In this document: positions 1 through 64,000 of the stretch, in pieces
Numbering within the stretch: the stretch's first letter is position 1
Layout: each line of letters starts with the position of its first letter
Source of the DNA: Bdellovibrionales bacterium RIFCSPHIGHO2_01_FULL_40_29
Lineage (GTDB): Bacteria; Bdellovibrionota; Bdellovibrionia; Bdellovibrionales; Bdellovibrionaceae
DNA: 64,000 nt
Assembly (NCBI GenBank): GCA_001771815.1
Contig: MEPU01000004.1
Coordinates: forward strand, 496,001 to 560,000
Direction of reading: 5' to 3'
Notes under the pieces: model-generated
The model's database searches: none
What the model was told of the DNA's origin: nothing
Seen by the model: the letters and a program-made list of their open reading frames with translations, nothing else
Made by a program: the position numbers and the translations under genes

Positions 1-69
1 GACCTCGAAGACGATACTGTTAAAAAAGATATCGAAGAGTCAGACGAAGATGATGAAGGTTATTTCTAA
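1..69 (+). CDS. C-terminal end of an unidentified protein (5' truncated)
   Basis: An open frame enters from the left edge and stops with TAA at 67-69. Only 22 residues are visible. They are strongly acidic, with several Asp/Glu runs, and end in GYF. An acidic tail fits many nucleic-acid-associated or regulatory proteins, so no function can be given. A strong intrinsic terminator follows 18 bases after the stop, which supports this being a real gene end. Confidence 0.6.
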   Translation, partial: DLEDDTVKKDIEESDEDDEGYF

Positions 70-87
70 TCACTACTCTTAATAAAC

Positions 88-124
88 AAAAAAAAAGGAG
101 AGCTTCGCTCTCCTTTTTTTTTTG
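88..124. terminator. Bidirectional intrinsic terminator
   Basis: A perfect 7-bp stem GGAGAGC (97-103) / GCTCTCC (107-113) with loop TTC has an A-tract on its left and eleven T on its right. It terminates the gene ending at 69. The A-tract would act as a U-tract for transcripts arriving from the right. Confidence 0.9.
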
Positions 125-194
125 CAACGGACAGAGATAAAAAATAAAAGCTACTTCGATCTGGCAACGTGTCTGTATTCAAAATAGCTTTGGC

Positions 195-232
195 TTAAAT
201 TGTTTGAAATCAACGTACCGCGAACAATTTAA
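195..232. repeat. 10-bp inverted repeat in the 3' region of the sigma-54 activator
   Basis: TTAAATTGTT (195-204) and its exact reverse complement AACAATTTAA (223-232) are separated by 18 bases, directly after the stop of the minus-strand regulator. There is no T-run, so it is not a classical terminator. It could be an mRNA 3' hairpin or a protein site. The rest of 125-233 shows nothing else recognisable. Confidence 0.4.
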
Positions 233-233
233 A

Positions 234-1304
234 TTAATCTTTAACTGGTTTTGAATGAACAGCATATTTTTCGAATTCGCCGTATTCATGCAATTTGTTG
301 TATAGCGTTTTGATCGTGATACCCAAACCTTGAGCGGCTTGAGTTTTATTTCCACCGTAATGTCCCAGCGCTTTCAAAATATAACGTTTTTCCAAATCAT
401 ACAATGGCACCGCTGGATCAAATTCCAAGCCTTCTTCTTTGACTTCTGGATTACGAATAGATTCTGGAAGATCATTCACCATAATCGTGTGACCTTCAGA
501 TAGAATCTGCAAACGCTCACAAGCATTTTGCAATTCTCGAATATTTCCTGGCCATTCATATTTTGTTAATATCTTCATGGCCTCTTCATCAATCGTTTTT
601 CCACGATTCATGAATGAATGAGATCCACCATTCAAGAAATGATTCACCAATGCCGGGATATCTTCTTTTCGACGTCGCAATGGCGGAGCACTCACGACAA
701 TTGTATTAATGCGATAAAATAAATCTTCACGGAAATTTCCACGAACAACTTCTTGATCGAGCTCGCGATTCGTTGCACAAACTAAACGAATATCCACCTT
801 GATTGAGTCTTTACCACCGACGCGAAAAATTTCGCCTTCCTGAATAAATCGCAGAAGCTTGGCCTGAATCGCAAGCGGCAACTCACCCACTTCATCCAAG
901 AATAATGTTCCACCATTTGCGGCTTCGGCTAAGCCAATTTTTCGGCTGTAGGCACCCGTAAATGAACCCTTCTCATGCCCGAAAAGCTCCGATTCTAAAA
1001 GTGTTTCTCTTAAAGCACCACAATTGATCGCTACAAAAGGCTTATTCCGACGTTGTGATTTTTCATGAACCGCGCGAGCGATAAGCTCTTTCCCTGTCCC
1101 AGATTCTCCAAGTACCAAAACATTGGCTTGCGAAGGTGATACACGCTCAATCATTTTCATTAACTGAGTCATGATATCAGATTTATAAATAATAGTTCGA
1201 GCCTCAGGAACGACTTTGTTTTGGACCGGCGCCCATGTAGGGATTTGGGTCTGGTTTTGAGAGCTTGGCAAATGGGGCAAAGCTGAAGAATTAGAATCTG
1301 ACAT
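234..1304 (-). CDS. Sigma-54-dependent transcriptional activator without receiver domain
   Basis: The protein (356 aa) is an AAA+ enhancer-binding protein that remodels sigma-54 RNA polymerase. Walker A GESGTGKE is at 66-73, the sigma-54 contact loop reads GSFTGA (113-118, Ser in place of the usual Ala), and Walker B GGTLFLDEVGEL is at 131-142. A Fis-type helix-turn-helix lies at about 318-343 (NKTQAAQGLGITIKTLYNKL). The roughly 40 N-terminal residues are low in complexity and hold no receiver, GAF or PAS domain. Activity must therefore be controlled by expression or by a partner. The start at 1304 is preceded by AAAGGCGG. The AAA+ and DNA-binding parts look intact. The target genes are unknown, and I found no convincing -24/-12 promoter in the window. 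Confidence 0.93.
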   Translation of the reverse strand: MSDSNSSALPHLPSSQNQTQIPTWAPVQNKVVPEARTIIYKSDIMTQLMKMIERVSPSQANVLVLGESGTGKELIARAVHEKSQRRNKPFVAINCGALRETLLESELFGHEKGSFTGAYSRKIGLAEAANGGTLFLDEVGELPLAIQAKLLRFIQEGEIFRVGGKDSIKVDIRLVCATNRELDQEVVRGNFREDLFYRINTIVVSAPPLRRRKEDIPALVNHFLNGGSHSFMNRGKTIDEEAMKILTKYEWPGNIRELQNACERLQILSEGHTIMVNDLPESIRNPEVKEEGLEFDPAVPLYDLEKRYILKALGHYGGNKTQAAQGLGITIKTLYNKLHEYGEFEKYAVHSKPVKD

Positions 1305-1493
1305 CGTATCCGCCTTTCAATAACGTGCTACTTTGTTACGCAAACACATGAATCTCTTTTTGATACATATGATGCAATGCATTAATACCAAGGTCGTGTA
1401 ACAAATGCAAGAAAAATATTGCAAGGCGTTATATTTATTATCTGGCCTTTAAATGAGTGGAACCAAAGCTCATAATTAGTATTAAGGATACAA

Positions 1494-2414
1494 ATGCCCA
1501 TCGAAGTTTCCGAATTAATAGATAACTACTTGAAATATCAGGAAAATATAGAATCATCCTCAGCGCTTACTATTCGAGCATATAGGTCCGATTTGAAGCA
1601 AGCCTTTCTCTTTAAAAACAAAAAAATGTTTTTATTAGGTCTGCCAATTTCTGATTTTAATGAGCTTTGGTCCCTATCTCGAGCTGCTCTTCTAAGGTGG
1701 GGAAATCTCAGTCTAGCCTCTCGAAATCGAAAAATTGCTACATTAAAAAGCTTTTTCAATTGGCTCTATCAAAATAAAAAGACTGATAAGAACTATGCAG
1801 AACAGCTTATTTGCCCAAAAGTTCCACGCAAAATTCCCCACTTTCTATCTGTTGATGAGATTATCTCTGTCCTCCAATATTTAGATATGTGCATGAAAGA
1901 AAATCGAGAGAGTACGGTACAAATTAAAGCCCTATTCTTGCTGCTCTACGGAGGTGGATTAAGGGTCAGCGAAGCCTGCAACCTGCGCTGGAAGCAAGTT
2001 CAATTTTCAGAGCGGCGCTTGTTGATCAAGGGAAAGGGCAACAAAGAACGTTTTGCCATTTTACCAGACTATAGTTTTTCAGCACTGTCGGCCTTGAAAG
2101 AAAAAAATCAAAAAACTGATTTTGTTTTTGGCGATTCCCCGCTGAATACACGCACAGGCTATGAAATAATTCGAACTCTGGGGAAAAAAGTAGGTCTGAT
2201 GAATCCACTACATCCCCATGCGCTTCGCCACAGTTTTGCAACTCATATGTTAGCCAGTGGCACTAATCTCAGAACCTTACAAAGTCTATTAGGTCACGAT
2301 AGTCTTCAAGCAACTGAAAAATACACCCACCTTAGTATCGATCAATTAGCTCGAACCATGGACGCAACTCACCCGTTAGCTTTTTTAAATTTAAATCGCG
2401 CAAGAACTAAATAA
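1494..2414 (+). CDS. xerC: Tyrosine recombinase, XerC type
   Basis: The protein (306 aa) is a site-specific recombinase, by family the enzyme that resolves chromosome dimers at dif. It has an N-terminal core-binding SAM-like domain (5-95) and a catalytic domain with all the expected residues: Arg157 (GGGLR), Lys181 (GKGNKER), His242 and Arg245 (HALRH), His268 (LLGHDS) and nucleophile Tyr277 (KYTHL). The text LRHSFATHML resembles XerC more than XerD. The length is normal for Xer and no integrase or phage genes are nearby, so a housekeeping role is likely. AAGGA lies 6 bases before the ATG. Its last 46 bases overlap the 3' end of the convergent RND gene. Confidence 0.85.
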   Translation: MPIEVSELIDNYLKYQENIESSSALTIRAYRSDLKQAFLFKNKKMFLLGLPISDFNELWSLSRAALLRWGNLSLASRNRKIATLKSFFNWLYQNKKTDKNYAEQLICPKVPRKIPHFLSVDEIISVLQYLDMCMKENRESTVQIKALFLLLYGGGLRVSEACNLRWKQVQFSERRLLIKGKGNKERFAILPDYSFSALSALKEKNQKTDFVFGDSPLNTRTGYEIIRTLGKKVGLMNPLHPHALRHSFATHMLASGTNLRTLQSLLGHDSLQATEKYTHLSIDQLARTMDATHPLAFLNLNRARTK

Positions 2415-5410
2415 AAAATAGGGACAATAAACAGTGTGAATACTGTTGATACAATAATACCGCCGATGATCACTAAGCCCATAGGTCGTCGCGTTTCAAT
2501 TCCAAGTCCAGAACCCCAAACAAGTGGTAATGATGCAAAAAACGTTGCTACCGAAGTCATCAGCACCGGACGCAATCGAACTGGGCACGCCTTCAATAAA
2601 GCTTCAGTGATCGAAAGATTTTCATGTTTTATTTTTTGAACAGTAAACTCCACCAGCATAATTGAATTCTTTTTTGCGATTCCCATTAAAACAATAAGTC
2701 CAATGAAACTGAATAGATTCAAAGACACACCTGTCATCCATAATATTAACAGCGCCCCGCTTAATGAAAATGGCAAAGACATTAATACTGAAATGGGATC
2801 AATAAAAGAATTAAATTGAATCGCCAAGATCATGTATGCCACCAAAATTCCCAAAACTAAAACCCAGGTTAAACTTTTAAAGCTTGAGCTGAACCCAGCC
2901 GATGCCCCTTCGAGATTAAAGCTATACCCATCAGGTAAAATTTTAAGCGCAATCTCTTTTGTTTTATTTAAAACTTCACTTTGCGACTGATTAGGTGCCA
3001 AGTTTCCGTAGACAGAGACTGATCTTTGACGGTTGATCCTGGTTATTGAATTCAGTGAATTCGTTTTTTCAGTATTCACAAGTCCTTCTAACGGAATCAA
3101 ATTGCCAAAACTATTTCGAACAAAAAGTTTTTTGATATCATCAACTGATTTAATTTGTTCCTCGAGAACTTTAAATCGAATATCAATTTGGTTCCCATCA
3201 GAAATATAACGCCCCTGACGAAGTCCGGCGATAGCCGCACTCAACACTTGAGAAACACTCTCCGCTGTAACTGATTTTTTAGACAGTTCGGCACGATCTG
3301 GCACTAATGTTAATTCGGGTAGTCCCATTTTGTAGTCCGTATCAACATCGACAGCTAATTTTTGATCTTCCAGCATTTTGATAATTTCTTGTGATTTTTC
3401 GTTTAGAATTTGCAAATTTGGTCCTCGCAAATTAAAAGCAATGGGATTCTGTCGACCAGTTGATAAATTTCTGGCCGAGATATCACGCATTGAAATGCGA
3501 AGACCTTTAATTTCGCTCGCTTTTTTTCGAAGAGTGCTCATTAAATCCGTATGCGATATGGATCGCTCAGAACGATCCACCAAAGCAATCGGCAAAAAGA
3601 CGCTCCCAGAACCAACCGAAATAAAATAACCTGAGACTTCTTTTGTGTTTGCCAACAGTTTATTGAGTGGTTCAACCAAGTTCATTGTTTCATCCAATGA
3701 TGTCCCAGGCTTTGCCTGCGCTGTGAGAATAATTAAATTCTGATCTTGTGTTGGTACAAACTCTTGCTTTATAAATTTAAACAAAAACAACGACCCTATA
3801 AAAAATATCATCGAAAAAGAGACAATCAACCACTTATGATTAAAACAATGTTTTAACCCATTTTGATAAGCATGACTAAATTTCTCAAAAATAGAATCCA
3901 GTCGAGTTTCAAACCGAGATAACTTAGCATCATCTTTCAAGAATGTCGCTGTTCGCATCGGCGTAATGACAATAGCTTCTAAAAGAGAAATCAAAACGGC
4001 AGCCGACATGGCAATCCCAAATTGGAAGAAGAACTTCCCAACAACACCATCCATAAAAATGACGGGCAAGAAAACTGCCAAAACCGCCATCGAAGCCGCA
4101 ATTGCTGCAGGCAAAACTTCTTTCGAGCCATCAAGCGCCGCCTGGTAAGGATTTTTTCCCATACGGTAGTGACGAACAATATTTTCCAAAAGCATAATCG
4201 CATCATCAACTACGATAGATATGGATAGCGTCAACGCCAGCAAAGTAAAAAGATTTAATGTAAACCCAGCTAGATAAAGAACAATAAAAGTTCCAATAAT
4301 CGAAGTTGGAATGGAAAACAAAATATTCAAAGCTGATTGAAAATTTCCCAAAAACAAAAAACAAACTAAAATTGTAATTAATGATACAACCCAAATTTTT
4401 TCTATCGAAAGATCCACTGTTGCTTGGGTCGATTTTGTATAATTGACATTGATCGCGTACCGCATCCCCTCAGGAAACTGATCTTTGAGTTCAGAAAATT
4501 TTGCAATCACAGCATTAGCAACTTTGACTTCATTTGCGCCGCGCTGTTTTCGAACTTGAATACTGACCGCAGTCTGCCCATTAACTTTAGCAACCCGCCT
4601 GATATCCGCTAGGCCATCAACCACTCGAGCCACATCACGGATGTAAAATTTCCGCTCCTCGATAGCCTGCCCTCCGCGTTTCATAATCCGGTAGTCTGCA
4701 ATTTGTTGAGGTGTAACCGCCGTTCCTTCGTAACGAATACGAATCTCTTGCTTACCTTCAACATACTGACCTGCAGCACTTTGCACATTAGCCGTCTGCA
4801 AAGAATCCACAACATCACTGATTGTCAGTTCAAGCTGTTTTAATTTTTCAACATCAATCCAAATGCGCAAGTTTCTATCAGGGAATCCTCGAAAACTGAC
4901 CTCACCGACACCAGGTAAAAACTGAATCTGATCCAAAAGAAATCCATCTGTCCATTGAATCATTTTTGTAAGCTCAATATTTCCATAAACGGATACAAAC
5001 AGAATGGGATCATCTTCTGGATTGGATTTGGAAATAACTGCTGGATCAACACCAGTTGGAAATCGAATCTGACTCAGAGCCGATTGCACTTCTTGCAAAG
5101 CCACATCCACATTGCGATCAATATCAAATTCCAAATTGATCTGAGCGCTTCCTTGTTGCGCATTCGATCGCATTTCTTTGATACCCTCAACGGAGAGTAA
5201 TCTTTTCTCAACAAGATTGATAATTTCACTTTCGACAACTTCTGGAGCTGCACCTGGATAAGATACTGAGATATTTAATATAGGAAAATTGACATCAGGC
5301 ATTTGACTGACACCGAGACGAGTAAAACTAATCCCACCAAAAAGAATCAGAGCAAACATCAGAATCCAAGCAAATACGGGACGACGTAAAGAAATTTCTA
5401 ATAAATTCAT
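2369..5410 (-). CDS. RND family efflux pump, inner-membrane subunit (HAE1/AcrB type)
   Basis: The protein (1013 aa) is a proton-driven exporter of the AcrB/MdtB class and full length for the family. It has TM1 at about 10-30, a periplasmic porter domain, a TM2-6 bundle containing the Asp-Asp proton-relay pair (SIVVDDAIMLLEN), a second periplasmic loop, and TM7-12 with the conserved Lys (MGIAKKNSIML). The usual partners, a membrane fusion protein and a TolC-like channel, are not encoded next to it, so it must recruit them from elsewhere. It lies 27 bases downstream of recO and probably shares its transcript. The substrate cannot be told from sequence. No strong ribosome binding site is visible before the ATG. 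Confidence 0.95.
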   Translation of the reverse strand: MNLLEISLRRPVFAWILMFALILFGGISFTRLGVSQMPDVNFPILNISVSYPGAAPEVVESEIINLVEKRLLSVEGIKEMRSNAQQGSAQINLEFDIDRNVDVALQEVQSALSQIRFPTGVDPAVISKSNPEDDPILFVSVYGNIELTKMIQWTDGFLLDQIQFLPGVGEVSFRGFPDRNLRIWIDVEKLKQLELTISDVVDSLQTANVQSAAGQYVEGKQEIRIRYEGTAVTPQQIADYRIMKRGGQAIEERKFYIRDVARVVDGLADIRRVAKVNGQTAVSIQVRKQRGANEVKVANAVIAKFSELKDQFPEGMRYAINVNYTKSTQATVDLSIEKIWVVSLITILVCFLFLGNFQSALNILFSIPTSIIGTFIVLYLAGFTLNLFTLLALTLSISIVVDDAIMLLENIVRHYRMGKNPYQAALDGSKEVLPAAIAASMAVLAVFLPVIFMDGVVGKFFFQFGIAMSAAVLISLLEAIVITPMRTATFLKDDAKLSRFETRLDSIFEKFSHAYQNGLKHCFNHKWLIVSFSMIFFIGSLFLFKFIKQEFVPTQDQNLIILTAQAKPGTSLDETMNLVEPLNKLLANTKEVSGYFISVGSGSVFLPIALVDRSERSISHTDLMSTLRKKASEIKGLRISMRDISARNLSTGRQNPIAFNLRGPNLQILNEKSQEIIKMLEDQKLAVDVDTDYKMGLPELTLVPDRAELSKKSVTAESVSQVLSAAIAGLRQGRYISDGNQIDIRFKVLEEQIKSVDDIKKLFVRNSFGNLIPLEGLVNTEKTNSLNSITRINRQRSVSVYGNLAPNQSQSEVLNKTKEIALKILPDGYSFNLEGASAGFSSSFKSLTWVLVLGILVAYMILAIQFNSFIDPISVLMSLPFSLSGALLILWMTGVSLNLFSFIGLIVLMGIAKKNSIMLVEFTVQKIKHENLSITEALLKACPVRLRPVLMTSVATFFASLPLVWGSGLGIETRRPMGLVIIGGIIVSTVFTLFIVPIFYLVLARFKFKKANG

Positions 5411-5437
5411 TGAATGATCTTAACTGATTGCAATGAA

Positions 5438-6052
5438 TTAGAAACCAGGATCTGCTGTTTTTATGTATTGCATTACTAAAGACTCTATAGAATCCAAATA
5501 ATTATCGACATGGGATTGAACTGAATTATCCATAAGTAATGTGGCATGATCCATTATATTTATTCTTAAAAATGGAGACATCCACTCTTCGATAGAAACA
5601 ACCCCTTGTTGGAAAAGAAACTTCAGACAAAAATGCAGCTTCAGAGCTGTCAAATTTTCAGCGACGCCAGCTGTTCGCAAAGTATTTCCCAACAAGTTAA
5701 ATAAAAAATCCGAATGAACATCACCAGCCTGACTGACGCTGCCAGCACAATTCAATGCAAATAATGCGAAATCTAATCTTTCGTAATCTGTGCGGATTGA
5801 TTTAAAGTCATCAATCAATGTGGCCTCATTTAAAATACGAAGCTTACCCTCTTCCGAGGTATCCTTGAATGTTAAACTTACGAAATGACTGGGCTGCAAA
5901 ATTCCTCCACCAAATCTTTTTTTGCTTTTCAATGCACCACGAGCCAAGAATGAATACTTCGCCCCCTGACTTGAGAGCGCATGCAAAATTAAATCTGATT
6001 CACCATACTTTATGCATTTAAGAATAATAAAACGATCCTGCTTCTCGCTCAT
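5438..6052 (-). CDS. recO: DNA repair protein RecO
   Basis: The protein (204 aa) loads RecA onto SSB-coated single-stranded DNA with RecF/RecR and anneals strands. The N-terminal OB fold is visible (ILKCIKYGESDLILHALSS, then FLARGALKSKKRFGG near 35-50), followed by the alpha-helical C-terminal part. There is no Cys4 zinc site, as in many RecO. A longer reading starts at 6067, but I chose ATG 6052 because it forms an ATGA overlap with the stop of the upstream gene, a typical coupling junction. It is a little shorter than the usual 230-250 aa. Confidence 0.85.
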   Translation of the reverse strand: MSEKQDRFIILKCIKYGESDLILHALSSQGAKYSFLARGALKSKKRFGGGILQPSHFVSLTFKDTSEEGKLRILNEATLIDDFKSIRTDYERLDFALFALNCAGSVSQAGDVHSDFLFNLLGNTLRTAGVAENLTALKLHFCLKFLFQQGVVSIEEWMSPFLRINIMDHATLLMDNSVQSHVDNYLDSIESLVMQYIKTADPGF

Positions 6053-7044
6053 GTTGAAATAGACCATAATGTGCGCGAGCGAATACTGGCTGCCGCAGCA
6101 TGTATTTCAAAAATAAGCTGAGGCCGCTCGATAAAAGCCTGCAGAGATACAACAAGTAGCCCTCGGATTAATTTTTCGGACTCAGCCTCTTTCCACCAAT
6201 TCTTCCACATGTCGAGTGTCCAAAATGGAATCTTAGCAACTGTAAAACAGAGATCGCTTGTTAATTTTAGATATTCCTGAAGCGTAGCTCCAGGAATATC
6301 TGGAAAATAAAATACCAGACGATCATTCAATCGATGTGGTATATTGGCAAATTGATTGAAGTAAAATGCATGCGTATCTGGGTACTTTGCTTCAAGATTT
6401 TCGATGCTCACAGTATGCTTGCGAGTTAAAAATTGAAAATCGCTAGTTAGCGTCGTTAAATCTTGAAATTGTCCCATCGTCGTTGGAGCTTTAATTTTTT
6501 CACCCAATAAAGCAATCGAAGAATTTTTTGTGAAAATGGAACTTCTTGATATAAGAACTGAATACGGTTTTAAATTGTCGATCTTTAAATTTTCTTCATG
6601 CACAATTTGAATTGAAAAAATTCTTTTCTGCGCCAACTGATCGTGAATTTCAGAAATTTGCTTGTCCGAGTACATGATCTCACCAGTGATCTCATTTTCA
6701 GAAGACCAAATAACAAATGCCGTTTCAGCGCAAAGGCTTTCAGTAAACTCATACCAAGTTTGTTTTTCAGCTTTAACTTTCATCGCTGTATGAGTGCGTA
6801 ACCAGCCAGGAGTTAAGCTCTCGATCAGACTTGATCCATTCTTACATAATCCTACATTTGGCTTGTGAGACAAGTACTGCTGAAATGCCAGAGTGATATC
6901 AAATGCTGCCAAATGTGGGGTTTGATACAATCTTATATTGAGCTGCTTTTGAAAAAGATTTAATGAAATCTGATCATTCATCTTTTGGTAATCTTCATGT
7001 GCGTTATGAAATGCCATAACCTCTATTTCAATCTGAATTCTCAT
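6049..7044 (-). CDS. Conserved-looking protein of unknown function upstream of recO
   Basis: The protein (331 aa) has no signal peptide and no obvious membrane segment, so it is probably cytoplasmic. Segments such as GLCKNGSSLIESLTPGW (near 65-80) and the general alternation of predicted strands and helices faintly recall fold-type I PLP enzymes. I see no convincing PLP lysine, so this is not a call. Its stop overlaps the recO start by four bases, implying co-translation. An alternative start is ATG 7017 (residue 10), preceded by AGAGG but only two bases away. It could be a degenerate enzyme with a structural or regulatory role. Confidence 0.7.
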   Translation of the reverse strand: MRIQIEIEVMAFHNAHEDYQKMNDQISLNLFQKQLNIRLYQTPHLAAFDITLAFQQYLSHKPNVGLCKNGSSLIESLTPGWLRTHTAMKVKAEKQTWYEFTESLCAETAFVIWSSENEITGEIMYSDKQISEIHDQLAQKRIFSIQIVHEENLKIDNLKPYSVLISRSSIFTKNSSIALLGEKIKAPTTMGQFQDLTTLTSDFQFLTRKHTVSIENLEAKYPDTHAFYFNQFANIPHRLNDRLVFYFPDIPGATLQEYLKLTSDLCFTVAKIPFWTLDMWKNWWKEAESEKLIRGLLVVSLQAFIERPQLIFEIHAAAASIRSRTLWSIST

Positions 7045-7108
7045 TGCTGGATAGCTGTGTCTTTCACACCACGACGAATGTCTTGTTTTAAGCAGTGGAC
7101 AATATATT

Positions 7109-7137
7109 TTGCCAGCTCTTAGAATTCAGGTTTTAAT
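7109..7137 (+). promoter_or_regulatory. Predicted sigma-70-type promoter for the gene at 7155
   Basis: TTGCCA (7109-7114, 5/6 to the -35 consensus), a 17-base spacer, then TTTAAT (7132-7137, 5/6 to the -10 consensus). The predicted start is near 7144. AAGAGGT at 7144-7150 serves as ribosome binding site for the ATG at 7155. Confidence 0.6.
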
Positions 7138-7154
7138 AATTTCAAGAGGTAACT

Positions 7155-7781
7155 ATGAAAAAACAAATCGTCTCCATTTTATTTTTAGCAACTGTATTTC
7201 TGCCAACAAGCAGTTGGGCACTATTCACAGTACGCGCAACCTATGGATTACTGACTTCAAAGCAAGATTTGCAAGAGCTTTGCCAGGGCTCATGTACTGC
7301 ACCCGCTAATGCTCCGGCTATCGTTCCCACATATGGAACGGGTTTAGATGCTTTGGTAAAACTTCCACTTATTCCATTTGGTTTTGGTCTTCGCTATGAA
7401 AAACAAGGCCTGTCTGCCGATAATTCTGGAATTGAAGCCAGTATTGATTATACGCGAACAGCTATTTTATTAAACTACCGACTGATCGATACAATTATTC
7501 ACTTTGGACCAATCGTTTCTTATGGAATTTCACACTCAGCAAATGCCACCATCAAAGAGAGCGGCGTTTCCAGAGTCGATGTTTCACCAAGCGATATCAC
7601 ATCCTATTCTCTTGGTTTGGAATTAGAAGTAAAACCATTAATCGTTATCCCCCTGATTGTTGGAGCTGAAGTTGGTTACATGGGCTTTGATTGGAAAAAT
7701 TCAACAAATATCGATAGCACTTCAAAAAGCATTGATATGAGTGGCACCTACATGAAGGTCTTCTTAGGTCTAGATATTTAG
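7155..7781 (+). CDS. Exported protein, probable small outer-membrane beta-barrel
   Basis: The protein (208 aa) has a classic Sec signal peptide (MKKQIVSILFLATVFLPTSSWA, cleavage near 22). It is followed by alternating strands of about ten residues with Gly and aromatic residues, such as FTVRATYGLL, FGFGLRYEKQGLS and IHFGPIVSYGIS. The pattern is that of small 8-strand outer-membrane proteins. A short loop with two Cys (about 43 and 47: CQGSC) could form an extracellular disulfide. No enzymatic motif is visible. It has its own predicted promoter and a good AGAGGT site, and stands as a separate unit before the next exported gene. The family is unknown to me. Confidence 0.75.
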   Translation: MKKQIVSILFLATVFLPTSSWALFTVRATYGLLTSKQDLQELCQGSCTAPANAPAIVPTYGTGLDALVKLPLIPFGFGLRYEKQGLSADNSGIEASIDYTRTAILLNYRLIDTIIHFGPIVSYGISHSANATIKESGVSRVDVSPSDITSYSLGLELEVKPLIVIPLIVGAEVGYMGFDWKNSTNIDSTSKSIDMSGTYMKVFLGLDI

Positions 7782-7840
7782 TCACTTAATCTTATTTTGA
7801 TACAGATCTTAGGCCAGATCCAGCAAACCCAATTCAATTT

Positions 7841-7862
7841 CCTATCTGCCTAGCCGATAGGA
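7841..7862 (+). promoter_or_regulatory. Hairpin covering the ribosome binding site of the gene at 7868
   Basis: CCTATC (7841-7846) pairs with GATAGG (7856-7861), and GC (7848-7849) with GC (7853-7854), leaving one mismatch and a 3-base loop. The right arm contains the AGGA that serves as ribosome binding site for ATG 7868. The fold would hide the site, so translation may depend on opening this stem. Confidence 0.45.
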
Positions 7863-7867
7863 TATCT

Positions 7868-8896
7868 ATGAATTGGGTTTTTCAATTGTATATCCTATTT
7901 TGCATATCCCTGACATTGCCACTACTGGTCCACGCTCAATACTACCGGGTGAACACGGATATTCCTGTGACTCAGTCAATGCCCTTGATTCCAAGTGATG
8001 ATCCCAATCAAATCGGAGTTTTAAAACCAGGTTCAGTTGTTGAGGTCATGGAAAGACGGGCTCTTGCTGTCCGAGTCAAATTGTGGCTCATCAGCCAAGG
8101 CGTTGAGCTTCCACCGACATCAGAAACCTGGCTCTTTAAAGATGATAGTGATCCTCAAACAGTTGCCAAGTTTACGGAAATACCTCCTATTCACGAAGTG
8201 ACTGAAGCCCAAGTTTGCACCAGTGATGAATGCCTTGCGGGTAGCCCTCAAAAAAATTCTTCTGTTACTGAAAAAAACATCAAAGATTTACAAGACATTG
8301 CTGATAAAACTCAAAAAGAGTCCACAACAAAAGAACCAAAAACTATTCAAGATTTAAGTTTAACTCAGAAAATTAAAAACTACAGTGATAGCGCACAAGT
8401 TAGAGCCAGTATTCGTTATGCGAAATCTCGAGCCTCACGATCTCGAGGACTCTGTTATCGATCTGTAAAAAAAGCATTGGATGCAGGTGTTGCGCGTGGA
8501 AAAGAACCTCTGACCCCAGGACCTTATATTAACAGTCATGCGGCCCGCTATGCCGAAAAAGATTTACAAGATAAACGCTTTGGCTTTATCAATCTATTAA
8601 AAACACCACCTTATGATAAAGAAATAAAAAGTGCCATTGATGCGCCCAAGGGTGCCGTCCTCGTTTACTCGAGTGGACTTAAATGTGATCTTAGAAATCC
8701 TAAAACAGGACGAATTATTAAACGTGAACCCGATTGCGGACATGTTGAAATTAAAACGGATGATGCCGGAAAACCGGGATTTGTCAGCGACTTCTATTCA
8801 ACCACCGCCATCACTTCCGTCGCTGCGAACCGTTTGCGACGAGGTGCCAAATACAAACTTATTGGCGTGATGGTTAAACCAATGGATTCAAAATGA
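7868..8896 (+). CDS. Exported protein with an SH3-like segment and a possible Cys/His peptidase-like domain
   Basis: The protein (342 aa) has a signal peptide (1-23, cleaved after VHA). Residues 25-105 look like a bacterial SH3 domain. A Ser/Lys/Thr-rich linker follows at 125-175. The C-terminal domain (180-340) has the order GLCYRSVKKAL (Cys196), GAVLVY (262-267), CGHVEIK (His292) and GFVSDFYS (304-311). A Cys at the start of a helix, then a strand, then His-Val-Glu, is the layout of NlpC/P60 and CHAP amidases. Function as a peptidoglycan hydrolase is inference. Two further Cys (273 and 290) may form a disulfide. It overlaps the next gene by ATGA, and a hairpin covers its ribosome binding site. 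Confidence 0.75.
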   Translation: MNWVFQLYILFCISLTLPLLVHAQYYRVNTDIPVTQSMPLIPSDDPNQIGVLKPGSVVEVMERRALAVRVKLWLISQGVELPPTSETWLFKDDSDPQTVAKFTEIPPIHEVTEAQVCTSDECLAGSPQKNSSVTEKNIKDLQDIADKTQKESTTKEPKTIQDLSLTQKIKNYSDSAQVRASIRYAKSRASRSRGLCYRSVKKALDAGVARGKEPLTPGPYINSHAARYAEKDLQDKRFGFINLLKTPPYDKEIKSAIDAPKGAVLVYSSGLKCDLRNPKTGRIIKREPDCGHVEIKTDDAGKPGFVSDFYSTTAITSVAANRLRRGAKYKLIGVMVKPMDSK

Positions 8897-9243
8897 AAAC
8901 ACTCTTTTTAATACTTTTATTCTCGATTCAAGGATTTTCTTCTGAACTGACAGAGCAAGATAAAAAAATGGATGCCCTCTTTGAGAAACTTGAACTGATC
9001 AGTGATAAAAAGCTGGATGAAAAAACAGATCTTGAAACTATAAAAAGCGCTTTAATTGCCTTACTTGAGCTGGAAAAATCAGATCCATCACGGACCGGAG
9101 TCGCCATGCTAGCAAGTAGCTACGGTGACCACGAGTCCCTCTATAAAAAGGCAGCGAAGCAAATTGAAACCCCAGAAAATAAAAAATCCCTAAAAGAAAT
9201 TTTAGGGATGATGAAAAAACTCAGCACAAGTGGGAATGGTTAA
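8893..9243 (+). CDS. Small exported helical protein, partner of the upstream gene
   Basis: The protein (116 aa) has a signal peptide (about 1-17). The rest is highly charged and helical, rich in Lys, Glu and Leu (LTEQDKKMDALFEKLELI), with no Cys after the signal. Its start overlaps the stop of the peptidase-like gene by ATGA, so the two are co-translated and may interact, for example as enzyme and inhibitor or chaperone. Its stop codon shares bases with the stop of nuoI on the other strand. The nuo terminator lies inside its coding sequence. No family is recognised. Confidence 0.7.
   Translation: MKTLFLILLFSIQGFSSELTEQDKKMDALFEKLELISDKKLDEKTDLETIKSALIALLELEKSDPSRTGVAMLASSYGDHESLYKKAAKQIETPENKKSLKEILGMMKKLSTSGNG
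9180..9209 (-). terminator. Intrinsic terminator of the nuo operon, inside the opposite-strand gene
   Basis: A perfect 10-bp stem ATCCCTAAAA (9186-9195) / TTTTAGGGAT (9200-9209) with loop GAAA. Read on the minus strand, it is followed by six T, then ATTTTC, about 30 bases after the nuoI stop. On the plus strand no T-run follows, so it acts in one direction only. Confidence 0.8.
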
Positions 9244-9764
9244 ATTCCCGCTTTATGCCTGTCTTGATCGTCCAAAATGGACTGCACACCACCTTTTAAA
9301 TTAGATCGATAGGCCAAATGATTAATATCGTAAATAAAGTTAGCACCATTTAATCCTGGTGTTTGCCATTCAGGACCCAACCGAACAGCATCCACAGGAC
9401 AAGCCTCTTCGCAGAAACCGCAAAATACACATCTCAAAATATCAATTTCATAACTGATCGGATACTTTTCAACTTGTGCATCTGGATGCTCACTGGCTTT
9501 GATTGTGATACATTCAGCTGGACAATTTGTGGCGCATAACATACATGCCGTACAACGAATAGATCCATCTTTTTTCACAGTTAAGACATGATTACCCTTA
9601 AATCGAGGAGAGTACTCATACTTCTCTTCTGGGTAATTTAAAGTGATCATTTTTTTGCGATTAAAAAGATTTGTTAATAAATGTTTCATCGTGATTCTTA
9701 AACCAGTCAGAACATCCAAAAAGTACCAGGAATTCGAGTCTTGCTTTTGCTTCATTACCGACAT
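9240..9764 (-). CDS. nuoI: NADH-quinone oxidoreductase subunit I
   Basis: The protein (174 aa) is the ferredoxin-like subunit of complex I that carries clusters N6a and N6b and passes electrons towards NuoB. Two complete CxxCxxCxxxCP motifs are present: CTACMLCATNCP and CVFCGFCEEACP. The N-terminal amphipathic part (LTGLRITMKHLLTNLF) sits on the membrane arm in known structures. The start at 9764 is preceded by CGGAGA. It is last in the operon, 27 bases after nuoG. The nuoH gene that usually stands between nuoG and nuoI is missing here. Confidence 0.96.
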   Translation of the reverse strand: MSVMKQKQDSNSWYFLDVLTGLRITMKHLLTNLFNRKKMITLNYPEEKYEYSPRFKGNHVLTVKKDGSIRCTACMLCATNCPAECITIKASEHPDAQVEKYPISYEIDILRCVFCGFCEEACPVDAVRLGPEWQTPGLNGANFIYDINHLAYRSNLKGGVQSILDDQDRHKAGI

Positions 9765-9791
9765 AATTGTCTCCGTTTTAAAAACTATTAA

Positions 9792-11387
9792 CTATAAACG
9801 ACCGCGATTGAATACAAACTCATTTTTCTTGCGATGTTCAAGTTGAACTTGGTCTGGACGCTTGTTGGTCGCAATAAAAAGATTCTCCGCAGGAGTCTCT
9901 GTAATATTAATATTTTGTCCTGTGATCAGTGCCGCAGCCTCGGTCAAAGTAAGCGCCTCGCTCACAACCGTTGTTGCCTTTTTAAATTTCTGTGCAAGCC
10001 CCATTGCATTGATAAAAGTTCCATCTTTTTCTATATAAGTTTTCAATGGTATCAAACTTATTTTGTTATCTCCCGCATAAGACTCCAATGCTGGCATCCG
10101 AGCAGATGATAAAAAGATAAAATTTTCTGCTTGTGAAAATAACTGCAACTTTGACTGCAGGTCTGGATAGACAAATGTATTTTCAGGTCCCGCAACGACT
10201 AAATACTTAATCTTTTTAGTTTTAAGGCCATCTTCCAAATCAGTCCACTTTGATGTGATTCCATATTTATCCAGAGTCTGTAACAATCCTTTTGTATTTG
10301 GATTCTTATCACCGCGAAGTAATAATCCATCAAATGTATCAAAAGAATCTTTATTATTAATCCAATGAAAAATATTTTTCGTTTTATAGAAATTAACAAA
10401 AGCTGTCACAATGGCTTCGTACTCTTCGACTGTATGCTGCCCTGTAAGGACTAAACCGATTTCTTCTGGCTTAGCTTCTTTTAGATTCAAAGCGGTTTCT
10501 TTGGCGACAGCACCTGAATGTAAATCTATTTGCCATGCCTTGTTCGAATACTTTGAACCTTTAAGCAAACGCGCTTCTTTATTAACAAACTTATAGGTGT
10601 CGCGACCCTCGTCGCACATCCAATGGCCGTTCACTTCGGCATTATAAACTGGCTTAACCCGGAATAGTCCCTCTTTGTTGTAATGCACTTTCACATTGCA
10701 ACCTGTTGAACACCCATTACAAACTGTTTGTGACTCTTTAAGATACCAAACACGTTGCTTGAATCGAAAATCTTTTGATGTCAAAGCCCCAACCGGACAA
10801 ATATCAACAGTGTTCAATGAATATTTATTATCAAGTTTCTTGCCCGCATGGGTTCCAATTTCAGCGTGATCTCCGCGATTAAAGATACCCAGTTCGTGAG
10901 TTTTAGACACCTCATCTGTGAAACGAACACAACGAGAGCACAAAATACATCGTTCTGAATCCAGAACAACTGTAGGCCCCAGATCAACAACCTTGTGCTT
11001 TTTTTGTTTTTTCTCGGCCATTTCAGAATCATACTGTCCGTACTCCATGTACTGATCTTGCAATCCGCACTCGCCAGCTTGATCACAAATCGGACAATCC
11101 AATGGATGATTGATCAAGTGAAAATCCAAGCCCCACTTAACGGCTTCCTTCACTTTATCGGATGTATTATTGATGACCATACCTTCAGTGATCGTTGTGT
11201 TACATGCAATTTGAACCCTTGGATTTCCTTGGATCTCAACCATACATAAACGACAAACACCAGCGATACTTAAACCTGGGTGCCAGCAATAGTGAGCGAT
11301 CTTTTGAGAATTTTCAGACATTGCTTGGATAATTGTTGTTCCTGGTTTGACTTCCAGGGCTACGCCATTAATGGTGCATTTCAACAT
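9792..11387 (-). CDS. nuoG: NADH-quinone oxidoreductase subunit G
   Basis: The protein (531 aa) is the large Fe-S subunit of the NADH dehydrogenase module. It has an N-terminal 2Fe-2S ferredoxin domain (CWHPG, CRLCMVEI), the His/Cys region (HPLDCPICDQAGECGLQD), a 4Fe-4S segment (CILCSRCVRF with a later CPVGAL), and a molybdopterin-oxidoreductase-like Fe-S domain (CNGCSTGCNV). The C-terminal molybdopterin-like region is strongly shortened compared with the 700-900 aa seen in many bacteria. No molybdenum ligand is expected. The ATG at 11387 has AAGGAAC before it and overlaps the end of nuoF by 20 bases. Confidence 0.95.
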   Translation of the reverse strand: MLKCTINGVALEVKPGTTIIQAMSENSQKIAHYCWHPGLSIAGVCRLCMVEIQGNPRVQIACNTTITEGMVINNTSDKVKEAVKWGLDFHLINHPLDCPICDQAGECGLQDQYMEYGQYDSEMAEKKQKKHKVVDLGPTVVLDSERCILCSRCVRFTDEVSKTHELGIFNRGDHAEIGTHAGKKLDNKYSLNTVDICPVGALTSKDFRFKQRVWYLKESQTVCNGCSTGCNVKVHYNKEGLFRVKPVYNAEVNGHWMCDEGRDTYKFVNKEARLLKGSKYSNKAWQIDLHSGAVAKETALNLKEAKPEEIGLVLTGQHTVEEYEAIVTAFVNFYKTKNIFHWINNKDSFDTFDGLLLRGDKNPNTKGLLQTLDKYGITSKWTDLEDGLKTKKIKYLVVAGPENTFVYPDLQSKLQLFSQAENFIFLSSARMPALESYAGDNKISLIPLKTYIEKDGTFINAMGLAQKFKKATTVVSEALTLTEAAALITGQNINITETPAENLFIATNKRPDQVQLEHRKKNEFVFNRGRL

Positions 11388-12678
11388 GTGATGTTCCTTT
11401 GTAAGCCGTTCCTTTTACTTTTGATTTACCTTCACGCACAAAATATTCAAATTCATCACGAAACTTTGTGACAAAACTAATGACTGGCAATGCAGCCGCA
11501 TCAGAAAGAGCACAAATCGTGCGACCTTTCATGTTGTCAGAAATTTTCAATAATAATTCGATATCTTGCATTCGCCCTTTGCCTGATAAAATCGAATGAG
11601 TGATTTTATCCAACCAACCCGTGCCTTCTCGACATGGAGTGCATTGGCCACATGATTCATGATGATAAAAGTGTGTCAAATTTGCCAAACACTGAACCAT
11701 ACAGTTCGACTCGTCGATAACAATAATTGCGCCCGACCCCAGCATTGATCCAGCTTGTGCTAGACTTTCATAATCCAGATTTACCTTTTCAGATTCTTCG
11801 GCGTTTAAAATCGGAGCCGATGAACCACCCGGAATAACAGCCTTTAACTTGCGACCGGCTTTAATTCCTCCGCCAAGTTCATAAACCATATCCTTTAATG
11901 CAAAACCCAATGGCACTTCATAGTTGCCAGGTTTTATAATATTTCCAGACAATGAAAATAATTTTGTTCCAGCAGATTTTTCTGTTCCAAATTTTTTGTA
12001 ATGGGCTGCTCCATCACGAATGACATACTTAACAACGGCAAGTGTTTCGACATTATTCACAATTGTTGGCTTCTTCAAGTAACCTTGAACAGCTGGAAAA
12101 GGGGGTTTCAACTTTGGTTGTCCTTTTAAACCCTCTAACGAAGAAATCATTCCCGTCTCTTCGCCACAAATATAAGCTCCGGCACCACGATAAATATCCA
12201 TATCATGATCAAATCCAGAACCCAGAATATTCTTTCCTAAATAGCCAGCCTTGTAAGCCTCTTGAATTGCTGCCTCTAAAGTGTTGATCGACTGATCATA
12301 TTCACCACGAACATAAATATAAGATTTTTTTGAGTGGATGGCATAAGCTGAAATAATCATGCCCTCGATCAATTGATGAGGAGCTCGCTCCATCATCATG
12401 CGATCTTTAAATGTACCGGGCTCCCCCTCATCGGCGTTACACAGTAAAAAACGAGGCTCGTCATTCTTTGGTAAAAATCCCCACTTCATTCCAGTCGAAA
12501 AACCAGCTCCACCACGGCCACGCAATCCCGAAGCTTTCACTTCATCAATAATGGCCTGAGGCTGCAATTTGAGCGCCTTTTCAAGTTCTTTGTAGCCACC
12601 ATTTTTTTTATAACCCTCAATGCCTTTAAATTCTGGCAAATGATAGAATTCTGTTAAATACTTTGTTTCTTGAGCCAT
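11368..12678 (-). CDS. nuoF: NADH-quinone oxidoreductase subunit F
   Basis: The protein (436 aa) binds NADH and FMN and holds cluster N3, the electron entry point of complex I. The glycine-rich NADH site GRGGAGFSTG lies near 54-63, FMN-site text is GAGAYICGEETGM, and the 4Fe-4S ligands are CGQCTPCREGTGW with a distal Cys. The ORF can be opened at GTG 12687 or ATG 12684. I prefer ATG 12678 (MAQETKYL) because AGGTGA lies at the right distance. That site overlaps the nuoE stop. Full length for the family. Confidence 0.96.
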   Translation of the reverse strand: MAQETKYLTEFYHLPEFKGIEGYKKNGGYKELEKALKLQPQAIIDEVKASGLRGRGGAGFSTGMKWGFLPKNDEPRFLLCNADEGEPGTFKDRMMMERAPHQLIEGMIISAYAIHSKKSYIYVRGEYDQSINTLEAAIQEAYKAGYLGKNILGSGFDHDMDIYRGAGAYICGEETGMISSLEGLKGQPKLKPPFPAVQGYLKKPTIVNNVETLAVVKYVIRDGAAHYKKFGTEKSAGTKLFSLSGNIIKPGNYEVPLGFALKDMVYELGGGIKAGRKLKAVIPGGSSAPILNAEESEKVNLDYESLAQAGSMLGSGAIIVIDESNCMVQCLANLTHFYHHESCGQCTPCREGTGWLDKITHSILSGKGRMQDIELLLKISDNMKGRTICALSDAAALPVISFVTKFRDEFEYFVREGKSKVKGTAYKGTSHVEMHH

Positions 12679-12687
12679 AATCATCAC

Positions 12688-13161
12688 CTATTTCATCGCG
12701 CGAAGTAAGTTCATCGCGGATTCCGGAGTTAAATTTTCGTAATACTTGTCACCAACTTGCATCATCGGTGCTGTTCCACAAGAGCCTAAGCACTCGACTT
12801 CTGAAATTGTAAATCGCCCATCAGCCGTGACCTGATCCAATTGAACATTAAGCTCATTGCAAAGATGCTGTGAAAGCTCTGCCGCGCCATTCAGCATGCA
12901 CGAGAGCGTTCGACATACTTGAACATGGTGTTTACCCACACTCTTCTTGTTGTACATGGAATAAAAAGTGAAAACTTCGTTGATTTGTGATTCAGGGATC
13001 TCCATCACTCGCGAAAGCTCTTCGATAACTGCTGGAGTGATATAACCTTTATTTTCTCGTTGTCCGATATACAAGGCTGGTAAAACTGCAGACTGCTTTG
13101 ATTCATATCTTTTCAGTTCAGCGAGTATTTTTTGTTTTCCTTCAGGTGACAATTGAAACAT
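12688..13161 (-). CDS. nuoE: NADH-quinone oxidoreductase subunit E
   Basis: The protein (157 aa) is the 24-kDa thioredoxin-like subunit with the 2Fe-2S cluster N1a. Ligand pattern CRTLSC and then CLGSCG are present. The N-terminal helical bundle with VIEELSRVMEIPESQINEV is typical. A longer frame begins at 13215, but ATG 13161 (MFQLSPEG) has AAGGAAA before it and gives the usual family length, so I chose it. It sits 25 bases after nuoCD. Confidence 0.95.
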   Translation of the reverse strand: MFQLSPEGKQKILAELKRYESKQSAVLPALYIGQRENKGYITPAVIEELSRVMEIPESQINEVFTFYSMYNKKSVGKHHVQVCRTLSCMLNGAAELSQHLCNELNVQLDQVTADGRFTISEVECLGSCGTAPMMQVGDKYYENLTPESAMNLLRAMK

Positions 13162-13186
13162 CTCTATTTCCTTTTTTAATAAACTT

Positions 13187-14872
13187 TTATCGATCGAGTT
13201 CGCCCGCAATAACATTCATACTTGCAATTGTTGCAATGGCATCCGCAAGCATCGAGCCCTTCACCACTTCTGCAAAAGACTGATAAATTGCAAAACATGG
13301 AGGACGGACTTTCAGACGATATGGATTCGCAGAACCATCACTGACTAAATAAAACCCAAGCTCACCGTTTGCGGCCTCAGTGGCATCATAAATTTCACCA
13401 ACAGGAGGTCGAAGACCTTTAATCACCAGCATAAAGTGGTTCATCAAGCCCTCGATGTTGCCATAGACATCTTTTTTTTCTGGAAGCACGATATTTTTAT
13501 CACGAATGGTGTAATCTCCGGAAGGCATCGTCTTGATAACTTGCCGGATAATGCGAACACTTTGGCGCATTTCTTCAACGCGCACTAAATAACGGTCGTA
13601 AATGTCTCCGGAAGCACCCACTGGAATATCAAAATCCAACTTGTCGTATCCGTAGTAAGAATTGCTTCGGCGTAAATCTAAATTAACACCAGATGCACGC
13701 AACAATGGCCCTGTGTAACCCCAAGCAATGGCATCTTCTTTTGAAACAGCGCAAACGCCTTGAGTTCGCTTAATGAAAATTTTATTTCCGATAAGGAGTT
13801 GAGAGATTTCCTCAATTCCGTCACTGACTTCATCGCAAAATTTAAGAACACTTTCAAACCAGCCGTCCGGTGCATCTTGCGCCATACCACCAACACGGGT
13901 CATGGATACCGTCAAGCGAGCCCCACAAAGTTTTTCAAACAATGTGTACACTTTTTCTCGATAGGTAAAAAGATGAAAAAATGAAGTCAATGCTCCCAAA
14001 TCAAGACCGCCAGTTCCGACGGAAATCGTATGATCGATAATGCGAGACAATTCACATAAAACAACACGCATCGCCTGAGCGCGCGCTGGAATTTCAACAC
14101 CCATTAAACGCTCGACCGCTTTACAGTAACCCACATTATTCATGGGTGCCGAGCAGTAGTTCAATCGATCAGTGTAGGGGATCACTTGGTTATAGGGATG
14201 AGTCTCTGCCATTTTTTCAAAACAACGGTGCAGATAACCAATTTCACAATTGGCACGAATTACGGTTTCACCATCTAACTCAGCCATGACTCGCAATGTT
14301 CCATGCATGGCTGGATGCGATGGCCCAATATTAATAGGCACAAATCGATTATCCAACAAATCACCACGTTGTTCCGGAGTGTTGTCAAAATGAATAGGTA
14401 AAACAGAATCACAAGCTTGCTGTGCATCGGCCTCATAATCTTTACGTAAAGGATGACCTACAAACTGATGATGAGTTAAAATCTTCCGCAAATTGGGATG
14501 TCCTGAAAATAAAATACCGAACATATCGAAAGCTTCACGTTCAAACCAATCAGCACCTTTCCAAATTGAAGTTGCAGAACCCACGGCTTCACCTTCGGCA
14601 AGCTGAGTTTTGACTCGTAATCGACGAGACTCTTTCGTGCTAAATAAATGATAAACAACATCGAAACGCTTTGCACGTGCTGGATAATCCACTCCACACA
14701 CGTCCATGAGGAAATTAAAATGGGCATACTCTTTTAAGTATTGCAGCACCGCGGGAACAGATTCTTTGGGACATTCAATAACATCATCACCCACAGGAGT
14801 TGTTATAAATTGAAATTGATCTGTTCCAAATTTTGCAGATAAATCATTTTTTAGCATTTCAAAATTTTTCAT
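13187..14872 (-). CDS. nuoCD: NADH-quinone oxidoreductase subunit C/D fusion
   Basis: The protein (561 aa) is a natural fusion of NuoC (about 1-165; [20 protein letters not shown] and [12 protein letters not shown]) and NuoD (about 180-561; [37 protein letters not shown]). The D part forms the quinone pocket next to NuoB, including the His of GPSHPAMHG. Such fusions are known from enterobacteria and others. The start overlaps the nuoB stop by ATGA. No frameshift or gap is visible between the two halves. Confidence 0.96.
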
Positions 14873-15420
14873 AATGTCACTCCTGGCTGCAGAGAAGCTA
14901 CCGGTTTTTCATAGGGAGAAACCCAATTGTCTCGCCATGGTCGCGGAGTATGATCTTTGATCATCTTTTGCAATGTCATCACACCGTCCAAAACAGCCTC
15001 AGGTGTTGGTGGACAACCTGGAACATACACATCGACTGGAATAACTTTGTCACAACCTTGAGTCACATGATAGGCTCGGTAAAAACCTCCAGAGCTTGCA
15101 CAAGCACCCATTGATAAAACATACTTTGGTTCCAGCATTTGTTGGTAAATTCGTACTAATATCGGAGCCATTTTTTCAGTAATCGTTCCAGCCACTAACA
15201 GCAAATCAGATTGGCGCGGAGAAAAACGCACAACCTCAGCACCAAAGCGAGCCAAATCATACTTGGGTCCCATCACACTCATCAATTCGATCCCACAACA
15301 GGCCGTACCGTATGGAAGAGGCCACAGCGAATTTCGCTGTCCCCATGCGACGAGTGCATCCAACTTTGTCGTGAGCGCAAAAGATCGCGACATATCATCA
15401 ACAGAATTTTTTTCTGACAT
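14869..15420 (-). CDS. nuoB: NADH-quinone oxidoreductase subunit B
   Basis: The protein (183 aa) carries cluster N2, the last Fe-S centre before quinone. All ligands are seen: the tandem Cys in GTACCGIE, a Cys in GACASSGG and the Cys of VPGCPP. An upstream extension to 15531 is open but low in quality. ATG 15420 (MSEKNSVDD) has GGAGAG before it and gives the normal length. It is the first gene of this operon; nuoA, which usually precedes it, is absent, and the divergent neighbour is a subtilase gene. Confidence 0.96.
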
Positions 15421-15559
15421 AAGCTCTCCGGTATTGATTTTTCTCAATTCGTTTTCATCCAGATTCTGACAAAAAACGTGAATGAAGACAACGAGATAAC
15501 AGTGGCTCCTTCTCGAGGAATTTTGTTTCAACGCAAATGCTCTGTTGGATTTATTTCAT

Positions 15560-15589
15560 TTGTCGAACACTAGGAAGTGTACCTAGACT
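15560..15589 (+). promoter_or_regulatory. Weak promoter with overlapping dyads upstream of the subtilase
   Basis: TTGTCG (15560-15565) and TAGACT (15584-15589) are 18 bases apart and match the -35 and -10 boxes 4/6 each. Between them lies ACACT-AGGA-AGTGT (15567-15580), and CTAGG (15570-15574) also pairs with CCTAG (15582-15586). The two dyads share bases and exclude each other. They may be an operator or alternative RNA folds. Confidence 0.3.
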
Positions 15590-15614
15590 TTTATCACTAC
15601 AAGGAGGGGATTTT

Positions 15615-17012
15615 ATGATTAAGGTATTATTAAGTATTGTCGTGCTAGCCTCAACAGCAGCCCAAGCAAACGATTTGCTTGTTAAATTAGCATCACCAAT
15701 TTCAGCAAAGAAAACAGCTGCATTGATGGCGAACAGTGGACTTAAAACAGATGTCTTAACGGACAGTTGGATTAGAGTGCAGGGAAATATCAACTCAACT
15801 TCGTTTGAGCGTTTTGCCGAAAGCAGCTCTGTTGAATACACTCAACCCAATTTTAAAATCCGCGCTTTAGAAAATCCTAACCTTGCAAAATTACGTGATG
15901 CTTACAAAGGATCACCTTCAAAAGTTTTGCCTTTTATTGGAACTGATAATCCAGAAATTCCGGGCATTCCAAGCGCTGGCTCCGGAAATGATCCTCTCTT
16001 TGCAAAACAGTGGGGAATGAAAGATATCGGAGTCGAAGCCGCTTGGAATATCCATCGCGGAACCAGCAAAATTATTGTTGCTGTTATTGATACGGGCGTT
16101 GATTACACACACGAAGATTTGTTGCCAAATATGTGGCGCAATTCAAAAGAAATTCCAAACAATAAGGTTGATGATGATGGCAATGGCTACATTGATGACG
16201 TTGTTGGCTGGGATTTCGTTTCCAACGACAACAAGCCTTATGATTTAGCCGCAACAACTGTTGGTGAATTACTCAATGGCGGAAATCCAGGACACGGAAC
16301 TCACTGTGCTGGAAACGTTGCCGCAGCTGGCATCAATGGCAAAGGTATTTCTGGCGTTGCACCTCAAGCTCAAATTATGGCTTTGCGCTTTTTAGGCAAT
16401 GAGGGCGGAACAACAGCTGATGCTGTGAAGGCCATCAAATATGCCGTCGATAATGGCGCTAAGGTTTTATCGAATTCTTGGGGATCTGAAGGCGAAGACC
16501 CAGAAGACGGCGCAAACAATTTAGCCCTTTCTGAAATTATCACGTATGCTGAGAACAAAGATGTTTTGTTTATCGCTGCGGCTGGAAATGGTCACCAGGG
16601 TAAAGGCTATAACAATGATACTGATTCTCGCCCAGGTGTTCCCGCAAGCTATAACAACGAAAATATTATTTCAGTTGCCGCACTTGATGCTTCAAACAAG
16701 TTAGGATCTTTTTCAAACTGGGGTGTAAAAACTGTTGATATTGGCGCTCCCGGAGTCAAAGTTTACTCAACGACTGTTGGAAGCAAATACTCGGATACAG
16801 TGATCGATCTTTTAGGTGCCACTTGGGATGGAACTTCAATGGCTTGCCCTCATGTTGCTGGAGCTGCTGCCCTTTACTGGTCTGCACATCCTGAGAAAAA
16901 TTGGAAAGATGTTAAAGCGGCACTTTTAAATTCAGCTCGAAGAATTCCAGCACTTGATGGAAAAGTATATTCAAACGGAAAATTAAACGTTGAAGACTTA
17001 ATGAAATACTAG
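15615..17012 (+). CDS. Exported subtilisin-like serine protease (S8)
   Basis: The protein (465 aa) is an exported endopeptidase. It has a signal peptide (1-18), an inhibitor-I9-like propeptide (about 20-84, ending VEYTQPNFKI), and a catalytic domain with Asp159 (VIDTGVD), His227 (GHGTHCAG), the oxyanion Asn in AAAGNG and Ser408 (GTSMACPHVAG). It is complete and has no C-terminal accessory domain. A longer frame starts at 15537, but ATG 15615 follows an excellent AAGGAGGGG and begins the signal peptide. A clear terminator 53 bases after the stop makes it a single-gene unit. A digestive or predatory role is plausible from context only. Confidence 0.95.
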   Translation: MIKVLLSIVVLASTAAQANDLLVKLASPISAKKTAALMANSGLKTDVLTDSWIRVQGNINSTSFERFAESSSVEYTQPNFKIRALENPNLAKLRDAYKGSPSKVLPFIGTDNPEIPGIPSAGSGNDPLFAKQWGMKDIGVEAAWNIHRGTSKIIVAVIDTGVDYTHEDLLPNMWRNSKEIPNNKVDDDGNGYIDDVVGWDFVSNDNKPYDLAATTVGELLNGGNPGHGTHCAGNVAAAGINGKGISGVAPQAQIMALRFLGNEGGTTADAVKAIKYAVDNGAKVLSNSWGSEGEDPEDGANNLALSEIITYAENKDVLFIAAAGNGHQGKGYNNDTDSRPGVPASYNNENIISVAALDASNKLGSFSNWGVKTVDIGAPGVKVYSTTVGSKYSDTVIDLLGATWDGTSMACPHVAGAAALYWSAHPEKNWKDVKAALLNSARRIPALDGKVYSNGKLNVEDLMKY

Positions 17013-17064
17013 AGGCTAAAAAAACGCTTCATTCTGAAACGTGGTCAATAGATCACAGTGACTT

Positions 17065-17092
17065 AAGGCCAGGTAATACCTGGCCTTTTTTC
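17065..17092 (+). terminator. Intrinsic terminator of the subtilase gene
   Basis: A perfect 10-bp stem AAGGCCAGGT (17065-17074) / ACCTGGCCTT (17078-17087) with a 3-base loop is followed by a short T-run. Confidence 0.9.
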
Positions 17093-17143
17093 TAGTCTTA
17101 TTTCAAACCTGTTTTTCCAGTTCGATTCGTCCGCAATTAGCTT

Positions 17144-17149
17144 TATAAT
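17144..17149 (+). promoter_or_regulatory. Consensus -10 box placing the transcript start at the ATG of 17156
   Basis: A perfect TATAAT ends six bases before the ATG at 17156, so the expected first nucleotide is the start codon itself. No ribosome binding site precedes that ATG and the -35 region is poor. This predicts a leaderless mRNA. Confidence 0.5.
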
Positions 17150-17155
17150 GACAAC

Positions 17156-17752
17156 ATGAATCAGTTAAAATTTCTCTTACTCTTTATTTTTGCGCTAAGC
17201 TTTTCACAAATAACTTGGGCCCAACGTGGTCAAAGCTCTAAACGCTTTACCGCTGGCGCCATGATACTTGTCGGCCAAGGCCAAATGGGAAATGGAACTG
17301 ATGTCCCAGATCGCGCCATGATGCATACACCAGTTGCATTGTTTGCCGGTTTCAATATGAAAAAATTTCGTCTGGGTATAAATTATGAGTACAATCTCGC
17401 TGGCCAGACTGCAGATCCAGCCTCTGTTTCAAATCAAAACCTTTCGGGTAAAGGTGCTGCCATGGGCGTTCGAGCAGAGTTTTATGATGGCAAGCAATCC
17501 TTTGGTTTGATTTACAGACTTTCAAACACTTACACCCTGGATAAACCCACTTTGGCGGGTGTTTCATCTACATATAAAGCTGCTGGTGGATTTTCTGTTC
17601 AGTATTATCGACAAATTAAAAAAAGATTTGGCTTTGTTGTTGATTACACCACGGAAGCTTTTACTGAGTCCGTTCCTGCCCCATCTGAGAATATCAAATG
17701 GAGCCGCATCTCTTTGGGAATAGTTTTTACAAATTTCGCCGCCTTAAAATAG
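17156..17752 (+). CDS. Exported small outer-membrane beta-barrel-like protein
   Basis: The protein (198 aa) has a signal peptide (about 1-22, TWA/QRG). Short amphipathic strands follow: FTAGAMILVGQGQ, FRLGINYEYNL, AAMGVRAEFYD and QSFGLIYRLSN. The layout, an opening glycine-rich strand, then a GxNxKxFxxGxxYxY segment, is shared with the protein at 18912-19505 on the other strand, so the two are probably distant paralogues. It converges on the propeller lipoprotein with only 12 bases between the stops. No ribosome binding site is seen. Confidence 0.72.
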   Translation: MNQLKFLLLFIFALSFSQITWAQRGQSSKRFTAGAMILVGQGQMGNGTDVPDRAMMHTPVALFAGFNMKKFRLGINYEYNLAGQTADPASVSNQNLSGKGAAMGVRAEFYDGKQSFGLIYRLSNTYTLDKPTLAGVSSTYKAAGGFSVQYYRQIKKRFGFVVDYTTEAFTESVPAPSENIKWSRISLGIVFTNFAALK

Positions 17753-17764
17753 AAAACTAATTTC

Positions 17765-18922
17765 CTACTCAACTGCCGACAACGGCACAATTGAAACCGC
17801 TCGAGGATTTGCTCCCAAAGCAATCTCGGATCCCACCATCGTGAGGGCTCCTGTTCCATCATCAATCGCATACACATAACCTTTACCATTGGTGTCGCCA
17901 GTGACCACCAAAAACTGGCTCTCAAGAGTCACTGCTAATGCATAAACACCCGCTCCCACAACTCCGGCAATTGGCGATCCCGCAATGGCTGTCAGTTGCC
18001 CATTCGTCGAATTGACACTGTAGCCACTGATCGTATTATCTGTATTATTGGAAACAAAAACATACTTTCCATTGGGTGTAATCACTATTTTCTTTGCACC
18101 GGCTCCAGTTGCTACAGAGACCGGACTCAATGGCGCCAATGCTCCACTCGTGGATATACTATGCATGATGACGGAGTTCGATCCCGGGCTAAGTGTATAA
18201 AGAAAACGCCCGCCGGGATGTATAACCAAGTCCTCTGGATTTGTACCAGCAGAAACAGACAAATCAATCGCATTTAAACTTCCAGTAACGCTATTGATTG
18301 AAAATGACGATATATCCGAAGTCCCTCGATTCACGACAAATAGAAATCGACCATCCGGAGAAATAACTAAATTTGTTGGATTCGTACGAGCCGTAAAAAA
18401 AGTATCTTCATCGACCGTCATTTCACCGGTGTCTTTATTTATTGTGCAAATACTAATGTTGTTCGTCACTGATGTTGAATTGGCAATGAAACATAAATTG
18501 CCATTAGGATGAATCTTAGTAGCCGACGAGCCTGAACCATTTGAATCCGCCAATCCAGAATAAGCAATGGAGCCTTCGGTTGCTGCGGTCAAAGGATCTA
18601 TCGAGTACCACGAAATATTATTTGAACTTTTATTTGTGGCATAAAGAAATTTTCCATCGGGACTTCCAATCAGTGAGCTGATATTTGATGTTCCAGCGCC
18701 TGTTGAAATGGTATTCGTCACAGATGTTACAGATCCATCTGATTTTAAAAAATATGAATTAATCGTACTACTCCCTAAGTTTCCAAAGTAAACAAAATTA
18801 TAGGAGTTTAAAGTTCCAGAATTGGCATGCCCATCCGATTTGCCACACCCCACATTGAATACCGAAACACTTACTACGCAAAACAATAAAACAAGCATAT
18901 GAAAAATCATTTTAGAATTCAT
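17765..18922 (-). CDS. Beta-propeller lipoprotein (lactonase/YncE-like repeats)
   Basis: The protein (385 aa) starts at ATG 18922, with GGAG before it. It has a lipoprotein signal ending in VGCGKS (lipid-modified Cys near 26). The mature part is built of about seven repeats of some 45 residues, with recurrent phrases such as SPDGRFLFVVNRG, HPGGRFLYTLSPGS and TPNGKYVFVSNNT. That is the pattern of 7-bladed propellers of the YncE and 6-phosphogluconolactonase families. No catalytic site can be claimed, and binding to a protein or polymer at the surface is more likely. Its start overlaps the upstream barrel gene by 11 bases, so the two are co-translated. Confidence 0.85.
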   Translation of the reverse strand: MNSKMIFHMLVLLFCVVSVSVFNVGCGKSDGHANSGTLNSYNFVYFGNLGSSTINSYFLKSDGSVTSVTNTISTGAGTSNISSLIGSPDGKFLYATNKSSNNISWYSIDPLTAATEGSIAYSGLADSNGSGSSATKIHPNGNLCFIANSTSVTNNISICTINKDTGEMTVDEDTFFTARTNPTNLVISPDGRFLFVVNRGTSDISSFSINSVTGSLNAIDLSVSAGTNPEDLVIHPGGRFLYTLSPGSNSVIMHSISTSGALAPLSPVSVATGAGAKKIVITPNGKYVFVSNNTDNTISGYSVNSTNGQLTAIAGSPIAGVVGAGVYALAVTLESQFLVVTGDTNGKGYVYAIDDGTGALTMVGSEIALGANPRAVSIVPLSAVE

Positions 18923-19505
18923 AGCGAACTCCAAGTCCATAATTGCCATAGTTCAACTTATCAGTCATAACTGAACTGACACCATCGACACTTTTTTCAG
19001 AAAAATCAACCGACTCGTAGAATAATCCTGGGCTGACTTTTTTGAAATTTTTGAAATTGACTGTAAATCGAAATCCACTCGGCTTTAAGTAGGTGACTTT
19101 TTTCCCATCAATTGTCGCATTCATCAAATCGTACTGACCCGAATTGATCAGCATAAATCCAAATTTCACTTTTTCAAAATTTAGTCGAACAAAAAATGAC
19201 AGTGGTGATGTGAAATTTCCACGGCGATTTCCAACTGTTGTATCAACATCGGAGTGCTGAGTTAAAATACGATAGTCATAGCCCAATCCCACACTGAATC
19301 GCTTGATATTCACACCCAATGCAACTCCTAAAGTAAAGCTACCTATGGTAGGCGACGCAGCATCTGTAGAAGTTTTTATGCTTCCATAGCCAAGCAATGC
19401 CGTCACATCAAATAAGATGCGACGCTGCTTTTTTGAAGCAGGAGCCGCCAGCAAAATCTGCGGCACCAATAGAACTAAAAAGAAAAAACTCATTTTCAAA
19501 GTCAC
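18912..19505 (-). CDS. Exported small outer-membrane beta-barrel-like protein
   Basis: The protein (197 aa) has a signal peptide (about 1-20, LLAAPAS). Strand-like segments include ILFDVTALLGYGS, FTLGVALGVNIKRFSVGLGYDYRIL and LSFFVRLNFEKVKFGFML. The C-terminus YGLGVRYEF ends in Phe, as does the beta-signal of many outer-membrane barrels. It resembles the barrel protein at 17156-17752 in length and in the IKRFSVGLGYDY segment. It lies between two propeller lipoproteins in one operon: 18 bases after one and overlapping the other by 11. Confidence 0.75.
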   Translation of the reverse strand: MTLKMSFFFLVLLVPQILLAAPASKKQRRILFDVTALLGYGSIKTSTDAASPTIGSFTLGVALGVNIKRFSVGLGYDYRILTQHSDVDTTVGNRRGNFTSPLSFFVRLNFEKVKFGFMLINSGQYDLMNATIDGKKVTYLKPSGFRFTVNFKNFKKVSPGLFYESVDFSEKSVDGVSSVMTDKLNYGNYGLGVRYEF

Positions 19506-19523
19506 GTGATCAGCTCATTTCCG

Positions 19524-20912
19524 CTAAAAAGTAATTCCAATAATTCCCGGCGAAGTGCCTACTGGATATGACGGCGTCAGTGCAGGTGTTAAAATTCCAG
19601 TTCCCAAGTCACGAATAAATACATTCACGGTATCTGCTTGTGTATTTGCGGTGAATACAAATTTTCCACTTCCTAGGATACGCACATCATTGGGCCCATC
19701 ATCACTGGACCAGTTATTGATCTCTGTCAAATTACCCGTCGTTGATGTGATGTCGTAACCAAATACTTTCCCAGTTCCTGCTTCATCATTCCCTCGAGCC
19801 GTCACATAAAGCTGTGTCCCGGTTTTATCAATTTCGACGCCAGAACCTCGACGTGCATCCGCGGTAAGATAAGTATTAATAATACTTAGGGCTCCTGTGT
19901 TCTGATCCACGGCCAACGCTGTCACGGCCCCCTTGCCACCTGTAAAAGAATTTGAGGCATTGCCAGTATAAACATATTTTCCACTAGGATGCACAGAAAT
20001 GGCATCTGGCGCATCACCACAGGAATAATTTCCGACAAACGCCAACGTGCAATTTGTTGTATTCATTGTGTAGGCGGAAATATTATCTGATCCATAGTTC
20101 GTCACAAAAACAAAGCGATTCTGCGGATCAATAGCCAAAAAACCAGCCTGTGTGCCACCAGTATAATCCGCAACTTTAACAAGGGCTCCAGTCGTCTGAT
20201 TGATTGAATAACTGGTCACAGCTGCTGAAGAAGCAGCATAAAAATTACTGGCAATTAAACATTTGCTATCTTTAGAAACTGCCACGGCGTCGACCCCTGA
20301 TCCGCCAGCAAAGGGACTTCCAGGCACGGCTGTTAAATCTCCGGTGCTGTGATTAATTGTAAAAGCGGCAATTTGATTTGCTAAAACACCAGCTGTGTAA
20401 ACCCAAGTGTTCGAGGGGTCTATTTCAACCCCGTAGGCACCATTGGGAACCGATGTCGAACCCAGCTGTGTGATGCTACCATCCGCCGAATCGATTTTCA
20501 TTTTATAGAGAAATGAAGCGCCAGACTGGTTGCTGACATAAAGAAATGAATTGTACTTAAATCCATTAAATAATGTTCCTGAAATACCTTGAGCATTAGA
20601 GACAACAACATCTACAACCGAAGCAAAATGATACGGCAAAGTACAAGTGATCTCTGTTGCACTGACAACCACAACATCCGGACAATTTGTTCCACCCACA
20701 TTGACAGAATCACCCTCGCTGAACTTTGATCCCGTTATGGTGATGGTGATTCCCCCCTTAACGCCATAAGACGTGGGCGAGATTGATTCAACAACTGGCG
20801 CATTCGCTGCCGCAGCGTCATCATCAATACCAATAGAACGTAGCTCCAAATCTTTCTGAACATTGCAGCCAATCAGACCCAATAGAAATAGAATAAAAAT
20901 TGTCAATTTCAT
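19524..20912 (-). CDS. Lipoprotein with IPT/TIG domain and beta-propeller repeats
   Basis: The protein (462 aa) starts at ATG 20912, giving a short lipoprotein signal ending LIGCNVQ (Cys near 16). An upstream ATG at 20945 is possible. Residues about 40-115 form an IPT/TIG Ig-like domain (SISPTSYGVKGGITITITGSKF, ITCTLPY). The rest holds propeller repeats like those of the neighbour (DPSNTWVYTAG, DPQNRFVFVTNYGSDN, HPSGKYVYTGNAS). IPT domains are common in surface receptors and adhesins, so an extracellular or periplasmic binding role is likely. It is the third gene of the five-gene minus-strand run, 82 bases after the VWA gene. Confidence 0.85.
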   Translation of the reverse strand: MKLTIFILFLLGLIGCNVQKDLELRSIGIDDDAAAANAPVVESISPTSYGVKGGITITITGSKFSEGDSVNVGGTNCPDVVVVSATEITCTLPYHFASVVDVVVSNAQGISGTLFNGFKYNSFLYVSNQSGASFLYKMKIDSADGSITQLGSTSVPNGAYGVEIDPSNTWVYTAGVLANQIAAFTINHSTGDLTAVPGSPFAGGSGVDAVAVSKDSKCLIASNFYAASSAAVTSYSINQTTGALVKVADYTGGTQAGFLAIDPQNRFVFVTNYGSDNISAYTMNTTNCTLAFVGNYSCGDAPDAISVHPSGKYVYTGNASNSFTGGKGAVTALAVDQNTGALSIINTYLTADARRGSGVEIDKTGTQLYVTARGNDEAGTGKVFGYDITSTTGNLTEINNWSSDDGPNDVRILGSGKFVFTANTQADTVNVFIRDLGTGILTPALTPSYPVGTSPGIIGITF

Positions 20913-20994
20913 GAAATCTTTATCGGAATAAATATTTGAAAACATAAGTTAAGAATAAGTCAAAACGACTCGTTTTAAGACATTTTTAAAATCG

Positions 20995-21996
20995 CTATGA
21001 AGCCCCAACTGGCAAGTAATCAATCTGAATACCTTCATCAGCTTTTGGAATTGATGCCCCATGAAACTTAATAAAATAAAGCATCTTGTTCTGATCATTT
21101 TTTTCAGATTCAGAAGTCCACCCATTAAGCGGATCTTCAACGATCAGTCGACCGCCCACTGAAACACGAATTGAAGCAACATTGGGTTCTGTTTTTAAGT
21201 AAAATTTTGTCAGTTGATCTACAATACGAGCTCTGATATTCGAAACGGCCAATGCTAAATCACCACTGCAAATGGACTCGATCACTCCACCGGAAGCATT
21301 CACCACTCTCAAGTAGTTTGTTCCTATGGAAACATGTCCACCCAAATTGTCACAATTTGAGTTCTGGACTGTTCCGATATAATTGGCCATCCAGGCTCGC
21401 CCACCTTCTTTGAAGTCAGGACGAAATGATTTCATATAATTTACAAAATCATTAGATCCTGTGCTGCCAAATTCACTGCTGGCATCATCTTCATCTGCTA
21501 GAAATATTGCAACAAAAAGTGCATCTTCTCGCAAGTATCCTGCAGCCTGTGTTGCTGCATAACCACTAGTGACAAAGGCCAAAGCATCCAAACCACGCTC
21601 TAGATCTGAACCGGATTCACCAACTAAAAGACGATTTGGCAATAAATTTATGTTTTGCGACGTTAAATACTTGGGCTCACCCAAAATCTGTCTGGACATC
21701 GGATATGCGGAAGTATTGGTTGTCATCGTCGTACTTGTCACCGCCACGTGATAATCCATTTTCAATGAATTCAAAGCTGAAATCATCTCGGGAATTCGTG
21801 CTGCTAACCGTTGTTGATGCTGAGTCATCGATTTTGAATTATCGATAACAAACAGGATATCGACTTTATTATTGTATGTGATCACTTGCCCAAAGCTTTG
21901 ATCCACAGAAGGCAACGCAAAGCTTGTGGGTGTGTTATCACAACCAATCTGCAACGCCGACACCATCAATGAAAAAGTGAGCAGGTAACTTTTCAC
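20995..21996 (-). CDS. Lipoprotein with von Willebrand factor A domain
   Basis: The protein (333 aa) has a lipoprotein signal (ALQIGC, Cys19). A VWA domain follows at once. The metal-ion-dependent adhesion motif D52-N-S-K-S56 (FVIDNSKSM) is intact, with later acidic text ADEDDASSEFG in place of the third MIDAS loop. The C-terminal part (about 250-333) is rich in strands (VASIRVSVGGRLIVEDPL). VWA domains bind protein ligands through the metal. Two bases separate its ATG from the stop of the PilZ gene, so the pair is probably co-translated. No transmembrane channel or MoxR-type ATPase is nearby. Confidence 0.88.
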   Translation of the reverse strand: MKSYLLTFSLMVSALQIGCDNTPTSFALPSVDQSFGQVITYNNKVDILFVIDNSKSMTQHQQRLAARIPEMISALNSLKMDYHVAVTSTTMTTNTSAYPMSRQILGEPKYLTSQNINLLPNRLLVGESGSDLERGLDALAFVTSGYAATQAAGYLREDALFVAIFLADEDDASSEFGSTGSNDFVNYMKSFRPDFKEGGRAWMANYIGTVQNSNCDNLGGHVSIGTNYLRVVNASGGVIESICSGDLALAVSNIRARIVDQLTKFYLKTEPNVASIRVSVGGRLIVEDPLNGWTSESEKNDQNKMLYFIKFHGASIPKADEGIQIDYLPVGAS

Positions 21997-21998
21997 AG

Positions 21999-22760
21999 CT
22001 AGGCCGCCTTTGCTGTGTATCTTGAAATGGAATCCTTAGCGATCGCCGAAATAGTCAGAAACTGAATGCCATACTTGTCGCCGGACTTACTTACGACCTT
22101 GCAAACAGCGTTAAATGCTGGCACTTGATCGCTTGGACGAAAATGCACATAGAGCTCTTGATCAATTGAAAAGTTTATATTTGTAACTGTCAATCCAGCA
22201 CCGCCAGCACTAATTTCCATGCTTTCAGCTTTAAAAACTTTTTTCCGATCATGCACAACAAGCGAACTGCTATAATGTGCTCGCGCATGACGACGGCGAA
22301 AAAATATTTCACCATCCTGATCACCATCCCATGAATGATATAATGATTTAATTTGCTCAGGACTAAATTCTGGAATCTCAGCTAATCGTTTCCAAGAATC
22401 TTGATCTTTACGCCAAACAAAGTCGTACTCGAATAATGTTTTGCTTTGAAGCATTTGAATCATTTCATTTTTCGAGAATGGTCCATAGTTATTGTTCTGT
22501 TTTAAAATATACCAGGCTCGATCTTTTTCTGGATCGGCAATGGCTTTTACTTTCCTAGGTTCAACAATTGGATTCTTAAAACTTTTATTAAAAGACTCAG
22601 TCAGCGCAGAAAATTCCAATAACAAAACCCAGTCTTCGGTCTTTTGATCATAAATATAATCGTTCCAACCCAGCTCTTTTGAGGCTAGCTTGAGTGAAAT
22701 TTCTGACAATTCCCATGGCCCTTTTTGAATGCCATTATGAGCGACGTAATATTTTTCCAT
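21999..22760 (-). CDS. GYF_2-GYF_2-PilZ protein, probable c-di-GMP receptor
   Basis: The protein (253 aa) is cytoplasmic. Two GYF_2 (DUF4339) modules are visible: residues 2-50 (YYVAHNGIQKGPWELSEI) and 82-130 (WYILKQNNNYGPFSKNEM). A PilZ domain (about 150-250) follows, with the arginine motif RRRHAR (155-160) and the second motif EISAGGAG (182-189), where Glu replaces the usual Asp/Asn. This suggests c-di-GMP binding, slightly off consensus. It heads the run of surface proteins (VWA, TIG/propeller, barrel, propeller) and may link the second messenger to them. A long-range inverted repeat CACGC (22771-22775) / GCGTG (22804-22808) lies in its leader. Confidence 0.88.
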   Translation of the reverse strand: MEKYYVAHNGIQKGPWELSEISLKLASKELGWNDYIYDQKTEDWVLLLEFSALTESFNKSFKNPIVEPRKVKAIADPEKDRAWYILKQNNNYGPFSKNEMIQMLQSKTLFEYDFVWRKDQDSWKRLAEIPEFSPEQIKSLYHSWDGDQDGEIFFRRRHARAHYSSSLVVHDRKKVFKAESMEISAGGAGLTVTNINFSIDQELYVHFRPSDQVPAFNAVCKVVSKSGDKYGIQFLTISAIAKDSISRYTAKAA

Positions 22761-22871
22761 AAACCAACCTCACGCTAAAAAAAGTTTCTTACTCTATTTT
22801 TCGGCGTGATGGAGTTCACTCTTAAATGTCATTGAGAGCGAAAAACTTTTAGACAGTTCTTCAGTGATTGA

Positions 22872-23270
22872 TTAACCGTTAAAATCCAGGACCTTTTGCC
22901 ACTCGGGCGATGGCGTGATCAATCTTCGTGTTTTTAAATCAAAAAAGCCAACAACCAGGTCCAGTTCACAGCCAACTTGGCCATCTTCTTTAAACATGGT
23001 CTGTTTAATTCGAGAAATTTTTCGCTCTTGAGTGATACCCATCAATCTGATCGTTACCATTTCACGCAAAGTGACTTCTTTTAAAAACTTCATTCCAATT
23101 TCTAAAATAACAGGGCCCTTACCCGAATCATGCACAGCTTGATACCCATAACCTTGCTGAGTGCTCATTTCCCAACGAGCCTCTTCGAACAATGTCAGGT
23201 AAGTGGCATTGTTCACATGCCCATAAGAATCTAAATGCTGTTCGCGGATTAAAATTTTATATTCAAACAT
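22872..23270 (-). CDS. Acyl-CoA thioesterase, hotdog fold (4HBT)
   Basis: The protein (132 aa) is a single hotdog domain. The signature DSYGHVNNATYLTLFEEARW (residues 13-32) is the YbgC/4HBT type, with the Asp-x-x-Gly-His-Val-Asn-Asn core. It probably cleaves acyl-CoA or acyl-ACP; the chain length is unknown. An upstream extension to 23318 is open, but ATG 23270 forms a TAATG junction with the permease stop, which is typical coupling. Its place after an ABC importer for a phosphorus compound is odd and not explained. Confidence 0.85.
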   Translation of the reverse strand: MFEYKILIREQHLDSYGHVNNATYLTLFEEARWEMSTQQGYGYQAVHDSGKGPVILEIGMKFLKEVTLREMVTIRLMGITQERKISRIKQTMFKEDGQVGCELDLVVGFFDLKTRRLITPSPEWQKVLDFNG

Positions 23271-24301
23271 TATTTCAGAGCTTCCCGAATATACGCAGAG
23301 GCCTGGTCCATAATCCAAACAACGGCAGCAATCACCACGATGATTGTTCCCACTTCAGGCCACATGGCTTGACCTTGATACTTGATCAGCATAGTACCAA
23401 TTCCACCACCACCGACCAAGCCGATGATTGTTGCCATACGAACATTGATATCCCAACGATAAACAGTAAATGAAATATACGGCAGAATAACCTGAGGAAC
23501 GATCGCGAACCAAATGGTCTGCAGCTTATTAGCCCCGCATGACTGAACGCCTTCAATTGGTCCTTCATAAACGGTCTCTACCATCTCAGAGTATTGCTTG
23601 GTCAATGAAGCAATTGAATGAATCATCAATGCGAGCATACCCGCAAAAGGCCCTATTCCCACCCAAACTGAAAATATAATGGCCCAAACTAAGGCCTCTA
23701 CAGATCGGGTCACATTCAAAAATGTTCGAATAAATAGATAAACTCCAAATGAAACTGGACCACGCATAATGTTCTTGGCTGCCATAAAGCTCAGGATAAA
23801 TGCAAAGGGAATAGCCAACATTGTAGCCAAAAAAGCCATAAAAATAGTTTCAATAATATTTAAAACGGCAGCCGGCAAGACACCCCAATTAGGATTAAAA
23901 ATACCAGCAAATAATCGTTTCGCACCCTCGAAACCGTCTTCGTCCAATAACTCAATAATTGAAAATTGAGTTTTACTAAGACCAACAACAAATAAAACAA
24001 TCAAGGTCACAATAAAATGCCAGCCCCAAAATGTTCGGTAAATCGGCTTGGCTTCAGCCTTGGCTTTTTCATAATCAGGCTCAAAAAGATTTTGGCCCAA
24101 TGTTTTAATTCCAAAAATGGAGTTCAGAAGATGACTCAGCATCGCTCCAAAAACCATCAAGGCTAAAAATAAAAATGAATTGAACTTTAAATTCATGAGT
24201 TGTTCTGTTGTTGGATCAACAACAATTGAAATAAGAACTAATCCAAGAACAGTTACGGTGATTCCATCTAAAATTGAACGGCGAACGATATTACCCTTCA
24301 T
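23270..24301 (-). CDS. phnE: ABC transporter permease, PhnE type
   Basis: The protein (343 aa) has about six to seven hydrophobic segments and the BPD permease loop (EAA-like region near MVETVYEGPIEGVQSCGANKLQTI) that contacts the ATPase. It follows phnC by 27 bases and ends at the start of the thioesterase. ATG 24301 (MKGNIVRRS) is preceded by GGGAGAG; an upstream start at 24322 is less likely. In the known family it imports phosphonate, phosphite or related compounds. Confidence 0.9.
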   Translation of the reverse strand: MKGNIVRRSILDGITVTVLGLVLISIVVDPTTEQLMNLKFNSFLFLALMVFGAMLSHLLNSIFGIKTLGQNLFEPDYEKAKAEAKPIYRTFWGWHFIVTLIVLFVVGLSKTQFSIIELLDEDGFEGAKRLFAGIFNPNWGVLPAAVLNIIETIFMAFLATMLAIPFAFILSFMAAKNIMRGPVSFGVYLFIRTFLNVTRSVEALVWAIIFSVWVGIGPFAGMLALMIHSIASLTKQYSEMVETVYEGPIEGVQSCGANKLQTIWFAIVPQVILPYISFTVYRWDINVRMATIIGLVGGGGIGTMLIKYQGQAMWPEVGTIIVVIAAVVWIMDQASAYIREALK

Positions 24302-24328
24302 AGGCGAACTCTCTCCCAGCAATTACAA

Positions 24329-25102
24329 TTAATTGATATGAACTTCTTTGGCACCTTCGCCATAAATTTTCTCGAACCAGGCTTGATCAATATTCTTTGG
24401 ATCACCTTCATAAACCAACTCACCGCCCTTTAAAGCAATCACTCGAGTGGCATATATTCGCACCAAAGACAAAAAGTGCAAATTGCAAATAATAGTAATT
24501 CCAAGCTCTTGATTTACTTTTCGCAGATAATCCATAACAACATGACATGTTGCCGGATCTAATGAGGCAACTGGTTCATCTGCCAACAAAACTTCAGGAT
24601 TTTGGGTTAATGCCCGAGCAATCGCAACACGCTGTTGCTGACCGCCCGAGAGTTGATCCGCACGAATATGAGCTTTCTCAGAGATACCAACCAGTTTTAA
24701 ATATTTAAGTGCATCGGCCTTATCGCCTTCTGAAAAAAGGCCAAATAAGCTTTTCCATGTTGATGTGTAGGCCAATTTTCCGACCAACACATTTCCCAAA
24801 ACCGTATGCCGAGGGATTAAATTGAAATGTTGAAAGATCATCCCAATGCGTTTACGTAGCGAACGCACCTCTGAAGTTGTTTGCAATTTTGCTGCATCAA
24901 CTCCATTGAATACAATTTCGCCACTGGTTGGATCATGAAGTCGATTAATACAACGAAGTAAAGTCGATTTACCAGACCCACTCAATCCAATTACAACTAG
25001 AAATTCACCTTTTTTAACATCAAAACTGACCCCCTTGAGAGCTTGCACCCCATTTGGATAAGTCTTGATTAAATTTCTAATCTTTAAAACGGGTTCACTC
25101 AT
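24329..25102 (-). CDS. phnC: ABC transporter ATP-binding protein, PhnC type
   Basis: The protein (257 aa) powers the importer. Walker A is GLSGSGKST, the Q-loop lies near IFQHFNLI, the signature is LSGGQQQRVAIARAL, Walker B with catalytic Glu is LLADEPVASLD, and the switch His is in CNLHFLSL. Length and sequence style are those of PhnC. It lies 23 bases after phnD. Confidence 0.93.
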   Translation of the reverse strand: MSEPVLKIRNLIKTYPNGVQALKGVSFDVKKGEFLVVIGLSGSGKSTLLRCINRLHDPTSGEIVFNGVDAAKLQTTSEVRSLRKRIGMIFQHFNLIPRHTVLGNVLVGKLAYTSTWKSLFGLFSEGDKADALKYLKLVGISEKAHIRADQLSGGQQQRVAIARALTQNPEVLLADEPVASLDPATCHVVMDYLRKVNQELGITIICNLHFLSLVRIYATRVIALKGGELVYEGDPKNIDQAWFEKIYGEGAKEVHIN

Positions 25103-25125
25103 TGAGACCTCTCAATCAAAAAGAA

Positions 25126-26049
25126 CTATTTTTTCATAAAATCAGAAGCGTCTTTACCCAAAGTCTTCAACATCATACGCACAGATTCATAATCTGCATC
25201 AGTTGCTTTCTTAAGATCTGTAACACCGTAGATAGCTTTGAAAGCGTCTTTTCCTTCTGGAGTTCCGACGAAGCTCATCATCGTGTCGATGATTTTTGCT
25301 TTCATTTCTTCTGGCATTTCTTTACGGAAAATAATGGGATCGTTTGGAATTGGCTCAGACAAAGAAATAATAGCCACTTTTTGCTCAACATCTGGATACT
25401 GTGTTTTTACAAGACGACGAGCATCTTCAATTTGGCTGACACCTTTATCATCTTTAGATGCTGGTGAGTAAAATGTCGCTCCGGCATCAACCTGACCCTG
25501 GTAAACCATAGATACAACATTGTCGTGTTTTTGCGCGAACATTGTTTCCTTTGGTTCAATCTTTTTGTCTTTCAATGTTTTCAATGGAAGTAAATAACCA
25601 GAAGTTGATGCAGCATCAACAAAGGCAATTTTTTTACCAGCAAGATCTTCAATTGTTTTAATACCGCTATCCGCTTTTGCGATGAACTGAGATTGATATG
25701 TTGAAGCTCCATGGCGCAAAACTGTTAAGCGAGCTTCCGCTTGGTATTTATCATGAGCCAATACGTATCCAAATGTATTGATGGCAGCAACATCTGCGCG
25801 TTTTGTACCGAATGCTTCGACCACAGCAACAAATGATTGTGGAATTGTTACTTCATACTTGTACGGTGTGTTTTTCTCTAAGTACTCTTTGAATTTAGCC
25901 GAATTATCTTCAATTACTTTTGCATCCACTGAAGGAACAAAATGAAGTTTAATTGGATTCTCAGCAGTTCCTAGTTCCGCTGTTTTTTTGGTGCAACCAA
26001 CAAACACTAACGCCGAAGCAACGATCGCGGACAAAACTAACTTTTTCAT
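25126..26049 (-). CDS. phnD: Phosphonate/phosphite-type substrate-binding lipoprotein, PhnD type
   Basis: The protein (307 aa) is the periplasmic binding component. Its lipoprotein signal ends FVGCTKK (Cys19), so it is anchored. The PhnD-type text LHFVPSVDAKVIEDNSAKF near the N-terminus and GKKIAFVDAASTSGYLLPL mid-protein are visible. The latter contains the Ser/Thr loop that in relatives holds the phosphorus group. No C-P lyase or phosphite dehydrogenase gene is nearby, so the ligand is open. AAAGGGG precedes the ATG. It is first in the phnD-C-E-thioesterase operon. Confidence 0.92.
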   Translation of the reverse strand: MKKLVLSAIVASALVFVGCTKKTAELGTAENPIKLHFVPSVDAKVIEDNSAKFKEYLEKNTPYKYEVTIPQSFVAVVEAFGTKRADVAAINTFGYVLAHDKYQAEARLTVLRHGASTYQSQFIAKADSGIKTIEDLAGKKIAFVDAASTSGYLLPLKTLKDKKIEPKETMFAQKHDNVVSMVYQGQVDAGATFYSPASKDDKGVSQIEDARRLVKTQYPDVEQKVAIISLSEPIPNDPIIFRKEMPEEMKAKIIDTMMSFVGTPEGKDAFKAIYGVTDLKKATDADYESVRMMLKTLGKDASDFMKK

Positions 26050-26121
26050 ATAATACCCCTTTGGATTATGTCTTTAATAAGATTAGAAAATGTGGCACGA
26101 AGTTAACAAAAGACAGCACTG

Positions 26122-26175
26122 TTTCCAAGAAAAGACTTTTCTTTTTTTAACAACCAAAGGATACTTTCTTGGAAA
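26122..26175. promoter_or_regulatory. Two TTTCnnnGAAA palindromes 43 bases apart between divergent genes
   Basis: TTTC-CAA-GAAA (26122-26132) and TTTC-TTG-GAAA (26165-26175) are each palindromic and are reverse complements of each other, forming an 11-bp inverted repeat. The centre distance of 43 bases is close to four helical turns. The second copy overlaps the ribosome binding region of the gene at 26187. This fits a pair of sites for a dimeric regulator of phnD and/or the HAD gene. Confidence 0.4.
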
Positions 26176-26186
26176 GAGCTCAAATA

Positions 26187-26897
26187 ATGATAGATAATTC
26201 ATCAGACCTTAACGAAATCTTAAAATACTCTCTCAAAATGTCTGCTCAAAAAATGCGCACACTGGCTGTTTTTGATTTAGACTCAACTCTATTCAATGTC
26301 AGCACCCGCACTCAAAAAATTTTAGAACAATTCGCTCACGAGTATGAACTTGATGATTTGAAAACCATCGAAATTTTGCACAGTGATTGGGGCATCAAAG
26401 AGGCCCTTTTGCGCAAAGGTTACAAAGACGAGGAGCACAAAGAGCTTCATACCAACCTTCGCGACTTTTGGTTTCAGCGATTTTTTTCAAATGAGTACCT
26501 GCATTATGACGTGCCTTATGCCGGTGCTATTGAGTTTGTCCTTGAGCTGGCTGCAACGGGGGCTGAAATCAAATATCTGACAGGTCGAGACGTTGAACGC
26601 ATGGGACGTGGATCAAAAGAAATCCTTCTCAAGTGGGGCTTTCCCTGTACGGATGAGCAATTGATTTTAAAACCCCACCGTTCGCAGGATGATGAACTTT
26701 TTAAACGCGATTGGTTTATTCAATTGGACCGTGAACATTATCACAAAATTTACTTTTTTGAGAATGAACCCGTTAATATCAATGCTGTTTTAGAACATTG
26801 TCCCGATGTGGAAATTATTTTTCTAGACACCACTCATGCTCGCAAACAGACCGTCACTGCGAAGATTCAACGCATCCCCCATTTTAAAAGGTCTTAA
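26187..26897 (+). CDS. HAD superfamily hydrolase
   Basis: The protein (236 aa) is cytoplasmic. HAD motif I FDLDSTL (about 33-39), motif II Thr in KYLTGRD, a likely motif III Lys (KRDW) and motif IV FFENEPVN are in order, with a helical cap inserted after motif I. The activity is probably phosphatase; the substrate is unknown. A TTG start at 26169 is open but ATG 26187 (MIDNSSDL) has GGAAAGAG upstream. It begins a run with the RsmI-like gene (2 bases) and hrpB (1 base). Confidence 0.85.
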   Translation: MIDNSSDLNEILKYSLKMSAQKMRTLAVFDLDSTLFNVSTRTQKILEQFAHEYELDDLKTIEILHSDWGIKEALLRKGYKDEEHKELHTNLRDFWFQRFFSNEYLHYDVPYAGAIEFVLELAATGAEIKYLTGRDVERMGRGSKEILLKWGFPCTDEQLILKPHRSQDDELFKRDWFIQLDREHYHKIYFFENEPVNINAVLEHCPDVEIIFLDTTHARKQTVTAKIQRIPHFKRS

Positions 26898-26899
26898 AT

Positions 26900-27556
26900 A
26901 TGTTAACTTTAGTTGCGACACCTATCGGACGTCAGGATGAAATCACTCTTCGAGCTCTTGATGTTTTGAAGAATGCTGATGTTGTTATTTGCGAATCCAC
27001 CAAAGAAACTTCAACTCTGCTGAAACATTTAGGAATCAAAGCGAAGCGTTATGAAATTCTAGATGAGCACTCGACCAAAGAGGATCTCGAAGCCTTAGTT
27101 CTGCTTTGCGAGACGCAGAATGTCTGTCTGGTTTCTGACTGTGGCACTCCGGCATTTTGTGATCCTGGGAATAACTTAATCGCGCTTTGTCGAAAAAAAA
27201 ATATTCAAATCCAATCGGCCTTGGGAGCTTCGGCTTTAATGGGACTGTTATCACTGAGCTCAGAACGACTCCAAAGATTTCACTTCATTGGTTTTTTGCC
27301 AGCAGAAACTATCCAGCGTGAAAAAGAATGGCAGATGGTGAAGAAAAATCGCGAACCATTTATTGTGATGGATACTCCGTACCGATTAAAAAAAATGATC
27401 GAAGAGTGCAAAACACATCTGCCGGATCGTCGCATGCTTTTGGCTTTAAATTTATCGCAGGATAATGAAACCATCCTTGAAGGGACCCCCAAAACTATTC
27501 AAAGTAAAATTCCATTCGAGAAAGCAGAGTTTATGATTCTGGTTTATTCGGCTTGA
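26900..27556 (+). CDS. RsmI-like SAM-dependent methyltransferase (tetrapyrrole methylase fold)
   Basis: The protein (218 aa) belongs to the family that methylates 16S rRNA C1402 ribose. Recognisable parts are VATPIGRQDEITLRALDVLK (start), VICEST, VSDCGTPAFCDPG and GASALMGLLSLS. Several family positions differ: GRQ instead of GNL in the first loop, Cys after VSD, CDPG in place of SDPG. The C-terminal 60 or so residues of typical RsmI (about 280 aa) are missing. It may be an RsmI paralogue with another substrate. AAAGG stands 9 bases before the ATG. Confidence 0.82.
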   Translation: MLTLVATPIGRQDEITLRALDVLKNADVVICESTKETSTLLKHLGIKAKRYEILDEHSTKEDLEALVLLCETQNVCLVSDCGTPAFCDPGNNLIALCRKKNIQIQSALGASALMGLLSLSSERLQRFHFIGFLPAETIQREKEWQMVKKNREPFIVMDTPYRLKKMIEECKTHLPDRRMLLALNLSQDNETILEGTPKTIQSKIPFEKAEFMILVYSA

Positions 27557-27557
27557 A

Positions 27558-30002
27558 ATGATTTCACTGCCTATTGATCCCCATCTCAAAAGCCTGATTG
27601 AAACTTTTAAAAAATCTAAAAATCTTATTTTAAAAGCTTCGCCGGGATCGGGAAAGACAACCCGTCTGCCAGCGGCCCTTATTCATGCGGGTTTTAAAAA
27701 AATAATTGTTTTAGTTCCAAAGCGAATTGCCGCTGTCAGTGCGGCAGATCGCATTGCCGAAGAAAACAACTGGGAGCTTGGCCAACAGGTTGGTTATCAT
27801 GTTCGCTTTGAACCTGTTTTCAATGCACAGACACGTTTGATTTTCATGACTGAAGGCGTGTTTATGAAAAAGGCCGCGGACGAGGCCTTTTGGAATTCTA
27901 TTGATGTCCTTATATTTGATGAATTTCATGAACGCTCGGCTTTAAGCGATATGGCCCTGGGTCTGGCCACAGAGCGACAAATCATGGATAATAAAATTCA
28001 ACTCATCGTCATGTCGGCAACCCTCAATACCGAGGAGCTTTCTCGTTTTCTACCGGATCATAAAACGTACGATATTGCGGCACCTCCATTTCCTCTGAAA
28101 TTAAAGTACTCGTTGAAACCACAGCGTTTAGTATGCGACAGCGATTTCTATAATTCATTGGTTCAAACGGTTCAGCAAGCCTGGACTGAGAGTCAAAAAG
28201 ATCTTCTTGTTTTCTTGCCCGGGTTTAGTGAAATTCGCAAAGCGGAAGTGGCATTACGAAAGAAGTTTTCAACAGTAATAATTCAAATACTGCATGGATC
28301 TGTTAAATTATCTGAGCAGCGAGAAATTTTAAAAGCGCAAAATTTTCGCCGCCTTATTTTAGCCACCGACATTGCGGAATCTTCACTGACATTACCGACA
28401 GTAGATGCCGTGATCGATTGCGGACTTAAAAAAGTTTCGCAGCGCGAACCCAAAATAGGTTTTGGCCAATTGACCCTCCAACGCATTTCACTTTTTTCTG
28501 CAAAACAACGCGCTGGCCGCGCCGCCCGCGTTGGCCCTGGAATTTGTTATCGCTTATGGCATGAAAGCGACGAACGATCGATGCCGGAGCAAATCAAGCC
28601 TGAAATTTTACGTTCGGATCTTTTGGAAGAGTGTCTTACACTGAAAGCCTGCGGTGTGGATTCTATTCAAAACTTCATGTGGTTAAGTCCCCCAATAAAA
28701 ACGCACATTGAACGCGCTTTAATGCAATTGCAAACCTGGAAACTACTGGATCCAAAATCTCAAAAAATCACAGATCTGGGGCAAAACCTTCAGAACTTAC
28801 CACTCGGTTTAGAAAATGCTCTTCTGTTTTTCAAATTATCCCAAGCTGGATTTCAAACGGAAGCCGCTCACCTTGTGGCCTGTTTGGAAAGTGTTGATTT
28901 TAGCAAAGTCTTTGCACAAAGTTCTGGCCAGAATTCTGGTGGAAGCTCTGATTTAGATCGTATTTTTACAGAACTGGTGCTGTCTCCACATGGTCAAAAA
29001 ATCAAGACACAGCTCAAGAGCTTTCGACTACCTTCTATAAAAAAAACGAATGCCGATTTTCAGCAAGTCCTACTCAATCTTTTTTTTGAAGATTTTCCCC
29101 ATCGCATTGCTCAGCGCAAATCGGAAACCGATGGCCTCTCCAGCTTAGGAAGAGGTGTCAGTCTTCAACCGGGTCTCCAAGCCCGGCACGAAGATTATTA
29201 CTTGCTTTTGGCAGGTTACAATTCTGGTGACCGCACAGATATTTCGCTGGCCATTGGTTTTTCTAAATCCGATTTTTTAGACTATTCCAAAACCCATATC
29301 GAACAAAAAACAGAATATATTTTAGATCTCGAAAAAGAGAAAACGTACAAACGACAAAGTCAAAAAGTCGGATTGTTCACAGTCTCTGAAAGTGCTCGCA
29401 TTGGCCTGAGTGCTGACGACGAAATGGCCGCTTGGCCCCATGTTCTGTTGGATAATGCTGATGCCCTCTTAAAACATCATCCTGAGTTCTCACGTCTTGT
29501 TGAAAAATTGGAATTCCTAAAAAAGAAAACCAATTTGAACGTCAATTGGGACCAAGATTGTCAAGACAGCGTAGTCACCCAACTTCGCGAGAATACAAAA
29601 ACGCTAAGTGATTTCTTACGCTACCCTTTGACACATCTGATGAAACTGAGTTTAAACGAGGACGCACGCCAAGCCGTAGATCAATTGCCCAACCAAATGG
29701 TGCTACCAAGCGGTCGTTCTGTAGCCATTGATTATAGTGGTGAAAATGCGCCGATGATTTCCGCTAAAATCCAAGATTTTTATGGCATGAAAGAAACTCC
29801 AACTTTGCTCAATCAAAAAATTCCATTAACCTTGCAACTGTTGGCACCCAACTTACGTCCGACACAAATCACTCAGAACTTGAAACTTTTTTGGGAAAAA
29901 AGCTATTTTGAAATTCGTAAAGAGTTGAAGGCCCGTTATCCCAAGCAACAGTGGCCAGATAATCCTGCAGACTCTATTTTAGAACCGCGGAAAAAACCTT
30001 AA
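27558..30002 (+). CDS. hrpB: ATP-dependent helicase HrpB
   Basis: The protein (814 aa) is a DEAH/RHA-type helicase. Motif I ASPGSGKTTR (about 27-36), motif Ia text LVPKRIAAVSAA, motif II DEFHERS, motif III SAT (MSATLN), motif V ATDIAESSLTLP and motif VI SAKQRAGRAARVG are all present. The HA2 region and the HrpB-type C-terminal domain follow. The box reads DEFH rather than DEAH. The role in RNA or ribosome metabolism is inferred from the family; the exact substrate is unknown. It starts one base after the stop of the methyltransferase and has only a weak ribosome site, so coupling is likely. Confidence 0.93.
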   Translation: MISLPIDPHLKSLIETFKKSKNLILKASPGSGKTTRLPAALIHAGFKKIIVLVPKRIAAVSAADRIAEENNWELGQQVGYHVRFEPVFNAQTRLIFMTEGVFMKKAADEAFWNSIDVLIFDEFHERSALSDMALGLATERQIMDNKIQLIVMSATLNTEELSRFLPDHKTYDIAAPPFPLKLKYSLKPQRLVCDSDFYNSLVQTVQQAWTESQKDLLVFLPGFSEIRKAEVALRKKFSTVIIQILHGSVKLSEQREILKAQNFRRLILATDIAESSLTLPTVDAVIDCGLKKVSQREPKIGFGQLTLQRISLFSAKQRAGRAARVGPGICYRLWHESDERSMPEQIKPEILRSDLLEECLTLKACGVDSIQNFMWLSPPIKTHIERALMQLQTWKLLDPKSQKITDLGQNLQNLPLGLENALLFFKLSQAGFQTEAAHLVACLESVDFSKVFAQSSGQNSGGSSDLDRIFTELVLSPHGQKIKTQLKSFRLPSIKKTNADFQQVLLNLFFEDFPHRIAQRKSETDGLSSLGRGVSLQPGLQARHEDYYLLLAGYNSGDRTDISLAIGFSKSDFLDYSKTHIEQKTEYILDLEKEKTYKRQSQKVGLFTVSESARIGLSADDEMAAWPHVLLDNADALLKHHPEFSRLVEKLEFLKKKTNLNVNWDQDCQDSVVTQLRENTKTLSDFLRYPLTHLMKLSLNEDARQAVDQLPNQMVLPSGRSVAIDYSGENAPMISAKIQDFYGMKETPTLLNQKIPLTLQLLAPNLRPTQITQNLKLFWEKSYFEIRKELKARYPKQQWPDNPADSILEPRKKP

Positions 30003-30044
30003 AAAGCTGTACAAAAACCACCAAGTTTGTTTTAGTGATCGTCC

Positions 30045-30728
30045 ATGAAGTTGCCAAAACGAGTGAATTTTATTTATATTCTAGTTGTCGCTGTCCTGGC
30101 ATTTGTCTTTCTGTGGGAGCAGCAGAAATTATCCTCTACCTTAGATTTTTTAGAGTCCGACGATTCCACATTTGTACAGAAGGTGACTTCAACCGCAGCC
30201 TCTCAAGGAAACTCTGCACCCGAAATCCATTCTGGTAAAACCAACACACAAACACCTCCGCCAACAGCCACCGCTGAGTTTAAGAAATGGTTTTCAGCGG
30301 AAGCTGAAAAAATAGATCGAACAAATGAAAATTTTATGGACCGTGAAAGAGAACTGCGACAGCATGCGGCACATTTTACAACCTCACAAATTGATCACCT
30401 CAAATCGACAGCACTCTCCGAAACGGCTTCTGGAAACGAACGCATTATGGCCAGTTATTTTCTGACAATCGGAGGTCTTAATTCATTGGCAGCACTGATT
30501 GATGTTGCCCAGGCTCCATATAGCATAACCAATCCACAACCTGCGCACTCACTGGGAGAGACCACTCTCATGCAAGAAAAGGCGATTCGAATGATGGCAA
30601 TTGATGAATTATTCGCCAAATATGAAATTGACGCAATCACCAAGAAGCAACTGACAGAAGCCCTGATCAAGATTCCAGATCAGGCCTTAAAACAGCATGC
30701 CCTGAAGCGACTCGAAGAGCTGCAATAA
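30045..30728 (+). CDS. Membrane-anchored protein of unknown function
   Basis: The protein (227 aa) has one N-terminal transmembrane segment (about 8-24, FIYILVVAVLAFVFLWE) with no cleavage site, so it is a type II membrane protein with a periplasmic body. A Ser/Thr/Pro linker (about 48-72) follows, then a helical C-terminal domain with many charged residues that may form HEAT-like helices (IKIPDQALKQHALKRLEEL). It follows hrpB by 42 bases. No ribosome binding site is obvious. No family is recognised. Confidence 0.7.
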   Translation: MKLPKRVNFIYILVVAVLAFVFLWEQQKLSSTLDFLESDDSTFVQKVTSTAASQGNSAPEIHSGKTNTQTPPPTATAEFKKWFSAEAEKIDRTNENFMDRERELRQHAAHFTTSQIDHLKSTALSETASGNERIMASYFLTIGGLNSLAALIDVAQAPYSITNPQPAHSLGETTLMQEKAIRMMAIDELFAKYEIDAITKKQLTEALIKIPDQALKQHALKRLEELQ

Positions 30729-30842
30729 AAATTATTGCTCTTATTAACAAACCTTATACTGAATTTTTCACTCTTTTTTTCCTAGACGGCCTCTCAAATT
30801 CTTCATAGGCTGCTTTCAGAGTTCTATTCATGAGGGGAAAAA

Positions 30843-32255
30843 ATGAAATTATCTGCAATCGTTCTTGGTTTAATTTTCAGCTTAACTGCAACAGCTCAAA
30901 CTGGAGCCGCTCAATCTGAAGTGCAAGCGCCCGTGACACCAAACTGTATTTCACAAGCTGAAATGTCTGAAATTGCGTCTGACTTTTCACAGTTTAACCA
31001 CTTAGCAAATAAAGAATACTGTCATGATGGTTCCGAGACATCGAATCTATTAGCATCGCTAATGTTCATGAGAAAGAACCAGTCCTCTCCTGATATGAAG
31101 CCCAGCGATGATGACCTTTTTTCTGGAAAATTCGCAACCAGCTGGTACCAGTATTTCATCGGTCGTATCAATGAAATGGAAGTTGATTCCAACTGTCCAA
31201 AAGGTGTTGCCGCCTATGTGTATGGCTTTGGTGGAAACACGATGTATGTTTGCTCAGCCGCACTGAATGACAATTTTTCAGCCTTAGACCGCGCCAGCAT
31301 TTTTATGCATGAGGCTCGCCACATTGATGGTTTCCCACACATGACATGTTCAAAGGGAGCTCGTAAAGGTCTACAGGGTGCGTGTGATAATCGTATCTCA
31401 GCAGGTGGCTCTTATGCTGTGACTGTAGAAACTTATGCTCAATTGGCAAAGTTTGGCGTGACTTTACATCCTGCTCTGCGCGCCTACGCCCGCTCATCGG
31501 CAGTCATTTATGCCGATGAAACTTTTGAAACTCCAACACGCGTTAATCGTGAACAGCAGTTATTAGTCATGACAAAAACAAAAGATTTGCATGCGCTTTC
31601 ATTAGCTGCCGGATCTAAAACATCACGCAACAAAATTGAGTCTTTAGGCCAAGCTCCTGAATTGGGTCGCATTGTGATGCGCGCCCAGCACATGGTTTTA
31701 TTTCCCGAAGATAGAACATTACCAGCAGCTTACATGTTCACAAATAATGTTGGCACAATTAACCAGTCTCCGGGTGACGCATTTACTGAATACAATGCTC
31801 AGACTCCTGCTCAAAAAAGCGAATGGGTTGATTTTCATGTCGCCGCTCAGTGGAATGCAAAAGTTTATAAAACAAAGATTCAGTTTGCTTGCAACCCACG
31901 CTCTGCTGACACGTCTGAGTTAGCATTTAACGGGCCACAGGCGGTGACAATGCTGCACTTGAATGGTTACGACCGCGTTGCACGCACTCAGTATGTTATG
32001 ACCACAACTGGCGATATCTACGAATTTGGTTGCTCAGAGTCGTTGAAACCATTTTTAAAAGTTTCAACTCAGAAAGTGGATCAAGATTATACTCGCATTC
32101 ATAAAATCGGATCAACACTTGTTGGCTTAACCACTGATGGCAGCTTAAGAAAAATCACTGGCTCCACATCAACGACACTTTCGACTGCGCTGGATGGTCA
32201 AATTTATGAAATAGCTCCACGTGAAATTTTTAGCTTTTTCGATTCTGCAAACTAA
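30843..32255 (+). CDS. Exported protein with a metzincin-type zinc motif (putative metalloprotease)
   Basis: The protein (470 aa) has a signal peptide (1-18, TATAQ). The segment [11 protein letters not shown] (156-166) fits the metzincin pattern HExxHxxGxxH exactly, preceded by a helix (LDRASIFM) as expected for a zincin active helix. I see no typical Met-turn. Several Cys (C35, C60, and others around 120-190) suggest disulfides. The C-terminal third has strand-rich repeats ([26 protein letters not shown]) like propeller blades. A role as secreted protease is inference from the motif. GAGGGG precedes the ATG. It overlaps the end of cysE by four bases tail to tail. Confidence 0.8.
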
Positions 32256-32752
32256 CGTAATTTTTCAATCGACTGCGGAGCCACGATGGTGGCTCTTGCG
32301 GGAACGTCTTTAAAGACCACAGCATTCGCACCAATTCTAGCATCATCATGAACAGTAATCGGACCTAAAACTTTAGCTCCAGCCCCAATCAAAACTCGAT
32401 TTCCCACCGTTGGATGTCGTTTTACGGGATCAAACTTTAATCCTCCCAGCGTGACTCCATGAAAAAGAATACAATCATCACCAACTTCTGCGGTTTCACC
32501 AATCACACAGCCCACTCCATGATCAATCACCAATCGTTTTCCCAACTTTGCCCCAGGATGAATTTCAATTCCAGTAATTGTTCTCGAAATATCAGCAATA
32601 AGGCGAGCTAAAAAATACATTCTGATCGAATATAAAAAATGGGCAATACGATGAATAAAAACAGCACGAGGCCCTGGATACAGAAAAAAAATCTCCATAT
32701 AAGATTTTGCTGCGGGATCATAATTTTTATAAGCTCTTAAAAATTCTAGCAT
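32252..32752 (-). CDS. cysE: Serine O-acetyltransferase (short CysE/EpsC type)
   Basis: The protein (166 aa) makes O-acetylserine for cysteine synthesis. The left-handed beta-helix is visible as hexapeptide repeats ([23 protein letters not shown]). The catalytic His region [12 protein letters not shown] and the loop HGVTLGG are present. It lacks most of the N-terminal helical domain of E. coli CysE, as do other short EpsC-type enzymes. It is the last gene of the long operon, 15 bases after the YhaM-like gene. Confidence 0.9.
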
Positions 32753-32767
32753 GTCAGTTCCTTAATC

Positions 32768-33757
32768 TTAAAGCCAACGGTCTTTCAGATTTTCGAGCAA
32801 AAAGTATCGCTCGAAACTTTCATTAAAACGAGACCAAGATTCTCCTGTTTGCCTCTCGTTTTCAATAAATGTTTGAACTGTATTAATTTTTGAATCCAAA
32901 TCATCAATCATAGCCACAACGAGGGCTTCCATAAACTTGGGACGCTTGGGTGAACCGTACTCAAGTCGACCGTGATGAGCCAATACAATGTGCTTTAAAA
33001 TATCTTTCAAGTCTTCTGGAAATCCTAAAATACGTGCTGATTTTCGATCAATTAATTCACAGGATAACTGCATATGCCCCAACAGACGGCCCTTATTGGT
33101 ATATTGGATAAAATCATTTTCAATTTCTAGTTCCCAAATTTTTCCAAGATCATGAAAAATGGCACCGAAAATCAAAAGATCTAAACTTAAAAAATCATAA
33201 TGCTTCGCCAGCATTTGCATCAGCTTGCTAATGGAAACAATATGCTCAATCAAACCACCCGACCAAGCATGATGAATTGTCTTTGCAGCAGCGGCCTTGA
33301 GCAGACGACTTTTAATTTCCTCATCCTGAAGTGAATCCAACAGCAATTGCTTGATTGGAGGGCTTTGCAGGCCTTGTACAATCGCAATCAATTCCGAGTA
33401 ATAGGCATGAGTATCAATTTTTTTACCTTCGATCATGAAATCTTTTTTATCGAAAACTTCGGATTCCGGTTTTTCTATTTTATGAATAATAATTTGTTTG
33501 CGTCCGGCATAAACTTGAACTTGTCCTTTGACTAAAATAATCTCACCAGTTTCAAAAATTTCTGAAAGCTCTTCGACTCGATCCCAAACTCGTGCATCAA
33601 TCTGCCCTGATTTATCACCAATCAATAGACTTAAAAATGGTCTGCCATTTTTTCCCATACCTTTAACTTTATCTTTAACAAGAAAGGGGCGATCTTGAAT
33701 AAGATCTTTATCGTTGAGTTGACGAATGGATATGGCTGACAATACTTTATCTGTCAT
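32768..33757 (-). CDS. yhaM: YhaM-like 3'-5' exoribonuclease (OB fold + HD domain)
   Basis: The protein (329 aa) has an N-terminal OB fold of the tRNA_anti type (about 20-95, FLSLLIGDKSGQIDARVW) and an HD metal-dependent hydrolase domain (about 160-290). The HD motif is HDLGKIWE, with a first His in HAWSGGLIEH and a later VLAHHGR. This is the architecture of YhaM/Cbf1, which degrades RNA and single-stranded DNA from the 3' end. The start overlaps the upstream lipoprotein gene by ATGA. Confidence 0.88.
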   Translation of the reverse strand: MTDKVLSAISIRQLNDKDLIQDRPFLVKDKVKGMGKNGRPFLSLLIGDKSGQIDARVWDRVEELSEIFETGEIILVKGQVQVYAGRKQIIIHKIEKPESEVFDKKDFMIEGKKIDTHAYYSELIAIVQGLQSPPIKQLLLDSLQDEEIKSRLLKAAAAKTIHHAWSGGLIEHIVSISKLMQMLAKHYDFLSLDLLIFGAIFHDLGKIWELEIENDFIQYTNKGRLLGHMQLSCELIDRKSARILGFPEDLKDILKHIVLAHHGRLEYGSPKRPKFMEALVVAMIDDLDSKINTVQTFIENERQTGESWSRFNESFERYFLLENLKDRWL

Positions 33758-34404
33758 AAGAATGATCCCTTAGTTTTAGGACAGAGCTGAAAAGCATTTT
33801 TACTGTCGGTTATAGTCAGTTGCGCCAAGTGAACTTGATTTGAATTTCGAAAGACAAAAACATAGTGCCCCGCTAAAACAAACAGGTGTCTATTATCTGT
33901 GGTATTGAGGTTCAGAAAATCCACTTTTTGCAAATCTTCAAAGCGAGATTGAATATCCACCCACTTGGCACATCCCAATCCAAATTCCTCATCACCAATT
34001 TTCTTTTTTGGTGTGTGACTGATGTAGTAAAGATGTTCCAATGGGGGTAGATCTTTGAACTGATCTGGTGGAAAACTCATATAAAAACTGCCCTGACCAG
34101 TCACTAGTGTCTGCAAATCAATGGCTCCGCCGCCCTTCGGAAATCGAAAAACCTGAGCTGGTGAAGACAGTGTCCCTGGTGTTTTTTCTTTAAAAAGCAC
34201 TTCCAGTGTCGTAAAAATATATACTGGTGTTAAAATTTTGGATTCTAGTAAAAGATCACTTTCAACAGCCTTCATAAATTGATGGGGAATCATAAAGTCT
34301 GATGGAATATCCGTCACTTGAATCTGACGAATAGGCGCCTGACTTTCGCTTTGAAAACATCCACTCATAATCATAAAAAATAAACAACCAAACAGTTTAA
34401 TCAA
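33754..34404 (-). CDS. Lipoprotein of unknown function
   Basis: The protein (216 aa) has a lipoprotein signal (IMSGCFQ, Cys16). The mature part is of mixed strands and helices without a known motif; one Cys pair at about 144 (LGCAKW) and 209 (LCPKT) could bond. It overlaps the upstream GYF gene by 8 bases and the downstream YhaM-like gene by 4, so it is made with them. Its partner may be the GYF/TM protein, whose C-terminal part should face the same compartment. Confidence 0.75.
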   Translation of the reverse strand: MIKLFGCLFFMIMSGCFQSESQAPIRQIQVTDIPSDFMIPHQFMKAVESDLLLESKILTPVYIFTTLEVLFKEKTPGTLSSPAQVFRFPKGGGAIDLQTLVTGQGSFYMSFPPDQFKDLPPLEHLYYISHTPKKKIGDEEFGLGCAKWVDIQSRFEDLQKVDFLNLNTTDNRHLFVLAGHYVFVFRNSNQVHLAQLTITDSKNAFQLCPKTKGSFL

Positions 34405-36160
34405 TCATTCCTCGAGCCTCTTGAGCTAAAATAAATTCGGCATCACGTAAAAAATTTTCCTTTAGAAAATGAGAAATCTCTGGCTTTGAGTTTCTTCGTA
34501 TCAATGCGGACAGTTGAATCCACTGAGCATAAAACTTCAAATGATTTTGATTGAGAAAATCAATATGCTCTTTGACGTCAGCTAAGGGATCCACTTGTAC
34601 CTTTGTCAGCCCAACAAGCAAGTGATTCAAATCAGATTTAGGATCCAACTGTCCCGTTCGGCTCAGACTGATAATCTCACTTCGACGATTAAGCGCATAG
34701 TTCACTAATAATGATATCTGTTGAATCGATGCTGTGTCGTGAATACTGTTTTTACTTTTTTCAGCAAAATCAGATGCCGCACTCAATTGTGATGATTCCA
34801 AGTAATCATGAACTTGAAATAACATATCGTCCTGTGGATTTAAACCTTGCCGAACTAACAATTTATATTGCTCGAGGTCTTTCCATTGATAGGCAAATGG
34901 TGCCAATAATGTGGGCTTTTTAAACATCATGGCCAACTGCGTGGGTGTGCTCAAAAACTGTTTCCACGAAAGCCGAAATAAAACATCATTATTCTTTAAC
35001 TTCGCAAAAGCCATTTGAGCTAATAGCAGTTCTTTTTTATAATCAAATCGAATGGCAATATGACGATCAACCAATTTCTCAATATTGGGTAAAAATTTTG
35101 CTCGTTCTGTTTGACTCAAACCTTGCAAACACTGGACAGCACCAAAAATATAGCGACCTAAGTTTTCTTGTTGATATAGTTTTAAAAAGGCATCATGCGC
35201 GGCAAGATACTTACCTTTTCGAATATTTAAAATAGCTTCATTTTCATTAATTAAACTATCTGCAGGCTGTAAAGTTTTTGCCTTAACTATTTGATTTTGA
35301 GCCATTTCCAAATTATGTGTCTGCATATAAAACCAGAATCGAGACAAATGAATATTCACGCGGTCTGTGAGAGTTAAATTCCCCCCGGCTTCTACTTCAT
35401 CTAAATTTTTCATTTGGAATCCGAGAGTTTCTAAAAAAGGAAATAAATCAAGTACCACCACCAATTTTTTTTGCTGAACTGAAGGCGGCAATCTCGAGTA
35501 AAGCTCCACAGCTTGTTGTCCCAAACCTAAAAATTTTAATTTTTTAACTTCGGTTAAAATTTCAGTTTCCTGACGATGCTGATTGTATTTATGATAATAA
35601 AAGAACCCAGCCATAGTCATTACGGCAACCGCAGATAAACCAATGATAAGTGCACGAAACTGTCCTGAAAAAACCACAGCTTTCTTTTGAGCATGTGGAT
35701 CATGACTATAGACAAACTTTCCACCCTTTGAACCTAGGGAACTGGATCGAGTCATGGCTTCTTCTTTTTGAACCCGCAAAATAACATCATCGACTGTTTC
35801 TTTGACAACGGAAGCTTCCAGCGTTTGCAACGACACATCGGTGTACTGTTGAGGCACTGATCGCGTTTGCTGAACGGGTTCATCCATAGTTTTTGTTCCC
35901 GCTTGGCTGACACTATTCTGAATCGTTTTCGTAGAATCGCCACGCATTTCAATTTGCGCACGAACATCTTCAATAATTTTCTTAAACTGCTGATTTTCGC
36001 GCAAGTACAACCATCGCGTTTCTGTATCGCGAACTTCATCAATAATAGAAATTTGTTTTTTTAATAGTAAATCTTCAATTTGCTCGAAACTATAAGGCCC
36101 CAGAATTTTATTCTCTGATTTGATCAACCACTTTTTTTCATTTGAGATGGCTATCATCAT
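34397..36160 (-). CDS. GYF_2 domain membrane protein with long repeat-like periplasmic region
   Basis: The protein (587 aa) starts with a GYF_2 module (about 10-60, WLIKSENKILGPYSFEQIED). A disordered, Gln/Thr/Ser-rich linker with charged coil (70-160) and one transmembrane helix (about 169-188, ALIIGLSAVAVMTMAGFFYY) follow. The remaining 400 residues are alpha-helical and look like TPR-type solenoid repeats (LQPADSLINENEAILNIRKGKYLAAHD). So a cytoplasmic sensor head is tied to a periplasmic scaffold. Its ATG shares the final A of the purH stop (TGATG), which implies coupling. Confidence 0.8.
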   Translation of the reverse strand: MMIAISNEKKWLIKSENKILGPYSFEQIEDLLLKKQISIIDEVRDTETRWLYLRENQQFKKIIEDVRAQIEMRGDSTKTIQNSVSQAGTKTMDEPVQQTRSVPQQYTDVSLQTLEASVVKETVDDVILRVQKEEAMTRSSSLGSKGGKFVYSHDPHAQKKAVVFSGQFRALIIGLSAVAVMTMAGFFYYHKYNQHRQETEILTEVKKLKFLGLGQQAVELYSRLPPSVQQKKLVVVLDLFPFLETLGFQMKNLDEVEAGGNLTLTDRVNIHLSRFWFYMQTHNLEMAQNQIVKAKTLQPADSLINENEAILNIRKGKYLAAHDAFLKLYQQENLGRYIFGAVQCLQGLSQTERAKFLPNIEKLVDRHIAIRFDYKKELLLAQMAFAKLKNNDVLFRLSWKQFLSTPTQLAMMFKKPTLLAPFAYQWKDLEQYKLLVRQGLNPQDDMLFQVHDYLESSQLSAASDFAEKSKNSIHDTASIQQISLLVNYALNRRSEIISLSRTGQLDPKSDLNHLLVGLTKVQVDPLADVKEHIDFLNQNHLKFYAQWIQLSALIRRNSKPEISHFLKENFLRDAEFILAQEARGMID

Positions 36161-37695
36161 CAGTGCCTAAAATGTCTTTGTCGTGAAAAGACCATATTGA
36201 TCTTATTTTGGGTTGCCGCCTGAATAACTTCAGCATCACGGGTTGAACCTCCAGGCTGAAGAATCCATTTGATATTTTCACGAGCAATAATATCGATTGA
36301 ATCCGCAAAAGGAAAGAAAGCATCGCTGACCAAAACCACTTGATTGATGTCGATTTGAGCTGATTTTGAAAATTCAAGATAACGATTAAACGCCTGTTGA
36401 ACGGCATCAACTCGGTTTACTTGTCCCATTCCCAATCCAACTGTTTGACCTTTATAAACAATAGCAATCGCATTACTTTTTAAGTAAGCGCAAACTTTCT
36501 CTCCAAAAATCATATCAGCTTTAATTTGTTCCGATGGAGCTTGTCCGTGAATCTCCCACGCTGTGGATTCAAAATAATCACTAGACTGCTGCAAGACCCC
36601 ACCAAATACGGATTTTATTAGAAATGGTGTTTTTTCAAACTTGTGAAAATCCGGCCAACTGAGAACTCGCAGATTTTTTTTAGATTTTAAAAATTCTAGC
36701 GCTTCATGCGTAAAATCAGGAGCAATCAAGCATTCTAAAAAAAGCTCTTTGATCAACTGGCAACATTCTAAATCAACAGTTTTATTAAATGCCAATATTC
36801 CACCAAAAATACTTTTTGAATCTGATGCAATTGTTTTTCGCAGAGCTTCAGCAAGATTGATTCCCTGTGCGACAGCACAGGGGTTATTGTGTTTCACGGC
36901 AACGCAGGTCGGCGTTTCAAAGTGACGAACCAAACCAACCGATGCATCCAGATCAAGAATATTATTATAAGAAAGTTCTTTTCCTTGATGAAATTGAGTC
37001 GAAGCTAAACTGACCTCGCTCAGTGGATTCGCATACCAGGCCGCTTGCTGTTGCGAGTTTTCACCATAGCGCAGTGTTGATTTCTTTTTAAGAGGCAAAT
37101 TTAAATACTTTAATGAAGTGACCTCTGAGGCTAGTTTATTCACAATCATTGCATCATAGTACGATGTTAACGAGAAAACTTTAATAGCCAATTCTCGGCG
37201 ATCATTCACTGTTAAAGTAGCATTGAGAATTTTCTCTTGAACCCAACCGTAATCATCAGGATCACTAACCACAATCACAGATTGATAATTTTTTGCTGAA
37301 GATCGCAAAAAGCTAGGACCACCGATATCGATGTTTTCAATCAATTCTTCGGGTGTGCTATTGGGGTTGGTTGCTGCTTTTTCAAAAGGATACAGATTTC
37401 CCACCACCATATCAAATGCAGCCACCTGATGCTTTGCCAATTGCTCCATATGTTTTGCATTTGATTTATCAGCAAGTAAACCCATATGAACAAAGGGATG
37501 CAGAGTCTTTACTCGACCATCTAAAACTTCAGGAAAACCAGTCACTGCGCTGATGTCGGTAACTGAAATTTGATGACTCTCTAAAAACTTTAAAGTACCA
37601 CCTGTCGAAATGATCTCAAGACCATTTTCGACAAGGGGTTTTAGAAAATCTATCAACCCGGTTTTATCTGAAACACTAACTAATGCGCGTTTCAT
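36160..37695 (-). CDS. purH: Bifunctional AICAR transformylase / IMP cyclohydrolase
   Basis: The protein (511 aa) does the last two steps of purine synthesis. The N-terminal IMP cyclohydrolase (MGS-like) domain has ISTGGTLKFL and TGFPEVLDGRVKTLHP. The AICAR transformylase domain has the Lys-His catalytic pair in VAVKHNNPCAVA and the C-terminal text FPFADSIDIIA and QPGGSTRDAEVI. Full length and no damage seen. The start shares one base with the stop of the upstream MCE gene (TGATG). Confidence 0.97.
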   Translation of the reverse strand: MKRALVSVSDKTGLIDFLKPLVENGLEIISTGGTLKFLESHQISVTDISAVTGFPEVLDGRVKTLHPFVHMGLLADKSNAKHMEQLAKHQVAAFDMVVGNLYPFEKAATNPNSTPEELIENIDIGGPSFLRSSAKNYQSVIVVSDPDDYGWVQEKILNATLTVNDRRELAIKVFSLTSYYDAMIVNKLASEVTSLKYLNLPLKKKSTLRYGENSQQQAAWYANPLSEVSLASTQFHQGKELSYNNILDLDASVGLVRHFETPTCVAVKHNNPCAVAQGINLAEALRKTIASDSKSIFGGILAFNKTVDLECCQLIKELFLECLIAPDFTHEALEFLKSKKNLRVLSWPDFHKFEKTPFLIKSVFGGVLQQSSDYFESTAWEIHGQAPSEQIKADMIFGEKVCAYLKSNAIAIVYKGQTVGLGMGQVNRVDAVQQAFNRYLEFSKSAQIDINQVVLVSDAFFPFADSIDIIARENIKWILQPGGSTRDAEVIQAATQNKINMVFSRQRHFRH

Positions 37696-39068
37696 CAGAA
37701 GGGTGAACTCGTCAATAAGAGTTTAAGATCGTCGTTGGTCAAGAATAAACCAGCTCCGGCAAAAACGGACTGAGCATTTCGTTTATTAAAGGCATCGTTG
37801 TATCCGGCCATAATGTAAAAACCTGAAAAAACTTTATAATTTAAATATGTTCGTACTTGAACTTTTTCAAAATCAAAGGCCTCAACAGAGGCCGTTAACT
37901 TATCGTAAAACATGCGATAATCGATACCCAGACCACCTTTGTCTTCGATTAAACCGCCACGCAATGTCCAATTGAAAAAATTCTTTCCATACAGTGCTGT
38001 GATTTTTGTTCGACTATGAAATGTTTTTGTTTCGGTTATAAAAGACGAACCAGAGGTACCCGAAGTCTCAGTATCTGTAATTTCTACGACACCTGCAGGA
38101 TCAGTAATAATTCCTAAGTAGTAGTACCGATCCAAACCTGGTTGAATGGTGACACCAATTGCAGTTTTTGCAGCACCAACTTCATTCAAATAATACGAAT
38201 TAAAATCGATCCCAGTGGATACCTTGCTCGCAGAATCAACTAAACCACTGATTCCCTCGATGGCAGAAGACACATCTTCAGCCGTTTGCTCATCAGAAAT
38301 AAGTTTACCAATGGTGCCTTCACCATTATTAATCTTAGTCGTGATTTCATCAATATTTTTTAATGAGCTGTCGATACGAACCATGGCGTTCTTCCAGGTT
38401 TTTTTAAACCCTTTCTCGCTTTCATCATTCACTAATTCGTCCATTGTGCTGGTGATGTTGTGAACTTGATCAACGATCTCGCCAATTTGTTCTTTATTTT
38501 CACTGGTGACCTGCGCCAAATCACCTGAGAGTTTCTCAATATTTTTAACTATTCGCCCCAGGATATGTTTATCTGTTCCATCGTCAGAAACAGCTTCTTG
38601 AAGATTTTTAGCGACATCCTTAAGTGATGTCGCTAGCTCTCCAACTTGGCCGAGAACATCGTCCATCGAGCCACCATCTTTGACATTGAGGATTTGACCA
38701 TCACTTTCCAATTCAGGATCACCCAAAACTCCTGGAAAAATTTCGATATGCTTATCGCCAAGAATACCATTTGAACGCAGTTCAACCTGCGCGGAACGGG
38801 TCAGTGGCAAACTGGCTTGGATTGTAATATCGATTCGGGCCTGCCCGTCTTGAAGTTGAATTTCTTGAATAGCTCCGACAGGAATTCCCGCAGATTTAAT
38901 TGCTGATCCCTTTATCAATCCACTGGCATTGGGTAAAAGAAACCATGCTTTACGAGATCGTCCCATATAACTTGGATCATCACTGACTTGCATCGACATA
39001 AATGCAATGAGGCCACTGATTGCAACGACCAGAGCTCCCACTTTAAATTCTGCTAAACCTAATCCCAC
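37695..39068 (-). CDS. mlaD: MCE-domain protein (MlaD-like) with barrel-like C-terminal domain
   Basis: The protein (457 aa) has a membrane anchor (about 10-27) and one MCE domain (about 35-120, GLIKGSAIKSAGIPVGAIQEI), the lipid-binding subunit of the Mla system. A long helical coil follows (about 130-270, with heptad-like LATSLKDVAKNLQEAV and VDQVHNITSTMDELV). The last 170 residues are strand-rich (AAKTAIGVTIQPGL, FNWTLRGGLIED, TYLNYKVFSGFYIMAGYND) and end in LLLTSSPF with terminal Phe, like an outer-membrane barrel. Standard MlaD (about 180 aa) ends after the MCE domain. The start is GTG 39068, with AAGGA before it. Confidence 0.9.
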   Translation of the reverse strand: MGLGLAEFKVGALVVAISGLIAFMSMQVSDDPSYMGRSRKAWFLLPNASGLIKGSAIKSAGIPVGAIQEIQLQDGQARIDITIQASLPLTRSAQVELRSNGILGDKHIEIFPGVLGDPELESDGQILNVKDGGSMDDVLGQVGELATSLKDVAKNLQEAVSDDGTDKHILGRIVKNIEKLSGDLAQVTSENKEQIGEIVDQVHNITSTMDELVNDESEKGFKKTWKNAMVRIDSSLKNIDEITTKINNGEGTIGKLISDEQTAEDVSSAIEGISGLVDSASKVSTGIDFNSYYLNEVGAAKTAIGVTIQPGLDRYYYLGIITDPAGVVEITDTETSGTSGSSFITETKTFHSRTKITALYGKNFFNWTLRGGLIEDKGGLGIDYRMFYDKLTASVEAFDFEKVQVRTYLNYKVFSGFYIMAGYNDAFNKRNAQSVFAGAGLFLTNDDLKLLLTSSPF

Positions 39069-39095
39069 TTAGAATCCTTACATGATGTAAAACAA

Positions 39096-39878
39096 TTATT
39101 GGTGCTTGATTCCCTTATCCACAAATTTTCGCACAAGTTCGATATCAGTTTTATAAAAATCATCAGCTGTGCCCGAGAGCAGGACTCGACCAGCATCGAG
39201 CATCACTACAAAATCTGCGATTCGAAAAGCCGCATACAAGTCATGAGACACCATAATCGAAGTTGTTCCAGGTCGAGCCCGATGAGTACTAACAATCAAA
39301 TCATCAACCATTTCAGTAAGGATCGGATCTAATCCTGTTGTAGGTTCGTCATAAAGCAAAATCTCTGGATCTAAGGCCAAGGCCCGAGCCAATCCAGTTC
39401 GTTTCTGCATACCACCTGAAATTTGATTGGGTAATTTTCCAAAATGCTTAGGCTCTAAATTCACACCACTTAACTTTTTTTCCGCAATTTCTAAAACCTG
39501 GTCTTTTTTGAGATCGCGTCGATGCTCTTCAAGTGGAAAGCAGACATTTTCTAAAACAGTCATATCATCGAATAAAGCCGCACTTTGAAATAAAACTCCA
39601 TAATTGCATCGAAATAATGTCAGTGCATTATCATCCAAGGTACTCAAATCAGTTCCCAATATTTTCACTGATCCAGAAGTTGGCCTGAATAACCCCAACA
39701 TATGCTTTAAAAGAACACTTTTTCCGGTTCCAGAAAATCCGATGATTGCCGTAAGACTTCCCCGAGGAATTTTTAAGTCAATCCCCTTTAATATAAACTC
39801 TTTTCCATCAAAACTTTTCTTAAGTTGTGTGAGCTCGACTGCAAATTCACTTTTGTTTCTCGTCAAGTTATCCATCAT
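39096..39878 (-). CDS. mlaF: MlaF-type ABC ATPase for lipid transport
   Basis: The protein (260 aa) drives phospholipid transport with MlaE. Walker A is GFSGTGKSV, the signature ISGGMQKRTGLARAL is of the Mla type, Walker B is LLYDEPTTGLDP and the switch His is in VSHDL. An upstream start at 39950 is open, but ATG 39878 overlaps the mlaE stop by ATGA, and AGGGA lies upstream, so I use it. Confidence 0.93.
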   Translation of the reverse strand: MMDNLTRNKSEFAVELTQLKKSFDGKEFILKGIDLKIPRGSLTAIIGFSGTGKSVLLKHMLGLFRPTSGSVKILGTDLSTLDDNALTLFRCNYGVLFQSAALFDDMTVLENVCFPLEEHRRDLKKDQVLEIAEKKLSGVNLEPKHFGKLPNQISGGMQKRTGLARALALDPEILLYDEPTTGLDPILTEMVDDLIVSTHRARPGTTSIMVSHDLYAAFRIADFVVMLDAGRVLLSGTADDFYKTDIELVRKFVDKGIKHQ

Positions 39879-40717
39879 GAACCAATCCCTGTGACCAGAT
39901 AAAAAATACGAATCAAATTCATTAAGAAATAATCCAAAATAATAATACACACCATACTGACAACGACACCCTTATTGGTGGCTTCACCGACACCCTTTGC
40001 GCCACCACTGGTATTAAAGCCTTTATAGGTGCAAATCACAGCAAAGATAAATCCAAAAATCGCGGCCTTCACCAAACCTTCAGCAATATGTCGAAACTCC
40101 AAAGTGGATCTGATTTTTTCCATGAAAACAGCATGATCTAAATATAACAATTTAGTGCACAAAAACCACGAACCCACCATCGCCATAAAATCAAACAGGG
40201 CAGTCAATAGTGGCATCGTAATAACAGCCGCAACGATTCGTGGAGCGATTAAATATTGTTTCGTGTTCACACCCATGACATCCAAAGCATCCAGTTGTTC
40301 ATTCACTCGCATTGTTCCCAACCGAGCGGCCATGGCTCCCCCGGCCCGAGCGGCCACAATTAAACCCGTCAACACGGGACCAAGCTCTCGGGAAATTCCC
40401 AATGCTACCGTTGGACCAACTAAATTCACCGCATTAACCAGTTTAAATCCTAAATAAACCTGAAACGACAACGCCAGACCTGTGAAAATACTCGTCAACG
40501 TTATAATACCAACAGATTGATTTCCGATAAATTCTAAATGCTTAATAATTTCAGCAAAGCGATACGGTTTTGCAAAAAGTAAAACTGTACTTTCGTATCC
40601 AAAGACTGAAATTCTTCCAATCTCAGCAATAAATCCTAACGTTGAGTCCTTTAAAAAATAATAGACGCGATCGATTCCACCAGCAATTTTCTGAATAATT
40701 GGGCGCGACATACTCAT
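39875..40717 (-). CDS. mlaE: MlaE-type ABC permease
   Basis: The protein (280 aa) has about five to six hydrophobic segments and the MlaE family text: GPTVALGISRELGPVLTGLI, AARAGGAMAARLGTM and NEQLDALDVMGVN. It transfers phospholipid between the inner membrane and the MCE protein. It overlaps alr by ATGA upstream and mlaF by ATGA downstream. No MlaB or MlaC gene is present in this operon. Confidence 0.93.
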   Translation of the reverse strand: MSMSRPIIQKIAGGIDRVYYFLKDSTLGFIAEIGRISVFGYESTVLLFAKPYRFAEIIKHLEFIGNQSVGIITLTSIFTGLALSFQVYLGFKLVNAVNLVGPTVALGISRELGPVLTGLIVAARAGGAMAARLGTMRVNEQLDALDVMGVNTKQYLIAPRIVAAVITMPLLTALFDFMAMVGSWFLCTKLLYLDHAVFMEKIRSTLEFRHIAEGLVKAAIFGFIFAVICTYKGFNTSGGAKGVGEATNKGVVVSMVCIIILDYFLMNLIRIFYLVTGIGS

Positions 40718-41886
40718 AACTTTTTTAATCCTTTAAAATGGCGTGGCACACGCTCGCCAACCGAGGTCAATGTTTCCCATGTGATCGTCTGCGCAAGTTG
40801 GCTAACCTGTTCTGCGGAAAGCAGGTTGCCTTTTTCATTATAACCGAAAAAGACCACCTCTTCTTCGATCCATTTAAGCGGATCATCGTCACCAATAATA
40901 TCGGTCACATCGAGCATCAAAAAATCCATACAAATTCGACCAACAACCGGAGCCATTTTATCGGCAAACAAGGCCGCGCCTTTATTTGAAATCAAACGAT
41001 GGAACCCATCAGCATATCCGATGGGCACAACAGCTATTTTTGAATCGCGTTTTGCGACCCAACTGCATCCATACGAAACAGATTCACCCGACTTGATCGA
41101 ACGAATATTATTCACAACGGACTTCAACGTCATCACTGGTCGCAATGTCATTGCCGAAAAATTTCCAGCAGCCTGATAACCATACAGTGCAAGTCCAGGT
41201 CGAAATCCCCAGTTTTCACGATGCAAATAACGATGCTCTTTGTTCTGAATACTGACCTCTGCTAAACTGGCGATTCCACCTGAATTTAAAATATGTGAAT
41301 AGACATTCATTGATTTAAAATGCTCAACAACAGGCAAAAAAGCCTCGATTTGTTTCGCTGAAAAACCAATTTCAGAAATAGCGTCTTCTCCCTGAGCCAA
41401 ATGAGTGAGCACAGCCTTTAACTTCAACTTTTTCGAATTCTTAAAAAAAGTATGCAATTGCTCGCTTTGGTCCAAATCGAATCCCAATCGATTCATGCCT
41501 GTATTAAATTTCAAATGCACCTTCACCGGATCATCGGCAACACTTTCTAAAATTTGAAGTTGCTGCCATGTGCTCACCACAGGAGTCATTTGATACTCTA
41601 ATATTTTTTGAGCTCCATGCTTATCAAATCCACGGAATACCAAAATTTGTGATTTCAAACCAGAAGCACGAAGAAGTAAGCCTTCTTCAATGAGGCATAC
41701 TCCCAATGTGTCGGCACCTTCGTGCTCCAGTGTTTGCGCCACTTGGATGTCACCGTGTCCATACGCATTCGCTTTAACCATGGGACAAATAAATCGGTTG
41801 GAACCGGCAGTCTTTTTGATCTCATTCCAATTTGCAATGAGGTTCTCAACCGAAATTTCAGCAAAAGTTCGACGGTACATTTCCAT
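40714..41886 (-). CDS. alr: Alanine racemase
   Basis: The protein (390 aa) makes D-alanine for peptidoglycan. The PLP lysine motif MVKANAYGHGD lies at about 36-46. The second catalytic residue lies in the C-terminal barrel domain (SVSYGCSWVAKRDSKIAVVPIGYADG), and GRICMDFLMLD is present. Full length. It starts 10 bases after the degenerate GGDEF gene and overlaps mlaE by ATGA. Its presence in a lipid-transport operon gives a general cell-envelope theme. Confidence 0.95.
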   Translation of the reverse strand: MEMYRRTFAEISVENLIANWNEIKKTAGSNRFICPMVKANAYGHGDIQVAQTLEHEGADTLGVCLIEEGLLLRASGLKSQILVFRGFDKHGAQKILEYQMTPVVSTWQQLQILESVADDPVKVHLKFNTGMNRLGFDLDQSEQLHTFFKNSKKLKLKAVLTHLAQGEDAISEIGFSAKQIEAFLPVVEHFKSMNVYSHILNSGGIASLAEVSIQNKEHRYLHRENWGFRPGLALYGYQAAGNFSAMTLRPVMTLKSVVNNIRSIKSGESVSYGCSWVAKRDSKIAVVPIGYADGFHRLISNKGAALFADKMAPVVGRICMDFLMLDVTDIIGDDDPLKWIEEEVVFFGYNEKGNLLSAEQVSQLAQTITWETLTSVGERVPRHFKGLKKL

Positions 41887-41896
41887 GATTAAAGTC

Positions 41897-43354
41897 TCAT
41901 GTGTTCACCTGAAAATCAGGCTGGTGATCTTGAGGTGCTTTATAAATACAAATCTTATCGCCCCCTTTGGACGAAATAAAATTTAAAGCTTTGCTTGCCG
42001 ATTCATCTAAGGATTGAGCGGTTCGAGTCAAACTAGGATATTCACTGATGCCCTGGCTCACAGTAATGACAAAGCCCGAACGCGAAAAGCTCTCGGTCTT
42101 TAATACCTGACGCAATCGTTCTGCTCGAAGGGCTGCCCCCTTACGATTACAATTCGTTAATACCAATGAAAATTCATTTTCATTGGTGCGACACGCATAA
42201 TCCGGCAATCGCGAAGAAGCCGAAATTACTTGTGAAATTTTTTTAATCACTTCATCTGTAAATACCCGGCCCTGACTGGCTTCAATCTCGGCAAAAGAGT
42301 CAATGGCCACCTTAACAACGGAAATGGGCGCGAGAGTTCGTTTTGAGCGATCAATTTCTTTGTCCAAAACGCGTTTGTAAAACAACTGATTGTAAAATCC
42401 TGTCAGTGGGTCTTCGACATCCAAATGCAAGGGCTGTGATTCCAGCGCCATCAACTGATAGACCAAGCTCATCAATGAAAAATCTTCGGCCACATCTGCA
42501 GAAATATCTTGAGTTGAAATCAATAAGCCTTCGATTTCATCTTTAAAAGTCAGTGGTAAAATTTTAAGATTAGAAACATCCCATTTGGTCTTGATATAAC
42601 TGATTAAGCTATCTGGAAAATCACCTACAAAAACTCGAGAATTGAACTCTTGAACATCTGTGGGAATTTTAAATGAAAGACCTTCAACCCAACTAGGTTC
42701 CATATTCTGATGAGAAACAGAAATATATGTTTGAATAGATTTAATGTATTTTAAAAAGACCCACGACTGCTTGGGAGACTGCTGATAAAACTTTTGCAGA
42801 AGCTCTTCTTTAGATTCCGACATTTTATACTCAGCGATTCTCATTTGAAAAGGACGCACCTGAGGGCCTTGCCGCTCTTCGGCGATTTTCTTTTGGATCT
42901 CAGAAAATTCTTTTTGGCTAGACTGATAGAGCTCAAATACATTTTCATTCTGATAAAGTCGATAGAGCGATTCGCAAATTTGGTCCACTGCAAAAAGCAC
43001 CTGCATCGAGACAGTTTCCTGACCACGATCAAAAAAAAGTGAAACATTGTACTTACGAAATGCCACTAAGTTTGAAAAATGCTCGGGTTGAGTTAAAATA
43101 ATCATTCGAATTTCAGATGATACAGAAATAATTTTTTCTGCAAAAAGTGCCAAATCCTGGGTCAGTGCTTCTTGGTCAATAATAATAATATGAGGTGGTT
43201 CACTTTGAACACGTAAAAAAAGCTCATCAGGATCGGCAAAGAAAAAAGCATCATATCGATGCTGGGATAAAGTCAGCTTAACCCGCGATCCCAAATCGGC
43301 ATCTTGCGACAAAACAAAAATCGTAAAATCGGAAGAAAAATCCTGAATATTCAT
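41897..43354 (-). CDS. Pseudo-receiver / degenerate GGDEF protein with intact I-site (c-di-GMP effector candidate)
   Basis: The protein (485 aa) is cytoplasmic. Residues 8-125 look like a receiver domain with an Asp at 60 (IIIID) but an atypical acidic pocket. A helix (130-175) and a GAF-like middle region (190-305) follow. The GGDEF domain is at about 314-475. The active-site motif is NENEF (391-395) instead of GGDEF, so cyclase activity is very unlikely, whereas the inhibitory-site RxxD is intact as RLPD (382-385) in the right spacing. This is the pattern of a c-di-GMP receptor. The known Bdellovibrio CdgA has a degenerate GGDEF too; equivalence is only a guess. It overlaps the sensor gene by ATGA. 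Confidence 0.88.
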   Translation of the reverse strand: MNIQDFSSDFTIFVLSQDADLGSRVKLTLSQHRYDAFFFADPDELFLRVQSEPPHIIIIDQEALTQDLALFAEKIISVSSEIRMIILTQPEHFSNLVAFRKYNVSLFFDRGQETVSMQVLFAVDQICESLYRLYQNENVFELYQSSQKEFSEIQKKIAEERQGPQVRPFQMRIAEYKMSESKEELLQKFYQQSPKQSWVFLKYIKSIQTYISVSHQNMEPSWVEGLSFKIPTDVQEFNSRVFVGDFPDSLISYIKTKWDVSNLKILPLTFKDEIEGLLISTQDISADVAEDFSLMSLVYQLMALESQPLHLDVEDPLTGFYNQLFYKRVLDKEIDRSKRTLAPISVVKVAIDSFAEIEASQGRVFTDEVIKKISQVISASSRLPDYACRTNENEFSLVLTNCNRKGAALRAERLRQVLKTESFSRSGFVITVSQGISEYPSLTRTAQSLDESASKALNFISSKGGDKICIYKAPQDHQPDFQVNT

Positions 43355-45129
43355 CGTTTGCTTGGCCGCCGGATAGACACGTTAATCAAATCCACTCCAT
43401 ATTCTTTAGGTGCTATTTCAAACTGAGGCGCCGAAGCCGGAACCAACCCCGTTGATTGCGTCTCTTTCAAATTGACTTTTTGTGAGGTGAAAATACTTTC
43501 AACTTCACTATCATCCAACGAAAGCACCTGATCTAAATCCAATTCATCGTCAGCAGCAGGTTCGGCCGCAATTGTTGCCGCCGGTACTAAATCTTCAGTA
43601 AACCCCATGGCTGGTTGTGCAAACTCAACACTTTTTTTAGAAATCACTTCAGGGGTTTCCTCAGCAATTTTAATTTCATTTTCTTTTCGCATAATCATTT
43701 TCACAAGCACCCCTTCTGGCAGCAGAGGCTCCAATATCAAATCCGCCCCACAACGTCTAAAAATGGATAAGGCTTCAGTCAATCCTAATCCCATATGATG
43801 TGATTTTGATTTTGTTGTAAAGAAAGGCTGCCAAATTTTATCGACCTGAGTCTCTAAATGCGCCAACCCCATGCCATTGTCTTGAATCTCAATGACCGTG
43901 CAATTGCTTTCGATATCATAACCACGAATGGTGATTCTGCGATCGGTCTTTTTCTCTGAAAGCGCTTCGATACAGTTGCGTAAAATATTTTCAAAAGCTT
44001 TGATCACATGACCATAATAAAACGAATGGCTCAGTCGTGTGCTAATATCTTTTTCGATGGTGATGTGAGCATGCTTAAAGACAGAATCCAAATTAAAAAT
44101 GGCCTGTTGAAGAGGACCATTCAAAGTGGCTTCAGCCAGTTCTCCCTCGGGCTCTGAAAAAGCTTCTTGGGCTTTGTTCACAGTGTCTTCTTTTGACTTA
44201 TCAACTAAACTCAGTGATTCCGTGGTGTGCTCAGATAAGGCCTCATTGCTTTTTATTTCCGATTGAACCATGTCTTTAAAAATATTTTCACGCTCTTGCT
44301 TGCGATAGCGTTCGACTTTCTTTTCCAACGGATCAAGACCATAAAAAAGCAACCCTATTAAAACAAATCCAAATCCTGAAATAAGTCCAATCACTGACCA
44401 CGGCACCATCCACGAACTGGCGACACTTTTTTTAGAAATATACGAAAGGGCTGATAAATTTGTTCCCGCAATTTCATCTTGGGCTAAAATATATTTTTGA
44501 GGAGATAGCTTGGCTTCGTCACTAACCGTTGCAATATAATCAGATTCCGTGTGACCAGCTAACATTTGATTGCTGGTCAGCAATGCCGAAGTCATGCGGC
44601 CGCCCCGCTCAAGGTCAAAATATTTTTGAAAGTAATCCGCCATACCAATAACAGCTGTTGGATTGCTACTTTGTGAATTGAAAATAAGAATTAAATATTT
44701 TCCACCGGCGCGGTCCTTGAATAAGCGGGCTTGAATGGCTTTGTCACTTTTTGATTGGCCGACGGCCAGAGCCTTTTCTAAAAAACTAGGGCTCCAACGC
44801 TCTGCCATAGTTCCAGAACGTCCGGCCAATTGCACAACGGAGTATTGGCCACTATTTTGTTTTTGTAATCGTGCAACCGCAAAGAAAGGATCTAATTGCA
44901 CCCAATTGATTTGATTTTCTTTGATTTCAATTTCGTAACTTGAAACCACATTCCGAATCGCCGAGATTTGGCTGGAAACAGAGGTTTTTACAGTCACGAT
45001 TTGCTTTCGAATCTGAGACTCGGCCTGACCCAACTTTTCTTGCTTGTAGAAGTCGTTCATTTTATACAGCACGACAGCTAGTAATAATACTAGAACCGCG
45101 ATTAATTTGACGACAAGCCTTGTCCTCAT
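43351..45129 (-). CDS. Membrane sensor with histidine-kinase-type ATPase domain, no clear phospho-acceptor His
   Basis: The protein (592 aa) has TM1 (5-22), a periplasmic sensor domain (23-240) and TM2 (243-264). A charged linker (270-340) stands where a HisKA domain is expected, but I find no H-box (HExxxPL-type). The HATPase_c domain has N-box NILRNCIEAL (381-390), DNGMGL (417-422), FFTTK (436-440) and MGLGL (446-450). A long acidic, Pro/Ala-rich tail (480-592) follows. It could be a kinase with a divergent acceptor, or a non-phosphorylating sensor. It starts the long operon and overlaps the degenerate GGDEF gene by ATGA. Confidence 0.88.
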   Translation of the reverse strand: MRTRLVVKLIAVLVLLLAVVLYKMNDFYKQEKLGQAESQIRKQIVTVKTSVSSQISAIRNVVSSYEIEIKENQINWVQLDPFFAVARLQKQNSGQYSVVQLAGRSGTMAERWSPSFLEKALAVGQSKSDKAIQARLFKDRAGGKYLILIFNSQSSNPTAVIGMADYFQKYFDLERGGRMTSALLTSNQMLAGHTESDYIATVSDEAKLSPQKYILAQDEIAGTNLSALSYISKKSVASSWMVPWSVIGLISGFGFVLIGLLFYGLDPLEKKVERYRKQERENIFKDMVQSEIKSNEALSEHTTESLSLVDKSKEDTVNKAQEAFSEPEGELAEATLNGPLQQAIFNLDSVFKHAHITIEKDISTRLSHSFYYGHVIKAFENILRNCIEALSEKKTDRRITIRGYDIESNCTVIEIQDNGMGLAHLETQVDKIWQPFFTTKSKSHHMGLGLTEALSIFRRCGADLILEPLLPEGVLVKMIMRKENEIKIAEETPEVISKKSVEFAQPAMGFTEDLVPAATIAAEPAADDELDLDQVLSLDDSEVESIFTSQKVNLKETQSTGLVPASAPQFEIAPKEYGVDLINVSIRRPSKR

Positions 45130-45228
45130 GTGTTCAGCATCCCTGCGTTATTCACTGATAATATTGTTGTGTGTTTTCAGACAGGAATCAACTGAACTGT
45201 GGAATCTTTCCGTTCTTTTTTTTATTTT

Positions 45229-45257
45229 TGGACAAAGTCCGTTTTTCACTTTATTTT
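45229..45257 (+). promoter_or_regulatory. Predicted promoter of nadB, start at the ATG
   Basis: TGGACA (45229-45234, 5/6), a 17-base spacer, TATTTT (45252-45257, 4/6). The predicted start falls at 45264, the A of the nadB ATG. The dyad GGAC-AAA-GTCC (45230-45240) overlaps the -35 box and might be an operator. Confidence 0.45.
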
Positions 45258-45263
45258 CCCTGC

Positions 45264-46874
45264 ATGATTGAAACAGATATTGTCATCATTGGCTCTGGTG
45301 TTGCGGCTCTTGCTACAGCTTTGAAAGTGGCAGAGCACAATTCTCCTGCGAAAAAAGTACTGATTTTAACGAAAGACAAGGGTCCTTCTACAAATAGTGC
45401 AATGGCACAAGGTGGAATCGCTGCTGTCATGGGCGACGATGATAGCTTTGAAAGCCATATCCAAGACACACTGATTGCTGGTGCCGGACTTTGCAACTTA
45501 GATGCTGTGCGTAATATTGTAGGCCAAGCCCCTGAAAGAATTCAGGATTTAATCAACTGGGGGGTCCAGTTTAATAGCGATTTGACTCGCGAAGGAGGCC
45601 ACTCTTTTCGCCGCATTCTTCACCATGAAGATCAAACAGGTGCCGAAATTCATAAAAAGTTATGGCATCAAGCTCTGAATCACCCTCGAATTACTATTTT
45701 GGAGAATCACTTTGCTATAGATTTAATCGTGAACAAACAGGCGGATCCCTCGATCACCGGCCCAACCAGCATTGTTGGTCTTTATGTTCTTGATAAAATC
45801 ACTGATGAAGTCAAAATCATTAGCAGCAAATCTTGCATCTTAGCTACAGGCGGCGCTGGAAAAGTTTATCTCTACACATCGAACTGGGGCGGAGCTACCG
45901 GTGATGGAATTGCCATGGCCTATCGAGCTGGCGCCCGCATCGCGAATTTAGAATTCATGCAGTTCCATCCCACATGCTTGTATCACCGAGACTCTCGAAA
46001 TTTTTTAATCACCGAAGCCATGCGCGGAGAAGGCGCCGAACTGATCAACGCCAAAGGTGAAGCCTTCATGAAAAAGTATCACCCGCTTGGATCGCTTGCT
46101 CCGCGGGATATTGTGGCTCGCGGAATTGACGCTGAAATTAAAAAAACGGGTGAAGCTTGTGTGTATTTAGATATCCGCCACAAGCCTATCGATTTTTTAA
46201 AATCACATTTTCCTAATATCTATGCGAAATGTCTGGAGTTTGGAATTGATATTTCCAAAGATCTTATACCTGTTGTTCCTGCGGCTCACTATCTTTGCGG
46301 TGGAGTTCTGACGGATGTCTCTGGACACACAGATATCATTGGTTTATTCGCCATCGGCGAAACGGCATGCACCGGTTTACATGGAGCCAATCGGTTGGCT
46401 TCCAATTCACTGCTAGAATGTTTAGCCATGGCCCACAATTGCGCAGAAAAATTAAATTCTGAATGGACGGCCATCACTGAAAAAACAGTGATTCAAAAAG
46501 TTCCTAAAAAATGGACCAAGCCTCAGAATACAAACTCAGATGAAATGATTGTCATCACTCACATGTGGGAAGAAATTCGACGCCTGATGTGGAACTATGT
46601 CGGCATTGTTCGCTCGAATAAACGGTTAGAGCGCGCGGATCATCGTCTGCAAAATATTAAAAATGAAGTTAAAGAATATTATTCCAATATGAAAATTCAT
46701 AGCGATATCCTTGAATTGCGAAACATCGCTATTGTTGCAAGCTTGACAGTCGAGTGTGCATTAAAACGTCATGAATCCCGCGGCATCCATTACTCGCTAG
46801 ACTATCCGACCAAAGAAGAGACGAATGCTGACGCCTCTCCTGAAAATACAATTGTTTTACGAGGTCTTAAGTAA
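45264..46874 (+). CDS. nadB: L-aspartate oxidase
   Basis: The protein (536 aa) is the FAD enzyme that makes iminoaspartate, the first step of NAD synthesis. The dinucleotide site is VIIGSGVAALATAL (7-20). Text GPSTNSAMAQGGIAAVMG, the substrate loop HHEDQTGAEIH, LEFMQFHPTCLY, TEAMRGEGAEL and the C-terminal ESRGIHYSLDYP are family features. The frame is open to 45171, but the upstream part is not family-like, so ATG 45264 is chosen. No ribosome binding site precedes it. No nadA or nadC is adjacent. Confidence 0.95.
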   Translation: MIETDIVIIGSGVAALATALKVAEHNSPAKKVLILTKDKGPSTNSAMAQGGIAAVMGDDDSFESHIQDTLIAGAGLCNLDAVRNIVGQAPERIQDLINWGVQFNSDLTREGGHSFRRILHHEDQTGAEIHKKLWHQALNHPRITILENHFAIDLIVNKQADPSITGPTSIVGLYVLDKITDEVKIISSKSCILATGGAGKVYLYTSNWGGATGDGIAMAYRAGARIANLEFMQFHPTCLYHRDSRNFLITEAMRGEGAELINAKGEAFMKKYHPLGSLAPRDIVARGIDAEIKKTGEACVYLDIRHKPIDFLKSHFPNIYAKCLEFGIDISKDLIPVVPAAHYLCGGVLTDVSGHTDIIGLFAIGETACTGLHGANRLASNSLLECLAMAHNCAEKLNSEWTAITEKTVIQKVPKKWTKPQNTNSDEMIVITHMWEEIRRLMWNYVGIVRSNKRLERADHRLQNIKNEVKEYYSNMKIHSDILELRNIAIVASLTVECALKRHESRGIHYSLDYPTKEETNADASPENTIVLRGLK

Positions 46875-46895
46875 AGCCCACAGAAGACATTAAAT

Positions 46896-46927
46896 TTGAC
46901 TTCATTTCGAAGTGGCCTCAATCTAAT
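46896..46927 (+). promoter_or_regulatory. Possible promoter of the hydrolase gene
   Basis: TTGACT (46896-46901, 5/6) and TCTAAT (46922-46927, 5/6) lie 20 bases apart, longer than usual. The -10 box ends five bases before ATG 46933 and no ribosome binding site is seen, which again suggests a leaderless transcript. Confidence 0.35.
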
Positions 46928-46932
46928 TTCAT

Positions 46933-47790
46933 ATGTATCAACGATCAGAAACATTTTTTGCAGGACATGATGGCTCAAAATTATTTTTGCAAAAATGGAC
47001 AAAAAAATCAGCAACAGGAACTATTCTTATCACTCATGGTCATGGTGAGCATAGCGAGAGCTATCACCGCCTGATCTCAGGATTTGAAAATGAAGATTGG
47101 AATTTCATTGCTTGGGATCTGCGAGGGCATGGAAAATCAGAAGGTCTGCGTGGATTTGCCCGTGATTTTGATGATTATATTTTAGATTATCATTCCTTTA
47201 TTGAAAAAACCTTAAATCTACCCGAGGTCATTGATAAACCCATTATTTTATTGGCGCACTCGATGGGCGCATTGATTCAAACCTGTGCTCTTCTTGAAAA
47301 AGATTATCCGTCGACTTATAAAAATATCAAAGCTCAAGTTCTCAGTTCACCTTTTTTCGGAGTCGCATTTGAAGTCCCGAAATGGAAAGACAGCGGAGCC
47401 GTACTCCTGAACAACCTATTTCCAAAACTGACCTTAAATAATGAACTGCACAATGATCAATTGACGCGTGATCCACTTGTGATCCGTGAATATGAAACCG
47501 ACACCTACCGTCACCATAAAATGTCCTCAGGGGTTTATCTGGGCTTTAAACGTGAATTTCCAAAGGTACTCGCTCGTGCATCCGAAATAAAGTTACCAAC
47601 CTTGATGCATATTTCGGATAATGATCCCGTTGTTTCCAGCGAAGCCGCGCTAAAAATATTTGATGCTTTTTCAGCAACAAAAAAAGGATTAAAAATAATC
47701 GATGGCGGAAAACATGAACTCTACAACGACACCGTTCGTAACGATATTTTTAAAATAGTTATTGAGTTCGTAAATCAATTTAAAAAGTGA
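46933..47790 (+). CDS. Alpha/beta hydrolase (lysophospholipase / monoacylglycerol lipase type)
   Basis: The protein (285 aa) is a serine hydrolase. The oxyanion-side text is THGHGEHSESYHRL (about 33-46), the nucleophile elbow is AHSMGA (about 108-113), the acid is in ISDNDPVVS and the His is in GGKHELYND. This is the PldB/MGL (hydrolase_4) order. No signal peptide, so it acts inside the cell. It may turn over lipids released from the envelope or from prey, which is inference. The lipoprotein that follows overlaps its stop. Confidence 0.9.
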   Translation: MYQRSETFFAGHDGSKLFLQKWTKKSATGTILITHGHGEHSESYHRLISGFENEDWNFIAWDLRGHGKSEGLRGFARDFDDYILDYHSFIEKTLNLPEVIDKPIILLAHSMGALIQTCALLEKDYPSTYKNIKAQVLSSPFFGVAFEVPKWKDSGAVLLNNLFPKLTLNNELHNDQLTRDPLVIREYETDTYRHHKMSSGVYLGFKREFPKVLARASEIKLPTLMHISDNDPVVSSEAALKIFDAFSATKKGLKIIDGGKHELYNDTVRNDIFKIVIEFVNQFKK

Positions 47791-48395
47791 TGGGTGATAT
47801 GAAGCTATTCGCAATGACACTAACAGCAGTACTAACAACATTTATACTCATCAGCTGCGCCAGTCGTTTGCCGATGCCATCAGGTATTCCTGAAATCAGT
47901 CCCCGCGATTTTGAAACACTCAGTCAGCAAAAATCAAAAAAAGTCGAAGTCTACGAAGGGCTTATGAATAAAATGACGGTGTCGGCTACATGGCTGGATT
48001 CCGAACTTTCAGAGGCAACACTGTCCCACTCGGCCCGCATTGCCCAATGGCAAGAACCAAAATACAAAGAAGAACGCTTCAAAGTTGTTAATCGTCACAC
48101 GGATAAAACGGAGTTTTTTGTTAGCTTTTATACCCCTGAACGAAAATCCGCTGATCTGGCCAATACCAAAAATTTATGGAAAATCTATCTTGATGTGAAT
48201 GGTCAACGCTATGAAGGCAAAGCCACAAAAATAAAACAATTGCTCTCGGAAATTCAATCCATCTACCCCCAGCATAACCGCTGGAGCTATCCATTCATTG
48301 TCACATTTCCAGTAGCAACGGCATTAGTAGAAAATAAGCCTGCAGTACTCACACTGACGGGTGCTGTTGGATCTGCACAACTAATTTTTAATTAG
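47790..48395 (+). CDS. Lipoprotein of unknown function
   Basis: The protein (201 aa from ATG 47790; 198 from ATG 47799) has a lipoprotein signal ending ILISCASR. The mature domain is a mixture of strands and helices (TEFFVSFYTPERKSADLAN, SYPFIVTFPVATALVE). No motif is recognised. ATG 47790 shares a base with the stop of the upstream hydrolase (TGATG), which implies coupling; ATG 47799 is an alternative start. Its end overlaps the convergent acyl-CoA dehydrogenase gene by 8 bases. Confidence 0.75.
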   Translation: MGDMKLFAMTLTAVLTTFILISCASRLPMPSGIPEISPRDFETLSQQKSKKVEVYEGLMNKMTVSATWLDSELSEATLSHSARIAQWQEPKYKEERFKVVNRHTDKTEFFVSFYTPERKSADLANTKNLWKIYLDVNGQRYEGKATKIKQLLSEIQSIYPQHNRWSYPFIVTFPVATALVENKPAVLTLTGAVGSAQLIFN

Positions 48396-49557
48396 AAAAT
48401 GCTGAAATTCCTGTAATTGTTTGACCAATAATCAATCGATGAATGTCCTCTGTCCCCTCGTAAGTATTAACACTTTCGAGGTTCAGCATATGACGACCAC
48501 ATTGATACTCATAAGTGATTCCACTGGCTCCCAAAATATCACGACAGATACGCGCCGTATTTAATGCCATGGCCACATTATTCATTTTCGCCATCGAAAT
48601 TTGATGAGGTTTTGCTTTGTCTTGATCTTTCAAACGACCAACCTGCAACGCCAACAACTGAGCTTTCGAAATTTCAGTGACAATGTTGGCTAACTTAGCT
48701 TGCACCAATTGAAAACTAGCGATTGGTTTATTGAACTGAATTCGAGTTTGAGCGTATTCAAGAGCCTCTTGATAACAAGCCATTGCGGCTCCCAATACAC
48801 CCCATGAAATTCCAAAGCGGGCATTATTTAAACACGAGAATGGACCCTTCAGACCTTTAACTTCGAGCATCTGTGACGCTGGAACGCGACAGTCTTCAAA
48901 AATCAATTCCGAAGTCACCGAAGCCCTCAGAGAAAACTTCTTTTTAATTTCAACAACTTTGAAACCTGGCGTTTCTCGGTCAACAATAAATCCCCGAATA
49001 TCTCCGGCGTCATCTTTGGCCCAAACAATCGCAAGATCTGCAAAACCACCGTTGGTAATCCACATTTTAGATCCATTAAGAATATAATCTGCACCATCTT
49101 TTTTGGCTCGAGTGACCATTCCACCGGGATTTGAGCCAAAATCGGGTTCTGTTAAACCAAAGCATCCAATGAGTTCTCCGGTGGCCATCTTCGGCAAATA
49201 CTTTTGACGATGCGCCTCGGTTCCAAAAGCAAAAATGGGATACATACAAAGCGCCCCTTGAACAGATACAAAACTTCGAAGGCCACTGTCGGCACGTTCC
49301 AACTCTTGCATAATCAAACCATAGGACGTGGGACTCACGCCAGCACACCCATAGCCCTGGATCGTCGAACCGTACATTCCTAACTCGCCCATAGCTGGAA
49401 TTAAGTTTTTAGGAAAAGTGCCTTTTTCAAAATGCTCCGCAATAATCGGCATGATCTCAGAAGTCACAAACTGCCGAATGGAGTTTCGAATCATCAGCTC
49501 TTCTTCAGAAAATAGATTGTCGATATCCAGATAATTTACAGACTCAAAAGGCTTCAT
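48388..49557 (-). CDS. gcdH: Glutaryl-CoA dehydrogenase-like acyl-CoA dehydrogenase
   Basis: The protein (389 aa) is an FAD acyl-CoA dehydrogenase. Text SGLRSFVSVQGALCMYPIFAFG, GCFGLTEPDFGSNPGGM and the catalytic Glu in NTYEGTEDIH are most like glutaryl-CoA dehydrogenase, an enzyme of lysine and tryptophan breakdown. Full length. AAGGAA precedes the ATG. It stands alone, and no glutaryl-CoA pathway gene is nearby, so the substrate is probable rather than sure. Confidence 0.88.
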   Translation of the reverse strand: MKPFESVNYLDIDNLFSEEELMIRNSIRQFVTSEIMPIIAEHFEKGTFPKNLIPAMGELGMYGSTIQGYGCAGVSPTSYGLIMQELERADSGLRSFVSVQGALCMYPIFAFGTEAHRQKYLPKMATGELIGCFGLTEPDFGSNPGGMVTRAKKDGADYILNGSKMWITNGGFADLAIVWAKDDAGDIRGFIVDRETPGFKVVEIKKKFSLRASVTSELIFEDCRVPASQMLEVKGLKGPFSCLNNARFGISWGVLGAAMACYQEALEYAQTRIQFNKPIASFQLVQAKLANIVTEISKAQLLALQVGRLKDQDKAKPHQISMAKMNNVAMALNTARICRDILGASGITYEYQCGRHMLNLESVNTYEGTEDIHRLIIGQTITGISAFSN

Positions 49558-49698
49558 GCTTATTCCTTACCTTTGAATGGTTTTACAATGGTCCATAGTA
49601 CAATGCCGCCAGTGCTCTGCTCTATGATATAAATCATATGCGAATACGCTTTATTTTCAATAAAGTTATGGGCCAACAATTTGCATTTCAATTAAGCT

Positions 49699-50472
49699 AT
49701 GCAGATCTTTATCGTCATTCTTATTATAACTGTGTTTAAACTCACTTTTGCTGCAGCACAGGCGCCAGAATTGAGCCATTGGCTACCTCCTGTACATCTT
49801 AATCTGATGGATTATAGTGCCCAATTGGAAAAATCTGGACTGGAATCCCCCTCCCAGATCCGTCTTGAAAACAAAAAAGCACTTCAACGGCTCTCGCAAA
49901 AAAACCGCGAATTTGATTATCGTAAGACCACCCTGACAAAAAAAGAAGCGTGGCAGTTACTCGAACGTGTGATCAATCATCCTATTGTTGGACACCAAAC
50001 CATAGAAAACTATGACCCGAATCATCAATTTGGATTTTGCTTCGGTCGAGCAACATGGGTTTGGCTGGAGGCCTTGCGCATGGGTTTAGATAAAAAATCG
50101 ATCGTAAAAATATTTATTGTGGGACCAATGCGTGCCGATGATATCACGTGGCAATTTCATGTGGCTACTGCTGTTCGCACCAAAGGATTTTTTGGTGATA
50201 GCTGGGTCGTTATTGATACAAATGCCAATCGCCCACTATCACCTGAAGAGTTTTTAGCAAAATACGAAAGCGTTAGCACCGATAAGAAACTCCGCCTTTT
50301 TGTCTCGGACCCTCAACGTCTTGGAGCCTCATCGACAATAAAATTTGGACCGATGCATTTTAAAGATTCTCGCAATGATTCAAACTACAATCGCTATTTT
50401 CAAGATATGCTTTCTCATTTTTCGAATGCCATCAATTATGAGCATACTAAAAAATGCAAATATCTATTTTAG
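49699..50472 (+). CDS. Exported protein with Cys-His-Asp triad, protein-glutaminase (deamidase)-like
   Basis: The protein (257 aa) has a signal peptide or anchor (1-20). The order FGFCFGRATWVW (Cys114), ITWQFHVATAV (His154) and WVVIDTNANRPLSPEEF (Asp173) is the arrangement of papain-like hydrolases, and in spacing and text is close to the protein-glutamine glutaminase / Gln-deamidase group known from secreted toxins. That assignment is from memory of the pattern and is not proven. The first 110 residues are charged and could act as a propeptide. No ribosome binding site is clear. It overlaps the convergent S1 protease gene by 9 bases. Confidence 0.75.
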   Translation: MQIFIVILIITVFKLTFAAAQAPELSHWLPPVHLNLMDYSAQLEKSGLESPSQIRLENKKALQRLSQKNREFDYRKTTLTKKEAWQLLERVINHPIVGHQTIENYDPNHQFGFCFGRATWVWLEALRMGLDKKSIVKIFIVGPMRADDITWQFHVATAVRTKGFFGDSWVVIDTNANRPLSPEEFLAKYESVSTDKKLRLFVSDPQRLGASSTIKFGPMHFKDSRNDSNYNRYFQDMLSHFSNAINYEHTKKCKYLF

Positions 50473-51339
50473 AACCTGGGCGCTGCTGGCTCCAGACATC
50501 ATTTGTTGGGCTTTTTTTAGAAATCCCTGATCCAATGCCGGATTGAACCATTCGCCTTGCTCGCTACAAGATCGACTTCTTCCATGTGGCCCATGGGTCA
50601 CACCGACTTGGTAAGTTTCTTTACCAAGTGTCAAAAATGCTGGGCCACCCGAATCTCCATTACATCCACCAGAACCTTGAGTTTGATCAGTCACGACAAA
50701 ATGATCGATAAAATGGGATGAGACCACTGTTTCACGCATCATTTCCGTTTCAACTACCGGATCTTCGCTGACTAAGCCAAAACCCATTAACTTCACCTGA
50801 TGACGCTGACCTTCGAGAGTGGTTTTTGCTTCATCTCTATTTAAATACTGATCTGGCAAAAGTTGAACGGGAATAGCAGTTTTAGGAGTATTTTCTTCCA
50901 ACATCAACAACGCCAAATCATAATCGCCCACCCCTCGGTAATCTGGATGAATCATGAATGCTTTTACACGACGAGTAACAAACTTTGCCTCAACATCATG
51001 AATTCGTTTTGCAGGATTTGCTTGATTTTCAGAAGTCATCGTATTCAAAGAAAAATGCACCAATATATTTCCAGCATCAAGTCCATTAACACAATGAGCT
51101 GCCGTTAAAATAAACTTCGACGTTAAAACACTCCCCGTACAACTCTGAAACCAGGCCTCATCAGAATCAGACTTCATAAATAAGCCCACAACAGATTTTC
51201 CGAGACTGTTGTCGGCTGTCACTGGAGTGCCATTGATAATTGAACTTTTTTGCGTCTGAGATGTCGTCATCTTTGATGTTAAATTCTGACTGCAACCAAA
51301 AAACAACACGGTCATTAGAATAAGCGAATGAATCTTCAT
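50464..51339 (-). CDS. Chymotrypsin-family (S1) serine protease lipoprotein
   Basis: The protein (291 aa) has a lipoprotein signal (FFGCSQN, Cys16). The zymogen-like start IINGTPV lies at 34-40, and the triad is His82 (LTAAHC), Asp141 (DYDLALL) and Ser230 (CNGDSGGPAF). The residue at the base of the S1 pocket, two positions before the conserved Cys (SGGC), is Gly, not Asp, so trypsin-like cleavage after Arg/Lys is unlikely. AGAGGGGA precedes the ATG and lies in the loop of a small GGGTC/GACCC stem (51340-51359). Confidence 0.92.
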   Translation of the reverse strand: MKIHSLILMTVLFFGCSQNLTSKMTTSQTQKSSIINGTPVTADNSLGKSVVGLFMKSDSDEAWFQSCTGSVLTSKFILTAAHCVNGLDAGNILVHFSLNTMTSENQANPAKRIHDVEAKFVTRRVKAFMIHPDYRGVGDYDLALLMLEENTPKTAIPVQLLPDQYLNRDEAKTTLEGQRHQVKLMGFGLVSEDPVVETEMMRETVVSSHFIDHFVVTDQTQGSGGCNGDSGGPAFLTLGKETYQVGVTHGPHGRSRSCSEQGEWFNPALDQGFLKKAQQMMSGASSAQVLK

Positions 51340-51433
51340 GGGTCCCCTCTGAAAGACCCTAAAAGTATGAAAAAAAAATGAGTTTGGCTAATTTGATTTC
51401 ATAAAATGAATTTTATTCACTGATCAAACGGCC

Positions 51434-52192
51434 TTAAAGGCCCCACTGTCTTTTAACTTGTTCTTCCTCTTCCTGTGAGGTCACTTTTTTAAATTTGACT
51501 CCGGGTCGCCCCTTCACCACAGCCTCGCATTCAGACCACGTTTTGTGTGATTTCAACACGCCATTCACTAAACTCAAATACCATGCGGGCTTTTTGGGCT
51601 CGTTGGATCGATCCTTGAATTCAGGAAGTGGTTTTTTCTCTGGCAAGCGTGTCACATCAAAATGATAGCCTCGAATTGAACCAGAATATAAATCGACAGA
51701 TTCGCGTTTAGACATACTGACAGCCAGCTCGTCACATCGCTCATTTCCAGGATCACCGGAGTGACCTTTAACAAAATTCCATTCTAATTTGGCGTCCGCA
51801 TTTTTTAATTTCAACTGATATAAAAGTTTATCAAATTCAATCCACAGATCTTGATTAGCAACCTCTTCATTAGCGGCTGTTTTCCAACCCCGTTTTTTCC
51901 AACCAAAAAGCCATTGGGTTATGGCACGGATCAAATACACGGAATCTGTAAAAATCTGAATTTGAGACACTGATGAAAAATCTGAAGAATTCAGCACTAA
52001 GCGCAGCGATTTCATGATGGCCAAAATTTCCATGCGATTATTAGTTGTCTGAGGATGATACTCGGCCAGTTCTTGGACTGTCTCATTTGGAAAAATAACA
52101 ATGGCTCCAAAACCGCCAGGCCCCGGGTTTCCGGAACAGGCGCCATCTCCATAGATGACAACACTATTAAGTGATCTATTACTTTTTACCAA
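51434..52192 (-). CDS. rnhA: Ribonuclease HI with C-terminal hybrid-binding-like domain
   Basis: The protein (252 aa) cuts the RNA of RNA/DNA hybrids. The catalytic residues are all there: Asp in YGDGACSGNPG, Glu in NNRMEI, Asp in FTDSVYL, and Asp in NERCDELA. After a linker (about 165-200), the last 50 residues (AWYLSLVNGVLKSHKTW, then GRPGVKFKKV) look like the viroplasmin/RNase H1 hybrid-binding domain, which normally is at the N-terminus. The start is TTG 52192, preceded by GGAG at 8 bases. Confidence 0.9.
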   Translation of the reverse strand: MVKSNRSLNSVVIYGDGACSGNPGPGGFGAIVIFPNETVQELAEYHPQTTNNRMEILAIMKSLRLVLNSSDFSSVSQIQIFTDSVYLIRAITQWLFGWKKRGWKTAANEEVANQDLWIEFDKLLYQLKLKNADAKLEWNFVKGHSGDPGNERCDELAVSMSKRESVDLYSGSIRGYHFDVTRLPEKKPLPEFKDRSNEPKKPAWYLSLVNGVLKSHKTWSECEAVVKGRPGVKFKKVTSQEEEEQVKRQWGL

Positions 52193-52318
52193 ACTACATA
52201 CTCCATCTCGTTTATAAGTTCTGATGGTAATTCACTTTTCTTAACTTTGGTACGGTCTTCGCTATGCCTCTATTGAAGGCTACTTGAGGCCCTCGCATTG
52301 GATTAGAAAGCGGTTTAA

Positions 52319-53218
52319 ATGCAGAAGACGAGTTTAGTGACACTTTTAGTTAGTTCTGTCTTATGTTTGGTCGGTGGAGTTTTGGCTCCAGCGCAAACTT
52401 TTGCTGCTGCAAACAAAGTTGTGTTATCCGCAGATACAAACACAAAAGTAGTCCCTGTTGTTCCCTCAAAATTTGGCATTCGAGCGTTGATTATTCGAAG
52501 CACGTCTTTATATGATTTTCAGGATGGGACTCGTAGTGACGGCATGGACTATGCCCTACTTCCTTCCTACAAGACCTCTGTGGGATCATTTTCAGCCAAG
52601 ATTATTTACTCTCAGAATTTAAATGATCAATCTCCGGAAGCATCTGATATCAATGATATTGGACTGACTTACGCCATGAAACCAATCAAATGGGAATGGT
52701 CTCCGCCTTATATTTTAACTTTGGCTCCCACATTTTCTGCCGTGGTCCCAGCATCTCGTGTTTCGCAAAAACGAGATCAACTGCAAACCGCATTTTCAGC
52801 AGGCGCCAGTTTTGGAATTATTCCTGACGGAATAGCCGCCGAAAAAGACGGCGCTTGGGATTTAGCGATTGGATTGACTGTTGGACGAAATTTTCATGCC
52901 TATGAGGAAAGCTTAGATGGCTCTGTTATTTTGAATCAGTACTCATCCAATCAAACACTGAATTTAGGATATTCATACAAACAGTGGAGTGTTGGCGTTG
53001 AATACATTCATAAATCACGCTGGAGCTACCAGGGAAATGTTCAAGATTCGTTCGAATTGTCCCAAGAAATTGGATACGAAATTAATAAAAATGTTGCCGT
53101 TGCTTTGGGACATGCAAATGCAGGCCCGGGTTTAAAAGCGAACGGAAGCGAACCAAGTTTAAATGTTATTAATGAAAACGATTCAGCTGTGTATGCACAG
53201 TTGGGCGTTTCGTTTTAA
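52319..53218 (+). CDS. Exported outer-membrane beta-barrel-like protein
   Basis: The protein (299 aa) has a signal peptide (about 1-30, QTFAA). Twelve or so strand-like segments follow, such as SFSAKIIYSQNLN, YILTLAPTFSAVV, WSVGVEYIHKSRW and EIGYEINKNVAVALGHA. The C-terminus is VYAQLGVSF with terminal Phe, the usual barrel end. It precedes the large zincin lipoprotein by 10 bases and is probably in the same operon. It may hold or export that protease, which is inference. Confidence 0.8.
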   Translation: MQKTSLVTLLVSSVLCLVGGVLAPAQTFAAANKVVLSADTNTKVVPVVPSKFGIRALIIRSTSLYDFQDGTRSDGMDYALLPSYKTSVGSFSAKIIYSQNLNDQSPEASDINDIGLTYAMKPIKWEWSPPYILTLAPTFSAVVPASRVSQKRDQLQTAFSAGASFGIIPDGIAAEKDGAWDLAIGLTVGRNFHAYEESLDGSVILNQYSSNQTLNLGYSYKQWSVGVEYIHKSRWSYQGNVQDSFELSQEIGYEINKNVAVALGHANAGPGLKANGSEPSLNVINENDSAVYAQLGVSF

Positions 53219-53228
53219 GGGAGAAGAA

Positions 53229-56200
53229 ATGAAACACGCAACACTGATTCTGAAGCTGATTGTTATTCTAGCGTTTGCTAGTTCGTGTACAAAATCGCGA
53301 AAGGCCGAACTTCCGGAGGATGTCCAATCTGATATTTTGGCCATCTCGGAATTCAATGGAACCTACAACGCCAATCGAGAATCGATCGAGCCCTCATCAA
53401 CTTCAAATTCCATGAAGGCTGTTGAACAATCGCAAAACGCTCGGCTTTCAAGCGACGAAGTGAATGTTCCAGCTCGAATCAAGTTTATGTTCGACAATCT
53501 CCCGATGTCGGCACAAACCTCGAAGCAATTTGAGATTAAATTTTTAGTTGATAAAAAATATGTAACCGCATTTAAAGTGGTTTCTAGTGTTCGTGAATTG
53601 ACTGCACTTGAAAATAGCTTGGCCATGACATCCTCTGAAGTTGATCTGATTCAAAAATCATTACGCGCTAGCAAAGCTGAATCTAAGGCGTTAACACAAG
53701 GCTTAGCCACCTCTGACGTGAATAAAAAGATGATTAAATCAGGTCAAAAAGAAGGAACCTTATTGGTTCCTATCTTTAAGTATGAAATTGAAAGCTATGG
53801 TATTATCACACGTACAAAAAATGAAATGAAAGAAGAAACAGCCGTTCTGCAATTGAAGGCCACTGATTTCAAAGCTGCCACTCATATCAAAATCAAATCC
53901 TTAGGTGATGGTCGTTTACCTATTGGTGGTAAAGTTCAAGAGTTAGACGAGTTATTTGTTGAAAATAAAATCGATAATGTTTTAACAACCGCTGAAGATC
54001 TGCAGGAGCGTTTAAAAATCGGAATCAGTTTTATTCAACGTGATGCCAAAGTTTTTACACGTCTTGATGATTCAGTGATGCATGTGTATGAATTGACCAC
54101 CATTTCTGAACTGAATGAAAATCAATTGCGTCTTTTGAAAAATAACGCCGGTAACGAAGAGGTCATCGCCTGTTCAGAGGCTTCTGTTGCCAAGTTTATT
54201 AGCAGCGAGGACAAAAACTGTGTTCTTTTATTAAAAGCAGATGTTCCCATTTCTTACAAAACTGTTGAGTTAGTAAAGGCCAGTGATGAAGGTATTTCCA
54301 GCGAAGGCTTCAAACAAGAAGACGTTCCACGTGCTTCATCAGTTGGTTTAGTCTCTATCAAAAAGAATTCAGCAGCAAAACAAGTAGATATCTCGGGAAC
54401 TTTAGATCCCAATAGTGCTATTCGTGTTTCAGATTTAAAGGGTGAGTTCTTTTATCGTCGCACATTCGAATCTGCATCTAATATGTTTTTAGGTCGTACG
54501 GGAACTTCTGGCGACATGTCTATCGTGAAATTTGAATTGGAAGACAAACGTTTAGTCGTTCGCAACCAAGAAAGCTTAATCAGTTACACAGGCCAAGGAC
54601 CGAAAGACCGCGAAGAAATCATGTCCTTCCCCGTTCGTTACATACGTATGAATAAAATTTCGGCTACAGGTGCAGCTTTGACAATTCCAGTTGCTGAGCA
54701 AACAACAAAAGAAAAAGCCGAATATGCTATTATCGATTGGACACAAAATACAGTTCCAAATGCATCGTCACCTTTAGCCTTCTATGCTGATGGCAGTTGC
54801 TTTATGGCGACGTCTTCACAACAAGTCACAGACACAGATATGCGTTTAGCGAACGATGGCGTTTTGAATTTTTCATTGAGCGGTTCCTACACGATGCAAC
54901 CCCGCGATGAATGTATCGCCATGAAAGATGTGAATGCGGCATACTGGGCTGGAACTTTCCAATTCAATTACAACATCACAGAGCGGATTTCCTTTAAACG
55001 TCATATCAACAAAAAATCAGATATCCAATTTGCATTGAATATCTCTTCAATGGCTCAGGAAGCTTTCAATTTTGGAACATTTGGTTTAGCCAATAAAGTG
55101 ACCGAAAACGGAACATTAAATAATCGTGACGGCAGCGAAAAATACATGCCGATTATTCATGATTTCCGCAATGGCAAAAAACTAAAATACTATCTGGGTG
55201 GTTTGGATACAGCAGCGACAGATTCAGAACGAAAACAGCTTTTAATCGAAGCGACAAAGGAAGTTATCGATCAATGGAATAAAACAATTCGATATGCATT
55301 CCGTGGTACTGATTTAGAACGCGCTGATAACTATGTTGAGCTGGTCATTGACGATGGTTCGAAAGAGCCAAAGGGTCACTTAGGAGATTTAGATCGCAAT
55401 TACATCTGGCTTCAGGAACTGCCTGCTGAAAATGGACTTCTGGGCGTTGCCCAGCCCGCAGCCAATCCACGATCTGGAACAATTGAATCTGCAAACGTGA
55501 TTGTTTATACAGGAAATACTTTGGATCAGTCTTTCCGATTGCTCAAAATGACTGAAAAAGCCCGCAACTACGAAAAAGCAGTTGAGAAAATGCGACAACA
55601 GGCTTTTGAAAAAGCAAAAGCAACGGGTGAAGTGGTATCAACAAAATCTGAAGCGGAAGCCGCAGCCGCGGCAGCTGCAGCTGCTGGTGGTAAAGTGAAT
55701 GCGAACACAGTGAATCGCATGAAAAATCGTATTTCCACGATCGAATCTAATTTAAAGAATGCTATTTATGCACTTCGCTTAGATACAGAAATCGTGAAGT
55801 CAACTGTCAAAGGAACACGGCTTGCGAAAACTCCGAATCACTTAAAACGTAAAGTAACAAAAGAACTTTACAAACAAGTTGCTAAAGGTTCTGCAGTTAA
55901 ATATGAGCTGAATCAGAAAACATTCTTAAAAAAGATTTCTGAATTAGCGATGGACCGAAACTTAGTTCAGAATCGTCATCAGTTTGAATTGGCTGTGAAT
56001 AATGTGTTTATGCAATACGGCGGATTAGATGCCAAAGCAAAATCTTTATTGCAAAAACGTTCTGAGCAATTGGCCATGGCATCTCGATTTGATGAGAGCA
56101 ATAAAAATCGCCCAGGTTGTTTCATGTATACCCGTAATGATGCTAATGATGAGGCTTTGATGTTGGATCCTGATCCAAAGAAAAACCTGATGTTGAATTT

Positions 56201-58346
56201 TAAAAAGAATGTCATGACGACACTTTCCCATGAATTGGGTCATGCTTTTGGACTTCTTCATAACTTTACAGGTTCAACAGATAAGAAAAATTACGAATTC
56301 CCAGGTGAAGAAAAGACAGGCCGTAATTATTCTTCAATCATGGATTACATGGCGGATACCGATCAAAACTACCGTGGACCAGGTCCTTACGATGCGCATG
56401 CGATTCGCGCCGCTTACACAGGTTTAGTTGAAGTTACAGATGCGGCGGCGGCGACCCTCAACGCAAAGGGTGCTACTGTCATCAATAAAAATTTGGTCTC
56501 TATACCTGAATTGATGAAAGCCTTAGGTAAGGATTCTTTAGTTCACTTTACGAAAGACACAATCAACAAATTAGGGGTTACAAAACATTATGCACAGTGT
56601 AGTGATGGTGGCCTTGGTGAAAGTGCGATGTGCGCGCAGTTTGACGTGGGCGGAAGCGCCACTGAAATCGTGCAAAATAAAATTGCCGATTACAATCGTG
56701 GCTATATCAACCGCAATTACGTTTATGATAGCATTATCTACAACTGGACTCAGAAAGTAGAAACCATCAATCGTAATATTCGCCTATTTCAAGGAATTCG
56801 CGATTTCTTAAATGAAGCATACATTTCAGAATTCATCGGAACAGGGCGACCAGAAGAGGTTAGTACTTTCATAAGGGCTGATCAGTTTCAAGCGGCTAAC
56901 CTGGGATACCAGTTCTTTCACGAACTGATCAGAACTCCAGATGCGCCAGACTCAAGTGCTGCGGATATGAATCGATTTTATGCAGTACCTTATCAGTTTG
57001 CCGCCACAAATGCGGAGCAAGCAAAAAATCTCAATTGTTCAAAAGTTGAAACAGGACAAACAGTCTGTAATGATATCAAAATTTTAGAGGCTCGCTCAGT
57101 TTATGATAAATTGATTGATCGTGACAAAATGGATACCATTGGTATCGGCTATGACAAAGTTTTTGCCATGCAGTTCTTAACTCAGGCATCACAAACTCAA
57201 ATGACTGATGACAGTCAAATGAGTATGATCTCTTATTTGGATTTCGAACAGTACTTCCTGGGCATTACCGATCCCTCAGAATCCTTGACCATCAAGACCT
57301 TGGCTCAAGTGATGTCTAATCAGCTCAGCATTGGTTTTTTTGGCCCCGACTCGCAATTGGTTGAACGGGAAATGCCAGTTGCCGTGAACTACATGTTAGC
57401 AGAGCAAACTCCGGTCAACGCGATCATGAACTTATCAGAATCAAAATGGAAAGGTTTTGATCCATTTGCTGAATCTTTCAAAATTGGAACTGCATTTGCG
57501 AAATCGGCTCCGAGTGATCGCCTGAATGTGGCAAAAGCCGGACAAGATCGTGATAAATCAGATTCACGCGTTTTGTTTGCAACTCAGAATTCAATAGGTG
57601 GCGATATGTTTGTTCGCCTAGCTGCTCGCGGAGAAGCCTTGCTGAGTAATAAAGCGGAGCTTTTTAAAATAATGTCTGAAATATTTACTGCGGAGACTGC
57701 TTTTAGAATAACTTTTTCCGCAAATATCGGAACAGCTTGTAGCAAAAATGAAAATGGTGAATTTAAGGATAAAGAGGCCTGCCAGGCTGCTCAGAAAAAA
57801 GCTATAGCAGCTACTGCACAGCTGAAAACAACTTCTGACAGAGCTACTGCAAAATTAATCGCTGCCATTCGTCAATTGAATGCCAACGAAGCGATTATGC
57901 CAAAAGAATTTGATTCACCCGAATCAGCTGCAAACTTTTCGCGTCAGGCGAATCAAGTGCGAAGCATGATTACTGATCAATTGAGTTTGATTCATGAGAT
58001 GGTTTCAGAATTAGAATCAATCTCTAAAGCCGATCAGCTGGAAGCCACAATCCAGCAAATTGTGGAACTGATGAAAAAAGTGCGTGCACAGAATCAAGAA
58101 TTAGAAAGTGTCCCACTATTTTCATTGGCACATGCCTTTATGACTGAAGCCGTTCAAGATCTAAAGGCCACGTTGCAATTTGACGGCAATCAAGATGGAG
58201 TCGCAGATACTATTCCTGCGACGGCCTTGGCGCAGAACATGATGAATGGTCGAAAACTACAATCCACTCATACTAAGATGATCAATCTCTTGACTGATCT
58301 GAGTCTGTACACTGGCTTACTTGATCCAGAAACTGTGATAAAATAA
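53229..58346 (+). CDS. Very large zinc metalloprotease lipoprotein
   Basis: The protein (1705 aa) has a lipoprotein signal (ASSCTKS, Cys20). About 1000 residues of mixed fold follow with no known domain. A short poly-Ala stretch (nine Ala in a row) lies near 810. The active site HELGHAFGLLH (1001-1011) fits HExxHxxGxxH, and SIMDYM about 35 residues later supplies the Met-turn, so it is a metzincin-type protease. The last 300 residues are helical, coiled-coil rich. An upstream open part to 53163 is not used, because GGGAGAAGAA precedes ATG 53229. A bidirectional terminator follows. Prey or matrix degradation is plausible but not shown. Confidence 0.9.
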   Translation: MKHATLILKLIVILAFASSCTKSRKAELPEDVQSDILAISEFNGTYNANRESIEPSSTSNSMKAVEQSQNARLSSDEVNVPARIKFMFDNLPMSAQTSKQFEIKFLVDKKYVTAFKVVSSVRELTALENSLAMTSSEVDLIQKSLRASKAESKALTQGLATSDVNKKMIKSGQKEGTLLVPIFKYEIESYGIITRTKNEMKEETAVLQLKATDFKAATHIKIKSLGDGRLPIGGKVQELDELFVENKIDNVLTTAEDLQERLKIGISFIQRDAKVFTRLDDSVMHVYELTTISELNENQLRLLKNNAGNEEVIACSEASVAKFISSEDKNCVLLLKADVPISYKTVELVKASDEGISSEGFKQEDVPRASSVGLVSIKKNSAAKQVDISGTLDPNSAIRVSDLKGEFFYRRTFESASNMFLGRTGTSGDMSIVKFELEDKRLVVRNQESLISYTGQGPKDREEIMSFPVRYIRMNKISATGAALTIPVAEQTTKEKAEYAIIDWTQNTVPNASSPLAFYADGSCFMATSSQQVTDTDMRLANDGVLNFSLSGSYTMQPRDECIAMKDVNAAYWAGTFQFNYNITERISFKRHINKKSDIQFALNISSMAQEAFNFGTFGLANKVTENGTLNNRDGSEKYMPIIHDFRNGKKLKYYLGGLDTAATDSERKQLLIEATKEVIDQWNKTIRYAFRGTDLERADNYVELVIDDGSKEPKGHLGDLDRNYIWLQELPAENGLLGVAQPAANPRSGTIESANVIVYTGNTLDQSFRLLKMTEKARNYEKAVEKMRQQAFEKAKATGEVVSTKSEAEAAAAAAAAAGGKVNANTVNRMKNRISTIESNLKNAIYALRLDTEIVKSTVKGTRLAKTPNHLKRKVTKELYKQVAKGSAVKYELNQKTFLKKISELAMDRNLVQNRHQFELAVNNVFMQYGGLDAKAKSLLQKRSEQLAMASRFDESNKNRPGCFMYTRNDANDEALMLDPDPKKNLMLNFKKNVMTTLSHELGHAFGLLHNFTGSTDKKNYEFPGEEKTGRNYSSIMDYMADTDQNYRGPGPYDAHAIRAAYTGLVEVTDAAAATLNAKGATVINKNLVSIPELMKALGKDSLVHFTKDTINKLGVTKHYAQCSDGGLGESAMCAQFDVGGSATEIVQNKIADYNRGYINRNYVYDSIIYNWTQKVETINRNIRLFQGIRDFLNEAYISEFIGTGRPEEVSTFIRADQFQAANLGYQFFHELIRTPDAPDSSAADMNRFYAVPYQFAATNAEQAKNLNCSKVETGQTVCNDIKILEARSVYDKLIDRDKMDTIGIGYDKVFAMQFLTQASQTQMTDDSQMSMISYLDFEQYFLGITDPSESLTIKTLAQVMSNQLSIGFFGPDSQLVEREMPVAVNYMLAEQTPVNAIMNLSESKWKGFDPFAESFKIGTAFAKSAPSDRLNVAKAGQDRDKSDSRVLFATQNSIGGDMFVRLAARGEALLSNKAELFKIMSEIFTAETAFRITFSANIGTACSKNENGEFKDKEACQAAQKKAIAATAQLKTTSDRATAKLIAAIRQLNANEAIMPKEFDSPESAANFSRQANQVRSMITDQLSLIHEMVSELESISKADQLEATIQQIVELMKKVRAQNQELESVPLFSLAHAFMTEAVQDLKATLQFDGNQDGVADTIPATALAQNMMNGRKLQSTHTKMINLLTDLSLYTGLLDPETVIK

Positions 58347-58350
58347 TTAA

Positions 58351-58380
58351 AAAAAGCTCCGGAAACGGAGCTTTTTTTTT
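58351..58380. terminator. Bidirectional intrinsic terminator between the zincin gene and addA
   Basis: Stem AGCTCCG (58355-58361) / CGGAGCT (58366-58372) with loop GAAA, extended by A:T pairs to 58351 and 58376. The T-run on the right and the A-tract on the left serve both strands. The addA stop codon lies in the tail at 58379-58381. Confidence 0.92.
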
Positions 58381-61300
58381 ACCCAAAAAGATCAAGTATC
58401 TCGGGAGATGTTTTTTTACTGAGATCAGCAAAATTGATAAACTGACGACTTAAGGTCTTTGCCTCTAATGGATATGTCACCACAAAATTCAGAGGCGCTG
58501 CAAAATCTAAAAGATTCATCTTATACAAACAATGAGCATAAAATAAAAGCTGCTGATAGGCTTTTTCGAAATAAGCCGAGCTTCCAGTTTTGTAATCGAG
58601 AATATAGATTTCTCCGGCGACGACTCCCCACAAATCAATCTGTCCTTGAAGAACTCCTCTATTCGTTTGAAGTCCAAATCCAAATTCAACATGACCAAAT
58701 TCAATTATTTTCCGTATGGGCACGTCTGTGACACTCAATAAGTATTGAACTGATTTTTTTTGTTCCGGATTTAAACGCTGATTTAAATTTTCCATCATGG
58801 CAGGGTCACCAGAAAAAATCTGCAACGATTCAAATAACCGATGCAAATCAGTCCCTTTTTTTGCCTTCAAAATATCAAGAATTTTTTGATCAAACTGTAT
58901 AGCTGGGCTTAAGCCACTGCCCCCATGATCCAAAGATTCGGTGACACTAGTCGAGTGATGGGACTGCGGCTTGAATTGCAATTTATCACGAATGGCTTCG
59001 ACGGTTTTCTTAACTGGCGTCAATTTTTCAATTTCAGTATCTGACACCACAGATATCAAATCGTAATGCTCGTGTTCGTGAGTCCCCGCATCCGGCCAAA
59101 AAGATTTTTTTTGCCAAGACGATGCCACCTGTCGAGATTTAGATTCCGCAACCAATGCCAAACTGTGTTGGGCTCTGGTTAAAGCCACATAAAGCAATCG
59201 TTCGTGCTCTTGAGATTCCATGGCATTAAATTCTTGGCGCAATTGCTGGCCCCAACGGCTGACGGCGTTCTTTGATTCAGCCACAATATAGGGGGCGAGG
59301 CTCATTTTATTTTCTTGCAAACTAATGCTCTGAGGTTGATACAGCGTTAACAGGGGCTGCTCTGAAAAACCAACAACAATGACATGTGGAAATTCCAAAC
59401 CTTTCGAAGCATGAATGGTCATTAAACTGACGCGATCCGGTTGAGCCACAGGGAGCGCTTCGCTCTGCGAAGATCCCAGATCTGATTGCAAAAATTGAAA
59501 ATTATCATTGATGTACTTTCCCAATGAAAATCCCATATTGCGCTCAGCATTTTTCAAGTGAGTATAAAATTTCCAAAAATTGGCTTCTCGTTTTCCGGAA
59601 TTATCATAGGATGCCGAAAAATCCAAGAATCTCATTTTTTTAATAAAATTCATAAAGGCTTCGCTCACACCAATCACTTGATATTCCGAAAAATAATTTG
59701 CAAGGGACATCACCGTCGGATTAGTCGATCCATTCTGAATCAGTGAATACCACAGGGATCGATCCAACTTTGCAAACGATGCGATTTCAACATCGGACAA
59801 ATAAGCCCATGGGCTACGCAGAAGCAATACCAAATTTTCATTATCATGCGGATTTACCAAAAACTTAAGAATCGCAATCAGATCTAGAATTTCACGTCTT
59901 TGATCAAAACCCGCAGAAACTTGCAATTGAACCGGAATATGAACTTTTTGCGCTAACGCCGCAATCTTTAATAAATTCTGATTCCGACGAGACAACACGC
60001 AAATATCTTTTGGACTCACACCCTGAAGAATCAATTGTGAAATATGTTGCAAAACACCGATGGCTTCTGTTTCTGCTTGAATAAAAGAGATCTTCGATTT
60101 TGTGGCGTCCTTGAACGGATTGGTTTTCATCGGAGCAAACTGACTGCTCATATGCTGAAAATAATCATTGATAAAATTCATCACGCTGGGCTGACTGCGA
60201 TAATTCGTATCTAAAAACTGCAACTGCAAATTTCCAGTAAAAGCCGCCGCTTGCTCTTGCTTAAGTAAGAAAACCTCACTGCGAGCTCCGCGAAAAAGAT
60301 ATATACTTTGTTGTGGATCGCCGACGATAAAATGGGGCTTCCTGTAAATCAACTGATCCAAAATTTCAACCTGCAATGGTGATGTATCTTGAAACTCATC
60401 GATCATATAATAATCAAATTTATCAGCAAAATCGGCAACAACTGCCGAATGAGATCTGACCAACTCCAAAGAAAATAGTTCCAGATCATTGATCGTGATT
60501 TCACCGGTCAATAGCTTTCGAGAATTATCCAGGTTAAAAAGTGTCTTAGAAAATTCTAAAAACAACTGGCCTAGTTTGTCATGTTCGATAAAATATTCTT
60601 CAGAATCAATAATTGATAAATCAAATCCATCCCAAAATTCTTCGATATGATCATGAACTTCTTGAGGAAATGGAGGTGTTTTTTTATTCCAACGTGGCTT
60701 TATTGGCTTATTTTCAAAGTGCTCAAGAATAGCGGCAACATCCTCAGCTTCAAGCAAAGCATCCATGCGAATCAAATACGAAAAATACTCGTTCCACGCT
60801 GGTGGCGCCAAATCCACATGGGCAATGACTTGATCCAATTGCGAGCGCCACAGTTTTAATTTCGCATGCGTTATTTTCCTCAGATCCAAAAGCGAAACCA
60901 CCTGCAATTGAGGCGCTTGTCGAAGGGCCTCAATTGCCTGCAGAACCAGATCCACAACGCGAACAAAAGAATAATGCTCAAGAATCTCTAAAAATTTCAA
61001 ATCTTTCTTAAGAGCTTGTCGAACCATTTTCTTTAAATTTTTCTTATAAATATTTTGATCTATAATGCGAATTGTTTGTGGCAAACCTAAAACATCGGCA
61101 TTCTCTTGAACCATCATTGTCAACAAACCATGAATTGTTGAAATATGAACTGAGCTTTTTTTATTAATATGTTGAAACAAGCGATCGTCTTTTCGTTCGA
61201 GTGCTTTCACACTCAGACGCTCTTTGACTTCTTGAGTGGCCTTGCGTGTGAATGTCGTGATAGCGACTCGAGGCAATCGTTTGTTATCTCTTTCAAATTT

Positions 61301-61408
61301 TTCACAAAATTCGATAAATGTCCGAATCAATGTTGTTGTTTTACCTGCGCCGGCACCCGCTCGAATCAGCAAAGAATGTTCTGTTACATTAAATGAGGGG
61401 CTCGACAC
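58379..61408 (-). CDS. addA: AddA-like helicase/nuclease subunit of the double-strand break repair complex
   Basis: The protein (1009 aa) is an SF1A (UvrD-type) helicase with a C-terminal PD-(D/E)xK nuclease domain, as in AddA and RecB. Motif I is IRAGAGAGKTTT (15-26), motif II DEFQDTSPLQ, motif III VGDPQQSIYLFRGA, and motif VI LLYVALTRAQ. The nuclease core reads GQIDLWGVVAGEIYILDYKTG. With the partner subunit it would resect DNA ends before RecA loading. The start is GTG 61408, which overlaps the partner gene by 25 bases. Confidence 0.9.
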   Translation of the reverse strand: MSSPSFNVTEHSLLIRAGAGAGKTTTLIRTFIEFCEKFERDNKRLPRVAITTFTRKATQEVKERLSVKALERKDDRLFQHINKKSSVHISTIHGLLTMMVQENADVLGLPQTIRIIDQNIYKKNLKKMVRQALKKDLKFLEILEHYSFVRVVDLVLQAIEALRQAPQLQVVSLLDLRKITHAKLKLWRSQLDQVIAHVDLAPPAWNEYFSYLIRMDALLEAEDVAAILEHFENKPIKPRWNKKTPPFPQEVHDHIEEFWDGFDLSIIDSEEYFIEHDKLGQLFLEFSKTLFNLDNSRKLLTGEITINDLELFSLELVRSHSAVVADFADKFDYYMIDEFQDTSPLQVEILDQLIYRKPHFIVGDPQQSIYLFRGARSEVFLLKQEQAAAFTGNLQLQFLDTNYRSQPSVMNFINDYFQHMSSQFAPMKTNPFKDATKSKISFIQAETEAIGVLQHISQLILQGVSPKDICVLSRRNQNLLKIAALAQKVHIPVQLQVSAGFDQRREILDLIAILKFLVNPHDNENLVLLLRSPWAYLSDVEIASFAKLDRSLWYSLIQNGSTNPTVMSLANYFSEYQVIGVSEAFMNFIKKMRFLDFSASYDNSGKREANFWKFYTHLKNAERNMGFSLGKYINDNFQFLQSDLGSSQSEALPVAQPDRVSLMTIHASKGLEFPHVIVVGFSEQPLLTLYQPQSISLQENKMSLAPYIVAESKNAVSRWGQQLRQEFNAMESQEHERLLYVALTRAQHSLALVAESKSRQVASSWQKKSFWPDAGTHEHEHYDLISVVSDTEIEKLTPVKKTVEAIRDKLQFKPQSHHSTSVTESLDHGGSGLSPAIQFDQKILDILKAKKGTDLHRLFESLQIFSGDPAMMENLNQRLNPEQKKSVQYLLSVTDVPIRKIIEFGHVEFGFGLQTNRGVLQGQIDLWGVVAGEIYILDYKTGSSAYFEKAYQQLLFYAHCLYKMNLLDFAAPLNFVVTYPLEAKTLSRQFINFADLSKKTSPEILDLFG

Positions 61409-64000
61409 ACTTTACTCCAATTGCAATTTAAACATTCTTTTTGATCCACAGGATCAACTGAAAAATCAAAACGCTCTAATCTTTTAAAAATAGTTTCCAA
61501 TGTGATATTAAATTTTTCTAATAACTCTGCCATTTTCTCGGCACTGCATAGACTTTTCTTTTTTCGAGATGACTCAAAGTAAGTGTTCTGAAAAGATTCA
61601 TTCATAAGACCCTTTGATGTTTCAAACTTCCTATAATCATAGTAAACAGAAGCAATGACACTTTCTCCTGGATAAAGCACTTTTTCACAGGCAATCAAAT
61701 AAAGCAGCAATTGGAACTCGCCAGCATCGATCCAGTCTGGATAATTTTTCAAATCACTGGTCGACGATTTATAATCATATACAATAATACCTTGTGCATC
61801 CTTATCGATACGATCAATACGTCCCCGCACTTTGATTAAACCAGGTCTTGAATTTGTTATAAACTCTTTGAGCTCGGGATCAAAATACATTTCAAAACTT
61901 TTTTCAGTTGCTACCGTCATGGCATGTTTGCGTGATTTTTCAAATGTCACAAACTGTGTTCCCACCTGCACTAACTTATTTTTTTGGATAGCCCATAGCA
62001 AATCATCCTGAGGATAGATTCGCTTCTCGGCGCGCTGCTTTTCCAAAAAATCTTCAGGACTGATAGTCTCTTGAGGGTTTGTTAAATGTTCGAAAAGTTG
62101 ATGAAGCAAGCTTCCCTTTTGACGTGGGTCTAAATCCACAGCAACCTGAGGCAGATCCTTAATTAAAAATGCTTTTTGCACCAACAACTTAAAAGGGCAG
62201 CTAAAGTAGTCTTCCAGATCTGATGGCGACATCGTTTCAAACAATGGAATTTTGACAATATTTTCAGCCGGCCTTAAATCACGCAATACGGCCGGAGATA
62301 TTGTCGAATCTTCAAAAACAGTCGCTGCCAAATAGTTCTGAACTTGATCGTGGCGAGTAGCCTGAGGCAATGTCAGATCATGTTGTGAATTATTCTCTAA
62401 AAAAAATAATGAGGGCGCCAGTGGCTCAGCTTCGAAACTGGAATTCGCACACAAATAGATTCTTTCTTGAGCAGCTTTCCAAGAAAGCCACCGTATATTG
62501 AAATCATAAAAGCTTTCCTCTGGATAATCGATGGCGAAATCAAATTTCGTTTTTAATTCAAAAACATCAGCGGTTGGAATAAGATTCTTTCGCGCCGAAG
62601 CCAGAGAATGCTCATCCAATCCCAACCAAACTTGATACGGTGAACGATTAAGATGGGACGACATCAATGGTAGCACCTTCACGCCTTCAAGCGAATGGGT
62701 TTCAAGCTTAATTTCTTTCGAATTGATACAACTTTGTAAAAAGTGATGCCAATTCTTAAAATCAGTTGAGATCTCGACACTTCGAGATAAAAAATCTTTA
62801 AAAATCAATTCAAACAAACTTGGAATTGATTCTGTCTGCGCGGGTGTCAGTTCATGAAGCTTCAAAGCCTCAACCCAGATTTTTACAATCTGAATTAAAA
62901 ATTCATCTCTAGAAATTTTCTTTGTCAGATCTATTTTTCTATAAAAAAGATTCTTTATTTTTTCGTCGCGAATCAGATCAGTCTCGTCATACAACTGATA
63001 AAATAACGATTTAAATGTTTCATACTTAAGATCTGATGATTTGCTTTTGGAATAGAGTGATATTTCAAGAGACTCCCATCCGACTTCTTGTTGCAAATTA
63101 TTTGCATATGCTAAAAAGTTTTGAATGGGTGCCAGGCTATTTAATTTAACAACGTGATCTTTTTGATATGTTATACCCTCTTCATCCAAAAAATATTTCA
63201 GTATCGGCCAATAGCTTTTATCCACATCGGCAGCAATCACAGCGATATCATTAATAGAAATACCCTGATCAATCCACTGACGTATTTTTGAGACAGTAAA
63301 TTTGACTTCAGCCAATTGAGTTGAAAGTCGAACAAACTGAGCTGTCGGGCGTTCTGTTTGCGATCCCTTATCCAACACTTGCGTCACGCCGAACCCAACG
63401 CTGTCATTGTATGTTTTCAATAAAAATTGAAAACGGTCTTGCCATTCCGGCGATGGCCAAAGAATTTTAACATCTACTTTTTGCGCCAGTGTTCGAAATA
63501 AACCCATTTCAACAGAACTCATTTCAGATCCAAGATCTACAATTAAGTTCGTCTGCCATCCCAAGTGATTGATATCAAGCGTTTGCAAGTAAGCTGCAAT
63601 CCATTTGTGATCGATAACCTGATACTCCTTCGAAATATAAGCCATGCAGGCTCGACTCAGTAAATGCCAGCGTTGCCATTTTTTCACTTTTGTTTGAGTC
63701 TCGAACCATTCTGCAAGAACGGAATCACTTTCAGGATGTAATAATATCGGCGCCAACTCTGTAACATAGGCATGGAGCGTAGAGGCTTCAAAAGGTTGAA
63801 TTTCTAAATTGGCTCCATATTTTTCAATAAAATTATCAATAATAATCTTAATAAAATCAGACGATACAATTTGAACTTGCGGAGCCAATCGTCGGAGAGT
63901 AATTTTCCAAAAATCACTGGCCCGCAAAATTGAAGTTTCAAGAAAAAAACCTTGTTGCTGCAAAAGTGTTTTTTGAATTTCATTTTTTGATTTGAGATCT
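61384..64000 (-). CDS. addB: AddB-like helicase/nuclease subunit (5' part outside the window)
   Basis: The frame is open from the right edge, and no start is needed inside the window; about 872 residues are seen. The C-terminal PD-(D/E)xK nuclease core is GRIDRIDKDAQ and IIVYDYKSS. A lone Cys upstream (EDYFSCPFK) and C-x2-C-x5-C at the end (CLNCNWSKVC) are the four ligands of the AddB/Cas4-type Fe-S cluster. The helicase-like middle is divergent. The nucleotide-binding part, if it exists, lies outside. The coupling with addA fits an AddAB complex. Confidence 0.88.
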   Translation of the reverse strand, partial: DLKSKNEIQKTLLQQQGFFLETSILRASDFWKITLRRLAPQVQIVSSDFIKIIIDNFIEKYGANLEIQPFEASTLHAYVTELAPILLHPESDSVLAEWFETQTKVKKWQRWHLLSRACMAYISKEYQVIDHKWIAAYLQTLDINHLGWQTNLIVDLGSEMSSVEMGLFRTLAQKVDVKILWPSPEWQDRFQFLLKTYNDSVGFGVTQVLDKGSQTERPTAQFVRLSTQLAEVKFTVSKIRQWIDQGISINDIAVIAADVDKSYWPILKYFLDEEGITYQKDHVVKLNSLAPIQNFLAYANNLQQEVGWESLEISLYSKSKSSDLKYETFKSLFYQLYDETDLIRDEKIKNLFYRKIDLTKKISRDEFLIQIVKIWVEALKLHELTPAQTESIPSLFELIFKDFLSRSVEISTDFKNWHHFLQSCINSKEIKLETHSLEGVKVLPLMSSHLNRSPYQVWLGLDEHSLASARKNLIPTADVFELKTKFDFAIDYPEESFYDFNIRWLSWKAAQERIYLCANSSFEAEPLAPSLFFLENNSQHDLTLPQATRHDQVQNYLAATVFEDSTISPAVLRDLRPAENIVKIPLFETMSPSDLEDYFSCPFKLLVQKAFLIKDLPQVAVDLDPRQKGSLLHQLFEHLTNPQETISPEDFLEKQRAEKRIYPQDDLLWAIQKNKLVQVGTQFVTFEKSRKHAMTVATEKSFEMYFDPELKEFITNSRPGLIKVRGRIDRIDKDAQGIIVYDYKSSTSDLKNYPDWIDAGEFQLLLYLIACEKVLYPGESVIASVYYDYRKFETSKGLMNESFQNTYFESSRKKKSLCSAEKMAELLEKFNITLETIFKRLERFDFSVDPVDQKECLNCNWSKVCRAPHLM

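Follow-up and report, generated by a model that had tools for sequence, protein, structure and literature searches.

PilZ proteins of the YcgR/MotI type act on MotA-type stators, and GYF domains, as known from eukaryotes, bind proline-rich or similar peptides. To our knowledge, no PilZ protein has been described as a structural part of the Agl-Glt gliding machinery. In Bdellovibrio, the cyclase Bd0367 makes 3',3'-cGAMP and c-di-GMP, is needed for gliding, and controls both gliding and exit from prey. Four MIDAS proteins, including Bd3132, were reportedly tested by Tyson et al. The Agl-Glt system of Myxococcus xanthus has the VWA adhesins CglB and CglD. Its outer adhesin is CglB (PMC13104615). 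In strain HD100, the gliding operon (Bd1473-1483) carries a PilZ gene, Bd1482, at its 5' end (PMC3271064), and transposon insertions in Bd1481 (aglR) and in the VWA gene Bd1483 impair biofilm predation (PMC2277423). The locus considered here encodes the same two protein types, a PilZ protein and a VWA lipoprotein, as an adjacent pair separate from the motor.

Five open reading frames follow one another on the minus strand at positions 17765-22760 of the window, the whole 64,000-nucleotide stretch of DNA that was analysed. Their order, junctions and domains are as given in the preliminary description. Gene 1 (21999..22760, 253 aa) encodes two GYF_2 domains (E 4.8e-22) and a PilZ domain (1.5e-13), and is separated by 2 bases from gene 2 (20995..21996, 333 aa), which encodes a VWA lipoprotein recognized from its motifs and AlphaFold model. 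After a gap of 82 bases (20913..20994, minus strand), gene 3 (19524..20912, ATG at 20912) encodes a lipoprotein with a TIG domain (6.8e-14) and a lactonase-type propeller (2.8e-37). Gene 4 (18912..19505), 18 bases further on, encodes a small secreted all-beta protein, and gene 5 (17765..18922, ATG at 18922), overlapping it by 11 bases, encodes a second lactonase-type propeller lipoprotein (5.5e-37). Copies of both propeller genes occur in another genome of the genus (G001). Gene 4 probably encodes an outer-membrane barrel, a plausible but unproven reading: the model contains eight long strands, a C-terminal Phe is present and a close relative occurs in G001, but there is no family match and the model is poor (pLDDT 54). 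Genes 1 and 2 are an ancient conserved pair (hereafter pair A), and genes 3-5 (propeller-barrel-propeller) are a separate, rarely shared insert downstream of it. Genes 1 and 2 are probably the orphaned head of an Agl-Glt operon, consisting of a cyclic-dinucleotide-responsive coupler and an integrin-like adhesin, with genes 3-5 as a distinct cassette.

The VWA domain of gene 2 scores under the Pfam cut-offs, and a PDB sequence search with the protein gave no matches. Its AlphaFold model, built from 39 sequences (pLDDT 90.4), has structural matches among integrin beta-I domains (for 6om1, 193 residues align at rmsd 3.1 with Z 14.5), and several of the structure alignments extend over a flanking small beta domain. 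The MIDAS motif D52-N-S-K-S (DxSxS) is conserved at 100/95/89% for D52/S54/S56. A hydrophobic leader and a lipid-attachment cysteine, Cys19, invariant in 38/38 sequences, form a lipoprotein signal, with the slightly atypical lipobox QIGC in the window's protein. These features suggest an integrin-like adhesin that is probably exposed at the cell surface and would contribute adhesion in gliding. A described adhesin, Bd0875, likewise has a lipobox and carries its MIDAS VWA domain within a small beta domain, and gene 2 matches the corresponding family NF052240 (74.9 bits, E 6.4e-21). It was rejected as a Bd0875 equivalog, being far under the 700-bit cut-off that Bd0875 itself exceeds (730.6 bits). 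Against M. xanthus CglD, the window's protein scores 30 bits, with a cut-off of 400 bits.

Conservation of pair A was assessed in relatives of the same order, several of whose genomes are incomplete, at 52 loci centred on the GYF-GYF-PilZ orthologue. A VWA gene directly follows the PilZ gene on the same strand in 39/52 loci, one of them a contig-edge fragment and three of them found by tblastn instead of the ORF caller, and the junction is often a 4-base stop/start overlap. In one clade of congeners (G002, which is B. exovorus, G005, G008 and G012), the VWA gene of pair A has been lost and the PilZ gene kept; therefore, the PilZ protein fulfils a role even where this adhesin is missing. Strict co-loss of VWA and motor was not observed: G008 and G012 lack this VWA gene yet retain the motor operon described below. 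Upstream of the PilZ gene, genes for a 4HBT thioesterase and a phnE-phnC-phnD ABC transporter (22872-26049, minus strand) are found at this place across much of the order, in many genomes and also in families with gliding-operon genes after the pair.

The genes around the pair differ between families. Outside the family of the window's genome, the pair A PilZ orthologue, whether accompanied by the VWA gene or not, lies alongside AglR/AglQ/AglS and/or a GltD-like TPR protein and GltG in 17/18 loci, compared with 0/34 loci within that family (Fisher p 8e-13, uncorrected for shared ancestry; linkage scored within ~9 kb on each side). The complete order PilZ-VWA-AglR-AglQ-AglS-TPR-GltG occurs in five loci (L066, L072, L076, L077 and L098), and seven have motor-operon genes after PilZ with the VWA gene absent. 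Within the window's family, the motor is accompanied by a paralogous pair (pair B), in which a VWA gene and a single-GYF PilZ gene are followed by AglR, AglQ, AglS, a long TPR protein and GltG. Pair B is present in all genomes of this family examined except B. exovorus, and VWA, PilZ and motor genes occur together in 22/25 loci, including one in the window's own genome (G000:C4:272780-281601); the identity of GltG was confirmed by NCBIfam. There is roughly one AglR of this type per genome, and it adjoins a GYF-PilZ gene in most genomes with checkable context, G051 and G055 being exceptions. As pair A accompanies the motor in other families, and is apart from it in this one, where the motor sits with pair B, it is best described as an orphaned operon head; the PilZ proteins of pairs A and B form separate clades, in a tree that does not separate relocation of the motor from loss of one copy. 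Because pair A is unlinked from the motor in the window's family, any present-day partnership between them is indirect. B. exovorus retains both GYF-PilZ genes (L123, G002:C1:885000-900500, and L048) and has lost both neighbouring VWA genes; its locus B has also lost the AglRQS-TPR-GltG genes, and no close AglR was found elsewhere in that genome.

Comparison with the two described gliding systems clarifies what is shared. The HD100 pair Bd1482-Bd1483 combines the same two protein types with AglRQS, TPR and GltG, but has a single GYF domain, places the VWA gene first, remains attached to the motor and belongs to the separate PilZ clade. The M. xanthus Agl-Glt system has homologues of AglRQS and GltG and a VWA lipoprotein as an outer-surface part, whereas in the order studied here the motor genes are accompanied by those for the adhesin and the regulator. 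The recurring PilZ-VWA-AglRQS-GltG order marks a motor, a family of adhesins and a family of regulators as components of a single machine. For Bdellovibrio gliding, the pair is a good candidate for the control and adhesion components that are still missing. The preliminary suggestion of a functional link between a PilZ protein and exported binding proteins is supported for genes 1 and 2 only, which are paired throughout the order and lead Agl-Glt operons in families other than the window's.

For pair A, binding of cyclic dinucleotides and of the motor is predicted. The GYF-PilZ protein would reside in the cytoplasm, where its GYF domains may bind partners on AglRQS/Glt; no proline-rich GYF ligand is evident among the Agl operon proteins. 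AglR is a MotA/ExbB homologue, and a GYF-PilZ protein on the cytoplasmic side of AglRQS/Glt could change motor activity with the cyclic-dinucleotide level. The VWA lipoprotein would be carried to the outer membrane and there provide a metal-dependent, integrin-like grip on a surface or prey, through which motor force would become gliding. The GYF-PilZ proteins are also candidate receivers of the cyclic dinucleotide that Bd0367 makes. In its most specific form, put forward tentatively and somewhat doubtful as a whole, this proposal makes the GYF-PilZ proteins the receivers by which 3',3'-cGAMP or c-di-GMP from Bd0367 switches the gliding motor, a cytoplasmic clutch on AglRQS, encoded with an integrin-like surface-gripping adhesin, with a variant motif (E/S for D/N) that sets nucleotide preference.

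The same motif bears on a variant of the orphaned-head explanation, with which its probability overlaps, namely that the PilZ domain has lost nucleotide binding, with the GYF-PilZ protein serving the motor as a constitutive scaffold. The RxxxR motif of pair A (R156 and R160) is present in 50/50 sequences. Its second motif, E182-x-S184-x-x-G187, departs from the canonical [D/N]xSxxG: the first position is E in 45, Q in four and L in one of the 50 sequences, the Ser is kept in 42/50 and the final Gly in 50/50, and in pair B the first position is S (21/24) or N. Glu in place of the canonical Asp or Asn renders nucleotide binding by the pair A protein uncertain, and such replacements in both pairs are what a scaffold would lead one to expect. 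However, the invariant RxxxR and the largely retained Ser and Gly speak against loss of binding. So does M. xanthus PixB, which lacks the conserved Ser of the motif and yet binds c-di-GMP (PMC8316039). A constitutive scaffold is a reading of low probability.

The HD100 counterparts of pair A bear on an alternative role in contact with prey. They lie at 3007909-3009749, encode orthologous GYF-GYF-PilZ and VWA proteins in the same order, and are syntenic with phnCDE and the 4HBT gene, but lack the propeller-barrel cassette. CdgA, which is Bd3125 (PMC3271064), lies ~20 kb beyond the pair, and no PilZ gene other than that of the pair occurs from 2.80 to 3.04 Mb; the pair is therefore identified as Bd3100/Bd3099, numbers given by position and the unique PilZ gene instead of annotation. 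The same two observations exclude Bd3132 as the counterpart of gene 2. Bd3099, the VWA gene, has previously been counted as a gliding gene (PMC9140294), which qualifies the earlier statement that the locus belongs to no described system. Transcripts of bd3099 are reported to be lower in mutants of the cyclase Bd0367 and to be induced on surfaces alongside the gliding gene aglQ (bd1480), an induction seen by RT-PCR only (PMC9140294). Bd3100 is listed as pilZ, and its expression drops after attack phase (PMC2797640). This last pattern would suit a prey- or surface-contact module, in which the VWA protein is an attachment adhesin like Bd0875, the PilZ protein tunes its export or expression in attack phase, and the motor linkage is ancestral and now non-functional. 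The resemblance of gene 2 to the Bd0875 family and the lack of motor genes beside the pair in all 34 loci of the window's family point the same way. Such a module is nevertheless unlikely, given the wide shortfall from the NF052240 cut-off that Bd0875 passes, the co-regulation of bd3099 with aglQ on surfaces and the paralogous pair that these genomes still carry in their motor operon; an orphaned Agl-Glt operon head accounts better for these observations.

That all five genes form one operon for a cyclic-dinucleotide-regulated surface complex, as the preliminary description proposed from their shared strand, small gaps and the predicted export of all four downstream products, is very improbable, as the cassette is distributed independently of the pair, an outcome that the same description had named beforehand as refuting it. 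It occurs in only 2/14 congeners, the window's genome included, and the conserved order of PilZ, VWA, TIG-propeller and barrel genes sought in a neighbourhood comparison is absent from relatives, the pair being kept without the cassette throughout the order. In the second congener, G001, the cassette stands alone on a separate contig (L092, G001:C101; TIG-propeller 63% and second propeller 53% identical), and the PilZ-VWA pair lies elsewhere without it; the cassette barrel has a close relative in this genome only (52%). The closest relative of the window's genome, G010, has the pair and different genes in place of the cassette. In the PilZ tree, the two genomes with the cassette do not group as sisters, and the cassette was therefore likely gained by transfer or repeatedly lost. 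These comparisons place the likely module boundary in the 82-base gap, which contains no terminator-grade fold (z +1.29), a point in favour of a single operon. Within the gap, a perfect inverted repeat, AAAACGA-G-TCGTTTT (20962-20976, minus strand), precedes the cassette, and is absent from the stretch upstream of the G001 cassette.

Across the genus, the interval between the VWA gene and a neighbouring subtilase gene is variable, being empty or holding a barrel gene, a barrel gene followed by a TIG-propeller gene on the opposite strand, an XRE-type gene, or the cassette. In the window, the secreted subtilase (15615-17012, plus strand), found near this site in most congeners, converges on the pair alongside a small barrel gene (17156-17752, plus strand) that is paralogous to gene 4, convergent on gene 5 and absent from the preliminary description. 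This convergent barrel is unlikely to be a partner of the VWA protein, because it persists where the VWA gene has been lost. In several congeners, it is followed on the same strand by a TIG-propeller gene. A unit of a small barrel gene and then a TIG-propeller lipoprotein gene recurs at several chromosomal sites in the genus (for example, L093:6552-8633 and L042:10051-12197), and the two products possibly form a surface pair of their own.

Follow-up and report, generated by a model that had tools for sequence, protein, structure and literature searches.

The window analyzed here, a 64,000-nucleotide stretch of contig MEPU01000004.1 from Bdellovibrionales bacterium RIFCSPHIGHO2_01_FULL_40_29, carries on its minus strand a 457-codon ORF running from a GTG at 39068 to a stop at 37695, referred to below as the long mlaD; the plus strand over the same interval is crowded with stop codons. 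In the order of transcription, the minus-strand genes are an ORF at 40714–41886 that we take by reading to be alanine-racemase-like (alr-like), mlaE, mlaF, the long mlaD, and an ORF at 36160–37695, presumably purH-like by the same kind of reading (Table 1). The mlaF ORF had MlaF as its top NCBIfam match (E 5.6e-47, under the cut-off of that model). Its listed GTG start sits inside mlaE, giving a 76-base overlap (39875–39950), and the true mlaF start is probably an ATG further downstream.

Table 1. Genes and protein features of the long mlaD locus; positions are those of the window.
Feature	Residues	Position	Strand	Basis
mlaE, permease		39875..40717	-	PF02405 E 5.4e-72; TIGR00056 above cut-off
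mlaF, ABC ATPase		39096..39950	-	PF00005 E 3.6e-32
long MlaD, 457-aa MCE protein with C-terminal barrel		37695..39068	-	ORF, Pfam, AlphaFold model
N-terminal inner-membrane anchor helix (predicted)	6-30	38979..39053	-	AlphaFold; hydrophobic by reading
MCE domain	38-130	38679..38957	-	PF02470 and structure match
amphipathic helical stretch, thought to span the periplasm	135-280	38229..38666	-	AlphaFold, low per-residue confidence (about 36-46)
ten-stranded beta-barrel domain (predicted)	284-444	37737..38219	-	AlphaFold, fold matches, strand alternation
conserved terminal helix following the barrel	445-454	37707..37736	-	tail model, alignment

The earlier note had read an MCE protein in this frame, and the ORF proved real: it contains a PF02470 domain and has relatives across the phylum, the named ones coming from metagenome-assembled records of Bdellovibrio and Pseudobdellovibrio. 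Of 290 genomes drawn from the phylum, 270 contained a match to the long MlaD and 239 a match to the profile of its barrel tail alone, so the frame is not a chance ORF; within its own family, the barrel was present in all 51 genomes (counted by eye). The gene order is also maintained. Across the 28 loci compared (two of which, L012 and L045, are one place), mlaE and mlaF lie immediately upstream of the long mlaD in 27, the sole exception (L011) being a sequence that begins just ahead of mlaD. An alr-like neighbor accompanies the set in 25 and a purH-like neighbor in 19 of these loci. No relative of the long MlaD was found in the viral contigs scanned, and a plasmid scan returned four weak actinobacterial matches that reached at most a few barrel strands (query ends 297, 254, 211 and 211).

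An AlphaFold model built on a 53-row alignment places, with the boundaries given in Table 1, an N-terminal helix, the MCE strands, a long run of helices, a strand-rich region and a short final helix, in agreement with the earlier reading of an MCE domain followed by a helical coil and a strand-rich final 170 residues. The anchor helix was modelled with a pLDDT of 85 over residues 11–20. The Pfam match to PF02470 covers residues 43–113 (E 1.1e-14), and the nearest solved fold to the MCE domain is the core domain of E. coli MlaD (5uw8_D; Z 17.2 at an rmsd of 1.5 over 97 residues). This is the only PF02470 stretch in the chain, which has one predicted transmembrane helix and one MCE domain and differs from the multi-MCE bridges of the LetB/PqiB type. 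Among PDB sequences, the best match of the long MlaD was the Mycobacterium smegmatis Mce1 complex (8fed, E 2.1e-9 over residues 37–271), in which the MCE domain is likewise followed by long helices; unlike the long MlaD, with its own predicted ten-stranded barrel in each chain, Mce1 is described as a heterohexamer in which each chain contributes one strand to a small barrel (PMC10665443).

The helical stretch was modelled at low confidence, and its sequence is strongly amphipathic (none of 1000 shuffles was as strong). Its length is tightly held, with a median of 146 residues, a range of 141–159, and 50 of the 53 aligned sequences within 5 residues of 146. If fully helical, at 1.5 A per residue, it would extend for ~22 nm; the corresponding span of Veillonella parvula MlaD was modelled at 23.5 nm (PMC10665443). 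The constrained length and amphipathicity fit a periplasm-spanning tunnel, with the hexamer and the tunnel itself inferred from other MCE proteins.

We then considered whether the strand-rich tail is a membrane barrel or a soluble domain. Folded alone on a 36-row alignment, it gave a mean pLDDT of 87.4 and a pTM of 0.76. The tail model lists 12 strands, which we count as ten, taking the lower-confidence hairpin 328–349 as an extension of strands 3 and 4. The earlier note had named a model with a soluble beta domain as an outcome that would refute its reading; what the model predicts is a ten-stranded barrel that most resembles barrels of the outer membrane or designed transmembrane ones. With the tail alone as query, VIA-align placed OpcA at the top (Z 16.8, rmsd of 4.6 across 152 residues) and aligned the designed ten-stranded transmembrane barrel 8uzl with a Z of 15.7 (2.3 A over 131 residues), whereas soluble ten-stranded barrels scored lower (BFA1, Z 13.0; DUF3598, Z 12.6). 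Among the 50 matches listed by Foldseek for the same query, 47 are named as outer-membrane or designed transmembrane barrels, one was a soluble protein (Ycf58, rank 35) and two were chains from larger complexes; nothing reached E <= 0.001, the best match having an E of 0.0012. A comparison using the whole model, limited to residues 282–445, also placed membrane barrels above soluble ones. At the sequence level, the barrel profile matched no PDB sequence below E 0.9, and its 36 members matched no Pfam family below E 0.02.

The strands of the tail alternate between a polar and a hydrophobic face, a pattern that 0 of 2000 shuffles equalled in strength over the set and that is clear in all ten strands except the third (314–323). 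Because the MCE strands of the same protein alternate likewise (2 of 2000 shuffles as strong), alternation alone is no proof of a membrane barrel. Six near-constant charges lie on the polar face away from the strand ends (D288, K355, R370, D383, E396 and R406). Across 33 non-redundant sequences, the two faces of the tail did not differ significantly in conservation (polar 1.44 vs. hydrophobic 1.57 bits, difference -0.13, permutation 0.42), and in the MCE domain of the same sequences the hydrophobic face was the more conserved (1.33 against 1.90 bits, P 0.011), a contrast that shrinks once strand ends are trimmed. Short of proof, these observations lean toward a barrel that is polar inside and faces lipid on its outer surface. 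A very unlikely alternative is that the tail is a lipid-binding periplasmic domain, a soluble ten-stranded barrel of the lipocalin kind that acts as a built-in MlaC: soluble ten-stranded barrels do align at Z 10–13, and face alternation by itself cannot separate inside from outside, but membrane barrels come out ahead in every structural comparison of the tail, the conserved polar-face charges are easier to reconcile with a polar core that is buried than with a solvent-exposed surface, and the isolated Veillonella barrel fractionated with outer-membrane markers (PMC10665443). The fold matches thus support, computationally, the prediction of an outer-membrane barrel.

The earlier note had also pointed to a terminal Phe. 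The residue is indeed there, in 39 of the 53 aligned sequences with this one included, but it does not serve as a barrel signal: the strands run only to residue 444 and a helix (LTNDDLKLLL) follows, which leaves the Phe outside the barrel. An aromatic-x-Gly-x-x-hydrophobic-x-hydrophobic run at 436–443, which we take to resemble the usual barrel signal motif, lies 14 residues short of the protein end. G440 and D447 are invariant in all 53 sequences, and the terminal helix is nearly as constant.

The claim that MlaC and the outer-membrane partner are not encoded nearby holds genome-wide. In the host genome, which is 99.99% complete, no MlaC match exceeded the curated cut-off (best E 0.69), no MlaA match was found at E <= 1, and the PqiC family (PF03886) gave no match. 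The genome has two PF02470 matches, each in its own ORF and each with a single MCE domain, and two MlaE matches, as well as one TamB and two Omp85 proteins. The TamB ORF (1382 aa) adjoins an Omp85 protein (contig C4, 208975–212825), and the two are likely a TamAB pair.

The absence of MlaA extends to the whole phylum draw (0 of 290 genomes), in which E. coli and Caulobacter controls were positive for both MlaA and MlaC. MlaC (PF05494) matched in 56 of the 290 genomes, 53 of them over the cut-off, and in the own family in one of the 51 genomes, below the cut-off. MlaC matches occur in 27 of the 51 genomes that lack a barrel match and in 29 of the 239 that have one (overlap counted by eye); since these counts ignore genome relatedness, we draw from them no claim that the barrel replaces MlaC. 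Around the MlaC genes, no relative of MlaD or MlaE was found at E 1e-4 in any of 12 loci, some of which are stretches of only 4.6–6 kb. One such gene (locus L068, 4970–5542) lies between ORFs that read as TolC-like and MMPL/RND-like. The genomic surroundings suggest that MlaC-family proteins in this MlaA-free phylum may serve another lipid pathway. A hidden MlaC partner for the long MlaD was rejected, with no match over the cut-off in the genome and no nearby MlaD or MlaE in the 12 MlaC loci examined.

We compared the locus with described Mla systems. As in E. coli MlaFEDB, an MCE protein of the MlaD fold is encoded with MlaE and MlaF; unlike in E. coli, where MlaD has 183 residues and lacks a helical bridge or barrel (PMC10665443), and where MlaC and MlaA complete the pathway, MlaA was not found here and MlaC gave nothing over the cut-off. 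The locus does not fit the six-component E. coli-type system, which has MlaA and MlaC partners and a short MlaD. The closest counterpart is V. parvula MlaD, for which Grasekamp et al. (2023) reported the same domain order, a ten-stranded barrel and an MlaEFD system that lacks both MlaA and MlaC (PMC10665443). Compared by description, both proteins have a transmembrane helix, a single MCE domain, ~150 helical residues (here 135–280, at the low model confidence given above) and a C-terminal ten-stranded barrel, which here is a feature of the predicted model; both are encoded with mlaE and mlaF in genomes missing MlaA, with MlaC missing there and without a match over the cut-off here. They differ in length (457 residues here, 419 there) and in phylum, and in the conserved short helix that follows the last strand here; some barrel-bearing MlaD proteins carry a helical extension (PMC10665443). 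The Bdellovibrionales genome, in addition, has a second, barrel-less mlaEFD set.

The membrane-type barrel of the tail model and a genome without MlaA or a credible MlaC support the interpretation of the earlier note, in which one chain spans the periplasm and replaces MlaC and the outer-membrane partner. We consider it probable that the long MlaD is a Veillonella-type transenvelope lipid bridge with an outer-membrane barrel, standing in for both proteins. Its partners would be the permease MlaE and the ATPase MlaF, whose genes lie upstream; its N-terminal helix would hold it in the inner membrane, and its MCE domains would form a hexameric ring on MlaE, by analogy with other MCE complexes. 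The amphipathic stretch of 146 residues would then cross the periplasm, six copies probably enclosing a tunnel with a greasy lumen, and BAM would insert the C-terminal barrel, securing the distal end of the chain in the outer membrane. Through this tunnel phospholipid would pass, most likely from the outer to the inner membrane, with TamAB moving lipid in the opposite direction, and the single chain would in this way substitute for MlaC and MlaA. Weighing against this reading are the 29 genomes of the draw with both MlaC and the barrel, the low model confidence of the helical stretch, the alignment of soluble barrels to the tail, the Foldseek matches short of E 0.001, the non-significant face comparison and the doubts of the Veillonella authors given below.

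The direction of flow cannot be read from the sequence, and the direction of Mla transport in general is debated (PMC6365058, PMC7500953, PMC10212509). Export of phospholipid to the outer membrane nevertheless appears unlikely, as the Veillonella genetics favor retrieval with TamB opposing it (PMC10665443), and TamB is found in this genome. What the barrel contributes to the bridge was left open by the Veillonella authors, who considered it too narrow for phospholipid passage and a ring of six barrels improbable, and in whose survey long MlaD proteins without a barrel were common (PMC10665443). The narrowness of the barrel and the barrel-less proteins favor a possible, though on balance doubtful, arrangement in which the barrel is an anchor only and lipid enters or leaves through a separate outer-membrane protein beside the helix tips; against it, the operon offers no candidate for such a partner, its recurrent neighbors being alr-like and purH-like. 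A more speculative proposal, which we regard as quite improbable, is that in Bdellovibrionota-type bacteria the barrel is more than an anchor and works as the outer-membrane end of the conduit for lipid, the terminal helix being a gate or docking element between the barrel and the helix tunnel. If it were true, a whole phylum could keep up its outer membrane with no MlaA at all.

The architecture itself is already known from V. parvula, where it was described and fractionated, and the Veillonella authors inferred the barrel in 103 MlaD sequences from diderm Terrabacteria and some Proteobacteria and related phyla (PMC10665443). The main text of that report does not name Bdellovibrio, and its supplement may list the phylum; among the papers listed in our literature search, no title concerned a Bdellovibrio MlaD and none combined Bdellovibrio, MlaD and MCE. 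Our analysis adds that the protein is widespread in this phylum, that MlaA was not found in the genomes sampled there, that the bridge is of conserved length and that a constant helix follows the barrel. The minimal one-chain transenvelope Mla design would thereby extend to a phylum with predatory members, and comparing such bacteria with Veillonella could reveal the roles of the barrel and of the terminal helix.

The second MCE set of the same genome (locus L065 on contig C6, 3292–6126) comprises, in this order, a 186-aa ORF, MlaE2, MlaF2 and a barrel-less MlaD2 of 255 aa. The 186-aa ORF had no Pfam match and begins like a lipoprotein (an LVSC lipobox by reading); in a genome with neither MlaA nor a credible MlaC, this small putative lipoprotein is a candidate outer-membrane partner of the second set.
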